From NCBI GenBank assembly GCA_017433295.1, contig JAFRHL010000038.1, positions 1 to 51,197 on the forward strand: a DNA stretch of 51,197 bases, read 5' to 3'. The DNA comes from Eubacterium sp. (GTDB lineage: Bacteria > Bacillota > Clostridia > Lachnospirales > Lachnospiraceae). Of the stretch, positions 1 to 51,197 are shown in pieces (the first letter of the stretch is position 1; each line of letters starts with the position of its first letter). A program made the position numbers and the translations under genes. The notes beneath the pieces are model-generated. The model made no database searches, was not told where the DNA came from, and saw nothing but the letters and a program-made list of their open reading frames with translations.

Positions 1-34
1 GCCAGATTATTCTAGCAAATCATTTTATCCGTGT

Positions 35-64
35 CAATCGAAATCGCCGGGGCGATTTCGATTG
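35..64. repeat. Intergenic palindrome, copy 1 (14-bp perfect arms)
   Basis: The arms caatcgaaatcgcc (35-48) and ggcgatttcgattg (51-64) are perfect inverted repeats separated by two bases. This is the longest and cleanest of five related copies in the window; the others lie near 6384, 21247, 23142 and 37366. The spacer is too short for a normal hairpin loop and no T-run follows, so a transposed short repeat or a dimer-binding site fits better than a terminator. Confidence 0.8.
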
Positions 65-188
65 ATATTGGTTAAGGGTTCCTGCTTCGCAGGCCGTGAA
101 TAGTAACGCTTAATGTAACAAGTTCTTAAGGTTTTTTTGGGCCTGAATATGGTATTATATATAAAAAATATGATTCTGAGGTGGAGCC

Positions 189-896
189 ATGGATAAAGAT
201 ACGACAATTTTAGTGGTAGATGATGATAAAGAAATTGCTGATCTTGTGGAAATATACCTGGTGAATGACGGATACAGGGTTCTTAAGGCATCTGACGGCG
301 AGCAGTGCCTGTCCATGCTGGCTGAGCATCCGGAGATCCGTATGCTGATACTGGATATTATGATGCCCGGGATCGACGGACTGGATGTGACCCGTACTAT
401 TAGACAGACGAGTAATATTCCTATTCTCCTGCTTTCTGCCAAGGCTGAGGATATGGATAAGATCGTGGGCTTCGGTACAGGAGCGGACGATTACCTGACC
501 AAGCCCTTTCACCCGCTGGAGCTTCTGGCCAGGGTGAAGTCCCAGATGAAGAGATATACGGTCATCGAGACTTCGTCGGAATCCGTTCAGAAAAAGGATG
601 AGATAGAGGTCCAGAGTCTTACCATCAACAAGGCTGCCCATGTGGTGAAGAAGAACGGGAAGGAGATAGCCCTTACTCCCATCGAGTTTGATATCCTTTA
701 TCTTCTGGCTTCCAATAAGGACAGGGTTTTCAGCACGGATGAGATTTTTGAAAGAGTTTGGAATGAGAAGGTATATGAAGTCAATAACACTGTTATGGTG
801 CATATCCGGAGACTTCGGGAGAAGATTGAGGACAACTCCAGAAGCCCGAAGATATTAAAGACGGTATGGGGGGTTGGCTACAAGGTTGAAGGTTAA
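189..896 (+). CDS. OmpR/PhoB-family response regulator
   Basis: This 235-residue protein has an N-terminal receiver domain and a C-terminal winged-helix DNA-binding domain. The acidic triad DDD (11-13), the phosphoacceptor Asp56 in LILDIMMPG, Ser83 and the conserved Lys105 in YLTKPF are all present. The C-terminal part has the transcription-activation signature, with VHIRRLREKI and a final VWGVGYKVEG. A ribosome site (gaggtgg) lies just before the ATG. The gene overlaps the histidine kinase that follows, so the two form a cognate two-component pair. By similarity it is of the VanR/BceR-like OmpR type. The target is not shown directly, but the ABC-type locus at 2095-6344 is the nearest candidate. 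Confidence 0.95.
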   Translation: MDKDTTILVVDDDKEIADLVEIYLVNDGYRVLKASDGEQCLSMLAEHPEIRMLILDIMMPGIDGLDVTRTIRQTSNIPILLLSAKAEDMDKIVGFGTGADDYLTKPFHPLELLARVKSQMKRYTVIETSSESVQKKDEIEVQSLTINKAAHVVKKNGKEIALTPIEFDILYLLASNKDRVFSTDEIFERVWNEKVYEVNNTVMVHIRRLREKIEDNSRSPKILKTVWGVGYKVEG

Positions 897-2034
897 GCGT
901 TTTTCGAGCTTCCGTTTTAAGATGGTCAGATATATGCTTTTAAGCATTCTGGCCACCTTCATCACGGAAGGTATTATTTTTTTAGGTGTTTATCTTTATG
1001 AGACAGAGAATATCGCAGGGGAATACAGTAAGATATGGGGAGCATCCGGACAAAGCAGCATGCCGCTCGGGATGCTTTCCTTTTCGCAGTCTACAGCCCT
1101 GGATTTCTTTGTCATACTTTTGTTTAGCGTATTTTTGTTTATCATGTATTTTGTCCTGATCTCCCATAATTTTGTCATGTATGTCAGAGAGATCATCTCG
1201 GGGATAGAACGGATGAAGAACGGAGACCTGCAGGTGGAGATCCCTGTGAGGGGAGAAGATGAGTTTTCGGAGATCGCTGCCTCTGTCAATGAGATGAGGA
1301 GAGACCTGTATGACACGCTGGAAAGTCAGAGGACGGCGGAACGGACAAAGGATGAGCTGATCACCAATGTGGCCCATGACCTGAGGACCCCCCTGACCTC
1401 TATTCTGGGATATCTTGACCTCCTGACCCAGGGAGATTTCCTGACGGAGGAACAGCGTCAGAAGTATCTCGGGATCGTCTCGGGAAAAGCCAGACAGCTG
1501 GAGACTCTGATCAGGGATCTTTTTGATTATACCCGATATGACAGGGACAAGGTGAAGATCAAGAAAGAGATACTGGATCTCAATCTTTTTATGCCCCAGA
1601 TCGTGGACGAATTTTATCCCAGCCTCATGGAAAACCAGCTGACCTGCAGGACGGAATTTTATGAGGGGGCCCTCAACATTGAAGGAAATGGGGAACTCCT
1701 GGCAAGAGCCATCGGCAATCTTATGTCCAATGCCATCAAGTACGGTTCCGAGGGCAAGATCATAGAAGTGAAGACCGGCCGCATGGATAAGAAGGCTTAC
1801 GTGGCGGTGATCAATTACGGCAAGGTGATCCCCGCAGAGAATCTGGATAAGATTTTTGATAAATTTTACAGAGTAGAGTCTTCAAGATCCCTGAAAACCG
1901 GGGGAACCGGCCTGGGACTTGCTATCGCCAAGAATATTGTAAATCTGCACGGTGGTGAGATATGGGCTGCCAGCGATGAGTCCGGCACAAGGTTCCAGAT
2001 CGAACTGCCGGAGGTACGGCCGCGCAAATCATAG
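874..2034 (+). CDS. Sensor histidine kinase (HAMP, HisKA, HATPase)
   Basis: This membrane sensor kinase is the partner of the regulator upstream. Two membrane segments (about 20-42 and 77-98) enclose a short extracellular loop of about 35 residues, which suggests sensing within the membrane or at its surface. A HAMP region (about 99-150) leads into the phosphoacceptor motif NVAHDLRTPLTS with His168. The ATPase domain carries the N box (NLMSNAIKYG) and the G box GTGLGLAIAKN. The start is uncertain: TTG at 874 overlaps the regulator by 23 bases, and TTG at 886 or ATG at 922 are alternatives. A perfect 8-bp hairpin (2025-2044) spans the stop codon. Confidence 0.93.
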   Translation: MATRLKVKRFSSFRFKMVRYMLLSILATFITEGIIFLGVYLYETENIAGEYSKIWGASGQSSMPLGMLSFSQSTALDFFVILLFSVFLFIMYFVLISHNFVMYVREIISGIERMKNGDLQVEIPVRGEDEFSEIAASVNEMRRDLYDTLESQRTAERTKDELITNVAHDLRTPLTSILGYLDLLTQGDFLTEEQRQKYLGIVSGKARQLETLIRDLFDYTRYDRDKVKIKKEILDLNLFMPQIVDEFYPSLMENQLTCRTEFYEGALNIEGNGELLARAIGNLMSNAIKYGSEGKIIEVKTGRMDKKAYVAVINYGKVIPAENLDKIFDKFYRVESSRSLKTGGTGLGLAIAKNIVNLHGGEIWAASDESGTRFQIELPEVRPRKS

Positions 2035-2044
2035 ATGATTTGCC
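2025..2044 (+). other. Hairpin across the kinase stop codon
   Basis: The arms gcaaatca and tgatttgc pair perfectly around a four-base loop that contains the TAG stop. There is no T-run, so it is not a clear terminator. It may stabilise or separate the kinase message from the gene starting at 2095. The stretch aaatcatagat recurs in the hairpin downstream of rlmD (38862-38878). Confidence 0.5.
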
Positions 2045-2094
2045 GGAATCGAACAGCCCCAGGTGTATTGTAAACCATAAATGAGGAACAAAGG

Positions 2095-4530
2095 ATGCTG
2101 AATGATCTTTTTCGGACCTATAAGAAAATAATCATTATCGTAGTACTTCTTCTTTCTGCTGTCATTTTCTGGTTTTTCGGCTGCCACAGGTCCGGGAAAA
2201 ACAAAACCGGGCAGCCCGTCTGGAAACAGACAGAAGACAATGTGCAAAGCTATGAGTTTAACACAAATCATATCACCGGTAATATCACCTTCGGTACGGG
2301 AGGCCGCCTGTCTGCTGATAGGATCCAGCCTGTTGTTGTGAATGTCTCGGGAAAGGAAGAACCCTTTGCCGGTACCATAAAGATCACACTTCCCGGAGAC
2401 GAAGGCAAGGGTGTGGCTTACCAGTCGGCAATAAACTGTGAGAAGGGGTACAGTTCCAGAATCGTTTTAAGTATTCCCAAGCTGGGTAATGTCTCGTTTT
2501 TCAGTGTGGAGATCCTGGACCAGTATGGAGCCGAGGAGCTGGCGGAAATGATCATAGGGGCCAGCGGGATCGAAACGCCGGTGGATTCCGGTGAGGTTAC
2601 AGAGAAAAAAACAGTCTATATCGGAGTATTGTCGGATGAGCCGGATAAGCTGCAATGGCTTGATGATCTGGAGATAGTTTCCGGGCAGACCTGTTATGTA
2701 TGCAGTATTTACCGGCTTAAAGAAATGGATCTTTTGGGGGAAGCCGGAACGCTTCAGTCCCTGTCGGGGATCCTGATTGATGACTATGACACCTCATCTT
2801 TGTCCATGAGGCAGAGGTCCTGCCTGAAAGAATGGGTAGAAACAGAAGGGGGCTGTCTTCTGATAGGAACAGGTTCTTCGGCGAAAACAGTTCTTTCCGG
2901 TCTGGGGGACCTGATCGGGGCGTCTCCCGGAGAGGATTCAGAAGAATCCCTTCAGTTTTATCATGATGATGAGTCCACGGCATATGTTTCTGTCAGGACA
3001 AACCAGCTTAAGATGGCGGATGAAGGAGCCTGGAAGACGGAGGCCATCTCATTCCCCGTATCCTGCTATCAGAGATCCATGGGCAGAGGCTTGCTGACGG
3101 TGATAACCTGGAGCCTTACCGATGAAGCCCTGCAGCAGTGGACCGGAAGGGAAAGGCTGACCGGTGAGCTGATAGACCGTTTTATTCCTGATCTCATTAA
3201 GGAAGACTCCGCCGGTGAGAACAATACCTGGTATATTAAAAAGACCCTGTATTCCTTTCTGGATTCACAGACGCCAAATACCTTTTATTATGCCCTGTTT
3301 TTTATCGTATACATGTCTGTTCTGGGTTTTTTCTCTTATTATATACTTCGCAGGATCAGAAAGAGGGAATATATATGGGGTATCATTCCTGCCATATCGC
3401 TGCTTTTTACCGTCTGTCTTGTCATACGGTCACGGGGGTTCGGAGGCAATGTCTCAAGCTCTTATTCCGCTCTTGAGATCATTGATTCCGCAGACAGCAG
3501 GCATAATATATTTTTTATGTACCAGAACAATGAAGGGGAGAGCAACAGCATCGATCTGGTGCCGGCCATCACCTATGTGGAACCTCTGGATTACTCTTAC
3601 CGGACAGGGGACGAGGATGTGGCTTCCCTCCGGCGTCTGAAGCAGGATTATACCATCAATAATACCAAAAATGGTTTTGATATTGCTTTTGAAGAGACTG
3701 TGCCCGGTACCTCCCTGCTGTTTCGTATGGTCAAAACAGATCAGAAGGCCTTATCTCCTGATTGCTTTGAAGCAGATCTTGAGGCGGATCATACTTCTTT
3801 TTACGGGACCATCACAAACAGCTCCCTATGGGATTTTGAGAGGGTCCTGCTGATCCGGGGCAATCAGTATGCTGTCCTTTATAATGTGAAATCGGGAGAG
3901 AAGAAGCAGATATCCCGGGAGGACATCATGTGCTGGTCCGATTATTACCAGGAAAATGTTAATTACAGGCTGGAAGAAAAAAGGAAATCTCTGACCAGCC
4001 TGGAGGATTATGTCCGCAACAGGTTTATCAATTCCGGGGAAGATTTCAATACGGTGGTCATCGCAGGGATCACTTCGAAGAAAGGCATTGCTCTTCTTTC
4101 AGACCGGGATGAGCTTCAGAATCAGCAGACGATTTTTATCAACCGCCATATCCTTTCATCTGAGGACAATATTCATTATATCTCGGATATTAATAAGGAA
4201 TGTTTAAGCGGTGACAGTGCCGGGTCTTCTCTGTCCGCGGATATCCTTGAGGAAAAGAAAACAAAGGCCACGTATCAGTTTGACAGGGCCGGGACAGTCT
4301 GGGGGCTGGCAAGAAACCGGGACAGCTTCACAGGAACTATCTATGCCTATAATTATTGGACCGGCAAAGATGAGGCGATTCTTGATGACAGGGATGACTT
4401 CATGGATTTTGAGGAGCTGGAACCCTATATTTCAGATATGAACAAGATGACCCTGACCTACAGGATGAAAGACACAGAGGATTACGGTCCGGCACCGATC
4501 CTGACTGCATTGTTAAAGGATGTGAACTGA
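2095..4530 (+). CDS. Large membrane protein of an ABC-type locus, function unknown
   Basis: I do not recognise a named family for this 811-residue protein. It has an N-terminal membrane anchor (about 10-27) ending in FFGCHRSG, which resembles a lipobox only loosely. An extracytoplasmic beta-rich region follows, then a segment resembling a glutamine-amidotransferase-like fold (GILIDDYDTSS ... GGCLLIGTGSS, about 225-265). A membrane pair lies at about 395-445, and a long C-terminal soluble domain completes the protein. The layout recalls the auxiliary (GldG-like) proteins of ABC-2 exporters. The gene has a good ribosome site (gaggaacaaagg) and ends 6 bases before the ABC ATPase gene, so it is co-transcribed with it. 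Being next to the two-component system suggests regulated cell-envelope work. Function is inference only. Confidence 0.75.
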   Translation: MLNDLFRTYKKIIIIVVLLLSAVIFWFFGCHRSGKNKTGQPVWKQTEDNVQSYEFNTNHITGNITFGTGGRLSADRIQPVVVNVSGKEEPFAGTIKITLPGDEGKGVAYQSAINCEKGYSSRIVLSIPKLGNVSFFSVEILDQYGAEELAEMIIGASGIETPVDSGEVTEKKTVYIGVLSDEPDKLQWLDDLEIVSGQTCYVCSIYRLKEMDLLGEAGTLQSLSGILIDDYDTSSLSMRQRSCLKEWVETEGGCLLIGTGSSAKTVLSGLGDLIGASPGEDSEESLQFYHDDESTAYVSVRTNQLKMADEGAWKTEAISFPVSCYQRSMGRGLLTVITWSLTDEALQQWTGRERLTGELIDRFIPDLIKEDSAGENNTWYIKKTLYSFLDSQTPNTFYYALFFIVYMSVLGFFSYYILRRIRKREYIWGIIPAISLLFTVCLVIRSRGFGGNVSSSYSALEIIDSADSRHNIFFMYQNNEGESNSIDLVPAITYVEPLDYSYRTGDEDVASLRRLKQDYTINNTKNGFDIAFEETVPGTSLLFRMVKTDQKALSPDCFEADLEADHTSFYGTITNSSLWDFERVLLIRGNQYAVLYNVKSGEKKQISREDIMCWSDYYQENVNYRLEEKRKSLTSLEDYVRNRFINSGEDFNTVVIAGITSKKGIALLSDRDELQNQQTIFINRHILSSEDNIHYISDINKECLSGDSAGSSLSADILEEKKTKATYQFDRAGTVWGLARNRDSFTGTIYAYNYWTGKDEAILDDRDDFMDFEELEPYISDMNKMTLTYRMKDTEDYGPAPILTALLKDVN

Positions 4531-4536
4531 CATAAG

Positions 4537-5457
4537 ATGATTGAGTTTCAGAATATTACTGTAAAAGAAAATGACAGGACTGTTCTGAATGATTTTTCAC
4601 TGGTTATACCTGACCGGGTGATCATGGGACTGGTGGGAAGTGATGATGCGGCAAAGTCCTGTCTGCTTGCCGTGGCCGGAGGCGTAAAGCATCCGGATGA
4701 AGGCCGGGTATTCCTGGACGAGGAGCCCCTTGAGTCAGAAGATAAGAACAGTGACCTGTACGAACAGATCGGATATATGCCCGGACACTATGGCTTTTAC
4801 GATCTGCTGCGGCTTGAAGAATACTTTGAATTCTTTCTCTCCCTTTACAGGGTCAATCCCAGATACTGGGAAAAAAGAACGGAGGCGGTCTTAAAGCTCA
4901 CGGACATGGAAGAGTATTCCGGAGCATATATCAATGAGATACCGGCAGACCGGCTGCCCTTCCTGTGCCTGGGGAAAACCATTCTTCATGATCCCGAATG
5001 GCTTTTTCTGGATGATCCCTTTCTGGGCCTCAACGTTTCAGGAAGAAACCAGATGATCAGTATCCTATTACAGCTTCAGGAGCAGGGCAAATCCATTGTC
5101 ATACACTCCCAGCTTTTCCCGGAGCTTTTAGACTTCTATACGGATGTCACGGTCATTGAGGAGGGTCGTTCCATCGCCAGCGGCCTGATCCAGGATGTTT
5201 ATGAAATAGCCATGAAACAGAGTCCTGTGAGAATGCATGTGATCGCAGGTATGGATGGAGCCCTGGCCGTCCTCAAGCAGAACAGCCTGGTGGAAAGGGT
5301 GACAGTCAGTGACATGGATGTGATCTTCCGTTTTAACGGCGGGGCCAGGGAGGAAGCGGAGCTCCTGGCTGACCTGGTGGAGGGCGGTGCCCTGATACAG
5401 AATTATATGCGGAACCATGTGAATATCGAGCAGATATTTAAGGGAGGTCTGGGATGA
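4537..5457 (+). CDS. ABC transporter ATP-binding protein with degenerate motifs
   Basis: This 306-residue protein has the fold and spacing of an ABC-2-type nucleotide-binding subunit, but every catalytic motif is altered. The Walker A site reads GSDDAAKS (34-41), where the family has GxxGxGKS. The LSGGQ signature position reads IPADR (135-139). Walker B ends LFLDDP, so Asp160 replaces the catalytic Glu. The switch-histidine position appears to be Gln192 (VIHSQLF). Lys40, Ser41 and Asp159 remain, so nucleotide binding may persist with poor hydrolysis. The gene follows the 811-residue protein by 6 bases and overlaps the permease gene by an ATGA, so the three products probably form one complex. 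Confidence 0.9.
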   Translation: MIEFQNITVKENDRTVLNDFSLVIPDRVIMGLVGSDDAAKSCLLAVAGGVKHPDEGRVFLDEEPLESEDKNSDLYEQIGYMPGHYGFYDLLRLEEYFEFFLSLYRVNPRYWEKRTEAVLKLTDMEEYSGAYINEIPADRLPFLCLGKTILHDPEWLFLDDPFLGLNVSGRNQMISILLQLQEQGKSIVIHSQLFPELLDFYTDVTVIEEGRSIASGLIQDVYEIAMKQSPVRMHVIAGMDGALAVLKQNSLVERVTVSDMDVIFRFNGGAREEAELLADLVEGGALIQNYMRNHVNIEQIFKGGLG

Positions 5458-6344
5458 GAAACCCGTTTATTAAAGTTCATATGCTGACAGAGGGGCGGAA
5501 TCTGAGACTGCCCCTTACCATATTGTTCTATAATGCTATTCTGGCTTTTGTAATGCTCATATTTCTGGTATTTAATGCGGAATCCTCTCAGGAAGGACTG
5601 TATTATGATACCTCTGTGTACCTGCACCAGTTTCTGATACTGAGTTCTATACAGATCGTGACGGTATTTCTCCTGATGCCCTTTTATGTGTCGGGACTGT
5701 ATGTAACCGACAGAGAAAAGCATATGCTTGAGCAGTTTGCCATGATACCCGGAATAAACCGCCAGTTTGTGGAAGCAAAGATATTTCTGGTGCTTATGAT
5801 GAACGGGATCCTGTTTATATCAGGGGTGCCGGTGATCGGCCTGGCCTGTATTTATACCGGCCTGGGCTGGTCCAAAATTATTCGGTTGGGTCTGACGGTG
5901 CTCCTGCTGGCTTTCTGGAGCGGCGCCCTTTCTGTTTTCTTCTATAGTATAAGCAACCGCCTGATATGGTCCTTTGCGGGTACCATATCAGCCCAGTTTG
6001 CTTTCCTGATCGGTACCCTGCTGCTTATAGAACTGAGCAGGAACAGCGCTCTTCTTTTGACAAAAGGAGGATCCATACCTGTGGAAGTATCTGTTTTCTG
6101 CCTGATATTGCTGAGCTTTAATCCAATCTCTACCTATCTTGGCTATTATGGAAATATTACCGGGGATAATGGAGTGATCTCATTCTATTGCAGCCATTTC
6201 GGAATCGATGCCAGCGGCCGGTGGTTTTCCCTTTTATTCTATAAAATTTCAGGCCTTGTATGTATCATCACCGGCCTGGTCTTTCTGGGGCTTGCGGTGA
6301 AATATATGAATAAAAACAGCAGCAAGATTGCAAGTCATTCTTGA
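5454..6344 (+). CDS. ABC-2-like transporter permease
   Basis: This 296-residue integral membrane protein has about six hydrophobic segments (for example near 25-42, 58-80, 100-130, 135-155, 172-192 and 262-285). It has the profile of an ABC-2 permease subunit. The region after the second segment, YVTDREKHMLEQF, resembles the conserved cytoplasmic stretch of ABC-2 permeases (E-x-x-x-T-x-E-x-L). The start ATG overlaps the stop of the ATPase gene (ATGA), so translation is coupled. Substrate unknown. It may work with the 811-residue protein encoded upstream. Confidence 0.85.
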   Translation: MRNPFIKVHMLTEGRNLRLPLTILFYNAILAFVMLIFLVFNAESSQEGLYYDTSVYLHQFLILSSIQIVTVFLLMPFYVSGLYVTDREKHMLEQFAMIPGINRQFVEAKIFLVLMMNGILFISGVPVIGLACIYTGLGWSKIIRLGLTVLLLAFWSGALSVFFYSISNRLIWSFAGTISAQFAFLIGTLLLIELSRNSALLLTKGGSIPVEVSVFCLILLSFNPISTYLGYYGNITGDNGVISFYCSHFGIDASGRWFSLLFYKISGLVCIITGLVFLGLAVKYMNKNSSKIASHS

Positions 6345-6369
6345 GAAAGCCATCTACATATGGTATAAC
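6341..6369 (+). promoter_or_regulatory. Promoter of thrC
   Basis: TTGAGA (6341-6346) and TATAAC (6364-6369) are 17 bases apart. The -35 box overlaps the stop codon of the permease gene. The predicted transcript starts just before palindrome copy 2. Confidence 0.6.
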
Positions 6370-6383
6370 TGATAAGAACGCAA

Positions 6384-6411
6384 AAATCGCCGACGCGATT
6401 TCGATTGATTT
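6384..6411. repeat. Intergenic palindrome, copy 2
   Basis: aaatcgc and gcgattt form the arms, and the right flank tcgattgatt matches copies 1 and 3. The left flank has diverged. It lies in the predicted 5' untranslated region of thrC. Confidence 0.7.
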
Positions 6412-6454
6412 CTACAAAAAAGCATAAATGATGGGTATATACAGGAGGATTGAG

Positions 6455-7942
6455 ATGGACCTGATTTATAGAAGCACAAGAAATGACAAGGAGACAGCCA
6501 CAGCTTCCCAGGCAATATTAAAGGGACTCGCGGGTCAGGGGGGATTGTTCGTTCCCGAGAGGATACCCAGGCTTGATGTACCCTTTGAAGAACTCTCCCG
6601 GATGACCTATCAGGAGCTGGCCTATGAAGTGATGAAGCTTTTTCTCACAGATTTTACAGAGGATGAGCTTAAGTCCTGTATTCGCAGTGCCTATGATAAA
6701 AAGTTTGACACCCCCGGGATCGCTGAGCTGGTCAAGAAGGACGGGGCCTGGTTTCTGGAGCTGTTCCACGGCAGTACCATCGCATTTAAGGATATGGCTT
6801 TGTCCATCCTTCCTTATCTGCTTACCACCAGTGCCCGGAAGAACAACATCAAAAATGAGATCGTTATTTTAACGGCAACCTCCGGAGATACGGGTAAGGC
6901 AGCCCTGGCCGGGTTTGCAGATGTCCCCGGAACAAAGATCATTGTATTCTATCCCAAAAACGGCGTAAGTCCTATCCAGGAAAAGCAGATGGTGACCCAG
7001 AGGGGAAAGAATACATACGTGGTCGGCATCCATGGTAATTTTGATGACGCCCAGACCGGAGTAAAGAAGATGTTTTCCGATCCGGAGCTGGCGGACGAAA
7101 TGGATAAGGCGGGTTACCAGTTCTCCTCCGCCAACTCCATCAATATCGGCCGTCTGGTTCCCCAGATCGTATATTATGTATACAGCTACGTACAATTACT
7201 GGGAAGAGGAGAGATTTCTCCCGGAGAAGAGATCAACATTGTCGTGCCCACCGGCAATTTCGGCAATATCCTGGCAGCCTATTATGCAAAAAATATGGGT
7301 CTGCCTGCAGCAAAGCTGATCTGCGCTTCCAACGAGAACAAGGTGCTGTTTGATTTCTTTAAGACCGGGTGCTATGACAGGAACAGGGACTTTATCCTGA
7401 CCTCATCCCCCTCCATGGATATCCTGATCTCCAGCAATCTTGAAAGATTGATCTATCAGATCGCCGGAGAAGACGCAAAGAAGAATCTGTCCTTTATGAA
7501 GGAGCTGAATGAAAAGGGAATCTACACCATTACTGATACAATGAAGTCCCGGCTTAAGGATTTCTATGGCAATTATGCGGATGAAGAGGAGACAGCTGCC
7601 GCCATCAGGGATATGTACAGGGAGACAGGCTACATTATGGATACACATACTGCCGTGGCCAGTGCCGTTTACAAAAAATACCTTTCAGAAACCGGAGATT
7701 TGACAAAAACGGTGATCGCCTCCACGGCAAGCCCTTATAAGTTCAGCAGGAGCGTTATGAGAGCCATTGATCCTGCCTTTGATTCCAGGGAGGATTTCGA
7801 GCTGGTGGATGAACTCTGCCGCCTGTCCGGTGTAAAGATTCCTCAGGCCATCGAGGATATCCGGACAGCACCCGTTCTGCACGATACTGTCTGTGGAAAA
7901 GAAGATATGTGCAAAGAGGTGAAAAGGATTCTTTCTCTTTAG
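6455..7942 (+). CDS. thrC: Threonine synthase
   Basis: It converts O-phosphohomoserine to threonine with pyridoxal phosphate, the last step of threonine synthesis. The cofactor lysine is Lys112 in HGSTIAFKDMAL, and the phosphate-binding loop VPTGNFGN is visible. The N-terminal part (LIYRSTR ... QAILKGLAGQGGLFVPE) is typical of the long ThrC form, and 495 residues is a normal length. I chose ATG 6455 because AGGAGG (6443-6448) is six bases upstream; ATGs at 6428 and 6431 have no such site. It stands alone with its own promoter, and no other threonine-pathway gene is in the window. Confidence 0.96.
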   Translation: MDLIYRSTRNDKETATASQAILKGLAGQGGLFVPERIPRLDVPFEELSRMTYQELAYEVMKLFLTDFTEDELKSCIRSAYDKKFDTPGIAELVKKDGAWFLELFHGSTIAFKDMALSILPYLLTTSARKNNIKNEIVILTATSGDTGKAALAGFADVPGTKIIVFYPKNGVSPIQEKQMVTQRGKNTYVVGIHGNFDDAQTGVKKMFSDPELADEMDKAGYQFSSANSINIGRLVPQIVYYVYSYVQLLGRGEISPGEEINIVVPTGNFGNILAAYYAKNMGLPAAKLICASNENKVLFDFFKTGCYDRNRDFILTSSPSMDILISSNLERLIYQIAGEDAKKNLSFMKELNEKGIYTITDTMKSRLKDFYGNYADEEETAAAIRDMYRETGYIMDTHTAVASAVYKKYLSETGDLTKTVIASTASPYKFSRSVMRAIDPAFDSREDFELVDELCRLSGVKIPQAIEDIRTAPVLHDTVCGKEDMCKEVKRILSL

Positions 7943-8017
7943 AATTAAAACCGGGATCGTATATAGAAATGCCCCTGAAACCATGTATCGAAATTTGCAA
8001 TAATTTATAGAATATTG

Positions 8018-8046
8018 TTGACAACTTGGAAGGGTGCGAGTATAAT
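8018..8046 (+). promoter_or_regulatory. Exact-consensus sigma-A promoter of rpoD
   Basis: TTGACA (8018-8023), a 17-base spacer and TATAAT (8041-8046) match the consensus at every position. The predicted start, near 8053, lies about 50 bases before the rpoD ATG. Confidence 0.9.
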
Positions 8047-8103
8047 TACAAGGATAATGTGCTGCACTGTAACAAAGGATGATTTAGAATCAGGAGAACA
8101 AGC

Positions 8104-9204
8104 ATGGATGAAGAAAGATTAAAGTTTTCTAATTTGATGGAGTCACTGTTGAAGCAGGCCCATCAGAATAAGAATGTACTTGAGTACAAAGACATCAATG
8201 ATGTATTTAAAGATGTTGAGCTTACTCCGGAAAAGTTTGAATGGATTCTGGATTATTTTGAAAAGCAGGGAGTTGATGTCCTTAACACCTCGGAAACGGA
8301 TGACGATGATGATTTTATTGACGATGATGTGGAAGAGGTGGAACTCATTGACGACACGGATATCCTTGAGGGGGTAAGCCTTGAGGATCCCGTCAGGATG
8401 TACTTAAAGGAGATCGGCAACATCCCTCTTCTGACGGCGGAGGAAGAAGTCTTTCTGGCCCAGAGGATCGAGAAGGGGGACGAGCAGGCGAGAAAGCAGC
8501 TCATCGAGGCCAACCTTCGTCTGGTTGTCAGCATTGCCAAGAAGTACGTGGGCCGGGGAATGTCTTTTCTGGATCTGATCCAGGAAGGAAATATGGGCCT
8601 GATGAAGGCTGTTGAGAAGTTTGACTATAAGAAGGGCAATAAGTTCAGTACTTATTCCACCTGGTGGATCCGGCAGGCCATCACCCGGGGTATTGCGGAT
8701 ACAGCCAAGACCATCCGGGTTCCGGTACATATGGTTGAGACGATCAATAAGACGCTGCGCACCTCCAGGATGCTTCTGCAGGAGCTTGGGCGGGAACCCA
8801 CCAATGATGAGATCGCCAGAAAGATGAATATGCCCGTATCCAAGATCGACGAGATATTAAAGACCTCCAAGGATCCTGTATCTCTGGATACACCGATTGG
8901 TGAAGAGGAGGACAGTCAGCTGGGGGACTTTATCGAAGATGAATCCCTTTTGTCACCGGTGGATTCCGCTTCCTTCTCCATGCTCAAGGAAGAGCTGAAT
9001 GAGGCCATGGAGTCCCTGACAGAGAGAGAGCGGAATGTGATCAAGCTCCGTTTCGGACTTGACGATGGCAAGACCAGGACCCTGGAAGAGGTCGGCAAGG
9101 AATTTAATGTTACCAGAGAGCGTATCCGCCAGATTGAAGCCAAGGCTTTAAGGAAGCTCAGGCATCCCAGCCGCAGCCGCAAGCTGAAGGACTTTCTGGA
9201 GTAA
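8104..9204 (+). CDS. rpoD: RNA polymerase primary sigma factor (RpoD/SigA)
   Basis: This is the housekeeping sigma factor that directs RNA polymerase to most promoters. Region 1.1 is short and is followed by an acidic stretch (about 60-80). Region 1.2 contains [11 protein letters not shown]. Regions 2.1-2.4 include [19 protein letters not shown], the -10 recognition helix. Region 3 follows. Region 4.2 ([20 protein letters not shown]), which reads the -35 box, lies near the C-terminus. At 366 residues it has the compact Firmicute form. In many Firmicutes it follows dnaG; here the neighbour is thrC and the gene has its own promoter and terminator. Confidence 0.97.
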
Positions 9205-9231
9205 CAATTTTACCATATTAGAGAGAATCAT

Positions 9232-9273
9232 ACCCCATGCAGTTCAGGACACTTTCTGCGTGGGGTTTTGTTT
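9232..9273 (+). terminator. Rho-independent terminator of rpoD
   Basis: accccatgcag (9232-9242) pairs with ctgcgtggggt (9256-9266), 11 pairs including one G-T. It is followed by the T-rich stretch tttgttt. It lies 28 bases after the rpoD stop. Confidence 0.88.
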
Positions 9274-9300
9274 CATTATCTTATTTCATCAGGGACAGTA

Positions 9301-9729
9301 TCAGGGTTTTGCCTTTTTCAGGGCATTTTTTATGGCCTGCTGCAGGATCATGCTGGTATACTGGTTGTCGGACTGCAGCCTGAGGTCATCGATGGAATTG
9401 ATATTCGCCAGCTGGGCATTGATCTCTTCCAGAGAGGGGGTCAGCAGCGGATACATGGTGCTGATGCTGTCTGTCATATGATTGAGGCTGACAGAGGTGA
9501 TGTGATCTTTGTCAACGGATACTGCCACATCCAGAGTCGCTTCACCCAGGGTCAGTGTGGAGGTGTATACTCCAGGTATATATGTACCGGCGCTGGTTGT
9601 CACATTCTTTCCTTCCGGAGCAAACATAAAGAGGACCAGAATGAGCAGTATAATCCCCAGACAGATGAAGAGGGCAGTATAAATCAGTTCTTTAGCCTTT
9701 ACAACAACGATTTTGGTTTGTGTACTCAA
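9301..9729 (-). CDS. Membrane-anchored FMN-binding-like protein, degenerate motif
   Basis: This 142-residue protein has one N-terminal membrane segment (about 15-37, LIYTALFICLGIILLILVLF) and an extracytoplasmic domain. The order of elements, TYIPGVYTSTLTLGEATLDVAVSVDKDHITSVSLNH and a C-terminal helix LQQAIKNALKKA, matches small FMN_bind proteins. The SGATxTS flavin-attachment motif of that family is replaced by SDNQYTSM, so covalent FMN linkage is doubtful. The start is TTG (9727-9729) with ggaagg ten bases upstream. It is transcribed against rpoD and divergently from polC. Function is unknown; a redox or flavin-trafficking origin is inferred. Confidence 0.7.
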   Translation of the reverse strand: MSTQTKIVVVKAKELIYTALFICLGIILLILVLFMFAPEGKNVTTSAGTYIPGVYTSTLTLGEATLDVAVSVDKDHITSVSLNHMTDSISTMYPLLTPSLEEINAQLANINSIDDLRLQSDNQYTSMILQQAIKNALKKAKP

Positions 9730-9765
9730 AGAAAACAGTCCTTCCGATATTATGGTGATAATTCA

Positions 9766-9794
9766 TTGTATTCAGGGAAAGTCTGATTTATGAT
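9766..9794 (+). promoter_or_regulatory. Probable promoter of polC
   Basis: TTGTAT (9766-9771) and TATGAT (9789-9794) are 17 bases apart in the gap before polC. Confidence 0.55.
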
Positions 9795-9877
9795 AAAAAA
9801 GAACCTATGGCAGGACAAAGTCCGAAAAAAGACGGACATGATCCGATAATAACAGAGAAGAAAGGAGATTCACCAAG

Positions 9878-12800
9878 ATGAACGGGCAGGCCTTTTTTGA
9901 AGTGTTTCCTGATTTCCGGACCAGTGATGACCTGCGTTATACCTTGTCCGGTATGATGGTAACAAAGGTTGTGATGCGGCGTCAGGAAAAACGACTTACC
10001 GTACATTTGAGAGGAGAGCATATACTGGCCAAAAAACTGGTAAACAAGATCGCCTATGATTTAAAGACACAGCTATTTGGTAATAATTCTCTTTTTCTTG
10101 TCATAGATGACACCTATGAGCTTTCACCTTTATATACTCTGGAACGACTGACCGGGGATTACTGGCCCAGTATCCTCTATGAGACTCAAAAAATGGGTCA
10201 GATCGAATACAGTCTGGTCAAAAACTGTGAATGGGGTGTGGAAGGGAATATCCTGACCCTTCTGCTGGAGGACAGCTTTCTTGCGAGGAGAAAAGCAAGG
10301 GATCTGAAGGAATATTTAGAGACCATGTTCTCTCATCGTTTCGGGAAAGAAATCCAGGTGGGATTCAATTTTTCGGAGGATGCCAAAAATGCCTTTTACC
10401 GGGCCAGAGACCATAAGCTTAACCTGGAAGTGGGTCTGGTCATGGACAGGATCAGGGAACAGGAGGGATATGTTTCCGGTGGAACGTCCGGTTCGGAGAG
10501 CCGGGAAAAGAAAAGTGGATCATCAGGACGCCTGTATTCTGCCAGCTTTTTTGAGGAAAGGGCCAGGAGGCAGGAATTTGCTCCCCGCCGCCGCGCGGCC
10601 AGGGACCCGGATATTATTTACGGAAAAGAATGTGACGGGGAGATCGTTCCCATTGAAGAGATCGTGGATGAGATCGGACAGGTGGTGATCCGGGGGAAAA
10701 TACTGGATATTGAAAGCAGGGAGATCCGGAAGGAGAGAACCATCGTATCTTTCACTATCACAGATTTTACGGACTCTATCCGGGGTAAGATCTTCCTCCG
10801 GAATGAACAGCTGCCGGATTTTCTGGATACTTTCCGAAAGGGAAATTATTACAAGGTAAAGGCTCTGCCGAAAAATGATACCTTTGACCATGATATAGTC
10901 CTGACTTCGGTGGCGGGCATCAAGCCCATTCCGGATTTTACGGAAAAAAGGATGGACAAAAGCCTTGATAAAAGAGTGGAACTCCATCTGCATACTGTGA
11001 TGAGCGATATGGACAGCGTGGTTGATATAGGGGAAATGATCAATACCGCCAAAGCCTGGGGGCATAAGGCCGTGGCCATAACAGACCACGGAGTGCTGCA
11101 GGCCTTTCCTGTTGCCAACCACTGCATAGGAAAAGACGATCCCTTTAAGATTCTTTACGGTGTGGAAGGATATTTTGTTGATGACTTAAAGAAGCTGGTC
11201 GTAAATGCCAAAGACCAGACCCTGATGGATGACTATGTGGTGTTTGACCTCGAAACAACGGGTTTTTCCCCCATTCATGACGAGATCATCGAAATCGGGG
11301 CGGTAAAGGTCAGACAGGGAAAGGTGACAGACCATTACAGCGTTTTCGTAAATCCAAAAAGACCGGTTCCTTTAAGGATCACGGAACTGACCAGTATTGA
11401 TGACTCCATGGTGGCGGACGCGCCGGGAATCGAAGAGATCCTGCCGGAATTTCTCCGCTTTTGCCGGGGCTGCAGCCTGGTGGCCCACAATGCGGACTTT
11501 GACGTAAGCTTTATAGAGGAAAAGGCACATAGGCTGGGATACGAGACAGACTTTACGGTCCTTGATACGGTGCAGATGGCAAGGCTTCTTCTGACAGAGC
11601 TCAGCCGCTTCAAACTGAATACAGTCTGTAAACATCTGGGAATCAAACAGGAGCATCACCACCGGGCGGTGGATGACGCCAGGGTGACGGCGGAGGTCTT
11701 TATCCGGTTTATCGCCATGCTGAAAGAAAGGGATATACATACCGTCTCAGAATTAAATGATCTGGGAAGCGCATCTCCGGACCTTATCAAAAAAGATATG
11801 ACCTACCACGGGATCATCCTCATAAAAAATGAGACCGGCCGTATCAATCTGAACCGTCTGGTTTCTGAATCCCATTTGAAATATTTTAACAGACGGCCGA
11901 GAATGCCCAAGAGCCTGATTGAAAAATACCGGGAGGGACTGATCCTGGGATCCGCCTGTGAAGCCGGCGAGCTCTTTCAGGCCATTATCCGGGGAAAAAG
12001 CGAGGAAGAGATCGCAAGGATCGTCCGCTTTTATGATTATCTGGAGATCCAGCCCATCAGTAATAACCGTTTTATGATAGATAGCGACAGGTATGATGCC
12101 GCCGGCGAAGAAGACCTTCGTAATTATAACCGCCGGATCGTGGAGCTGGGAGAACGGTACGGCAAACCCGTGGTGGCCACCTGTGATGTGCATTTCTTAA
12201 ATCCCGAGGACGAGCTCTACCGCCGCATCCTTCAGGCCGGCAAAGGCTTTGCGGACGCGGACCGGCAGGCGGAACTGTATTTTCGGACCACGGAGGAAAT
12301 GCTTGATGAATTCTCCTATCTGGGAGAAAAGAAGGCCTATGAGGTGGTGGTTGCCAATACAAACAAGATTGCCGACATGATCGAAAAAATCTCACCGGTT
12401 CATCCGGACAAATGTCCGCCGGTGATTCCGGATTCCGATAAGGAACTGACAGACATCTGTTACAAGAAAGCCCATGAAATCTACGGACCGGATCTTCCGG
12501 CGATCGTGGAGGAAAGACTGACCAGGGAACTGAATTCCATTATTTCCAATGGCTTCGCGGTCATGTATATTATTGCCCAGAAGCTGGTGTGGGACTCCAA
12601 TGACCACGGTTATCTGGTAGGGTCCCGGGGATCGGTGGGATCCTCCTTTGTGGCAACCATGTCCGGTATTACAGAGGTAAATCCCCTGTCGGCCCATTAT
12701 ATTTGCCCTAAATGCCATTTTGTGGATTTTGATTCTGAACATGTAAAGCCCTATACCATGAAGGGTATGTCCGGCTGTGACATGCCGGACCGGGACTGTC

Positions 12801-14332
12801 CGGAATGCGGAACGAAGCTTTTAAAGGAGGGGCATGACATACCCTTTGAGACTTTCCTGGGCTTTAAGGGCAATAAAGAGCCGGATATTGACCTCAACTT
12901 TTCCGGAGAATACCAGGGCAAGGCCCACAAATATGTAGAGGTCATCTTCGGAGAAGGCAAAGCCTTCCGGGCCGGCACCATCGGTACCATCGCTGAGAAA
13001 ACAGCCTACGGCTATGTGATGAAATATTTCGAGGAACGGGGGATTCATAAGCGCCGCTGTGAGATCGAGCGGATCGCCAGGGGTTGTACCGGGGTGAAAC
13101 GTACCACCGGCCAGCATCCCGGGGGTATCATTGTGGTACCCCATGAGCATGACATTTATGAGTTTACTGCCATTCAGCATCCTGCCAACGATGTAAATAC
13201 AGATATTATCACTACACATTTTGAATATCATTCCATAGACCACAACCTTTTAAAACTTGATATTCTGGGCCATGATGATCCCACCATGATCCGGCGGCTC
13301 ATGGATCTTACCGGAATTGACGCAAAAACCATCCCCCTTGACGATCCCGATGTGATGAAGCTGTTTCACGGAACGGAAGTCATGGGCATCACTCCCGAGG
13401 ATATCGGCGGGATAGAGCTGGGCTCCATGGGGGTTCCGGAGTTTGGGACGGAGTTTGTCATGCAGATGCTCAAGGATACCAATCCTCAGTGCTTTTCAGA
13501 CCTGGTCCGGATCTCGGGCCTCTCCCATGGCACCGATGTGTGGCTGGGAAATGCCCAGACCCTCATTGAAAACGGCCAGGCAGAAATATCCACGGCCATC
13601 TGCTGCCGTGATGATATCATGACCTACCTGATCAATATGGGCCTGGATAAGGAACAATCCTTCACCATTATGGAGAAGGTCAGAAAAGGAAAGGGTCTTA
13701 AGCCCGAGTGGGAGCAGGAAATGACTGCCCATGGTGTGCCGGACTGGTACATCTGGTCCTGTAATAAGATAAAGTACATGTTTCCCAAGGCCCATGCGGC
13801 GGCCTACGTCATGATGGGCTGGAGGGTCGCCTGGTATAAGGTGCATTATCCCGCAGCCTATTATGCTGCCTTTTTCGGGATCCGGGCTTCTGCTTTTTCC
13901 TATGAGATCATGTGCCGTGGACCGGAGAAGCTGAAGTCGGCCCTGGCGGAGCTTCTTAAGATACCCAAGGACCAGCAGACCAAGAAGGACCAGGACACGA
14001 TCCGGGATGGGAGGATTGCCCAGGAAATGTATGCCAGGGGCATTACATTTGTTCCCCTCGATATATATAAGGCAAGGGCCAGGGAGTGCATCGTGATTGA
14101 CGATACCCATATCATGCCCTCCATTTCCAGTGTGGAAGGGCTGGGAGATAAAGCCTGTGAACAGGTGGAGGAGGCTGCGAAGCATGGACCCTTTACCTCG
14201 CTGGACAGCTTTAGAGAAAGGGCAAAGGTCAGCAAGACCAGCGTGGAAAAAATGGTGGAGCTGGGTATTTTGTCCGGTCTGCCGGAAAGTGACCAGCTGA
14301 CATTTGACTTCTTCCTGGCCGGTCAGGAGTAA
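9878..14332 (+). CDS. polC: DNA polymerase III alpha subunit, PolC type
   Basis: This is the main replicative polymerase of low-GC Gram-positives, 1484 residues, within the normal PolC range. After the N-terminal domain, an OB-fold region (about 255-345) precedes the PHP domain (from about 366, ELHLHTVMSDMDS). A DEDD exonuclease is inserted into it (from about 451, YVVFDLETTGFSP, with HNADFDVSF and the HHRAVDDAR motif). The polymerase core follows. It includes the PolC-specific zinc cluster (CPKC ... CDMPDRDCPEC, about 945-985) and the catalytic motif PDIDLNFSGEYQ (about 1000). The start ATG follows aaaggag. PolC restricts the host to Firmicutes and close relatives. Confidence 0.97.
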   Translation: MNGQAFFEVFPDFRTSDDLRYTLSGMMVTKVVMRRQEKRLTVHLRGEHILAKKLVNKIAYDLKTQLFGNNSLFLVIDDTYELSPLYTLERLTGDYWPSILYETQKMGQIEYSLVKNCEWGVEGNILTLLLEDSFLARRKARDLKEYLETMFSHRFGKEIQVGFNFSEDAKNAFYRARDHKLNLEVGLVMDRIREQEGYVSGGTSGSESREKKSGSSGRLYSASFFEERARRQEFAPRRRAARDPDIIYGKECDGEIVPIEEIVDEIGQVVIRGKILDIESREIRKERTIVSFTITDFTDSIRGKIFLRNEQLPDFLDTFRKGNYYKVKALPKNDTFDHDIVLTSVAGIKPIPDFTEKRMDKSLDKRVELHLHTVMSDMDSVVDIGEMINTAKAWGHKAVAITDHGVLQAFPVANHCIGKDDPFKILYGVEGYFVDDLKKLVVNAKDQTLMDDYVVFDLETTGFSPIHDEIIEIGAVKVRQGKVTDHYSVFVNPKRPVPLRITELTSIDDSMVADAPGIEEILPEFLRFCRGCSLVAHNADFDVSFIEEKAHRLGYETDFTVLDTVQMARLLLTELSRFKLNTVCKHLGIKQEHHHRAVDDARVTAEVFIRFIAMLKERDIHTVSELNDLGSASPDLIKKDMTYHGIILIKNETGRINLNRLVSESHLKYFNRRPRMPKSLIEKYREGLILGSACEAGELFQAIIRGKSEEEIARIVRFYDYLEIQPISNNRFMIDSDRYDAAGEEDLRNYNRRIVELGERYGKPVVATCDVHFLNPEDELYRRILQAGKGFADADRQAELYFRTTEEMLDEFSYLGEKKAYEVVVANTNKIADMIEKISPVHPDKCPPVIPDSDKELTDICYKKAHEIYGPDLPAIVEERLTRELNSIISNGFAVMYIIAQKLVWDSNDHGYLVGSRGSVGSSFVATMSGITEVNPLSAHYICPKCHFVDFDSEHVKPYTMKGMSGCDMPDRDCPECGTKLLKEGHDIPFETFLGFKGNKEPDIDLNFSGEYQGKAHKYVEVIFGEGKAFRAGTIGTIAEKTAYGYVMKYFEERGIHKRRCEIERIARGCTGVKRTTGQHPGGIIVVPHEHDIYEFTAIQHPANDVNTDIITTHFEYHSIDHNLLKLDILGHDDPTMIRRLMDLTGIDAKTIPLDDPDVMKLFHGTEVMGITPEDIGGIELGSMGVPEFGTEFVMQMLKDTNPQCFSDLVRISGLSHGTDVWLGNAQTLIENGQAEISTAICCRDDIMTYLINMGLDKEQSFTIMEKVRKGKGLKPEWEQEMTAHGVPDWYIWSCNKIKYMFPKAHAAAYVMMGWRVAWYKVHYPAAYYAAFFGIRASAFSYEIMCRGPEKLKSALAELLKIPKDQQTKKDQDTIRDGRIAQEMYARGITFVPLDIYKARARECIVIDDTHIMPSISSVEGLGDKACEQVEEAAKHGPFTSLDSFRERAKVSKTSVEKMVELGILSGLPESDQLTFDFFLAGQE

Positions 14333-14360
14333 ATGCCGGCAAAGGATTCTCTTTTAAATA

Positions 14361-14389
14361 GTGACAATAATCGCAATTAATGGTATGAT
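14361..14389 (+). promoter_or_regulatory. Probable promoter for the genes after polC
   Basis: GTGACA (14361-14366) and TATGAT (14384-14389) have a 17-base spacer, upstream of the gene at 14441. It would start a message separate from polC. Confidence 0.55.
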
Positions 14390-14440
14390 AGCGATAAATA
14401 CAGGGTCGCGGGGCCCGGACTTAAGGAGGAATCCGCATAC

Positions 14441-14929
14441 ATGGCGTATATAAAGAAAGCAAAGCTGCTGGGCAATGCCTGGGCAGGCGAGGGAGCGGTA
14501 GTGATCGGAAATGTCACCGTGGGGGATGAAAGCTCCATATGGTATAATGCCGTGGTCAGAGGAGACCAGGCGGAGGTCACCATCGGTTCCGGCACCAATA
14601 TACAGGATGGGGCCGTGGTTCATTGCTCCACCGGCTGCCCCTGCCATATAGGCAATGGAGTATCCGTGGGACACAATGCCATAGTCCATGGCTGCAGTAT
14701 AGGTCATAATACCCTTATCGGGATGGGGGCCGTGGTAATGGACGGGGCCTGTGTAGGTGAAGATTGTATCATCGGAGCAGGCAGCCTGGTCACAGGAGGC
14801 ACTGTGATCCCCGACGGTATGCTGGCTTTCGGGTCACCGGCCAAAGTGATCCGGCCTCTTACGGATGAGGAGAAAAAGGATAACCAGACCAATGCCATAG
14901 CATATATGATGATGAAAACGGTACAGTGA
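14441..14929 (+). CDS. Gamma-carbonic anhydrase family protein
   Basis: This 162-residue left-handed beta-helix protein shows hexapeptide repeats throughout, such as IGNVTV, IGSGTN and IGMGAV. The metal-ligand histidines of gamma-carbonic anhydrases are visible in VVHCS, VGHNAIVHG and SIGHN. Members bind zinc or iron and may hydrate CO2, although many are uncharacterised. The C-terminus (GSPAKVIRPLTDEEK) is typical of the YrdA/PaaY branch. A strong ribosome site (aaggagg) lies about 11 bases before the ATG. It begins a run of co-directional genes. Confidence 0.92.
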   Translation: MAYIKKAKLLGNAWAGEGAVVIGNVTVGDESSIWYNAVVRGDQAEVTIGSGTNIQDGAVVHCSTGCPCHIGNGVSVGHNAIVHGCSIGHNTLIGMGAVVMDGACVGEDCIIGAGSLVTGGTVIPDGMLAFGSPAKVIRPLTDEEKKDNQTNAIAYMMMKTVQ

Positions 14930-14954
14930 TTATTTATTCGAGGAGGATTAAGAG

Positions 14955-16004
14955 ATGTCCGATCAGGAAAGAATCGAAGAACAGGCAGAGGTCAATACTG
15001 ATAATGCAGATGCTTCTTCTGAGGTAAAACTTGTAAAAAAGAAACGCTATCAGGGATATGATGTTGAGAAGATAACCGGCAAGACCCACAAGGCAAACAA
15101 ACCCTGGTTCTGGAAGGTCCTTGGAATCAGTCTCTTTTTGTCTCTTGCCATCATAGTGGGTGCCTGCACTTATTTTGTGATAGGTGACAGGAAGAAAACA
15201 GATTATCTGGCAGGCATGAATGAAGCCAATACCATGACAGCGCTGCTGGAAGGTCATAAAAATGTCACCATCACAGAGAATTTCTCCCATCTGGCAGATG
15301 AGAAGGATTATAAGCTCACCCGTCTTGTGACAAAAACAAAAAGCGGAGATTACTATTCATACCTGAAAAAGGAACAGGGAGATGAGACGACCAAAGAGGT
15401 GATCCGGGAAAGAAAGCTTTACCGTTACGATGAAAGTTTTCCCAGATTTGTCGCTCTGATAGGTGATAATTATGAGAAGATCTGTGTTCCGGAGATCGAG
15501 GGTGCTGTTTTTCAGAATAATGGCAACGAGAGTATCGAGGATGAGAAAGATAAAGGGAACCTGATCAATATAAAAGCTGCCTGTACGGTTCAGGAGGGAG
15601 ACTCCTATAATATAAAATATGGCTTTGAACCGGGATCGAAGATCGAGAAAACCATTGTCATGGACAAGGAAACCGGTATCGTAACATCAGAATGTGAAAA
15701 GTGCAATGACGAAGAATTCTACAGCTATATGGTTGAATATGACGGGGAGACAAAGATCCCGAAGTTCTTCATGAGTATAAGGGATAAAAAAGAATCCAGG
15801 AAATGTATGGTCTATATGGACTATGGCAGTGAGAATTCAAAGCAGTATACCTATGATGTTCCTAACGATGTGTACTTTACCGTGATGGACCAGGAAGGGT
15901 ATAAATGCTATACGGATCCGGAATGCACCAAGGAGTTCTCAGAATACCAGATCCAGATAGAAAATCCGGAGGGCTCTGTACAGCTCTACATGAAAAAGGA
16001 GTAA
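14955..16004 (+). CDS. Single-pass membrane protein of unknown function
   Basis: I do not recognise the family. The 349-residue protein has an acidic cytoplasmic N-terminus and a basic stretch (LVKKKRYQGYDVEK). One membrane helix follows (about 52-77, VLGISLFLSLAIIVGACTYFVIG), then a lipoprotein-like outer domain of about 270 residues rich in beta strands. No catalytic motif stands out. The ribosome site gaggagg precedes the ATG. It sits 25 bases after the carbonic-anhydrase-like gene and 26 bases before the editing-protein gene, so it is probably in the same transcription unit. Confidence 0.75.
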   Translation: MSDQERIEEQAEVNTDNADASSEVKLVKKKRYQGYDVEKITGKTHKANKPWFWKVLGISLFLSLAIIVGACTYFVIGDRKKTDYLAGMNEANTMTALLEGHKNVTITENFSHLADEKDYKLTRLVTKTKSGDYYSYLKKEQGDETTKEVIRERKLYRYDESFPRFVALIGDNYEKICVPEIEGAVFQNNGNESIEDEKDKGNLINIKAACTVQEGDSYNIKYGFEPGSKIEKTIVMDKETGIVTSECEKCNDEEFYSYMVEYDGETKIPKFFMSIRDKKESRKCMVYMDYGSENSKQYTYDVPNDVYFTVMDQEGYKCYTDPECTKEFSEYQIQIENPEGSVQLYMKKE

Positions 16005-16030
16005 CTGTCTGACAGGAGATGTATAATATC

Positions 16031-17206
16031 ATGAAAACCAGAAGATTATATTACGAGGACAGTTATCAGAGAAGCTTTCGCGCTGCTGTCACCGGCACCG
16101 GAAAGGACGAGCAGGGTGCCTATGTGGTCCTGGACGCTACTTTGTTCTTTCCGGAAGGAGGAGGACAGCCGGCGGATACCGGATATCTTGGCGGCGCCAG
16201 GGTTACTGATGTGCAGATCCGGGAGGATGAGATACGGCATTATACAGACGGAAGCTTTGCAGAAGGGGATACGGCAGAAGGAGTTATTGACTGGGAACGG
16301 CGTTTTGACCTGATGCAGCAGCATTCCGGAGAGCATATTGTCAGCGGCCGCATCCATGCCAGATTCGGATATGACAATGTGGGTTTCCACATGGGTGAAA
16401 AGTTCATAACCATTGATCTAAACGGTCTCCTTGATGAAGAACAGCTGGCCTCAGTTGAAGCAGAGGTAAATGATTACATCTGGCAGAATAAGGCGGCAAA
16501 GATGTTTTTCGCCACAGAGGAAGAAATCGAAATGCTGCCCTACCGCAGCAAGATCGATCTGTCGGGAGAGGTCAGGCTGGCCGAGTTCCCGGGAGCAGAC
16601 CTGTGTGCCTGCTGCGGCCTGCATGTAAAGCGGGCAGGAGAAATAGGACTGGTAAAGCTGGTTTCAGTTCATCGTTTCCGGCAGGGTGTCCGGATCGAGA
16701 TGGTTTCCGGGAAAAGAGCTTTCCGCTACCTGAACAGTCATTTTGAACAGAACAGTCAGATTGCGGTGGATCTCTCTGTGAAGCCTGAGAATACCAGAGA
16801 GGCGGTGGGAAAACTCCAGGAGGAGAACTTCCGTCTGAGGGGCGAGATCATCCGTCTGGAAAAGGCGGCATTTACAAGGATTGCGGAAATCTGCAGAGGA
16901 AAGGGAGATCTTATGGCCTTTGTGCCCGGCCTTGCCCCTGCGGACATCAGAAAATGCGCAGACGAAGTCCTGAATGTCTGCGGCGGAATATGTATTCTGC
17001 TGTCAGGAGATGATGAGACAGGTTATCGCTATGCGGCCGGCAGCCGGGATGGTGATATCAGGGACCTGGTAAAGGATATGAACCTGGCCCTTTCAGGCCG
17101 GGGAGGAGGAAAGCCCCTATTTGCCCAGGGATCAGTAAAGGCCTCTCTTAAAGAGATTGAAGAGTATTTTAAGAAAAAGAACTTTGAGATATTCACAAGA
17201 GTGTAA
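16031..17206 (+). CDS. Alanyl-tRNA editing protein (AlaX-like, with DHHA1 domain)
   Basis: It is a free-standing editing domain related to alanyl-tRNA synthetase, expected to hydrolyse mischarged Ser- or Gly-tRNA(Ala). The zinc site is formed by HSGEH in QQHSGEHIVSG and by CACCGLH further on. The typical N-terminal GGGQPADTG motif is present. A coiled-coil linker (about 235-265) leads to a C-terminal DHHA1-type domain ending SGRGGGKPLFAQGS. I prefer ATG 16031, 12 bases after AGGAG; ATG 16019 directly abuts that site and would add four residues. About 391 residues. Confidence 0.92.
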   Translation: MKTRRLYYEDSYQRSFRAAVTGTGKDEQGAYVVLDATLFFPEGGGQPADTGYLGGARVTDVQIREDEIRHYTDGSFAEGDTAEGVIDWERRFDLMQQHSGEHIVSGRIHARFGYDNVGFHMGEKFITIDLNGLLDEEQLASVEAEVNDYIWQNKAAKMFFATEEEIEMLPYRSKIDLSGEVRLAEFPGADLCACCGLHVKRAGEIGLVKLVSVHRFRQGVRIEMVSGKRAFRYLNSHFEQNSQIAVDLSVKPENTREAVGKLQEENFRLRGEIIRLEKAAFTRIAEICRGKGDLMAFVPGLAPADIRKCADEVLNVCGGICILLSGDDETGYRYAAGSRDGDIRDLVKDMNLALSGRGGGKPLFAQGSVKASLKEIEEYFKKKNFEIFTRV

Positions 17207-17236
17207 ACACTGCTATGACGACAAGGAGGATAGCTT

Positions 17237-18283
17237 ATGTATTCTTATTATGTGAAAAAAACAATGGCACTGATGATGGCAGCGGTAATGATTTTTTCCT
17301 TTACAGGCTGCGGAAGGTCTTCTTCAAAGAAAGCAGATGAGACGGAAAAGACTACCACAAAAGCCAGACAAAGTAATCCGGATTATGCGAAAGATGATGT
17401 GGTCCTGCCTGATAACTTTGGCAATATGATCTATCCCATGGAGGCAGTGCTGCTGGAGACCTATGCCAGGGGACTTCCCTATTTTACTGAGGATTCCTCA
17501 GAAGAAGACGCAGACTCCTTCTGGTTTTCCATGGCAGTTCTTACTTCACAGATGAATCATTATGTAAAGGATGTGGCAACTGATATCTCGGGCGGATATA
17601 TATATATTGATGAAGAAACCATGAATATGTATGCTTCAGCCCTGTATGATAACTTCGGACAGGGAAATATGGAATTTCCCGAACTGGATGAAGACAGTAA
17701 GTATGCCAGATACGATGACGATAAGGGAATCTACGGCTTCCGGGAGGGAACCATCGGTGATCTGGAGCCCTATATCACAGATTGTAAAGAAAAGAATGAT
17801 GAATATACACTGACAATGCATCTTAAGAATAAAGACTCCGCCGAGATTCTTGCAAGCAGTGAGATAACGATCGTACCGACCTCTTATGAAAACGAAGAGA
17901 ACGCATTCCATTATTCTGTAAAATCTTTTAAGGAATTGAAGAACAAGGATAATTCAGATGCTTCCGAGAAGAGCACTGCGGATGAGCGGGCGACTACGGA
18001 GGAGTTCGATACTGAGGAAATGGAAGACGAGGATGCTGATAATGATGACAGCTCATCAAAAAAGATCAGCAGGAGTGAAGCCCTTGAAAAAGCCAGAGAA
18101 TATCTGGGAGATGACGTGGAATACAGCTTTAAAGAAACCGTGACCATCGGCGATTATGATTACTATGATTTTGAAGTTACGGGAGAAGATGCTTCTTCAA
18201 CGGATGTCCTGGTATCTGTCGACGGTGAAAATGTCATGGGCGGAACCAGGAATGATGATGGATCATGGTCCTTTGATCAGTAA
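17237..18283 (+). CDS. Secreted lipoprotein of unknown function
   Basis: This 348-residue protein starts with a basic n-region and hydrophobic core, then the lipobox FTGC with the lipidated cysteine at residue 25. A Ser/Lys/Thr-rich linker and a globular domain follow. A very acidic linker (about 245-275) leads to a small C-terminal domain (KKISRSEALEKAREYLG ...), which resembles PepSY-like repeats. The ribosome site aaggagg is well placed. Its 3' end overlaps the start of the ApbE-like gene, so the two are probably translated together. No function assigned. Confidence 0.8.
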   Translation: MYSYYVKKTMALMMAAVMIFSFTGCGRSSSKKADETEKTTTKARQSNPDYAKDDVVLPDNFGNMIYPMEAVLLETYARGLPYFTEDSSEEDADSFWFSMAVLTSQMNHYVKDVATDISGGYIYIDEETMNMYASALYDNFGQGNMEFPELDEDSKYARYDDDKGIYGFREGTIGDLEPYITDCKEKNDEYTLTMHLKNKDSAEILASSEITIVPTSYENEENAFHYSVKSFKELKNKDNSDASEKSTADERATTEEFDTEEMEDEDADNDDSSSKKISRSEALEKAREYLGDDVEYSFKETVTIGDYDYYDFEVTGEDASSTDVLVSVDGENVMGGTRNDDGSWSFDQ

Positions 18284-19499
18284 TTTCATATGGGCAGGCC
18301 GGATAAAGAAAGATTTTTTAACTGCTGTCACTGTATTTCTTGCCATCGTTTCTTTATCCGGCTGTTCATTTACGGGGATCCCGGTTACAAAACAGGGTCA
18401 GGAAGGGCCCGCCAAAAAAAGTGTTTTTGCTATGGACACTTATATGACTCTGACTGCATACGGAGACAGGGCTCCCGAGGCCCTTGATGCTGCCGAGAAA
18501 GAGATCCACAGGATAGAAGAACTGGTTTCCACGGGGATTAGTTCCAGCGAGATCAGCCGGTGTAATCAGGACGGAGAAGCCGACATATCGGAGGATACAT
18601 CGTACCTTATCCGTCGTTCTGTCGAGCTCTGCAAAGATACCGGCGGACTGTTTGATATCACAGTGTATCCTTTAATGAAAGCCTGGGGATTTACGGATCA
18701 GAATTACCGGATACCTGATGATAGCGAGCTGTCCGGCCTGCTGGCAAAGGTGGGAGCGGATGAGATCAGACTGGAGGAGGGACATGTTAACCTGGAAAAA
18801 CCGGGTATGGAGCTGGATCTGGGGGGGATTGCCAAGGGCTACACCTCGGGCCGGGTCATGGATATTTTCCGGGACTACGGCATTGAACATGCGGTGATCA
18901 GTCTGGGGGGAAATGTCCATACACTAAACGATAAACCGGATGGATCCTTCTGGAAAGTGGCTGTGGAAGATCCCTCGGATACTTCTGATTATATAGGGAT
19001 TCTCCGGGTGAAAAACAAAGCTGTGATCACTTCAGGCAGTTATGAGAGGTATTTCAGGAAAAACGGAAAGATCTGGCACCATATTATCGATCCCCGGACA
19101 GGATATCCCGCGGACAGCGGCCTTGTTTCCGTCACCATCGTATCAGAGGACGGGACACTGGCAGATGGATTGTCTACAGCCCTCTTTATCATGGGTAAAG
19201 AGAAGGCCGCCGATTACTGGAGGGCTCATTCTGATTCCTTTGATATGGTATTAGTGGAGAGGGATGGTTCTGTGTCTGTTTCCGAAGGGATTGCCGATGC
19301 ATTCACCTGTGAGAGAGACCATAAGATTATAAAACTATTATCGGAATCTGATGAACAAGAAGACATAATCAAATCACCATTAAGCTGGCATCATATTCAT
19401 TATCATAAAGACCATGAACAAGGCTTCGGAGAAACTTACCAAAAAAGAAGAGGAAGACGAAGCTCCCACAACAAAGGAGTGCCCCTTCTGCAAGAGTGA
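18258..19499 (+). CDS. apbE: ApbE-family FMN transferase, lipoprotein, with extended C-terminus
   Basis: The family moves FMN from FAD onto a threonine of extracytoplasmic flavoproteins. A signal segment ends with the lipobox LSGC. Core motifs are visible: FAMDTYMTLTAYG, the substrate loop LDLGGIAKGYTSG, VISLGGNVH, HHIIDPRTGYPA and LADGLSTALFIMG. The start is one of three ATGs at 18252-18258 that overlap the upstream lipoprotein gene. The last 40 or so residues (after KLLSESDEQEDII) are not ApbE-like: they are read out of frame through a remnant of an mscL 3' end. The original stop was probably lost in a deletion. A DxxTGATS-type target protein is not present in this window. Confidence 0.92.
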   Translation: MDHGPLISNFIWAGRIKKDFLTAVTVFLAIVSLSGCSFTGIPVTKQGQEGPAKKSVFAMDTYMTLTAYGDRAPEALDAAEKEIHRIEELVSTGISSSEISRCNQDGEADISEDTSYLIRRSVELCKDTGGLFDITVYPLMKAWGFTDQNYRIPDDSELSGLLAKVGADEIRLEEGHVNLEKPGMELDLGGIAKGYTSGRVMDIFRDYGIEHAVISLGGNVHTLNDKPDGSFWKVAVEDPSDTSDYIGILRVKNKAVITSGSYERYFRKNGKIWHHIIDPRTGYPADSGLVSVTIVSEDGTLADGLSTALFIMGKEKAADYWRAHSDSFDMVLVERDGSVSVSEGIADAFTCERDHKIIKLLSESDEQEDIIKSPLSWHHIHYHKDHEQGFGETYQKRRGRRSSHNKGVPLLQE

Positions 19500-19554
19500 G
19501 ATTTCCATTGAAGCTGCCAGATGTCCTCACTGTACATCAAAGCTGGACGAGTGA
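19384..19554 (+). pseudogene. 3' remnant of mscL (mechanosensitive channel)
   Basis: A frame different from apbE reads AGIIFIIIIKTMNKASEK, then a charged segment KKEEEDEAPTT and ECPFCKSEISI...CPHCTSKLDE before TGA at 19552. That is the end of the second membrane helix, the cytoplasmic helix and the four-cysteine tail that I recognise from clostridial MscL proteins. The first two thirds of the channel are missing; a TAA stands at 19381 just before the homologous part. The shortest internal ORF starts at ATG 19414 (46 residues). The remnant is directly fused to the 3' end of apbE. Confidence 0.75.
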
Positions 19555-19570
19555 TGCCTGAAGTTTTATA

Positions 19571-19612
19571 AAAAATAAGTGGCTGTCGTAAATGCGACAG
19601 CCACTTATTTTT
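19571..19612. terminator. Bidirectional terminator between apbE/mscL' and mgtE
   Basis: Two 18-base arms (19571-19588 and 19595-19612) pair perfectly around the loop taaatg. A-runs on one side and T-runs on the other let it work on both strands. The mgtE stop codon overlaps its right end. Confidence 0.93.
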
Positions 19613-21041
19613 ACACTCCGAAATTCATGACCTGAAGCAGGAGGATCCAGCTCAGACTGTAGTATGTGACCACGGCCACCAGGTCGTTAACCGTGGTAAT
19701 CAGCGGGCCGGAGGCCACAGCAGGGTCAATGTTGATCTTATTAAAGAATAGTGGTATCAGGGTACCGGTCAGGCTGGAGATCAGCATGGCCAGCAGAAGG
19801 GAAACTCCGATGCAACCCGATACTGTATAGGCAAACACCAGGCCGTGTCCTTTGGTAAAGAAGATAAACAGGCCGATCAGCACAAAAGAAACGGTTCCCA
19901 GGAGAAGACCGTTGCAGAAGCCGACCCGCATTTCTTTGGTCACCAGGAACATCTTCTGCTTAAAGGTCAGGGTCTCATCCATCAGAACCCGGATGGTAAC
20001 AGCCAGGGACTGGGTTCCCGCATTACCCGCCATATCAAGGATCAGGGACTGGAAGGCCATGATCATGGGCAGCTGGGAGACAACCTTCTCAAAGGTTCCC
20101 ACAACGGAGGAGACTAACATGCCAAGGCCAAGGAGGGCAAAGAGCCAGGGCAGCCTCTTCCTCATACTTTCCGGTAATGTCTCGGACAGGTCTTCCTCTG
20201 CGGTCAGACCGGCGAATCTGGCATAGTCTTCACCCATCTCATCATCTACCACCTGAACCAGGCTCTGGGCGGTGATGACTCCGATGATCCGGTTTTCGTT
20301 GTCAAGAACAGGGATTGAATCTTCCAGGTAATCCTTCAGTTTCTCTATACAGTCATCAATATCTTCCTGTCCGTATACATAAGGGAAGGTGGTGACAATA
20401 CGCTCATCAAGGTCACTGTTTTCCCGGGCAGTGATCAGGTCCTTCAGATCCAGGGCACCGTAAAAGGCCCCCGATTCGTCTGCCACAAAAAGAGTGGAAA
20501 TGTTGTCGTTGTATTCTGCCTGGCGGACCAGTTCGCTCATGGCCTGCTTCACCGTAAGGCCGGTCTTGATCTCTATGTAATTGGTGGTCATCTTGCTTCC
20601 GATCTCATCCTCGTCAAAGGAAGCAATAAGCCACATGTCATTCTTGGATTCTTCATCCATCAGGTCAATGATCAGTGCCCTCTTCTCCTTGTCGATCTCT
20701 CTTAAGATCTCCACGGCCGTATCGGGCTCCAGCTCTGAAATGACCGCCGATGCCTTAATAAGGTCCATCTCATTCAGATATCCGGCAGCCTCCTCGGTGT
20801 CAACATATTCGAATATCTCAGAAAGCATGGACTCATTCAGGATACGATAGAGCTTTTTTCTCTCCTTTAAGGTAAGTTCATCCAGAACCTCGGCGATATC
20901 ATTTCTGTGGTAGTCATCCAGTTTGTCCTTCATGATCTTGGGGGAGGTATTACTTCGGATGACAGATATAATCTCATTCTCATAATCTGGTCTGGCTTTG
21001 ATTTCCCGGGAAACCGGTTCTGTCTTTAATTTTTCGCTCAT
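19611..21041 (-). CDS. mgtE: Magnesium transporter MgtE
   Basis: It is a magnesium-gated channel-like transporter. The N-terminal MgtE domain (about 25-130) consists of short helical repeats such as DDYHRNDIAEVLDEL. Two CBS domains follow (about 135-255, ending at IGVITAQSLVQVVDDE). A C-terminal membrane domain of about five helices begins near RLPWLFALLGLG and includes the conserved MAGNAGTQSLAV. I placed the start at ATG 21041 because gaggaggtaagg directly precedes it; the longer reading from 21059 would put the ribosome site inside the gene. 476 residues. Its leader (21042 to about 21152) shows no M-box-like conserved core that I can see. Confidence 0.95.
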   Translation of the reverse strand: MSEKLKTEPVSREIKARPDYENEIISVIRSNTSPKIMKDKLDDYHRNDIAEVLDELTLKERKKLYRILNESMLSEIFEYVDTEEAAGYLNEMDLIKASAVISELEPDTAVEILREIDKEKRALIIDLMDEESKNDMWLIASFDEDEIGSKMTTNYIEIKTGLTVKQAMSELVRQAEYNDNISTLFVADESGAFYGALDLKDLITARENSDLDERIVTTFPYVYGQEDIDDCIEKLKDYLEDSIPVLDNENRIIGVITAQSLVQVVDDEMGEDYARFAGLTAEEDLSETLPESMRKRLPWLFALLGLGMLVSSVVGTFEKVVSQLPMIMAFQSLILDMAGNAGTQSLAVTIRVLMDETLTFKQKMFLVTKEMRVGFCNGLLLGTVSFVLIGLFIFFTKGHGLVFAYTVSGCIGVSLLLAMLISSLTGTLIPLFFNKINIDPAVASGPLITTVNDLVAVVTYYSLSWILLLQVMNFGV

Positions 21042-21118
21042 CCTTACCTCCTCTCCCATATAAACCCCTGTTTATATATGACTAAAACTTTCGGTTATCT
21101 GCTGTCTGACATATATTG

Positions 21119-21141
21119 TGTCCGGACCGGGGAAGACCGGA
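21119..21141 (-). other. Leader hairpin upstream of mgtE
   Basis: gtccgg and ccggac form the base of a GC-rich hairpin in the predicted 5' leader of mgtE. No T-run follows. Role unknown. Confidence 0.35.
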
Positions 21142-21158
21142 CGTCAATTTGCATAAAG

Positions 21159-21187
21159 ATTATACAACAAGTTTGTATATATTTCAA
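21159..21187 (-). promoter_or_regulatory. Promoter of mgtE
   Basis: On the minus strand TTGAAA (21187-21182) and TATAAT (21164-21159) are 17 bases apart. A leader of about 110 bases would follow. Confidence 0.75.
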
Positions 21188-21246
21188 ATGGTTAGGGACG
21201 GTTTCTGAGATTTTTTATTTATATGATCTCTGACCTGCAGCCTGTA

Positions 21247-21275
21247 CGAAATCACCGGAGCGATTTCGATTGATT
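21247..21275. repeat. Intergenic palindrome, copy 3
   Basis: cgaaatc (21247-21253) and gatttcg (21262-21268) are the arms, with the conserved right flank attgatt. It lies just upstream of the oppA -35 box, between the divergent mgtE and oppA promoters. Confidence 0.7.
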
Positions 21276-21280
21276 CTGTC

Positions 21281-21309
21281 TTGTCTTCTATGATTCATCG
21301 TGCTATAAT
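21281..21309 (+). promoter_or_regulatory. Promoter of the opp operon
   Basis: TTGTCT (21281-21286) and TATAAT (21304-21309) have a 17-base spacer. An 85-base leader follows, containing a hairpin with arms agccgg (21346-21351) and ccggct (21359-21364). Confidence 0.75.
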
Positions 21310-21393
21310 ATTAAAGATTTAAAGGCGTAAAGACTTTCGCTTTTAAGCCGGGTACTAACCGGCTAAGATTATGATAAGGAGGAGAATATAATC

Positions 21394-23067
21394 ATGAAAA
21401 AGTCTATTTTAGCAGTAGTATTGTCCGTGATCATGGTTCTGGGCCTCGTCGGATGCGGCGGTGGCGGACAGACTCCGGAAGGATCTACCGGTGATGCGGC
21501 AGCAGCCGGCGGCAGTGATCTGAATGTCATGCTGGAGACACCGGTTGAGTCCCTTGACCCGCAGCAGGCAACAGACGGAACCTCTTTTGAGGTTATCGCA
21601 GATTACACAGATGGTCTGATGCAGATGGATGCGGACGGAAAACCCGTCGAAGCTCTGGCAGAGTCCTATGAGGTTTCTGAGGACGGAAAGACTTATACTT
21701 TCCACTTAAGAGACGCCAACTGGTCCAACGGGACACCGGTCACAGCAGCAGATTTCGTTTTCGCATGGCAGAGGGCAGTGGATCCTAAGGTGGCTTCCGA
21801 GTATGCCTTTATGATGAGTGATTGTGCAAAGATCGTGAATGCCGAAGAGATCATCGCCGGCGAGAAGGATAAGAGCGAGCTGGGCGTTAAAGCTGTTGAC
21901 GACAAGACCCTGGAAGTTTCCCTGAAGGTTCCGGTCAGCTATTTCTTAAGCCTTATGTATTTCCCGACCTTCTATCCTGTAAATGAGGAGTTCTTTACCA
22001 GTGTTGGAGAAGATACTTTCGGTACAAGCCCTGATACGACTCTTTCCAATGGTGCTTTCGTTCTTGATGATTATCAGCCCGCCGCAACTGCCTTCCATCT
22101 GACAAAGAACGCAGATTACTGGGATGCAGACCGTGTTCAGCTTCCCGGACTGAATTATCAGGTGATCCAGGATTCCCAGCAGGCACTGATGAGCTACCAG
22201 TCAGGTGACCTTGACACCACATTAATCAACGGTGACCAGGTAGACCAGGTAGCCGATGATCCTGCTTTCAGAACCATAGGCGCAGGATATCTCTGGTATG
22301 TATCCGTTAACATTAACGGTAAGACAGCTGTTCCGGAGATGAAGAGTCTCAACACCCGTATGGCTCTGACCATGGCAATTGATCGTGAGACCATTACAAA
22401 AGAAGTCTTAAAAGACGGCTCCGCTCCTACTTTTACAGCGGTTCCCGCCGGCTATGCCGTTGGCCCTGACGGAAGTGATTTCTCTGAAGACCAGAAGAAA
22501 TTCTCCGATGTCTGCAGATTCGACAAAGAAAAAGCAGTGGAATTCTGGGATGCAGCCAAGAAAGAGCTTGGTTTTGATACCCTTAACATCACCATGCTTG
22601 TGGATGACGATGACGCTCCCAGGAAAGTTTCCCAGGTACTTAAGGAGCAGTGGGAGACCACTCTTCCGGGACTTACCGTTGAGTTGAAGACCCAGCCCAA
22701 GAAAAAGCGTCTTAATGATATGGAGAATGATAACTTCCAGATGGGTCTTACCCGCTGGGGACCGGACTATGCAGATCCTATGACATATCTTGGAATGTGG
22801 AAGACCAACAACGAGAACAACTTCGGTTTCTGGACCAATAAAGATTATGACTCCATCCTTCTGGACTGCTCCGAGGGTGAGCTTTCCACCAAGCCGGAGG
22901 AACGCTGGGAGAAACTGTATGATGCTGAGAAGCTGGTTCTTGATGATGCCGTGATCTTCCCGATCTACAGCCAGTCCAATGCTGAGATGCTCTCACCCAA
23001 TGTTTCCGGTATTGAGTTCCATGCGGTGGCATTGAACCGTGTATATAAGAACGCAGTGAAAAAATAA
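21394..23067 (+). CDS. oppA: Oligopeptide ABC transporter substrate-binding lipoprotein
   Basis: This family-5 extracellular solute-binding protein captures peptides for the transporter encoded downstream. The signal sequence ends in the lipobox LVGC (Cys21), followed by a Gly-rich linker. The family pattern is clear: LDPQQATDGTSFEVIADYTDGL, YEVSEDGKTYTFHLRDANWSNGTPVTAADF and WGPDYADPMTYL. At 557 residues it has the usual length. It has a strong ribosome site (aaggagg). A hairpin after its stop may keep more of the binding-protein message than of the rest of the operon. Confidence 0.96.
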   Translation: MKKSILAVVLSVIMVLGLVGCGGGGQTPEGSTGDAAAAGGSDLNVMLETPVESLDPQQATDGTSFEVIADYTDGLMQMDADGKPVEALAESYEVSEDGKTYTFHLRDANWSNGTPVTAADFVFAWQRAVDPKVASEYAFMMSDCAKIVNAEEIIAGEKDKSELGVKAVDDKTLEVSLKVPVSYFLSLMYFPTFYPVNEEFFTSVGEDTFGTSPDTTLSNGAFVLDDYQPAATAFHLTKNADYWDADRVQLPGLNYQVIQDSQQALMSYQSGDLDTTLINGDQVDQVADDPAFRTIGAGYLWYVSVNINGKTAVPEMKSLNTRMALTMAIDRETITKEVLKDGSAPTFTAVPAGYAVGPDGSDFSEDQKKFSDVCRFDKEKAVEFWDAAKKELGFDTLNITMLVDDDDAPRKVSQVLKEQWETTLPGLTVELKTQPKKKRLNDMENDNFQMGLTRWGPDYADPMTYLGMWKTNNENNFGFWTNKDYDSILLDCSEGELSTKPEERWEKLYDAEKLVLDDAVIFPIYSQSNAEMLSPNVSGIEFHAVALNRVYKNAVKK

Positions 23068-23110
23068 TCAGACAAAGTACAGGTTGTCCTGATATCTGAT
23101 TTGTATTGGA

Positions 23111-23136
23111 GGGCCGTAAGGTATATCCTGCGGCCC
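23111..23136 (+). terminator. Intra-operon hairpin between oppA and oppB (attenuator or RNA-stability element)
   Basis: gggccg (23111-23116) pairs with cggccc (23131-23136), and the inner stem adds further pairs. The following stretch ttcttc is only mildly T-rich. Position and strength suggest partial termination or protection of the oppA transcript. Confidence 0.55.
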
Positions 23137-23141
23137 TTCTT

Positions 23142-23162
23142 CAATCAATCGAGATCGCCAGG
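23142..23162. repeat. Intergenic palindrome, partial copy 4
   Basis: On the minus strand it reads gcctggcgatctcgattgat, which matches one half plus the conserved flank of copies 1-3 with one substitution. The other half is missing. It lies between oppA and oppB. Confidence 0.55.
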
Positions 23163-23185
23163 CAAAACAGAGAGGAGTCCAACCA

Positions 23186-24121
23186 TTGAAAAAGTACGTT
23201 ATCAAACGTGTATTCACAGCTATTTTTACCCTGCTGGCCATACTGCTGGTACTGTTTATCCTGATGCAGCTGATGCCCGGTTCTCCCTTTAATGATGAGA
23301 AACTGACCACAGACCAGAAGGCATTGCTGTATGCCAAATACGGTCTGGACCAGCCGGTGGTGATCCAGTTTTTCCGTTATGTGGGCAACATGTTAAGAGG
23401 GGATTTCGGCGTCAGCTACAATATTTCCAAGAATACACCCATTTCCCAGCTGATCGCCGCAAGACTGCCGGTATCCATCGCCATCGGTGGTTACGCAGTT
23501 ACCCTGGGTGCCATTGTGGGCCTGCTGCTGGGGCTGATCGCCGCTTTTAAACACGATACCATCTTTGATACTTTGTGCACCATCATATCGGTTATCGGTG
23601 TTTCGGTGCCATCTTACGTTTTTGCTCTGGCATTAAGTTTTCAGTTCGGATATAAATGGCACCTTTTCCCCATGCTTTATAATAGCAGTCAGGCTTTGAA
23701 TTCAAGTGTGCTGCCCAGTGTCGCCCTGTCCATGTTCACCATGGCCTCCATTGCCCGATTTACCAGGACGGAGATGCTTGAAGTTCTGGGAAGTGACTAT
23801 ATGCTGCTGGCGGAGAGCAAAGGCCTTTCAGGTTCCTCTCTGATCTTTAAGCATGCTTTGAGAAATGCCCTGATTCCCATCATCACGGTGCTGGCGCCCC
23901 TGATCGTCGATCTGATGACGGGTTCCCTGGTGGTTGAAAAGATCTTCGCCATTCCGGGAGTGGGTTCTCTCCTGGTCAATGCCATCCAGTCCAATGACTA
24001 TAATGTAGTTATTTCCCTGAGCTTTATCTATTCGGCCATGTACATAGCCATCATGCTGGTGGTGGATATCTTTTACGGCATCATTGATCCCCGGATCCGT
24101 CTTGCCAAGGATGACGCGTAA
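23186..24121 (+). CDS. oppB: Oligopeptide ABC transporter permease
   Basis: This first membrane subunit of the peptide importer has 311 residues and about six helices. The N-terminal helix (about 9-29) and the family block RYVGNMLRGDFGVSY are present. The EAA-type loop EVLGSDYMLLAESKGLSG, which contacts the ATPases, is also present. The start codon is TTG (23186-23188), eight bases after gaggag; no ATG lies in the right place. It is the second gene of the opp operon. Confidence 0.95.
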   Translation: MKKYVIKRVFTAIFTLLAILLVLFILMQLMPGSPFNDEKLTTDQKALLYAKYGLDQPVVIQFFRYVGNMLRGDFGVSYNISKNTPISQLIAARLPVSIAIGGYAVTLGAIVGLLLGLIAAFKHDTIFDTLCTIISVIGVSVPSYVFALALSFQFGYKWHLFPMLYNSSQALNSSVLPSVALSMFTMASIARFTRTEMLEVLGSDYMLLAESKGLSGSSLIFKHALRNALIPIITVLAPLIVDLMTGSLVVEKIFAIPGVGSLLVNAIQSNDYNVVISLSFIYSAMYIAIMLVVDIFYGIIDPRIRLAKDDA

Positions 24122-24137
24122 GAAAGGGGGAGAGATA

Positions 24138-25214
24138 ATGTTTAAGAAGAAAAAACAGGAGATCTTTACTCCCGCATCGGCAGCGGAGGCATATATTCCG
24201 GTAGATTCGGATTTCGTATTAAAGGATAATGCCGCAAGCATCGAGATCGATTCCAACTTTGCCGCCCAGAGCTTCTGGAAGGAAGTTTTGGTTCGTTTCT
24301 TCAGAAAGGGCAGCGCAGTATTCGGAATGGTCATGATCATCTTTATCACCATCATGGCTGTCATCGGTCCCAATATGAATGACTACACCTATTCCGGCCA
24401 GGATCTTTCCCAGAAGAGTCTGGCTCCCCGGGTGCCGGGTCTTGAGAATCTGGGTATCTTTAACGGGGACGAGAAAATAAGCGGCAGCAGCGGAGTCAGG
24501 GTGGTCAATAATTATAAAGAAAAAGGCTTAACGGACGTCTATTACTGGTTCGGCTCGGACAATTTCGGCCGGGACATCTGGACCAGGACCTGGCACGGAG
24601 CCAGGGTGTCCCTGATCATCGCCGTGGTGGCCGCCGTGATCGATATGATCATCGGTATGAGCTACGGCCTGATATCCGGCTTCTTTGGCGGCAAGGTGGA
24701 TATGGTCATGCAAAGGTTCCTTGAGGTGGCCAACTCCATACCCAGGCTGGTCATAGTGACATTGCTCCTGCTGGTATTTAAACCCGGCATGCTCACCATC
24801 ATCATTGCCCTGATGCTCACCGAGTGGGTGGGCATGAGCAGGATCGCCAGGGCAGAGATGTTAAAGCTTAAGGAACAGGAATTTGTTCTGGCCTCCCGGA
24901 CCCTGGGAGCCGGCAGCTTTTTCATCATTTTCCGCGAGGTCCTTCCCAATATCATCGGGCCCATCATTACCCAGGTAATGTTCTCCATCCCGACAGCGAT
25001 CTTTACGGAGGCCTTCCTGTCCTTTGTCGGTCTTGGTATCCCGGTACCCCAGTGTTCCCTGGGTTCCCTGATCTCAGAAGGATTTAACAGCTTTACCACT
25101 CATCCTTATCAGATCGTAGCGCCTATTCTGGTAATGGCATTATTGATGCTGAGCTTTAACCTTGTGGCTGACGGACTCAGGGAAGCCCTGGATCCCAAGA
25201 TGAAGGAAATGTAA
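24138..25214 (+). CDS. oppC: Oligopeptide ABC transporter permease
   Basis: The second membrane subunit of the importer has 358 residues. A cytoplasmic N-terminal extension of about 50 residues precedes the first helix (VFGMVMIIFITIMAVIGP). The periplasmic insert and the FGSDNFGRDIWTR motif, typical of OppC/DppC, follow. The EAA-like loop LKLKEQEFVLASRTLG binds the ATPases. The start ATG 24138 is preceded by aaagggggag; the longer reading from 24084 overlaps oppB and lacks a ribosome site. Confidence 0.95.
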   Translation: MFKKKKQEIFTPASAAEAYIPVDSDFVLKDNAASIEIDSNFAAQSFWKEVLVRFFRKGSAVFGMVMIIFITIMAVIGPNMNDYTYSGQDLSQKSLAPRVPGLENLGIFNGDEKISGSSGVRVVNNYKEKGLTDVYYWFGSDNFGRDIWTRTWHGARVSLIIAVVAAVIDMIIGMSYGLISGFFGGKVDMVMQRFLEVANSIPRLVIVTLLLLVFKPGMLTIIIALMLTEWVGMSRIARAEMLKLKEQEFVLASRTLGAGSFFIIFREVLPNIIGPIITQVMFSIPTAIFTEAFLSFVGLGIPVPQCSLGSLISEGFNSFTTHPYQIVAPILVMALLMLSFNLVADGLREALDPKMKEM

Positions 25215-25224
25215 GGAGGGTGCC

Positions 25225-26319
25225 ATGGCTGAATATAATGAAAAAATACTTGATATAAAAGACCTTGATATCACCTTTAAGACCACAGCCGGTCCCGTCC
25301 ATGCCATCCGGGGGATTCATATTGACGTGATGAAGGGAGAAACCGTTGCCATAGTTGGTGAGTCAGGTTCTGGTAAATCCGTGACCATGAAGGCGGCCAT
25401 GGGTATTCTTGCCAAGAACGCCGTGGTCAACAGCGGAACCATTGAATTTACCTATACCGGGGATTCCGGGAAAAAAGAAACTGTGGACATCCTTACAAAG
25501 GATAAAAAATGGATCCGGAAAAATATCAACGGCCGCCGTATATCCATGGTCTTCCAGGATCCCATGACTTCCCTGGATCCCACTATGAATATCGGAAAGC
25601 AGATCATGGAGGGGATGATCTGGCATTATGATACGCCCAAAGAGGAAGCCTATGCCAAGGCGGTAAAGCTTCTCAAAGAGGTTGGAATAGAGGATGCCGA
25701 AAAGAGGATGAAAAACTATCCCCACCAGCTATCAGGGGGTATGAGGCAGAGGGTGGTCATTGCCATTGCCCTGGCCTGTGACCCGGACCTGCTGATCTGT
25801 GATGAGCCCACCACAGCCCTTGATGTGACCATCCAGGCCAAGATCCTGGAGCTCATCAAAAAAGTCCAGAAGGAGAGGGGCATTTCCGTTATCTATATCA
25901 CCCATGACCTGGGTGTGGTTGCCAAAGTGGCCGACTATGTAAACGTCATGTATGCAGGTAAGATTGTTGAGACCGGAAAGATCAATGAGGTCTATTATGA
26001 TCCCAAACATCCCTACACCTGGGGTCTGCTGTCTGCCATGCCGGATCTGGATACCGACGATGAAAGACTGTATACCATACCGGGATCACCTCCCAACCTG
26101 CTTCACGAGCCTCCGGGAGATGCCTTCGCGGCAAGAAACCGTTATGCCCTGCTGGCGGACGACAAGGCAGATCCGCCCATGTTTAAGGTTACGGACACCC
26201 ACTATGCGGCTACCTGGCTTTTAGATCCCCGGTCTCCGAAGATAGAGATGCCCGGGGAGCTGAAAAACCGTATTGAGCGAATGAAGAAGGAGGCAGAGAA
26301 TTATGGCAGTAAATTATAA
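25225..26319 (+). CDS. oppD: Oligopeptide ABC transporter ATP-binding protein
   Basis: The first ATPase of the importer has 364 residues. Walker A is GESGSGKS, the Q-loop region is [11 protein letters not shown], the signature is LSGGMRQR and Walker B is LLICDEPTT. All are intact, unlike in the ABC protein at 4537. The C-terminal oligopeptide-transporter domain begins after YAGKIVETG and contains [10 protein letters not shown]. Family members often carry a cysteine cluster here; I see none. A ribosome site (aaggaggg) is just upstream. Confidence 0.95.
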
Positions 26320-27265
26320 TCAGGAGCCCCTTCTTAAGGTGGAGGGTCTGAAACAGTATTTCCAGATTAACCGGAATTTCACGGTGAAGGCTGTGGATAA
26401 TGTCAGCTTTGAGATCTATCCCGGCGAGACCTACGGGCTGGTGGGCGAATCCGGCTCAGGCAAATCCACCATCGGCCGGTCCATCATACGGCTGTATAAG
26501 CCAACGGACGGTAAGATCATATTTGACGGTCAAGATATCAGCGGAAAGATGTCAAAGAAGACAGAATCCGATCTCAGGATCAAGATGCAGATGATCTTTC
26601 AGGACCCCATGGCTTCACTGAATCCAAGAAAGACCGTGGGAGATATTATCGGAGAAGGCCTGGACATCCATCATATGTATAAAAGCTCCGCGGACAGGGA
26701 GGACAAGATAAAGAAAATTCTTAAAAAAGTGGGACTTGCTCCGGAGCATTACGGACGTTATCCCCACCAGTTCTCCGGCGGACAGCGCCAGCGGGTGGGC
26801 ATTGCCCGGGCTCTGATCATGGATCCCAAGCTGATCATTGCGGATGAATGTATCTCAGCCCTGGATGTGTCTATTCAGGCCCAGGTGGTAAACCTGATGA
26901 AGGATATCCAGCAGGAGACCCATTCCGCCTACCTGTTTATCGCCCATGATCTGTCCATGGTAAAGTATATTTCAGACCGGATCGGCGTCCTGCATCTGGG
27001 ACATATGCTGGAGACAGGGACCACAGAAGAAATCTTTGCAAGACCCATGCATCCCTACACCAGAAGCCTGCTGTCGGCAATTCCTGCCCCCAATCCTATC
27101 CTGGAGAAGAAGAGGACTGCCTTAAGCTATGATTACAGGACATCGGGCATTGATTATGATAAAGGAACGTATCATCATGTGAAGGGTACCCACTATGTGA
27201 CCTGCACAGATGAAGAGTTTAAAAAATGGTCTGAGGAAGCTGACAGAAAAGGGACTGTCGGATAA
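26303..27265 (+). CDS. oppF: Oligopeptide ABC transporter ATP-binding protein
   Basis: The second ATPase pairs with OppD and has 320 residues. Walker A is GESGSGKS, the signature FSGGQRQR and Walker B LIIADECIS, where Cys replaces the usual Pro after the catalytic Glu. Its start overlaps the end of oppD by 17 bases, with the ribosome site aaggagg inside oppD. A long stem-loop after its stop marks the end of the operon. Confidence 0.95.
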   Translation: MAVNYNQEPLLKVEGLKQYFQINRNFTVKAVDNVSFEIYPGETYGLVGESGSGKSTIGRSIIRLYKPTDGKIIFDGQDISGKMSKKTESDLRIKMQMIFQDPMASLNPRKTVGDIIGEGLDIHHMYKSSADREDKIKKILKKVGLAPEHYGRYPHQFSGGQRQRVGIARALIMDPKLIIADECISALDVSIQAQVVNLMKDIQQETHSAYLFIAHDLSMVKYISDRIGVLHLGHMLETGTTEEIFARPMHPYTRSLLSAIPAPNPILEKKRTALSYDYRTSGIDYDKGTYHHVKGTHYVTCTDEEFKKWSEEADRKGTVG

Positions 27266-27282
27266 AATATCCTGTACCGCAG

Positions 27283-27320
27283 CGCCGGGTTTTCATGTGG
27301 TAATGCATGAAAACCCGGCG
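27283..27320 (+). terminator. Stem-loop at the end of the opp operon
   Basis: cgccgggttttcatg (27283-27297) and catgaaaacccggcg (27306-27320) pair over 15 bases. The nearest T-run is 13 bases further on, so it may be a 3'-end stabiliser as well as a terminator. Confidence 0.7.
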
Positions 27321-27348
27321 GTCAGGAGCAGTCTTTTAAAAAAAACTC

Positions 27349-27377
27349 TTGCCCTTTTTTCTTTTTTGTGGTAAGAT
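27349..27377 (+). promoter_or_regulatory. Probable promoter of tRNA-Gly(UCC)
   Basis: TTGCCC (27349-27354) and TAAGAT (27372-27377) have a 17-base spacer, and the tRNA begins 19 bases later. Confidence 0.55.
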
Positions 27378-27395
27378 AACATTCGCTGAAGTTAT

Positions 27396-27466
27396 GCGGG
27401 TGTAGTTCAATGGTAGAACACCAGCCTTCCAAGCTGGACACGTGGGTTCGATTCCCATCACCCGCT
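27396..27466 (+). tRNA. tRNA-Gly (anticodon UCC)
   Basis: The acceptor arms gcgggtg (27396-27402) and cacccgc (27459-27465) pair perfectly. The anticodon stem ccagc/gctgg holds the loop cttccaa, giving anticodon TCC. The T arm has gtgggttcgattcccat. CCA is not encoded. It reads GGA and GGG codons. Confidence 0.96.
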
Positions 27467-27510
27467 CTAGCCGTTAGTTGTTCATGTTGTTGTGATAGTT
27501 GAATTTTTTC

Positions 27511-27538
27511 TTGACAATTTGAATATTAATGGTATACT
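27511..27538 (+). promoter_or_regulatory. Promoter of tRNA-Gly(GCC)
   Basis: TTGACA (27511-27516) and TATACT (27533-27538) have a 16-base spacer. It lies between the two tRNA genes, so the second is transcribed on its own. Confidence 0.75.
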
Positions 27539-27559
27539 AACTACATAAGTATTATTTAT

Positions 27560-27631
27560 GCACGAGTGGCTCAGTGGTGGAGTATCGCCTTGCCAAGGCG
27601 AGGGTCGCGGGTTCGAATCCCGTCTCGTGCT
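27560..27631 (+). tRNA. tRNA-Gly (anticodon GCC)
   Basis: The acceptor arms gcacgag (27560-27566) and ctcgtgc (27624-27630) pair perfectly. The anticodon stem tcgcc/ggcga holds loop ttgccaa, giving anticodon GCC. The T arm gcgggttcgaatcccgt is standard. CCA is not encoded. A T-run (ctttttt) follows directly and can act as terminator. Confidence 0.96.
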
Positions 27632-27746
27632 CTTTTTTATTGCTTTTTCAATGTTAAATAATGGATATACAGATGAAATTAGTAAATGCTGCTGCCGGTC
27701 CGGGAATCTGCCGGGGAAGCCGGCTCCGGTTTCGGGAGGAAAATCT

Positions 27747-29618
27747 TTGAAGTTTCTTTTATGTGGAATCAATGCAAAATACATACATTCCAATCTTGCC
27801 ATATTCTGCCTGAGAGCCTATGCCCGGGCCTACGGCAGCACCGATGCAGAGTATATCATTAAAGAGTACACCATTAATCATTATACAGAAGATATTCTTA
27901 TGGATCTTTACCTGACGGGGGCCGATGTAGTTGTTTTCTCCTGTTATATCTGGAATATTTCTTATGTGAGGGAGCTGGCAGCAGAGTTGAAGAAGGTCTG
28001 CCCCGCTACCTCCATCTGGGTCGGCGGGCCGGAGGTATCCTATGATGCCAAAGCTTTCCTGGAGAATAACCCGTCCATTGACCTGGTCATGCAGGGGGAG
28101 GGCGAAGAACAGTTCACAGCCCTTGTCGGATTATGGGAGAAAGCGGGGAGAGAGCTCTTCCTTTCGAGAAAACGGTCTCCGGCTACGGGAATTTTGCCAA
28201 ATCAGGAAATAATGGATGTTGTGGCCGGCAGTGACCTGCTGCCCCCGGGTCTTGCCATGCGCAGTACGGGAGAGGAAGAGGGAATAATTGATACAGGCTT
28301 TGCCCTTCCTGTGGACATGGACAGGATTCCCTTTGTTTATGAGGATTTTCAGATTTTTTCCCATAAGATCATTTATTATGAGAGCAGCAGGGGCTGTCCC
28401 TTTGCCTGCAGCTACTGTCTGTCTTCTGTGGACAAATCAGTCAGATTCCGATCCCTTTCCCTTGTGCTGCCGGAGCTTGGCCGCTTTCTTGAGGCAGGTG
28501 TGCCCCAGGTTAAGTTTGTGGACCGGACCTTTAACTGTAACAGACAGCATGCAATGGCCATCTGGAGATATATTTATGAACACGATAATGGAGTGACCAA
28601 TTTTCATTTTGAGATTTCAGCGGACCTTATAGATGAAGAAGCACTGAAACTGTTTGAGAAGATGCGGCCGGGGCTGATCCAGCTGGAGATCGGGGTACAG
28701 TCCACCAATCCGGCCACCATAGAAGCCATCCACCGCAGGATGGATCTTAAGAAGCTTTTTGAAAATGTGGACAGGATCCATTCCATGGGCAATATCCACC
28801 AGCATCTTGATCTCATTGCGGGCCTTCCCCATGAAGGCTATCAGGAGTTCCGGACTTCCTTTAATGACCTGTATGTGCATGCCCCTGACCAGCTGCAGCT
28901 GGGTTTTCTCAAGGTCCTGAAAGGAACATTTATGGAGAAGAACCGGGACCGGTACCGGCTGGCATACCGTTCCATGCCTCCTTACGAGGTGCTTGCAACC
29001 AGGTGGATGGATTATGGGGATATCATAGGGCTGAAGGGTATTGAAGAACTGGTGGAAACCTATTATAACAGCATGCAATATACCTGGACACTTAAATATG
29101 TTCTGCCCTTTTTTCGATCACCCTTTGATTTTTACGAGTCCTTTGCCCGCTGGTACGGGGCCCGTGACTATCACAGATACAATCACAGCCGCATGGAAAA
29201 GTATGAGATGATCAGGGCCTTTCTTCTGGAGACTCCGGCAGCTCCCCATGGCAGGCTTTTAGACGAGATGCTTCTTCTTGATATGTATTTAAGGGAGAAC
29301 ATTAAAAAGCGTCCTTCCTGGGCGCCCGACCAGACGGCCTGCCATAAGGACTTTAAGCAAATGTACCGGGAGCGGGGGCAGACCCTGTTCCCGAAGTTAT
29401 GGGAAAGCGACAGATATGATTCAAAAAAGGCCGCCGGTCAGAGTCATCTGGAGTGGTTCTCCTTTGATGTGAAAGAGTGGATGGAGTGTGGACGGATCAT
29501 GAAGAAGGAGCGTCTTTGCCTCTTTGATTATGAGAGCAGGAACCCTCTCAACCATAATGCAGGGGTTCGGTTTATTTCTTTCAGGAGCGACCGCAAAAGG
29601 GCAGGAGAACTCATTTGA
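27747..29618 (+). CDS. B12-binding domain radical SAM protein
   Basis: It is a 623-residue class-B-like radical SAM enzyme. The N-terminal cobalamin-binding-like domain (about 1-130) contains ADVVVFSCYIWNISYV and WVGGPEVSYDA. The radical SAM core has the cluster motif RGCPFACSYC. The C-terminal region (from about 400) looks like the DUF4080-type tail of this clostridial family. The reaction is unknown. The TTG start at 27747 lies six bases after gggagga. Reading from the first in-frame ATG would run through the tRNA and is wrong. Confidence 0.88.
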   Translation: MKFLLCGINAKYIHSNLAIFCLRAYARAYGSTDAEYIIKEYTINHYTEDILMDLYLTGADVVVFSCYIWNISYVRELAAELKKVCPATSIWVGGPEVSYDAKAFLENNPSIDLVMQGEGEEQFTALVGLWEKAGRELFLSRKRSPATGILPNQEIMDVVAGSDLLPPGLAMRSTGEEEGIIDTGFALPVDMDRIPFVYEDFQIFSHKIIYYESSRGCPFACSYCLSSVDKSVRFRSLSLVLPELGRFLEAGVPQVKFVDRTFNCNRQHAMAIWRYIYEHDNGVTNFHFEISADLIDEEALKLFEKMRPGLIQLEIGVQSTNPATIEAIHRRMDLKKLFENVDRIHSMGNIHQHLDLIAGLPHEGYQEFRTSFNDLYVHAPDQLQLGFLKVLKGTFMEKNRDRYRLAYRSMPPYEVLATRWMDYGDIIGLKGIEELVETYYNSMQYTWTLKYVLPFFRSPFDFYESFARWYGARDYHRYNHSRMEKYEMIRAFLLETPAAPHGRLLDEMLLLDMYLRENIKKRPSWAPDQTACHKDFKQMYRERGQTLFPKLWESDRYDSKKAAGQSHLEWFSFDVKEWMECGRIMKKERLCLFDYESRNPLNHNAGVRFISFRSDRKRAGELI

Positions 29619-29665
29619 TTACAGCTCAGAAGTCTGAAATAATGATGAAAACCTGAATGATTTAC

Positions 29666-29694
29666 TTGATTGTGAATCAGAAATACTATACAAT
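29666..29694 (+). promoter_or_regulatory. Promoter of the 32-residue membrane peptide
   Basis: TTGATT (29666-29671) and TACAAT (29689-29694) are 17 bases apart, about 70 bases before the small ORF. Confidence 0.55.
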
Positions 29695-29762
29695 ACAAAA
29701 TACGGGTTTAAGCCGGATTCTCCGGTTGATCAGATATAAACTTGTTTTAGAGGAGGATAGAA

Positions 29763-29861
29763 ATGAATTCAAAGAAAAGACAGAGAATTTCCGCAATTAT
29801 TATTGCAATCGTAGTGATCGCCATGGTCGTTACCGCTGTCGTACCTGCAATTTTTATGTAG
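29763..29861 (+). CDS. Small single-pass membrane protein (32 residues)
   Basis: The ORF encodes a basic head (MNSKKRQRIS), one hydrophobic helix (AIIIAIVVIAMVVTAVV) and the end PAIFM before TAG. A strong ribosome site (aggagg) lies six bases upstream, and the gene has its own promoter-like sequence, so it is likely expressed. The short length and positive-inside head suggest a membrane-inserted regulator or assembly factor. I do not recognise a named family. It may lead the transcription unit of the AIR-synthase-like gene that starts 18 bases later. Confidence 0.7.
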   Translation: MNSKKRQRISAIIIAIVVIAMVVTAVVPAIFM

Positions 29862-29879
29862 TTTAATTAAAAAATCGGC

Positions 29880-30815
29880 ATGCGTATCGGGAAGATTAAG
29901 GAGAGCATACTGAAGCGCTCTGTGTTGAGGCAATTAAATAAAGAGCCGGATGGGGATGCCGGCGTGGGGGTCGTGACGAATCCGGTGGAGGGCTGGACTC
30001 TGGCGGCGCCCCGGGCAGTATACGGGGCGGTAAATGCCCTGGTGGCTTCGGGCCTCCTTCCGGCTGCTCTGGCTCTGACCCTTCTTATGCCCCCCGGGAC
30101 TGAAGAAAAGCAGCTTAAGCAGTTCATGAAGGAACTGGGCGGTCTGTGTGCCCGGGAAGGGCTTGCTGTAACAGCAGGACATACTGCAGTGTCTTCCGCT
30201 GTGAATACACTGCTTTTATCGGTGACGGGAATGGGGACAAGCTGCCGGAAAGCCGAGTCTGTTTCGGTAAAAAGTCCGGATAAGAACCTGGATGTGGTCA
30301 TGACCGGACATGCAGGCAGAGAGGGGGCTGCCCTTCTGGCTATTGAGAGGGAAGACCAGCTGCAGGGGAGGTACGCACCTTCTTATATAGAAACGGCGAA
30401 GCATTTTTATGACCATGCCGGCCAGTCAGCAGCGGCCGGTATTTTGTGGCAGTGCGGCGCTGTCAGAATGCATGATATCAGGGAAGGCGGCGTCTTCGGA
30501 GCCCTGTGGGAGCTTTCTTCTGCAGTCGGAACAGGACTGGATATTGAGCTGAAGGACATACCGGTGAGGCAGCACACCATTGAGATCTGTGAGTTCTTTG
30601 ACCTGAATCCTTATAAGCTGCTTTCCGGCGGCTGCCTTCTGGCTTTGTGTCCGGATGGAGAAGAAGCGGTCAGCAGGCTTATGGCAGGGGGTATCCCCGC
30701 GGAAATTATCGGAAAGACCTCCGGAGGAAATGACAGGCTGATCCGCTATGATACTGAGACAAGATACCTGGAACCTTCCGGGATGGATGAGATATATAAA
30801 GTGATTTCTTTTTGA
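29880..30815 (+). CDS. AIR synthase-related (PurM/HypE/ThiL-fold) protein
   Basis: This 311-residue protein has the two-domain AIR-synthase fold. Visible pieces are an N-terminal ATP-binding half with GDAGVGVVTNPVEGW, then GLAVTAGHTAV and VTGMG. A C-terminal half contains DIREGGVFGALWEL and LLSGGCLLALCPDGEE. It is closest in pattern to HypE-like proteins, but no hyp genes are near, so the substrate is unknown. The ATG at 29880 has no clear ribosome site. Translation may depend on the 32-residue ORF upstream. Confidence 0.8.
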   Translation: MRIGKIKESILKRSVLRQLNKEPDGDAGVGVVTNPVEGWTLAAPRAVYGAVNALVASGLLPAALALTLLMPPGTEEKQLKQFMKELGGLCAREGLAVTAGHTAVSSAVNTLLLSVTGMGTSCRKAESVSVKSPDKNLDVVMTGHAGREGAALLAIEREDQLQGRYAPSYIETAKHFYDHAGQSAAAGILWQCGAVRMHDIREGGVFGALWELSSAVGTGLDIELKDIPVRQHTIEICEFFDLNPYKLLSGGCLLALCPDGEEAVSRLMAGGIPAEIIGKTSGGNDRLIRYDTETRYLEPSGMDEIYKVISF

Positions 30816-30839
30816 ATATAACGAAAGGATATGATAATA

Positions 30840-31322
30840 ATGCGGACTGAAATTTTAAGAATGATGGAAAAAAACAGCAAGATCGACATTCATGAGCTGG
30901 CCATACTTCTGGGTACTGACGAGACCCTTGTATTCCAGGAGATCGAGAAGATGGAAAATGAAGGAGTGATCTGCGGATACCCTACCCTGATCAACTGGGA
31001 TAAGACAGACCTGGAGAAGGTATCTGCCCTTATTGAGGTGCGGGTGGTTCCCCAGAGGGGCCAGGGATTTGAAAAGCTGGCAGCCCACATTACCAATTAT
31101 CCCGAAGTAAAGGCCCTTTACCTGATGTCCGGCGGCTATGATTTCGCGGTCTTTCTGGAAGGAAGATCCTTACAGGAGGTTTCCATGTTTGTGGTCCGCA
31201 AGCTGTCTACTCTGGATTCCGTGGCAGGAACAGCCACTCATTTTATCCTGAAGAAATATAAGGACCATGGTATGATCCTCATTGAAAAAGAAGACCATAA
31301 CAGAATGAAGGTGTCATTATGA
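30840..31322 (+). CDS. Lrp/AsnC-family transcriptional regulator
   Basis: An N-terminal helix-turn-helix (about 15-50, IDIHELAILLGTDETLVFQEIEKM) precedes a RAM/ligand domain (about 65-145) with VPQRGQGFEKLAAHI and LMSGGYDFAVFLEG. I take ATG 30840 because aaagg is 11 bases upstream; ATG 30831 is only two bases from it. 160 residues. Its stop overlaps the start of the aminotransferase gene (ATGA), so it probably controls that gene in response to an amino acid. Confidence 0.93.
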   Translation: MRTEILRMMEKNSKIDIHELAILLGTDETLVFQEIEKMENEGVICGYPTLINWDKTDLEKVSALIEVRVVPQRGQGFEKLAAHITNYPEVKALYLMSGGYDFAVFLEGRSLQEVSMFVVRKLSTLDSVAGTATHFILKKYKDHGMILIEKEDHNRMKVSL

Positions 31323-32491
31323 GAAATCCACTGTCAGATAAGGTGATCGATATAAAGCCCTCGGGGATCCGAAAGTTCTTTGATGTTGTCCAGGAAATGC
31401 CGGATGCCATTTCCCTTGGTGTGGGAGAACCTGATTTTGATACGCCCTGGCATATCCGGGAGGAAGGTATTTACTCTCTGGAGAAGGGGCGGACTTTCTA
31501 CACCTCCAACGCCGGTCTTATGGAGCTTCGAATTGCCATATCGAATTATATGAAGAACCGATACAGTCTCAACTACGACCCGGCCGGGGAGATCCTGGTG
31601 ACCGTCGGGGGCAGCGAGGGTATCGACCTGGCCCTCCGGGCCATGCTGAACAGGGGAGACGAGGTAATCTTACCGGAGCCCTGTTACGTTTCCTATCTGC
31701 CCTGTGTCAAACTGGCAGACGGTGTTCCGGTGACCATTCCCCTGAAGGAAGAAAATGAATTTAAGCTTACTCCCGAGGAGCTGCTTTCGGCCATTACGGA
31801 TAAGACGAAGATCCTCCTTTTATCCTTCCCCAATAACCCCACCGGGGCAATCATGAGCCGGGCAGACCTGGAGCCCATCGTAAAGATCGTCAAGGAGAAG
31901 GATCTTTTTGTCATTTCCGATGAGATCTACTCTGAGCTTACATACCAGATGGACCACTGCTCTATTGCCTCCTTCCCCGGTATGCGGGAAAGGACCATTG
32001 TCATCAACGGCTTCAGTAAAAGCTTTGCCATGACGGGGTGGAGACTGGGCTTTGCCGTGGGTCCCCATAACATTTTAGAGCAGATGATAAAGATCCATCA
32101 GTTTGCCATTATGGCAGCTCCCACCACCAGCCAGTACGCGGCGGTGGAGGCCCTGACCAACGGTCTTGAGGACGTGGAGATGATGAGGGAGTCCTATAAC
32201 CAGAGACGCCGTTTCCTCATGTTTAAATTCAAAGAAATGGGGCTTCAGTGCTTCGAACCCCGGGGAGCCTTCTATATGTTCCCCTGCATTAAGGAATTCG
32301 GTATGACCTCTGAGGAATTCGCGACACGATTCCTTCAGGAAGAGAAGGTTGCGGTGGTGCCCGGAACAGCTTTTGGGGACTGCGGAGAAGGATTCCTGCG
32401 TATTTCCTATGCATATTCCATTGATGAGCTGAAGGTGGCCCTGGGAAGGATGAAGAATTTTATTGACAGACTGCGGGGACGTAAATGGTAA
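31319..32491 (+). CDS. Class I/II PLP-dependent aminotransferase
   Basis: This 390-residue fold-type I enzyme is close to PatA/aspartate-aminotransferase subgroup proteins. The cofactor lysine is in INGFSKSFAMTGWRLGF. Other family marks are FYTSNAGLMELR, LLSFPNNPTGA and FLRISYAYS. It moves an amino group from an amino acid to a keto acid; the exact substrate is not readable. Translation is coupled to the Lrp regulator upstream (ATGA), and its end overlaps the start of the methyltransferase gene by seven bases. Confidence 0.93.
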   Translation: MRNPLSDKVIDIKPSGIRKFFDVVQEMPDAISLGVGEPDFDTPWHIREEGIYSLEKGRTFYTSNAGLMELRIAISNYMKNRYSLNYDPAGEILVTVGGSEGIDLALRAMLNRGDEVILPEPCYVSYLPCVKLADGVPVTIPLKEENEFKLTPEELLSAITDKTKILLLSFPNNPTGAIMSRADLEPIVKIVKEKDLFVISDEIYSELTYQMDHCSIASFPGMRERTIVINGFSKSFAMTGWRLGFAVGPHNILEQMIKIHQFAIMAAPTTSQYAAVEALTNGLEDVEMMRESYNQRRRFLMFKFKEMGLQCFEPRGAFYMFPCIKEFGMTSEEFATRFLQEEKVAVVPGTAFGDCGEGFLRISYAYSIDELKVALGRMKNFIDRLRGRKW

Positions 32492-32976
32492 ATATTGTTT
32501 TGCTGGAGCCGGAGGTCCCGGCCAATACCGGAAATATCGGGAGGACCTGTGTGGCCACGGGAAGTGTGCTCCACCTGATTGAACCTTTAGGTTTCAGGAT
32601 CAACGATAAAATGTTAAAAAGAGCCGGACTTGACTACTGGGATAAGCTGGATGTCCGCAGATACCTGGATTTTCAGGACTTTCTTAATAAGAATCCCGGA
32701 GCTGTGCCCTTTATGGCCACCACCAAGGCCAAAAAGATTTATACGGATGTCAGCTATGAAGACGGCTGTTATATCATGTTCGGGAAGGAAAGTGCCGGGA
32801 TCCCCGAGGAGATCCTTCTGGATTATCAGGAAACTGCGGTCCGCATACCCATGTATGATCAGATCCGTTCCCTGAATCTGGGGAATTCGGTGGCTGTTAT
32901 TTTGTATGAAGCCCTCAGACAGCAGGGCTTTAAGGGACTGGAAAGAGAAGGACAGCTCCACCGCTACCGGTGGTGA
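32485..32976 (+). CDS. trmL: tRNA (cytidine/uridine-34 2'-O)-methyltransferase
   Basis: It is a SPOUT-class methyltransferase of the TrmL type that methylates the wobble ribose of leucine tRNAs. Motifs are NTGNIGRTCVATGS, the SAM-knot segment MFGKESAGIPEEIL, and IPMYDQIRSLNLGNSVAV. 163 residues is normal for TrmL. The ATG overlaps the stop of the aminotransferase gene. Confidence 0.94.
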   Translation: MVNIVLLEPEVPANTGNIGRTCVATGSVLHLIEPLGFRINDKMLKRAGLDYWDKLDVRRYLDFQDFLNKNPGAVPFMATTKAKKIYTDVSYEDGCYIMFGKESAGIPEEILLDYQETAVRIPMYDQIRSLNLGNSVAVILYEALRQQGFKGLEREGQLHRYRW

Positions 32977-33013
32977 AGCAATTAATAATACATATAGAAA
33001 AACGGAGCAGGTT

Positions 33014-33445
33014 ATGGTGAAGGATCTTTACAATCAGTTAAAAGAATTTCGGAACAGTTTTCAGGGAGCAGCCGACTATCTCGGTATAAAGATTACCGAC
33101 GTAAAGGAGGGCTGGGCCCGTGGTGAGATCGTGATAAATGAACATCATATGAATCCTGTCGGCGCAGTACACGGAGGCGTCATTTTCGCACTGGCAGACA
33201 CCGTGGGTGGTGTGGCAGCCTGGTCCTGCGGCCAGGTGGTGACTACCTCCAGTGCCAGTATCCAGTTTCTGAACGCGGCAACAGAGCCCCAGAGGATCAT
33301 AGCCGAGGCATCGGCGCTGAAAGTCGGGAAAAACCTGCTGACCTTCGATGTCCGGGTCTATGACGAGGCGGGTAAGCTGTTGTGCCATGCGACTCAGGAG
33401 TATTTCAGCCTGCATGAAAGTGTGGAGGAGAAGATCAAAAGGTGA
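33014..33445 (+). CDS. PaaI-like hotdog-fold thioesterase
   Basis: This 143-residue protein of the hotdog fold hydrolyses acyl- or aryl-CoA in the family. It shows HHMNPVGAVHGGVIFALADTV, the HGG motif of the PaaI group, and the later strand TTSSASIQFLNAA. I chose ATG 33014 because cggagcagg stands seven bases upstream. It is the last gene of the plus-strand run that begins at 30840. Confidence 0.9.
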   Translation: MVKDLYNQLKEFRNSFQGAADYLGIKITDVKEGWARGEIVINEHHMNPVGAVHGGVIFALADTVGGVAAWSCGQVVTTSSASIQFLNAATEPQRIIAEASALKVGKNLLTFDVRVYDEAGKLLCHATQEYFSLHESVEEKIKR

Positions 33446-33487
33446 AAAAGGAGACAGGAGACAGAGAACCGTCCCCTGTCTCCTTTT
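33446..33487. terminator. Bidirectional terminator between thioesterase and mutS2
   Basis: aaaaggagacagg (33446-33458) and cctgtctcctttt (33475-33487) pair over 13 bases with A/T runs at the outer ends. It serves the two convergent genes. Confidence 0.85.
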
Positions 33488-33491
33488 CTCA

Positions 33492-35891
33492 CTACCTGAA
33501 GTTCACCACGGTGACTCCGGCATCTCCTTCGCCCAGTTCCGCCAGCTTATAGGATTTTACAAATTTCAGCCGGCGCAGGTATTCGTGGATTCCTTTTCTG
33601 AGGGCGCCGGTTCCTTTGCCGTGAACGACTCTTACCGAGGACAGGCCGGCGATGAGGGCGTCGTCCAGATACTTCTCCAGCCTGGAGACAGCCTCGTCCA
33701 CAGTACAGCCCAAAAGATTGATTTCAGGATTGATGGTGGCTGATTTATTGATACTGTAGCGGTCACCGGAATGAGAACCTCCAGGCCCTTTTGATCCGGA
33801 GGCGGAAGCCTCCTTCTCATCGGGCACTGTCAACTCCAGATCTTTATAGTTTACGGTGGAGCTTAAAAAGCCCATCTGGACCTCCAGATCCCCATTGCGG
33901 TTGGCGGCAGTCTTTATTGTTCCCTTCAGATTCAGGGTGGTGACAAAAACGGAATCTCCCACCTTAAAATCGCCGGGTTCGTGAATTTGCCGGGCCTGCT
34001 GGGTCTGATAGGCCAGCTTTTTCTCCAGCTTGTTCATCCGGCCCCGCAGGTCAGACCGGCGGGCCTCCATCTTTTTTGTGTTATCCTGGCCGGGGTGTCT
34101 GGCCCAGGCGTTATATTTACGGATAGATTCATCCGCCACATCCTTGGCCTCGGACAGGATCCGGTGGGCTTCCTCCCTGGCCTCTCTCAGCATGGCAGCT
34201 CTTTTTTCTTTTATATCATCCTGATGATCCTTTAATTCCTGTTTTAATCGTTCGGTTTCCTGACGGGTACGCTTCAGCTCTTCCTGTTCCCTCTCAATTT
34301 CCGCCTTGTTCTTCTCCAGCTCAGTGAGCATATTTTCAAAGTCAACGGAATTCACATCCATCTGGGACTGAGCCTGGTCAATGATGTATTCCGGCAGACC
34401 GATTCTCCTGGAAATGGCAAAGGCATTACTTTTACCGGGGATACCGATCAGGAGGCGGAAGGTGGGACTTAAGGTGTCCAGATCAAACTCGCAGCATCCG
34501 TTTTCCACGCCCTCCGTGTCCATGGCATACATCTTAAGCTCCGCATAGTGGGTGGTGGCAATGGTCCGGATGTGACCGGTGTGAAGGTCGTCCAGAATGG
34601 AGATGGCCAGGGCCGCTCCCTCTGTGGGATCTGTTCCGCTGCAAAGCTCATCCAGCAGCACCAGGGAGTCAGGACCGGCTTCCTTCAGTATGGACACGAT
34701 GTTCGTCATATGAGATGAAAAGGTGGAAAGATTCATCTCAATGCTCTGTTCATCTCCGATATCGGCAAAAACTTCAGAGAAAACTGACAGCCGGGAGCCC
34801 TCCAGGGCCGGAATGTGAAGACCGGCCTGTCCCATCAGGGAAAGGAGTCCGATGGTTTTTAAGGATACGGTCTTGCCGCCGGTGTTAGGCCCGGTGATCA
34901 GAAGCATATCAAAGCCTTCCCCGATATAAATATGGATGGGCACCACCTTTTTCGGATCCAGCAGAGGATGTCTGGCCTCCTTCAGATCCACAATGCCTTT
35001 TTCATTAAATACAGGTTCCGTTCCCATATAGTCTTTCGCATATTTTGCCCGGGCAAATATAAAATCAAGCTCCGTGAGCAGCTTCTGGTTTTCTTCCAGA
35101 TCCCTGGCAGAGCCTGCGGCCTGGGCGGACAGTCCCTGGAGGATCTTCTCGATCTCGGCCTGTTCCTTAATATCCAGTTCCTTAAGCTTATTATTCAGCT
35201 GCACAACAGCCATGGGCTCGATAAACAGAGTGGAGCCGGAGGAAGACTGGTCGTGGATCATACCGGGAAATGTGTTTTTATATTCCGATTTTACCGGCAC
35301 ACAGTAGCGGCCGTTCCTCATGGTGATCAGGGCATCCTGGAGGATGGTCCGGTTGCTCTGGGAATTAATGATAGAGGACAGCTTATTGTGGATGGAGATA
35401 TTGGTCTGTTTGATCTCCTTCCGGATCGCTGCCAGAGCATGGGAAGCGTCATCGCTGATCTCATCGGCCGACAGGATACACTGTGTGATCCTCTGATGGA
35501 GGAATTCCAGGGGTTCCAGCAGGTCAAAGCGGCTGTTAAGGCTGTCAAAGGACAGGGCTTCGTCCTCTGTGCTGCCGTATTCCTTAACCTGGGCGGTTAC
35601 AGCCAGCAGTCTGGCCAGGTCCAGAAGCTCTCCGGCGCTTAAGCTGGAACCAATTTCCAGAAGGCGGATATAGGGACGGATGTCCGACAGTCCCTGGAAA
35701 GACAGATAGCCGCTCTTAAACAGCCTTGTCAGAGCATCCCGGGTCTCTTCCTGTCTGGACAGGATCTCCCTGTAATCGGAGGATGGCAGCAGATCGCGGC
35801 AGCATTGCTTTCCCATGGGGGATGTGGCATATTCGGTCAGTCTGTCTATGATTTTGTCATATTCTAATGTTTTCAGTACCTTATTGTTCAT
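33492..35891 (-). CDS. mutS2: MutS2 (DNA/ribosome-associated ATPase with Smr nuclease domain)
   Basis: This 799-residue protein has a MutS core without the mismatch-reading domain. Walker A is GPNTGGKT (about 335), Walker B is SLVLLDELCSGTDP, and TIATTHYAELK follows. A long coiled coil (about 515-610) leads to a C-terminal Smr domain (LLGCTVDEAV ... VRVVHGKGTGALRKGI). The family limits recombination and, in Bacillus, acts on collided ribosomes. It lies 15 bases after acyP on the same strand and shares its promoter. Confidence 0.96.
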   Translation of the reverse strand: MNNKVLKTLEYDKIIDRLTEYATSPMGKQCCRDLLPSSDYREILSRQEETRDALTRLFKSGYLSFQGLSDIRPYIRLLEIGSSLSAGELLDLARLLAVTAQVKEYGSTEDEALSFDSLNSRFDLLEPLEFLHQRITQCILSADEISDDASHALAAIRKEIKQTNISIHNKLSSIINSQSNRTILQDALITMRNGRYCVPVKSEYKNTFPGMIHDQSSSGSTLFIEPMAVVQLNNKLKELDIKEQAEIEKILQGLSAQAAGSARDLEENQKLLTELDFIFARAKYAKDYMGTEPVFNEKGIVDLKEARHPLLDPKKVVPIHIYIGEGFDMLLITGPNTGGKTVSLKTIGLLSLMGQAGLHIPALEGSRLSVFSEVFADIGDEQSIEMNLSTFSSHMTNIVSILKEAGPDSLVLLDELCSGTDPTEGAALAISILDDLHTGHIRTIATTHYAELKMYAMDTEGVENGCCEFDLDTLSPTFRLLIGIPGKSNAFAISRRIGLPEYIIDQAQSQMDVNSVDFENMLTELEKNKAEIEREQEELKRTRQETERLKQELKDHQDDIKEKRAAMLREAREEAHRILSEAKDVADESIRKYNAWARHPGQDNTKKMEARRSDLRGRMNKLEKKLAYQTQQARQIHEPGDFKVGDSVFVTTLNLKGTIKTAANRNGDLEVQMGFLSSTVNYKDLELTVPDEKEASASGSKGPGGSHSGDRYSINKSATINPEINLLGCTVDEAVSRLEKYLDDALIAGLSSVRVVHGKGTGALRKGIHEYLRRLKFVKSYKLAELGEGDAGVTVVNFR

Positions 35892-35906
35892 GGTTCACCA
35901 TTATAT

Positions 35907-36185
35907 TCAGTATTTGACCCTGAACTGGGTCTCCTTATCGGCAGGGACCAGAGGCAGGTCCCGGATGTCTATATAGTCAACTTTTACAAAACGGTTTCCT
36001 TCTCTGATCTGATCAACAAAGCTGTTGACCCTGTGTTCAGCCCCCTGGACTTCGATGGTAACAGTTCCGTCAAATTCATTGCGGACAAAGCCTGTTACAT
36101 GGCAGGCATGGGCAACAGAAGAAGCGACGAAGCGAAACCCGACCCCCTGTACGCGGCCGTGGACTCTTAACCCATAACGAATCAT
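35907..36185 (-). CDS. acyP: Acylphosphatase
   Basis: This 92-residue protein hydrolyses acyl-phosphates. The catalytic arginine is in VHGRVQGVGFRF and the catalytic asparagine in GFVRNEFDGTV. ATG 36185 is chosen since aaaggagg is nine bases upstream; a longer reading to 36224 would give a 13-residue extension that the family lacks. It is the first gene of an acyP-mutS2 unit. Confidence 0.94.
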   Translation of the reverse strand: MIRYGLRVHGRVQGVGFRFVASSVAHACHVTGFVRNEFDGTVTIEVQGAEHRVNSFVDQIREGNRFVKVDYIDIRDLPLVPADKETQFRVKY

Positions 36186-36222
36186 TTCAATGGTCCTCCT
36201 TTCGATGGGCTGGTTTTTGTTC

Positions 36223-36251
36223 ATTCTGACATGAAAATGTCATTTTGTCAA
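36223..36251 (-). promoter_or_regulatory. Probable promoter of acyP-mutS2
   Basis: On the minus strand TTGACA (36251-36246) and CAGAAT (36228-36223) are 17 bases apart. The -35 box is perfect and the -10 box is weak. Confidence 0.55.
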
Positions 36252-36301
36252 TCAGACAGAGCCTGTATCTGAAAAAGGACATTTTTGTATTCAAAAAAGA
36301 A

Positions 36302-36330
36302 TTGTAAACCAATTTGATATAGAGTATAAT
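36302..36330 (+). promoter_or_regulatory. Promoter of the yhaM-like gene
   Basis: TTGTAA (36302-36307) and TATAAT (36325-36330) have a 17-base spacer, divergent from the acyP promoter. Confidence 0.7.
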
Positions 36331-36396
36331 AATTAGCGGATTATCAAGGGGAAGGGCAATGACAGGCCATACTTCCGGACAAAAAAAGGAGCAGCT

Positions 36397-37350
36397 ATGC
36401 GTTATATCGGCGAACTCAGAGAAGGGGAGAACGTCTCTGGCATCTATCTTTGTAAATCTAAAAACATTGCGAAAACCAAGGCAGGAAAAACATACTATTC
36501 CCTGATACTTCAGGATAAAACAGGTATTATTGACACAAAGATATGGGATTTGAATCACGGCATCGAGAGCTTTGAACAGATGGACTACATACGCATTGAG
36601 GGCAATGTCACCAGCTTTCAGGGCAGCCTTCAGCTCAATGTCAGACGCCTGAGAAAGGCCTCAGAAGGAGAGTACCTCCCCCAGGACTATATTCCCTGCA
36701 CCACAAGAAATGTGGATGCCATGTTTAAGGAACTGACAGGCTATATTAACCATGTACAGAATATTTATCTGCGGCAGCTTCTGGTGGCTTTTTTCGGCGA
36801 TAAAGCCTTTGCCAGGGCTTTTAAGGAGCATTCAGCTGCCAAAAGGGTCCACCACGGCTTCTGGGGAGGTCTTTTAGAGCATACCCTGGGTGTGGTAAAG
36901 CTCTGCGACTTCTACTGCAGTCAGTATCCTGTCCTGAACAGAGACCTTCTGATTACAGCTGCCATATGCCATGATATCGGCAAGCTGTCGGAGCTGTCCG
37001 CCTTTCCGGAAAATGATTATACAGATGAAGGTCAGCTGATCGGTCATATCGTGAAGGGTACCATGATGGTGGAAGAGAAGATCTCTAAGATAGCGAATTT
37101 CCCCGTCAAGCTGGGAAATGAATTGAAGCATTGTATTCTCGCCCACCATGGAGAGCTGGAGTTCGGTTCCCCGAAAAAACCGGCGCTGATAGAGGCAGTG
37201 GCCCTGAATTTTGCAGATAATACAGACGCCAAGATAGAGACATTTATTGAAGCACTGGCGGAAGAGAACCGGCAGAGTGGAGAGTGGCGGGGTTATAATA
37301 AGCTCTTTGAGAGCAACATCAGAGCCACCAGCCAGTCTGTGGTAAGATAA
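36397..37350 (+). CDS. yhaM: YhaM-family 3'-5' exoribonuclease (OB + HD domains)
   Basis: This 317-residue protein has an N-terminal OB-fold (about 1-95, LREGENVSGIYLCKSKNIAKTK) and an HD phosphohydrolase domain. Metal-site pieces are HHGFWGGLLEHT, the HD pair in CHDIGKLSE, and AHHGELEFGSP. In Bacillus YhaM trims single-stranded RNA and DNA from the 3' end. The ribosome site aaaggag is seven bases from the ATG. Confidence 0.92.
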   Translation: MRYIGELREGENVSGIYLCKSKNIAKTKAGKTYYSLILQDKTGIIDTKIWDLNHGIESFEQMDYIRIEGNVTSFQGSLQLNVRRLRKASEGEYLPQDYIPCTTRNVDAMFKELTGYINHVQNIYLRQLLVAFFGDKAFARAFKEHSAAKRVHHGFWGGLLEHTLGVVKLCDFYCSQYPVLNRDLLITAAICHDIGKLSELSAFPENDYTDEGQLIGHIVKGTMMVEEKISKIANFPVKLGNELKHCILAHHGELEFGSPKKPALIEAVALNFADNTDAKIETFIEALAEENRQSGEWRGYNKLFESNIRATSQSVVR

Positions 37351-37365
37351 GCCGCCGGGCCGGCG

Positions 37366-37387
37366 CGAAATCGCCGAGGCGATTTCG
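37366..37387. repeat. Intergenic palindrome, copy 5
   Basis: cgaaatcgcc (37366-37375) and ggcgatttcg (37378-37387) are perfect 10-base arms with spacer ga. The right flank atggattt nearly matches the attgattt of the other copies. It fills the gap between yhaM and rlmD. Confidence 0.78.
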
Positions 37388-37419
37388 ATGGATTTGAACC
37401 GGAGATAGAAGGAAGGATT

Positions 37420-38820
37420 ATGGAATTTAAGAAGAATCAGGAGATTCTCCTTACAATCGAAGACTTTACGAGAGAAGGGGAGGGCCTTGGTAAATATCAG
37501 GGCTTTCCCTTTTTTGTAAAAGATACGGTCATCGGTGATAAGGCCAGGGTCTCCATAACAAAACTAAAGAAGAACTACGGATACGCGAGACTGGTAAATA
37601 TCATGGAGCCATCCCCGGACCGGGTAGAAGCCCCCTGTCCTGTGGCCAGACAATGCGGAGGCTGTAAGATCCAGCAGCTCTCCTATGAGAAGCAGCTGGA
37701 ATTCAAATGGAATCAGGTAGCAAACTGCATGAAGCGGATCGGCGGCTTTTCCGGCATAGAAGACCTGATGGAGCCGGTATATGGAATGGACGTTCCCTGG
37801 CATTTCAGGAATAAAGCCCAGTTTCCGGTAGGAACAGATAAAAAAGGAAACCCGGTGGCCGGATTTTACGCCGGGCGTACCCACAGCATTATACCCAACA
37901 CAAGCTGCCTGATCCAGGCAGAAGTCAATCAGGAGATCCTGGAGATCATCCTTGCCTATATGAAAAGGAATCATATTCCTGCTTACGATGAGAAAAACCA
38001 CAGCGGCCTGGTGCGCCATGTCCTGACCCGGTTGGGCTTTGTGACAGGCCAGGTCATGGTCTGCCTTATCTTAAATGGCAGCCCTGGCCGGCTGACCCAT
38101 GTGAAGGAGCTGACTGAGGCCCTGCAGAGGATAGATGGTATGACCAGCATTATGGCAAATATCAACACGGCAAAGACCAACAAGATCCTGGGAAGTCAAT
38201 GTGTGACACTTTGGGGAAAAGATTATATTGAAGACTATATCGGAGAAATCCGTTACCGGATCAGCCCCCTGTCCTTCTTCCAGGTCAATCCCGGACAGAC
38301 CAGGGTGCTTTATGGCAAAGCCCTGGAATATGCCGGGCTGACCGGCGGTGAGACTGTCTGGGATCTTTACTGCGGAATCGGGACCATTTCTCTGTTTCTG
38401 GCGCAAAAGGCCGGTCAGGTGTACGGCGTGGAGATCATACCCGAGGCCATAGAGGATGCCAGGCGGAATGCTAAACTAAATCATATGGACAATGTGACAT
38501 TTTATGTGGGAAAAGCAGAAGAGATCCTGCCCCGGGAATACGGGAGGGGATGCGGTGATGCGGTTGACAACCTGAAGAACCATCCGGATGTCATCGTCGT
38601 GGATCCCCCCAGAAAGGGCTGCGATGAAGTCCTGCTCAACACCATGCTTGCCATGGGACCGGACAGGATCGTTTATGTAAGCTGTGATCCGGGGACGCTG
38701 GCCAGGGACTGCAGGATCCTGTGCCGGAAGGACTATGAGATCAAAAAGATGGCAGTGGTGGATCAATTTGGGCATTCCTGCCACGTAGAGAGTGTAGTAT
38801 TAATGTCAAGAATTAAGTGA
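37420..38820 (+). CDS. rlmD: 23S rRNA (uracil-5-)-methyltransferase (RlmD/RumA type)
   Basis: This 466-residue SAM-dependent enzyme methylates C5 of uridines in 23S rRNA. It has an N-terminal TRAM domain, then the iron-sulphur cysteines APCPVARQCGGCK. The Rossmann segment is VWDLYCGIGTISLFLA, and IVVDPPRKGC and YVSCDPGTLARDC follow, the last with the catalytic cysteine. The C-terminal HSCHVESVVLMS is a sequence that integrative elements of Firmicutes are known to target. A second, diverged copy of this tail lies at 45049-45096. Confidence 0.95.
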   Translation: MEFKKNQEILLTIEDFTREGEGLGKYQGFPFFVKDTVIGDKARVSITKLKKNYGYARLVNIMEPSPDRVEAPCPVARQCGGCKIQQLSYEKQLEFKWNQVANCMKRIGGFSGIEDLMEPVYGMDVPWHFRNKAQFPVGTDKKGNPVAGFYAGRTHSIIPNTSCLIQAEVNQEILEIILAYMKRNHIPAYDEKNHSGLVRHVLTRLGFVTGQVMVCLILNGSPGRLTHVKELTEALQRIDGMTSIMANINTAKTNKILGSQCVTLWGKDYIEDYIGEIRYRISPLSFFQVNPGQTRVLYGKALEYAGLTGGETVWDLYCGIGTISLFLAQKAGQVYGVEIIPEAIEDARRNAKLNHMDNVTFYVGKAEEILPREYGRGCGDAVDNLKNHPDVIVVDPPRKGCDEVLLNTMLAMGPDRIVYVSCDPGTLARDCRILCRKDYEIKKMAVVDQFGHSCHVESVVLMSRIK

Positions 38821-38846
38821 AAAAGGCCGAAAATGGCTTCCTCTGT

Positions 38847-38890
38847 ATAAGTTCGCGTTAGCCAAATCATAGATTTGGACGCTCACTTAT
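38847..38890 (+). other. Nested hairpin downstream of rlmD
   Basis: Three stacked stems can form: ataagt/acttat, gcgt/acgc and ccaaatc/gatttgg, around loop ata. No T-run follows directly. The core caaatcatagatttg resembles the hairpin at 2025-2044. It may be a repeat element or a 3'-end stabiliser. Confidence 0.5.
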
Positions 38891-38894
38891 GTTT

Positions 38895-39362
38895 TCACGC
38901 TATTTCCCGGGTTTCGGCCCGGGATTTTCTTTTTAGCGGCAGCGATGGGGATTTTAGGGTGGTGTGGATAAGATGGAGGTCAGGGGCAGAGTGGAGTTGA
39001 TGGGATCCGAGCCCCTCTTTTGTAAAGACCGAGCCATTGTAGGAAAGACGGAAGGATCCATCCAGATGTAGGTCGGCAAATTTGCTGCCAGCCCATTTTT
39101 TTATGACATCCTTCCACGCCTGTTCAGAGCAGAACAGAGGAAGCTCGATAAGATCCGAAATATGGATATCCTTCTTTTGGGCCAGTTCATGATCTTTTGG
39201 AACAACAAGTCCCCAGATGTCAGCTTCCGGGAATTCAATGTAATCGTATTTACGCGGGTCTGGATCTTCTGCGAGTACAAGGAAATCAAGGAGACCTTTA
39301 TCAAGCTTATCAGCAATCTGTTCAGTATCTCCGCTGGTAATGTGGTAGCGGAGATTCACCAT
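38895..39362 (-). pseudogene. Remnant of a LysR-type regulator
   Basis: The stretch from NLRYHITSGDTEQIADKLD to FRLSYNGSVFTKEGLG is the substrate-binding domain of a LysR-family regulator. The N-terminal DNA-binding half is missing: homology begins abruptly near 39360, where a recombinase fragment on the other strand starts. The last 35 residues do not look like LysR, and the frame runs into the rlmD terminator, so the 3' end is also rearranged. Not expected to be functional. Confidence 0.8.
38905..38935 (+). terminator. Rho-independent terminator after rlmD
   Basis: tcccggg (38905-38911) and cccggga (38918-38924) pair perfectly around tttcgg and are followed by ttttctttttt. Confidence 0.88.
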
Positions 39363-39988
39363 TCACCAGCAAGCTGATTTGCGGAGACTGCGGCAGCACC
39401 TTTAAGCGGCACATGAATACGACCGGAAGCCAGAAATATCCGGTGTGGGTCTGCAAGCAGCACTTGGAGGATGTCGGTTCCTGCAGCATGAAATCTGTCC
39501 GGGAGTGCGATCTGGAAACCGCCTTCACGACCATGATGAACAAACTGATCTACGCGAAGAAGGCTGTGCTGGAAGGGCTGCTCGACGGGATACGGGGAGA
39601 AACGCATAAGGACAACCTGCGCCGGATCGATGCTATCGATCAGAAGCTGGAGCAGAATGTGGAACGGCGGCAAACCCTGACGACCATCATGACGCGGGGC
39701 TACCTGGACCCGGCGCTCTTCACGCAGGAGAGCAACGACCTCGCTGCCGAGGCGGATGCCCTGACAGCGGAAAAGGATCAGCTGGTGAAGGAAATCCCCG
39801 GCAGCCTCCACAAGACGGATGCGCTCAGCGACCTGATCCAGTATGCGGGCCATGCTCAGCCCAGCGCCTCCTTTGACGGAGCCCTGGTAGAGCGCTTCCT
39901 CGATCACGCGGAGCTGCCGACCAGAGATGAGGTCGTCTTCCACCTCAAATGTGGCCTGCGCCTGACAGAAAGGATTGGTGAAAAATGA
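39359..39988 (+). pseudogene. 5'-truncated large serine recombinase (C-terminal half)
   Basis: The reading frame opens at the junction with the LysR remnant as PFTSKLICGDCGSTFKR, the zinc-ribbon of a large serine recombinase. A coiled coil (ETHKDNLRRIDAIDQKLEQN, then a further helical stretch) and a C-terminal strand region ([18 protein letters not shown]) follow. The catalytic resolvase and central domains are absent. Its stop overlaps the next start by ATGA, the usual linkage in multi-recombinase cassettes. The first internal ATG is 39413, but expression is unlikely. Confidence 0.82.
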
Positions 39989-40407
39989 GCAGAGGACACA
40001 CACCTTACGGATACCGGATCGAAAACGGCATCGCAGTTGTTTGCGAGGAGCAGGCAGCACAGATCCGGAAGATCTACGAGGGATACCTTGGCGGCCTTTC
40101 CCTGAGAAACGCTGCAAAGGAAGCCGGGATTACCGCGACGCATTCTTCGGTGAAGCGGCTTCTGCAGAATCCCCACTTTCTGGGTGATGACTTCTATCCG
40201 GCGATCATCGACAGAGAGACCTTCGATGCCTTTGAGGTCGAGCGCCAGCGCCGGGAAGAAGCGCTGGGCCGGGATAAGCGGGAGAAGAAAACGGTGGAGG
40301 CCGTTCCTGCGCCGACTTCTTTCTGGATGGCAAAACCGGCGCAAACGTTCAGCGACCCATACCAGCAAGCGGAATACTTGTACAGCCTGATTGAAAAGAG
40401 AGGTTAA
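39985..40407 (+). CDS. Recombinase-domain protein lacking the catalytic domain
   Basis: This 140-residue protein begins [18 protein letters not shown]. It continues with [20 protein letters not shown] and [18 protein letters not shown], which is the central recombinase (DNA-binding) domain of large serine recombinases. The N-terminal resolvase domain with its catalytic serine is not there, and no break is seen at its start, so this seems to be a natural short form. It is coupled to both neighbours: ATGA overlap upstream, and its stop is one base before the next ATG. It may act as an accessory DNA-binding partner of the recombinase at 40409. Confidence 0.75.
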
Positions 40408-40408
40408 T

Positions 40409-41521
40409 ATGGCAACAGTGACAATGATACCGGCACGGCCTACGGTCGGCGCGAGAAAGAGAACAGAGGATGCTCCAAAGCTCCGGGTGGCGGCATACTA
40501 CCGTGTCTCCACGGAGACCGACGAGCAGGCAACAAGCTACGATGCTCAAATCGAGCACTACACCGATTACATTGAAAAGCATCCCGGCTGGGAACTGGCA
40601 GGCATTTACGCCGACGATGGCATCTCCGGGACCAACACGAAGAAGCGTGAAGAATTTAATCGTCTGATCGATGATTGCATGGCGGGCCGGGTGGACATGG
40701 TGGTTACCAAGTCGATCTCCCGATTTGCCCGTAACACCCTCGACTGCCTGAAGTACATCAGGCAGCTCAAGGACAAGAACATAGCGGTTTTCTTTGAGAA
40801 GGAAGCCATCAACACGCTGGATGCCAAGGGTGAGGTTCTGCTCACCATCATGGCATCCCTTGCCCAGCAGGAAAGCCAGAGCCTTTCCCAGAACGTCCGG
40901 CTGGGCCTTCAGTATCGCTACCAGCAGGGTAAGGTGCAGGTTTGCACGAACCGGTTCCTCGGATACGACAAGGACGAGGATGGCAATCTGGTCATCAATC
41001 CCGAAGAGGCCGAGGTGGTGAGGCGGATTTACCGGGAGTACCTCAGCGGCAAAAGCTACTACCAGATTGGGCAGGAGCTTTCCGCTGACGGCATCCGGAC
41101 AGCCGCTGGCAACGACTACTGGCTGCCGAGCACGCTTAAGAAAATCCTGAGCAATGAGAAGTACATCGGTGACGCGCTTCTGCAGAAGACCATCACCACG
41201 GACTTCCTGAACAAGAAGCGGGTTGCCAATAAAGGGATCGTTCCTCAGTATTATGTGGAAGGCAGCCACGAGGCCATCATTCCCCGCGAGCGCTTCATGC
41301 AGGTGCAGGAGGAGATGGTGCGCAGGGCCCGCCTTGAGACCGGCACCGGAAAGCGCCGGGTTTACAGCGGGAAGTACGCGCTTTCCCACCTTGTTTACTG
41401 CGCCAACTGTGGTGACATCTTTCGGAGAACGATGTGGTTTCTCAAAGGGGAAAACGTACCGGTATGGCGCTGCGTCAGCAGGTTGGAGAAAAAGAAGTCC
41501 GGCATCGACTGTCCGGCATGA
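40409..41521 (+). CDS. Large serine recombinase (catalytic, recombinase and zinc domains)
   Basis: The resolvase domain has the catalytic serine in AAYYRVST and the helix segment [14 protein letters not shown]. The recombinase domain ([16 protein letters not shown] ... [12 protein letters not shown]) and a zinc ribbon ([11 protein letters not shown] ... VWRC) follow. The frame ends early at TGA 41519-41521, right after SGIDCPA. The expected coiled coil and C-terminal segment continue in another frame from ATG 41518. The gene is therefore either frameshifted, with a small deletion, or expressed in two coupled pieces. The start is ATG 40409; 369 residues. Confidence 0.88.
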
Positions 41522-41886
41522 GGATGGCCGTGGAGATGGCACTCGCGCAGAGCAACGGACCTCGGGTGGCAGAGATCGATGCTCGGCTCGAAGCCCTGCA
41601 GAAAGAGCTTCTGAAGAAGGCCAACGCTAAGCAGGGGTTTGACGAGCTGGCTGACGAGATCGAAGATCTCCGGACGGATAAAGAGGCCCTTCTTCTGGAA
41701 GACGCCAACCGCCAAGGTGTGAAGCAGCGGCTGGACGAGCTCGAAGCCTTTCTGGAAGAACAACAGGAACCGGTGACGGATTACGACGAGGGTTTGGTCC
41801 GGAGGCTGATCGAGCGGATCACGGTTTACGACGGCTACCTTGCTTTTGAATTCAAATCCGGCCTTGAGACCGAAGTTCAGATGTAA
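41518..41886 (+). CDS. C-terminal coiled-coil piece of the split serine recombinase
   Basis: This 122-residue reading frame overlaps the previous stop as ATGA. It carries a coiled coil ([20 protein letters not shown] ...) and the typical tail [19 protein letters not shown], ending [13 protein letters not shown]. In intact relatives this is continuous with the zinc-ribbon part. The frame change probably arose by deletion, but the overlap would allow coupled translation. Confidence 0.65.
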
Positions 41887-41902
41887 ACACAACCATCACG
41901 CA

Positions 41903-41928
41903 GACGCTCCTCCGGGGGCGTCTTTTTT
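41903..41928 (+). terminator. Terminator of the recombinase cassette
   Basis: gacgctcc (41903-41910) and ggggcgtc (41915-41922) pair around tccg and are followed by six Ts. Confidence 0.88.
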
Positions 41929-42007
41929 ACGTTTGCAGGGTAGAAATCTGCCATAGACTGTGCTATACTTATCCAGTCATAGGTTGATATTTGAGAGAGG
42001 AAGTCAG

Positions 42008-42214
42008 ATGCTGCAGAACAACGTGGAAATGGATCTGAAGATGCGCCTGATCGAGAGCGGACAGACACAGACGGAGGTTGCGGAGAAACTTGGTGTATCC
42101 CTTTCCTATGTGAACCGAATTACCAAGGGCCGTGAGCAGATCGTCAACAAGACCTTTGTGAGGATGATGGACGAGCTCGGCTACGATGTGGAGTTGACAT
42201 ATAAGAAGAAATAA
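42008..42214 (+). CDS. XRE-family helix-turn-helix protein
   Basis: This 68-residue protein is made almost only of a helix-turn-helix: SGQTQTEVAEKLGVSLSYVN followed by RITKGREQIVNKTF. ATG 42008 has gagagga upstream; the longer reading from 41960 lacks a ribosome site. Small XRE proteins beside recombinases usually control excision genes or the element's own promoter. It has its own position after the cassette terminator. Confidence 0.82.
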   Translation: MLQNNVEMDLKMRLIESGQTQTEVAEKLGVSLSYVNRITKGREQIVNKTFVRMMDELGYDVELTYKKK

Positions 42215-42296
42215 TAGGCAGAAATGATTATCGCTTTGAGTTATTTAAATGAGCTGATTTTTTCTGCCGTGACATATTGAAAAAGAGGTAACTTAA

Positions 42297-43406
42297 ATGC
42301 ACAGAGTGTTTCGGAAGCTACATTTGGTAATTTTGGTATTGATAATAATGATTGTTCTGGCGGCTTGCTCTTCAACCTCGCCTGCGGAGTGTTCAGGTGA
42401 GACTTCATCTCCAGCTGATATTCCTTCCGGCGAAGGTTCATCAAATGAAGCACAGCCTGTGCGCAGCGCGGTGGATTTTGATCATGAGCTGGATTCGTAT
42501 GTGCCGCAGAAGGATCATTATAATTTCTATTTTACATATAAAACCGTGCATCCGTGGTGGGATGCTGTAGCACTGGGAATGGAAGAAGCCCAGAGACAGT
42601 TTCTGGATAAGGGGATTACTGTCACTTATGAGTATATGGCACCGGAAGGAGCTTCTGCCGATGATCAGACAAAACGGCTTCTTCAGGCTGAGCATAAGGA
42701 CTATGATGTGATTGGAGTCGATGTCGCGGACGAGGCGGTCATATCTCCCGTCATTGATGGGATGGTGGAATCAGGGACAAAGGTCATGACTTTTTCAAGC
42801 TCGGACGCATCCGGGGACTGTAAAAGGATCGCCTATGTTGGGAATACGCATAATTACGAAGACGGTGCTGACTTAACAGAAGCCCTTTGTGAAAAGTTGG
42901 AGTACAAAGGGAAGGTTGCAATTCTTGTAGGAAGTAAAGGTGCTCCGTGTCATGAAGATCGTGCCAGAGGTGCCAGGGACACGATTGCTAAATATAAGGA
43001 TATGGAGATTGTTGCCACGGAATATGATATGGACTCCGTTGATCTGGCATATGAGTTGACGCTAAAAATCCTTAAAGACAACCCGGATCTTGATGGCATT
43101 ATCTGCTGTAATATGAGTAATCCCGTAGGTGCAGCCAGAGCAATCAAAGAGACCGGCAGCAATGCTGTTATTGTGGGCATGGACCATGATCAGGAGGCGC
43201 TGCGTTATCTGGATGAAGGTATGATTTATTGTCTCGGGGTTCAGGATTGCTACTCTATCGGCTTTGATACACTTCAGGTTGCGGTAAAAATTGCTGATGG
43301 AAATCTGCCGGGAGAGTTGTTTCCGGAGAAAACCGATGAGATTACTACCATAATTTATCAGAAGGACGCGGCATTAATGCTTGAACTGCTGTATGGTGAT
43401 ATTTGA
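42297..43406 (+). CDS. Orphan sugar-binding-type (Peripla_BP_4) lipoprotein
   Basis: The signal peptide ends in the lipobox LAAC with Cys24. The 369-residue protein has the RbsB-like two-domain fold: FTYKTVHPWWDAVALGMEEAQ, VIGVDVADEAVISPVIDGMV, VAILVGSKGAP and GIICCNMSNPVGAARAIKE. No permease or ATPase gene is near. The gene is followed by a membrane GGDEF gene whose ATG overlaps its stop (TGATG). The likely role is to sense a small ligand outside the cell and present it to that enzyme. Ribosome site: agaggt. Confidence 0.88.
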   Translation: MHRVFRKLHLVILVLIIMIVLAACSSTSPAECSGETSSPADIPSGEGSSNEAQPVRSAVDFDHELDSYVPQKDHYNFYFTYKTVHPWWDAVALGMEEAQRQFLDKGITVTYEYMAPEGASADDQTKRLLQAEHKDYDVIGVDVADEAVISPVIDGMVESGTKVMTFSSSDASGDCKRIAYVGNTHNYEDGADLTEALCEKLEYKGKVAILVGSKGAPCHEDRARGARDTIAKYKDMEIVATEYDMDSVDLAYELTLKILKDNPDLDGIICCNMSNPVGAARAIKETGSNAVIVGMDHDQEALRYLDEGMIYCLGVQDCYSIGFDTLQVAVKIADGNLPGELFPEKTDEITTIIYQKDAALMLELLYGDI

Positions 43407-44906
43407 TGAAAAAAAAAACGCATTACAAATAGAACTTTTTTGCTGACGGCCGTCATTGGCAGTTTATTAATCATGGGCATGGTAACTGCCAATTCGATCT
43501 GGTCGTCAAATCAGACACGTCTTGAAACGGATGAAGCAGTTTCTGCGGTAAGCCGTTTTTATCTTGACACGATGGCAGATCGGCGTGCCCAGACAGTTTC
43601 TAATCAGATCAGCAATGAATTCAGCCAGATGGAAAAAGCGCTGTCCTTTATCCGTGATGAAAAAATCGAATCACAGGAAGAATTACGGGATACGCTCGGT
43701 AAAATAAAAAACCTGCTGTCGCTTAGCCGTTTTGCGCTGATAGATCAGGATAACACTGTATACACACAGTATACGACATATTCCGGCAGAAGCAGACACG
43801 AATTCTTATCGGAAGAAAAAATGAACGATCGCATTATCAGCACGGTTTCCCTTTACGGCTCTTCCAAACAGCTGTGTCTCGCCATTCCGACACCGAATCT
43901 TACGATCATGGGTAAGCCTTTTAAAGCATGCCTCATTCAGATAGACATTAAGGATATCATTGACCTGCTTGCGGTTGATGATCAGGGAAGAACATATTTT
44001 GCCTTATATTCGCAAAACGGAAGTAATCTGTCCGGAACGGAGCTGGGTCCGGTAATCTCAGGTCAGAATATATTTGACGCAACAAAGGGACTCGTTTCTG
44101 AAGATGTCTGGAAAGAGAATTACGATCATTTTGCTAACGATATAAGGGGAAGTATGACGTTTTCTTCCGGAGACGTCAAAGAAACGATGTGCTACGTTCC
44201 TATTCGGGATACGGGCTGGGAAATTGCCGTTCTGATTCATGAGAGCGTTATTCTGGATCAGATTCGCGACATCAGCGAGAAAAACCTCTCAACCAACAGA
44301 AATCAGATTGTGTTCACACTTCTCGCAGTGTTGATTTTTGCTGCTGTTCTTTTGCTGGAATTAAGGTCTTTATCCAAAGACAAACTTGATGCAGAAAAAG
44401 AAACCAGCAAGACTTTTCAAAATATGGCAAACACGGACTCCCTGACAGGTGTAAGAAACAAGCATGCATATTCCGAGTATGAAGGTGTTTTAAACCGGAA
44501 AATCCAAAATAAGGAAATACAGGAACTGGCTGTTGTGATGTGTGATATTAACGGTTTGAAATATATCAATGATACGCAGGGCCATGCAGCAGGCGACCAA
44601 CTGATTAAAGAAGCCTGCGCCCTGATTTGCGAATACTTCAAACATGGTGCGGTATTCCGAGTTGGCGGTGATGAGTTTGTGGTCATTCTACAGGAGAAGG
44701 GCTATGAGACAATGGATGAGGAAATTGGCAAACTAAATAAAAAGGTTGAGGCGAATATCAAAAATAACGGGATTGTTGTTTCGATTGGTTCTTCCGTCTT
44801 ACAGCCGGATGACAGTCAGCTGCACGATGTGTTTGCGCGAGCTGATCATATGATGTACGAACGGAAGAGTAAGCTGAAATCTATGGGCGCAAAAGCGAGA
44901 GATTAA
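43406..44906 (+). CDS. Membrane GGDEF diguanylate cyclase, 5' frame interrupted by an A10 tract
   Basis: After a membrane helix (LLTAVIGSLLIMGMVTANS) comes an extracytoplasmic sensor-like region of about 250 residues, a second helix (IVFTLLAVLIFAAVLLL) and a GGDEF domain. The domain has DSLTGVRNKHAY and an intact RVGGDEFVVIL, so c-di-GMP synthesis is expected. The natural ATG (43406-43408) overlaps the upstream stop, but the ten As that follow (43409-43418) shift the frame, which stops after eight codons. With nine As it would read MKKKRITNRTFLLTAVIG and go straight into the protein. The open frame as given begins with TTG 43440 and has no ribosome site. Confidence 0.82.
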
Positions 44907-44930
44907 TATAAGGAGTTTTACCCATCCTCG

Positions 44931-45009
44931 ACATGTTCCCGTGACCGTAAAAATACGCTGACATGTTCCCATGCGCGAGAAAAATAGTATCGATGTTCTT
45001 TTCGCAAAG
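44931..45009. repeat. Three degenerate direct repeats, 30-base period
   Basis: acatgttccc occurs at 44931 and 44961 and a weaker cgatgttctt at 44991, exactly 30 bases apart each time. The parts following each also resemble one another (cgtaaaaat, cgagaaaaat). Such spaced repeats are found as transposase-binding sites at ends of IS21-like elements or as iterons. No transposase gene is next to them. Confidence 0.55.
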
Positions 45010-45048
45010 TGGATGTGCGTGCTCGGGAGTATCTCTATGTATAAGCAC

Positions 45049-45096
45049 GACTCGTGCCATGTCGAGACCGTAGTACTGCTGTCAAAGAAAAAATAG
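45049..45096 (+). pseudogene. Second 3' tail of an rlmD-like gene
   Basis: The codons read DSCHVETVVLLSKKK then TAG, matching HSCHVESVVLMS at the end of rlmD (37420-38820) with many synonymous differences. Nothing upstream (45001-45048) is methyltransferase-like. The terminator at 45122-45171 follows as it would after a real gene end. It is probably the displaced original tail of rlmD, or a tail carried by an integrated element. Confidence 0.7.
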
Positions 45097-45121
45097 TAGC
45101 AGGCTTCAGAAGGCTTGAATT

Positions 45122-45176
45122 CAAGGGATTCTTTGGAAATGACCATTTTTGGTTTGCTTCGAAGAATCCCTTTTTT
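45122..45176 (+). terminator. Terminator after the displaced rlmD tail
   Basis: aagggattctt (45122-45132) and aagaatccctt (45161-45171) are perfect 11-base arms followed by a T-run. Confidence 0.82.
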
Positions 45177-45301
45177 GACGTTTTGATAGTAGTTCTGACC
45201 ACTAAAAAAAACGAAGGCGAGGCTGAACAACTATTGTCATAGGGGTGGGAGACTATAGAACTATTGTCACAAAAAAGTGCTATGATATGGTCTGTAGGTC
45301 T

Positions 45302-45354
45302 GATAGACTAATAAACAGGTGAGCATAAATATCACGATTGATATATAGTCTATC
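45302..45354. repeat. Inverted repeat in front of the truncated recombinase
   Basis: gatagact (45302-45309) and agtctatc (45347-45354) are perfect inverted copies. The right arm abuts the ribosome site cggagg. Upstream, aactattgtca occurs twice (45228 and 45262). The set could be an operator or part of an attachment site; no other gene lies in 44907-45366. Confidence 0.5.
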
Positions 45355-45366
45355 GGAGGAAACTTA

Positions 45367-46158
45367 ATGGAATTCAATCCAAAGGTCAATGTCATTCCGA
45401 CATTCAAGAATAGTCTTGGAGTGAAAAAAGTAGGAATCTATGCCAGGGTCAGCACGGCAAGGGTAGAACAGCTACGTAGTCTTGCCGCGCAGGTATCTGC
45501 GTTGTCACAGTATGTATATCAAAGAAATGATATGATAATCAGGGATATCTATATGGATGTTGGTTCAGCGAAGATCGGCTCCAGTAGGAGAGAGTTTTCA
45601 CGACTGCTCGAGGATTGCCAGAATCGAAAGGTGAATTACGTGGTCACGAAGAGCATGTCACGTTTCGGAAGGGATACAGTAGAAAGCGTGGAATCTATTC
45701 GCTTGCTTCAAGAAGCCGGAGTGACCATCTTTTTTATGCTGGAAGATAAAGAAGTTACAAAGGACACACCTGAATTTGATCTGTCAGTAAGAGCGGCGAT
45801 CATGCAATCCGAGAATGAGCACCGAAGTGAGAATATCAAAATTGGACTTAGACAGAAAGCTGAACTCGGAACTAGCGGATTATACTCAAAGCCCTGTTAT
45901 GGGTGTGTGAAAGATGAAAACGGTAGTCTGGTTCCGAAAGTTTATCAGGCCACAGTTGTTCAGCATATATTCCAGCTGTATCTGGAAGGAAAGAGTGAGG
46001 CTGCGATCATAGAGGATCTGGCAGAGCGGAAGATCCCAACCGTCAGGGGGAAGGAGAGATGGAGTAAGAAAGCGATCGAAACGATCCTGACAAAACCCAG
46101 TATCTTCGATTTGCTACAAACACATCCTTTCACCCCCTGCTTTAGTGGAGGGGGGTGA
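45367..46158 (+). CDS. 3'-truncated serine recombinase
   Basis: This 263-residue product has a full resolvase domain (GIYARVSTARVEQLRSLAAQ, VTKSMSRFGRDTVESVE) and most of the recombinase domain (KPCYGCVKDENGSLVP ... RWSKKAIETIL). Then the frame runs into unrelated GC-rich DNA (after about TKPSIFDLLQ) and stops. The zinc ribbon and C-terminal coiled coil are missing, so it is about half the normal length and probably inactive. Base composition is more AT-rich than in the other recombinases of the window, which points to a different origin. Ribosome site: cggaggaaa. Confidence 0.8.
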   Translation: MEFNPKVNVIPTFKNSLGVKKVGIYARVSTARVEQLRSLAAQVSALSQYVYQRNDMIIRDIYMDVGSAKIGSSRREFSRLLEDCQNRKVNYVVTKSMSRFGRDTVESVESIRLLQEAGVTIFFMLEDKEVTKDTPEFDLSVRAAIMQSENEHRSENIKIGLRQKAELGTSGLYSKPCYGCVKDENGSLVPKVYQATVVQHIFQLYLEGKSEAAIIEDLAERKIPTVRGKERWSKKAIETILTKPSIFDLLQTHPFTPCFSGGG

Positions 46159-46190
46159 AAGGGGGTGAAGTCCTCGGAGGGGGTGAAAAA
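46126..46190. repeat. G-rich palindrome and repeats at the recombinase break point
   Basis: cctttcaccccc (46126-46137) and gggggtgaaagg (46151-46162) are perfect 12-base arms. The unit gggggtgaa is repeated three times up to 46190. Three G5-G6 runs lie within 35 bases. It marks the point where the recombinase stops and may be the end of a lost small element. Confidence 0.6.
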
Positions 46191-46228
46191 AGCGCCTCCT
46201 CGTAGAGACGCTCCATTGTATAGCCTTT

Positions 46229-47203
46229 TCAAAGTTTTTTCAGCACTTCCCATGTATCACCATCAATGCAGACTGCTTGTTGTTCGATTTGTTTCGGGCA
46301 GAAAGCCTCGTTATAGTTGAGGCAGGCGTATACCGCTTTCGGATTCTCAGCCGTCATCGCCCAGAAGGGATACTTGATGATGACGGGTGTATTGGCTCCG
46401 ACGCCAATTTCCAGATAGAGTGTATGCAGTTTTTCATGCCTTCGGATGAATTCCGCATAAGCCGCTGATGCCTTATGCCAGCCCTCGTCCTCTACGAAGG
46501 AATCATCGGCACGGAGGTTCATGGTCACCTTTGATCCGTCATCCGGGCATTTGGGAATCAACGCTGTCGGAATTCTCATAGAGACACCACTCTGCGGAAC
46601 CTGATAGACCCCGTCCGCATCCATGACAAAGCTCTGGGCTTCCATTGCCTGCATGACCCATTCTTCATTATCGTAGGTATTCTGATTCGCGGGATTTACG
46701 CTCTGGAACAGGCCGTAGTCTCCCTGCGTATAAAAAAGGCGCTTCTTGTCAAAACCAGCTCGCTGGAACTGATGGTCCACGTTAGTGGTGATGACAAAGT
46801 AATCCTTTCCGTCCAAAAGAGAGAGCAGTTTCCCATACACATCCTTTGGCGGATCGATATAGCGGTTATAGTAGACATGCCGCGCCCACCATGCCCAGCG
46901 CGTTTCCTCATCGGGAAACGGATAGAAGCCGCCGGAGTAGATATCCTGAATGCCAAACCGTGCGGCAAAGTCACCGAAGTACCGGTCAAAGCGTTCCCCG
47001 GAATAGGTCAATCCAGCCGCAGTGGACAATCCGGCGCCAGCACCAATCACTATGGCGTCTGCGCTTTCGATTTCCTTCTTCAGCCGTTCAATCTGTTCCG
47101 TCCTGCTTCCTGTACCGGTAGAAATGCCTGAACGGAAGGAGCGGACGGCGGACAAACCCTTCTGGATGGTTTCCTGATAGCCATTACTGTAAAAGCTGTT
47201 CAT
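46229..47203 (-). CDS. SirTM-class sirtuin (macrodomain-linked ADP-ribosyltransferase)
   Basis: This sirtuin-fold NAD enzyme belongs to the macro-linked class M, known to ADP-ribosylate the lipoylated carrier GcvH-L in other Firmicutes and pathogens. It shows the NAD loop GAGAGLS (54-60), TTNVD (139-143), and Gln160 in TQGDYG where deacetylases have the catalytic His; this change is typical of SirTM. Three of the four zinc-ribbon cysteines expected from relatives are absent (Ser168, Ala172, Asp222), leaving only Cys219. ATG 47203 lies within the end of the macrodomain gene. 324 residues. No GcvH-L or LplA gene is in the window. Confidence 0.9.
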   Translation of the reverse strand: MNSFYSNGYQETIQKGLSAVRSFRSGISTGTGSRTEQIERLKKEIESADAIVIGAGAGLSTAAGLTYSGERFDRYFGDFAARFGIQDIYSGGFYPFPDEETRWAWWARHVYYNRYIDPPKDVYGKLLSLLDGKDYFVITTNVDHQFQRAGFDKKRLFYTQGDYGLFQSVNPANQNTYDNEEWVMQAMEAQSFVMDADGVYQVPQSGVSMRIPTALIPKCPDDGSKVTMNLRADDSFVEDEGWHKASAAYAEFIRRHEKLHTLYLEIGVGANTPVIIKYPFWAMTAENPKAVYACLNYNEAFCPKQIEQQAVCIDGDTWEVLKKL

Positions 47204-47990
47204 AGTATGCTTTGTCCTCATCTTTGAAAACATTGAAGATCACTCTTTCCATTGCACCCGGATGCATAGCCATCCAGCCAGTCACGGTCTGTACAGCGAT
47301 TTCCGCAGCCCGTTTGTTGGGAAAGTGAAAGACCCCTGTGGAGATGCAGCAGAAGGCCACAGATTTCAACCCGTTTTCCAAACACATATCAAGTGTATTC
47401 CGATAGCAGGCCACCAGATCATCTTCCAGAGAGGAAGTCAATCTACCCTGTACAATCGGCCCGACGATGTGAATCACCTTTTTTGCCGGAAGGTTATAGG
47501 CATCCGTCAGCATCGGCACAGCCGTCGGCTGCTCATAATTCCTGCCGTATTTGTTTTTCAACTGCTCCATATGTCTGGCGCACTCATCTCTCAGTTGAAC
47601 TCCGGCGAAGGTATGGATGCAGTTGTCGATGCAGGTATGCAATGGAACAAAACATCCCAGCATCTGTGAATTGGCTGCATTAACGATGGCATCCACAGCC
47701 AGCCGCGTGATGTCGCCCTGCCAGATTGACAGGCCGTCTTTGACCTCTGGAATATCATAAAGCTCTACGATCCCGTTTTCCCGGATACGTTCTCGCAGAT
47801 ACTCATCCTGCACCGCGATGACAGTTTCATCCATTTTCTTCGGCATACGGATATTCATCAGTGACCGTAGGATACGCCGTTTTCCTTCCGTATCAGCCGG
47901 TGTCTGCAAATCTCTATATTGAACTGAATCAACTTTGAATTCCTCAACGAGATAATCCAGCCGCTGATCCTGTGTCCTTTTCGCGTTCAT
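47184..47990 (-). CDS. Zinc-type macrodomain protein (ADP-ribose hydrolase)
   Basis: This 268-residue protein has a helical N-terminal extension and a macrodomain. The zinc-macro motif GCFVPLHTCID (112-122) supplies Cys113, His118 and Cys120. The ADP-ribose loops are GDIT (92-95), NAANS (104-108) and CISTGVF (215-221). In known systems it reverses the modification made by the SirTM partner. Its gene overlaps the sirtuin gene by 20 bases. The ribosome site aagaaggt precedes the ATG. Confidence 0.93.
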   Translation of the reverse strand: MNAKRTQDQRLDYLVEEFKVDSVQYRDLQTPADTEGKRRILRSLMNIRMPKKMDETVIAVQDEYLRERIRENGIVELYDIPEVKDGLSIWQGDITRLAVDAIVNAANSQMLGCFVPLHTCIDNCIHTFAGVQLRDECARHMEQLKNKYGRNYEQPTAVPMLTDAYNLPAKKVIHIVGPIVQGRLTSSLEDDLVACYRNTLDMCLENGLKSVAFCCISTGVFHFPNKRAAEIAVQTVTGWMAMHPGAMERVIFNVFKDEDKAYYEQLLQ

Positions 47991-48013
47991 GCCATTACCT
48001 TCTTTTCCGCAAA

Positions 48014-48042
48014 GGGCTCCGGGACTGTTGTCTCCGAAGCCC
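48014..48042. other. Imperfect hairpin between rrf2 and the macrodomain gene
   Basis: gggct and agccc with inner pairs (ccggga/tctccg) can form a stem. No T-run follows on the minus strand. It may reduce read-through from rrf2 into the macro-sirTM pair. Confidence 0.3.
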
Positions 48043-48049
48043 TGATTGC

Positions 48050-48490
48050 TTATGATTCTTCAGCAAGTATCTCCTGCATTCCAACATGAAGATCGGCAAG
48101 CGTGTATTCTTTCATCTTGTTTTCCATCGAATTTTGAATTTCTTTCAGCTTTTCATCGAGAAGCCTGTGGATGTTTCTTCCTACAGGGCATTCGGGATTC
48201 GGCGCTTCATGGAAGTGGAAAAGATCTCCGTTCTCAACAGGGTCAATCGCCTGATATACATCATAGAATGTGATCTCCGAAAGCGGCCTGTTTACGGTAA
48301 TACCGCCTGTTCCTCTTGCCACGGTTATCAGTCCCGCATTCTTCAGCTGTGTGAGAATCTTGCGAATGATGACAGGATTTGTGTTGATACTCCCAGCGAG
48401 AAAGTCGCTGGTCACTTTATAATCATCCTTGAATGTATTCACACAAGTGAAGATATGCAGGGCAATCGTAAATCTGCTTGAAATCTGCAT
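48050..48490 (-). CDS. Rrf2-family transcriptional regulator
   Basis: This 146-residue protein has the winged helix of the family (SSRFTIALHIFTCVNTFKDD ... NPVIIRKILTQLKNAGLI) and the wing VARGTGGITVNRPL. Only one cysteine (ECPVGRNIH) remains in the region where Fe-S members have three, so it probably senses something other than through a cluster, as in the YwnA group. The same 19-base site covers the -35 boxes of its own promoter and of the SnoaL-like gene, so autoregulation is likely. Confidence 0.92.
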   Translation of the reverse strand: MQISSRFTIALHIFTCVNTFKDDYKVTSDFLAGSINTNPVIIRKILTQLKNAGLITVARGTGGITVNRPLSEITFYDVYQAIDPVENGDLFHFHEAPNPECPVGRNIHRLLDEKLKEIQNSMENKMKEYTLADLHVGMQEILAEES

Positions 48491-48510
48491 AACATCGCCC
48501 TCCTGTCACC

Positions 48511-48539
48511 ATTCTACAGCATTTCTGCTGTAATTTCAA
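48511..48539 (-). promoter_or_regulatory. Promoter of rrf2
   Basis: On the minus strand TTGAAA (48539-48534) and TAGAAT (48516-48511) are 17 bases apart. The operator-like site overlaps the -35 box. Confidence 0.72.
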
Positions 48540-48547
48540 TGGTTACA
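48529..48547. promoter_or_regulatory. Operator-like site 1 (rrf2 promoter)
   Basis: tgtaatttcaatggttaca matches site 2 (49406-49424) at 17 of 19 positions and has partial dyad symmetry (tgtaa...ttaca). It overlaps the -35 box of rrf2. Confidence 0.75.
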
Positions 48548-49318
48548 TTAGAACTTGCCGTTCTGATTCTGCCATGTGTCCTCCGCAGACAGCGTTTCCA
48601 TCACATCCCAATGCTCTACGATCTTACCATTTTCGACTCGGAACAGATCGTAATAGGTGGTCGGCGTTCCACCGAAGGTACCCTCGCTGACAGCCAAACC
48701 ATAGTTGCCATCTGCCAGAACGTAGTGTGTCTTGTTGTAGATCATCTGAATGCCCTGTTCGGCAAGGGCAGCCAGTGCAGTGCCCAGCCCGGAAAGGCCA
48801 TCGGCAATACCCGTGTTATGCTGGATGTAGTTGTCGCCGTCAAAGTAGTTAGTGAGCTTATCGGGATTCTCGCCGCGCAGCACATCACCGACGAAGGAAG
48901 CAACGACCTTGCGGGTCTCTTCCTTGTCGACAGCCTTCTTCTCCATCGTACCGTCGATCTGGGTGTGACCGGAGGGATTCGGCTCGGCTTTGGCAGCAAG
49001 GTTATCCCAGTGCTCAGCGATTTTGCCGTTCGCATCGAAGCGGAAAATGTCAAAAGCGACCTGCTCACCAGCACCGGCGAAGTTGTAAACGGTCTGCAGG
49101 AACACCTTATCCCCGTCCTCGAATGCGCGGATGTTGTTGACGGTGGTCTTCACGGGAGTGGAGGCGAGGTAGGCAACGCTGCCCACGAAAGCGTCACGGC
49201 CAGTGCCGTAAGCAAGGTTGTGCTGGATGTAGCCCTCTGCCAGCAGAGAAGCAGCCTTTTCGGTATCGCCGGTTGCGAAAGTGTTGATGAGAGCCAGAGC
49301 CTTTTCGATCTTTGTCAT
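48548..49318 (-). CDS. Protein with two tandem SnoaL/NTF2-like domains
   Basis: This 256-residue protein holds two related cone-shaped NTF2-like domains (about 1-112 and 125-245). Each has the pattern YIQHN and a later FDIFRF or YDLFRV strand followed by IAEHWD or IVEHWD. Such proteins include SnoaL-type cyclases and many uncharacterised small-molecule binders. The ribosome site aaaggagg is nine bases from the ATG. It heads the minus-strand island with rrf2, macro and sirTM, and has the strongest promoter there. Confidence 0.88.
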   Translation of the reverse strand: MTKIEKALALINTFATGDTEKAASLLAEGYIQHNLAYGTGRDAFVGSVAYLASTPVKTTVNNIRAFEDGDKVFLQTVYNFAGAGEQVAFDIFRFDANGKIAEHWDNLAAKAEPNPSGHTQIDGTMEKKAVDKEETRKVVASFVGDVLRGENPDKLTNYFDGDNYIQHNTGIADGLSGLGTALAALAEQGIQMIYNKTHYVLADGNYGLAVSEGTFGGTPTTYYDLFRVENGKIVEHWDVMETLSAEDTWQNQNGKF

Positions 49319-49387
49319 GATGGTATCCTCCTTTAATTCTGTTCGCGTCGGCTTGTTGTAACCGTCGCTGTTTCATCTGACAGCGAG

Positions 49388-49416
49388 AATATATCACAGC
49401 TTAGTTGTAATGTCAA
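49388..49416 (-). promoter_or_regulatory. Promoter of the SnoaL-like gene
   Basis: On the minus strand TTGACA (49416-49411) and TATATT (49393-49388) have a 17-base spacer. Confidence 0.82.
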
Positions 49417-49424
49417 TAGTTACA
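49406..49424. promoter_or_regulatory. Operator-like site 2 (SnoaL promoter)
   Basis: tgtaatgtcaatagttaca covers the -35 box and matches site 1 (48529-48547) in the same relative position. Probably bound by the Rrf2 regulator. Confidence 0.75.
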
Positions 49425-49461
49425 TCAAATATTTTCAAACTTTTTTCTGAACGCAAAGAAG

Positions 49462-49487
49462 CGCCCTGCCTCCGAAGAAGCAGGGCG
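49462..49487 (-). terminator. Terminator of the last recombinase gene
   Basis: cgccctgc (49462-49469) and gcagggcg (49480-49487) pair, and on the minus strand the T-rich cttcttt follows. Confidence 0.72.
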
Positions 49488-49502
49488 TTATATTATCTGT
49501 GT

Positions 49503-49655
49503 CTACACCTCAATCTCCACTCCGCAGGAAAAGGTGAAGACCAGCTTGCCCTTTCGATGTACCGTGACCTTCTCGACCAGGTGTCCCCAATAGTCAGTGC
49601 GGAAATCGGTAATGCTGTCGGGCATGGCTTCGATTTCCGAAATGAAATCCTCAAT
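49503..49655 (-). pseudogene. Cut-off C-terminal tail of the recombinase gene
   Basis: Past the TAG at 49658-49656 the same frame stays open for 51 codons. It reads IEDFISEIEAMPDSITDF, then DYWGHLVEKVTVHRKGK and FTFSCGVEIEV to a second TAG. This is the normal end of large serine recombinases. It shows that a single amber codon separates the tail from the gene. Confidence 0.8.
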
Positions 49656-51074
49656 CTACTCGTTGTGCCTTTCCTTTTGGCGGAGGCTTTTCTGTGCTTC
49701 AGCCAGTGCCTTTTCCGCCGCTTCGAAGCGGGCAAACATCTCATCGGAGCGTTGCTGGTAATCAGTCTGATCCTGCGCTACCCGCGCGTTCTGGTCGATA
49801 AGCTCCTGTAGCAGTTTGCCCGTCACCGTCCGCTCGTTATCCAGCCGTGCGATTTCCGCTTCAAGATCTTCTGTGCCGCCAAGCTCCGCCTGTACCTCGC
49901 GGAGGTTTGCGATTACCTCCTGTCGAATCGCCAGCAGCTTGTTCACCGCCTTGATGAAGCCCTGCTGGATTTCTTCTTCGGTCAGGTGCGAGGTCTTGCA
50001 GCGATGGCCGCCCCACTTGCTGTTGCACTGCCAGACTGTCCGGCGGTACCTGGCGTCCTTGCTATGCCAGACCTTGGGGCCGTACATCTGACCGCAGTCG
50101 CCGCAGAAGATTTTCGCCGAGAAGATGGTACCGCCGCTGGCGTGGCAGTTCTTGCGCCGCTCGATCTCTTCCTGTACCCGCCTGAACGTCCGCGCCGGGA
50201 TGATTGCCTCGTGGCATCCTTCCACATACACTTGCGGGACCTGCCCCTCGTTCTTGCGGCGGGTCTTGTCCAGGAAGTCGTTGGAGTAGGTCTTCTGCAG
50301 GAGCTTGTCGCCCATGTAAGTCTCATTCGACAAAACCCGCTTGATGGTGAGGTCGTTCCACCTGGGCTTGCCAGCCGGGGACGGGATGCCGTCCTCCGTC
50401 AGCTTTCTGGCGATGGCGTAGGGAGACATACCCGCGAGGAAGTCCCCGTAAATCCTGCGGACGACTTCCGCCTGTGCCTCATTGATGACCAGCCCGCCGT
50501 CGGATCCCTTGTCGTAGCCAAGGAAGTGCTTGTAGTTCAGGCTGAACTTGCCGTCGCTGATTTTCTTCCTCTGGCCCCAGCGCACGTTCTCGGAAATGCT
50601 CCGGCTTTCTTCCTGCGCGAGGCTGGACATGATGGTCAATAAAAGCTCGCCTTTGGAGTCAAAGGTCCAGATGTTCTCTTTTTCAAAATAGACCTCGGTG
50701 CCATGCTCCTTCAGTTCCCGGATGGTGGAGAGCGAATCCACCGTGTTCCTGGCAAAGCGGCTGACCGACTTGGTGACGATGAGGTCGATTCTTCCAGCCA
50801 AGGCGTCTGCCACCATCTGCTGGAAGCCCTCGCGGTGTTTGGTGCTGGTCGCCGAGATACCCTCGTCAGTGTACACCTTCACAAATTCCCAATCATCCCT
50901 GCCCTGGATATATTCGGTGTAGTAGCTCACCTGCGCCTCGTAGGAGCTTTGCTGTTCCTCCAGTTCCGTTGAGACGCGGGCGTAGCCAGCCACCTTCCGT
51001 TTTGCCTGCGCCGCTATCGGAGCGGAGGTTGCGCGGTTGATGGTGGCGGGGATGATTCTTACTTTCTGCGCCAT
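49656..51074 (-). CDS. Large serine recombinase, ended early by an amber codon
   Basis: The product has 472 residues up to TAG 49658-49656, but about 523 if the stop were read. The resolvase domain has the catalytic serine in GYARVSTELEEQQSSYEAQ and VTKSVSRFARNTVD. The recombinase domain is NYKHFLGYDKGSDGGLVI. The zinc ribbon is FCGDCGQMYGPKVW ... VWQC, and a coiled coil (about 395-470) follows. ATG 51074 is taken since ggagga lies seven bases upstream. It may once have moved the macro/SirTM island, which lies just downstream on the same strand. Confidence 0.9.
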   Translation of the reverse strand: MAQKVRIIPATINRATSAPIAAQAKRKVAGYARVSTELEEQQSSYEAQVSYYTEYIQGRDDWEFVKVYTDEGISATSTKHREGFQQMVADALAGRIDLIVTKSVSRFARNTVDSLSTIRELKEHGTEVYFEKENIWTFDSKGELLLTIMSSLAQEESRSISENVRWGQRKKISDGKFSLNYKHFLGYDKGSDGGLVINEAQAEVVRRIYGDFLAGMSPYAIARKLTEDGIPSPAGKPRWNDLTIKRVLSNETYMGDKLLQKTYSNDFLDKTRRKNEGQVPQVYVEGCHEAIIPARTFRRVQEEIERRKNCHASGGTIFSAKIFCGDCGQMYGPKVWHSKDARYRRTVWQCNSKWGGHRCKTSHLTEEEIQQGFIKAVNKLLAIRQEVIANLREVQAELGGTEDLEAEIARLDNERTVTGKLLQELIDQNARVAQDQTDYQQRSDEMFARFEAAEKALAEAQKSLRQKERHNE

Positions 51075-51125
51075 GTCAGCTTCCTCCGAATTCACGGTGA
51101 CAGGCACTGTGAACCCCAATGCCAT

Positions 51126-51197
51126 TTAGCGTGGCAAGCTTAATTGCATATCTTGAATAATTCATTAGACAGCGCCTTTTTATGCCGGGTTAGTCCA
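51126..51197. other. Window edge with no recognised gene
   Basis: I see no gene or clear signal in the last 72 bases. Confidence 0.4.

Follow-up and report, generated by a model that had tools for sequence, protein, structure and literature searches.

An A10 tract sets the start codon of a diguanylate cyclase gene out of frame

The window, i.e., the whole stretch of 51,197 nucleotides that was analysed, carries on its forward strand a substrate-binding lipoprotein gene (42297..43406, 369 aa) and, directly downstream of it, the open frame of a membrane diguanylate cyclase (43410..44906). The lipoprotein matches Peripla_BP_4 (Pfam PF13407, E 5.4e-47) and its lipobox, LAAC, can be read directly in the translation. 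The downstream protein matches the GGDEF domain (PF00990, E 4.9e-26, residues 340-488) and its hydropathy predicts two membrane helices flanking an outer sensor region of about 270 residues. A GGDEF motif, two predicted membrane helices and a binding-protein gene directly upstream are therefore all present in this pair.

The two genes meet in a single base. The TGA of the lipoprotein gene (43404-43406) and an ATG (43406..43408) have the A in common, and the ATG is followed on its 3' side by an uninterrupted tract of exactly ten As (43409..43418). The frame opened by this ATG closes after eight codons at a TAG (43430-43432; whole frame 43406..43432). The GGDEF frame is out of register with the ATG. 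It starts directly after another TGA, at 43407-43409, and contains 498 codons with no stop up to 44906, so that its body is intact. At A10, the length of the tract sets the reading frame, as it would at a contingency locus. The earlier note on this DNA had described the ten As behind the stop-overlapping ATG and the closure after eight codons, and had calculated that nine As would lead straight into the protein. Reading of the sequence confirmed each of these details, and the arithmetic is correct. No known RNA family was found at the tract, and a scan of positions 41800-45400 for promoter-like and terminator-like sequences gave nothing decisive (promoter-like, 7 against 6.7 expected; terminator-like, 8 against 3.2 expected).

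Orthologs start in frame at the junction and have no A9 run

Full-length orthologs of the cyclase gene were collected by protein search (n = 18), comprising L003, L010-L015 and eleven loci from a search of the family, in which 12 of 397 genomes matched, one of them being the window's own genome. A short match (L016, 32% over 156 residues), six weaker loci (L004-L009) and the window's own copy (L002) were left out. Only one of the 23 other genomes of the genus (G016) has an ortholog, indicating that the distribution of the gene pair is patchy. The upstream binding-protein gene was found at all 18 ortholog loci, partial where a contig ends. Each of the 18 has an ATG or GTG in the cyclase frame that coincides with, or lies close to, the stop codon of the binding-protein gene, no more than 12 bases from the aligned start. 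This supports the ATG at 43406 as the true start, as the earlier note had assumed.

The longest A run near the ortholog start is eight bases in the nearest relative (L010, 85% identity) and four to seven in the other 17, and a run of nine occurs in none. The tract is thus not kept in related species, and the idea of a conserved slippery element was rejected. The combination expected of programmed transcriptional slippage, a slippery run with an equal frame break in the homologs, was likewise not found among the 18 orthologs, since all of them are in frame. The nearest relative reads A8-G-A3 at this place, in frame, and is two bases longer than the window in the alignment. Upstream of the aligned basic codon, L003 and L010 have twelve bases and L011-L015 nine, each in frame. 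On the sequences compared, the tract appears specific to the window's lineage and likely originated in two steps, with an interrupting base lost first and a slip occurring afterwards; the relatives are compatible with an ancestral length of either nine or twelve bases. No second allele of the species was found in genome contigs (nearest, 85%), viral contigs or plasmids, a collection that may lack the closest records to the genome of the window; no copies of the locus were found in plasmids or viral contigs. An ortholog in another genus (L049, G377:C46:583-2076) is interrupted by a TAG after about 90 codons, its GGDEF gene being intact in all other respects, so the cyclase gene can be lost elsewhere too.

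The gene body has remained under purifying selection

Private changes were counted in a trio made up of the window, L010 and L011. The GGDEF gene of the window has 20 nonsynonymous and 33 synonymous private changes, compared with 25 and 54 in L010 and 46.8 and 83.2 in L011. Without constraint, 2.5-3.4 nonsynonymous changes would be expected per synonymous change, and neutrality of the window's GGDEF branch was excluded (P 4e-7 or less). The 95% upper bound on the unconstrained share of this branch is 0.17-0.25 across three transition weights. The window's gene does not differ from its orthologs in private counts (p 0.75). The upstream gene has 9 nonsynonymous and 40 synonymous private changes in the window, against 20 and 33 in the GGDEF gene (Fisher p 0.047), and the higher nonsynonymous share of the cyclase gene is a weak hint of an earlier relaxation of constraint.

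The GGDEF motif is kept, and these counts indicate purifying selection on the gene body until nearly the present. An old pseudogene was therefore rejected, given 498 stop-free codons and the constraint in the private changes. The marks of a pseudogene, lost constraint and further stops or frameshifts, were not found in the cyclase gene, of whose branch up to a quarter is possibly unconstrained. Loss of the frame must therefore date from late on the branch, or be confined to part of the population or to the assembly.

The position of the tract is rare

In dinucleotide-preserving shuffles of the window, an A10 run alone is expected 0.33 times and was present in 19 of 100 shuffles, and the expectation for ATG followed by A10 is 0.01. 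As A10 arises so often by shuffling, the tract alone is unremarkable and its position is remarkable. It is the only run of at least nine As or Ts in the window. Genome-wide (2.9 Mb in 56 contigs), there are 20 distinct A or T runs of at least nine, of which three reach at least ten.

In a survey of 24 genomes of the genus, 32 places, spread over 15 genomes, have ATG followed by A9 (reversed control, 7); 30 of the 32 places were read and the remaining two had no locus. Four are clear in-frame gene starts (L053, L054, L060 and L080) and L057 is perhaps a fifth; of the others, three lie in frame and three out of frame within longer frames, while the remaining places lack a long frame. Across 397 genomes of the family, 27 places, distributed over 26 genomes, have TGATG followed by A9 (control, 5), and all 27 were read. 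Besides the window, only one of them (L090) has a long gene, of 229 codons, that ends in the overlapping TGA, and the gene that follows its TGATG and A9 is in frame. Gene starts at these places were called by the length of the open frame and by eye, without gene annotation. On these calls, we judge the window to be the only out-of-frame gene start among the 27 places of the family and the 30 of the genus.

Several candidates for further off-frame genes were rejected. The ATGs of L066, L072 and L077 are out of frame inside longer open frames; further downstream, L106 carries an ATG of its own, accompanied by a ribosome-binding-site-like AAGGAGG; L107 and L101 are part of longer frames or sit at their ends. 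A similar non-coding stretch, in which ATG is followed by ten or eleven As and GAGGAAATA..., is present in three genomes of the genus (L070, L079 and L063, near 1500; G000:C22:146191). The tract within it varies in length (A11, A11 and A10), and a search of this stretch against Rfam gave no match at gathering score.

A recent slippage allele is the preferred explanation

We favour the explanation that the window holds a recent slippage 'off' allele of a conserved two-gene sensor, with the frame of an otherwise intact gene broken by A10, and give it a probability of roughly 0.57. The pair would form a sensor in which an extracytoplasmic sugar-type binding lipoprotein works with a membrane diguanylate cyclase translated from the overlapping start. 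The lysine codons that follow the start would, in the window's lineage, have turned into an uninterrupted A run, a G being retained in the nearest relative, and a replication slip would then have set the run to ten and out of frame. Ribosomes leaving the lipoprotein gene would restart at the ATG at 43406, read eight codons and terminate, and cells with the ten-A sequence may consequently make little or no full-length cyclase. As the remainder of the gene is both intact and under constraint, the change is probably recent. The tract may also undergo reverse slippage, which would make the allele potentially reversible. The slippage event, the order of its steps, its reversibility and the loss of protein are what we infer from the comparison of the alleles and frames.

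This type of mutation is already known from other bacteria. The closest case is inlA of Listeria monocytogenes (Orsi et al. 2010, PMC2831843), which likewise has a poly(A) tract at the 5' end of its coding region. As described there, the off allele of inlA ends after 8 amino acids, as the eight-codon frame of the window does, and in-frame relatives have a G-interrupted form, A2GA4, comparable to the A8GA3 of L010 here. Rates of about 5.5e-7 for A6 to A7 and about 3.9e-8 for A7 to A6 are given for inlA, with no detectable change in the G-interrupted form. The equal pattern, the hypermutability and the stable G-interrupted form of the inlA tract support a slippage allele in the window. The two cases differ in gene and species and in a tract of six or seven As against ten; in addition, both length polymorphism and the rates of reversion have been determined for inlA, whereas the tract of the window is known from one assembly.

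An error of assembly or consensus, with the tract in frame in the cells and the gene on, is unlikely. It would agree with the intact and constrained body and with the in-frame start of all 18 orthologs, and the genome is a draft of 56 contigs with about 91% completeness. However, at least three long open frames in the same genome continue intact across A9 runs (L028, 785 codons; L033, 562; L039, 511), and none of its 55 GGDEF matches contains a stop, which argues against a general homopolymer problem and is silent on the A10 site itself. If the tract proves not to vary, the case would be a useful warning: automated annotation would assign a TTG start here or report a pseudogene, although the body is intact and constrained and the break sits in a hypermutable (or mis-assembled) run.

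The earlier note had read the tract as a slipped-strand switch that may make c-di-GMP output phase-variable. Slippage in the homopolymer stands as the likely cause of the break; the switch itself finds no support here: the tract is not conserved and no second allele was found. We consider it quite unlikely that this is a selected contingency locus, in which the tract is retained because the cyclase switches on and off at a high rate. The tract does sit directly behind the start, where a shift switches the gene fully, and a constrained body lies behind the off frame. Poly(A) tracts are enriched at the 5' ends of prokaryotic genes, according to Orsi et al. (PMC2831843), and c-di-GMP genes of Clostridioides difficile are reported to be phase-variable through DNA inversion (PMC9286219, PMC6837544). 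The latter give clonal on/off variation in a Firmicute, as could apply here, but by inversion of upstream DNA, where the window would, if at all, use a homopolymer in the coding region. Against such a locus, none of the 18 orthologs has such a tract, the other ATG and A9 places of the genus that start genes are in frame, no length variation was seen, and one isolated tract in one genome matches the expectation from drift. A sugar-sensing cyclase, in an uncultured bacterium of Lachnospiraceae type, that varies by slipped-strand mispairing, so that clone-mates differ in whether an outside sugar signal is turned into c-di-GMP, is likewise a quite unlikely proposal. Should the tract vary, one c-di-GMP input of a gut-type Firmicute would be under simple on/off control by a coding homopolymer. 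In the open-access literature searched, slipped-strand switching of GGDEF genes led only to work on P. aeruginosa, in passages that deal with intergenic tracts and c-di-GMP redundancy, and for Lachnospiraceae with phase variation and homopolymers nothing on the topic appeared by title and start of abstract. The cyclase at 43410..44906 is one of many in its genome, in which 55 GGDEF matches in 2.9 Mb are a large number, several frames having two domains; with so many, the large effect on c-di-GMP output suggested by the earlier note is doubtful.

It is very unlikely that the ten-A allele is tolerated because slippage of RNA polymerase or ribosome, or downstream reinitiation, yields enough full-length or nearly full-length protein. 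The constrained gene body would fit this. Slippage at A or T runs of about nine takes place in many bacteria and repairs the reading of some broken frames, and it is strong on nine As in Thermus dnaX, as reported by Baranov et al. (2005, PMC1088944); the genes with A9/T9 transcriptional slippage discussed there likewise have a run slippery for some RNA polymerases and an open frame beyond it. In their programmed cases, though, the run is kept in homologs, while the run of the window is not conserved (0 of 18 orthologs), and RNA folding in the region of the tract is unexceptional (z -0.45). Rescue would also require a net change of -1 or +2 bases, and on the poly(A) runs examined with E. coli reporters in PMC6260861, deletion slippage was not detected and insertion was slight. 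Strong rescue is therefore not expected from the transcriptional slippage, with a mixed population of messages, that the earlier note had raised, although other polymerases slip more.

Translation from the TTG at 43440..43442, the alternative start proposed earlier, or from the ATG at 43473, which would make the tract irrelevant, is scarcely credible and was rejected: both codons are in the GGDEF frame, the TTG eight bases past the TAG, but both lie within the first membrane helix, the start is conserved at the junction in all 18 orthologs, the codon aligned with the TTG is Leu, Val or another residue of the helix and is no start in several orthologs, no Shine-Dalgarno-like sequence is seen by eye 5' of the TTG, and the product would be without the conserved basic N terminus.

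Serine recombinase genes on both sides of the gene pair

Similarity between the window and the ortholog loci ends at or near the gene pair (left, at 41851 or from 42285 to 42471; right, from 44889 to 44912), and neighbourhoods thus differ between species within the flanks compared. Serine recombinase genes matching Resolvase and Recombinase lie around the pair at 40391-41521, 45367-46158 and 49656-51125, with partial matches at 39413-40407. In the first of these (window 40391-41892), the frame is lost near the zinc ribbon, as if a piece were missing, and a frame at 41434-41886, which has no Pfam match, resembles by eye the C-terminal coiled coil of the 40391-41521 recombinase. The resolvase gene at 45367-46158 is cut short within the Recombinase domain, and its last residues, HPFTPCFSGGG, look by eye like a repeat read in frame.
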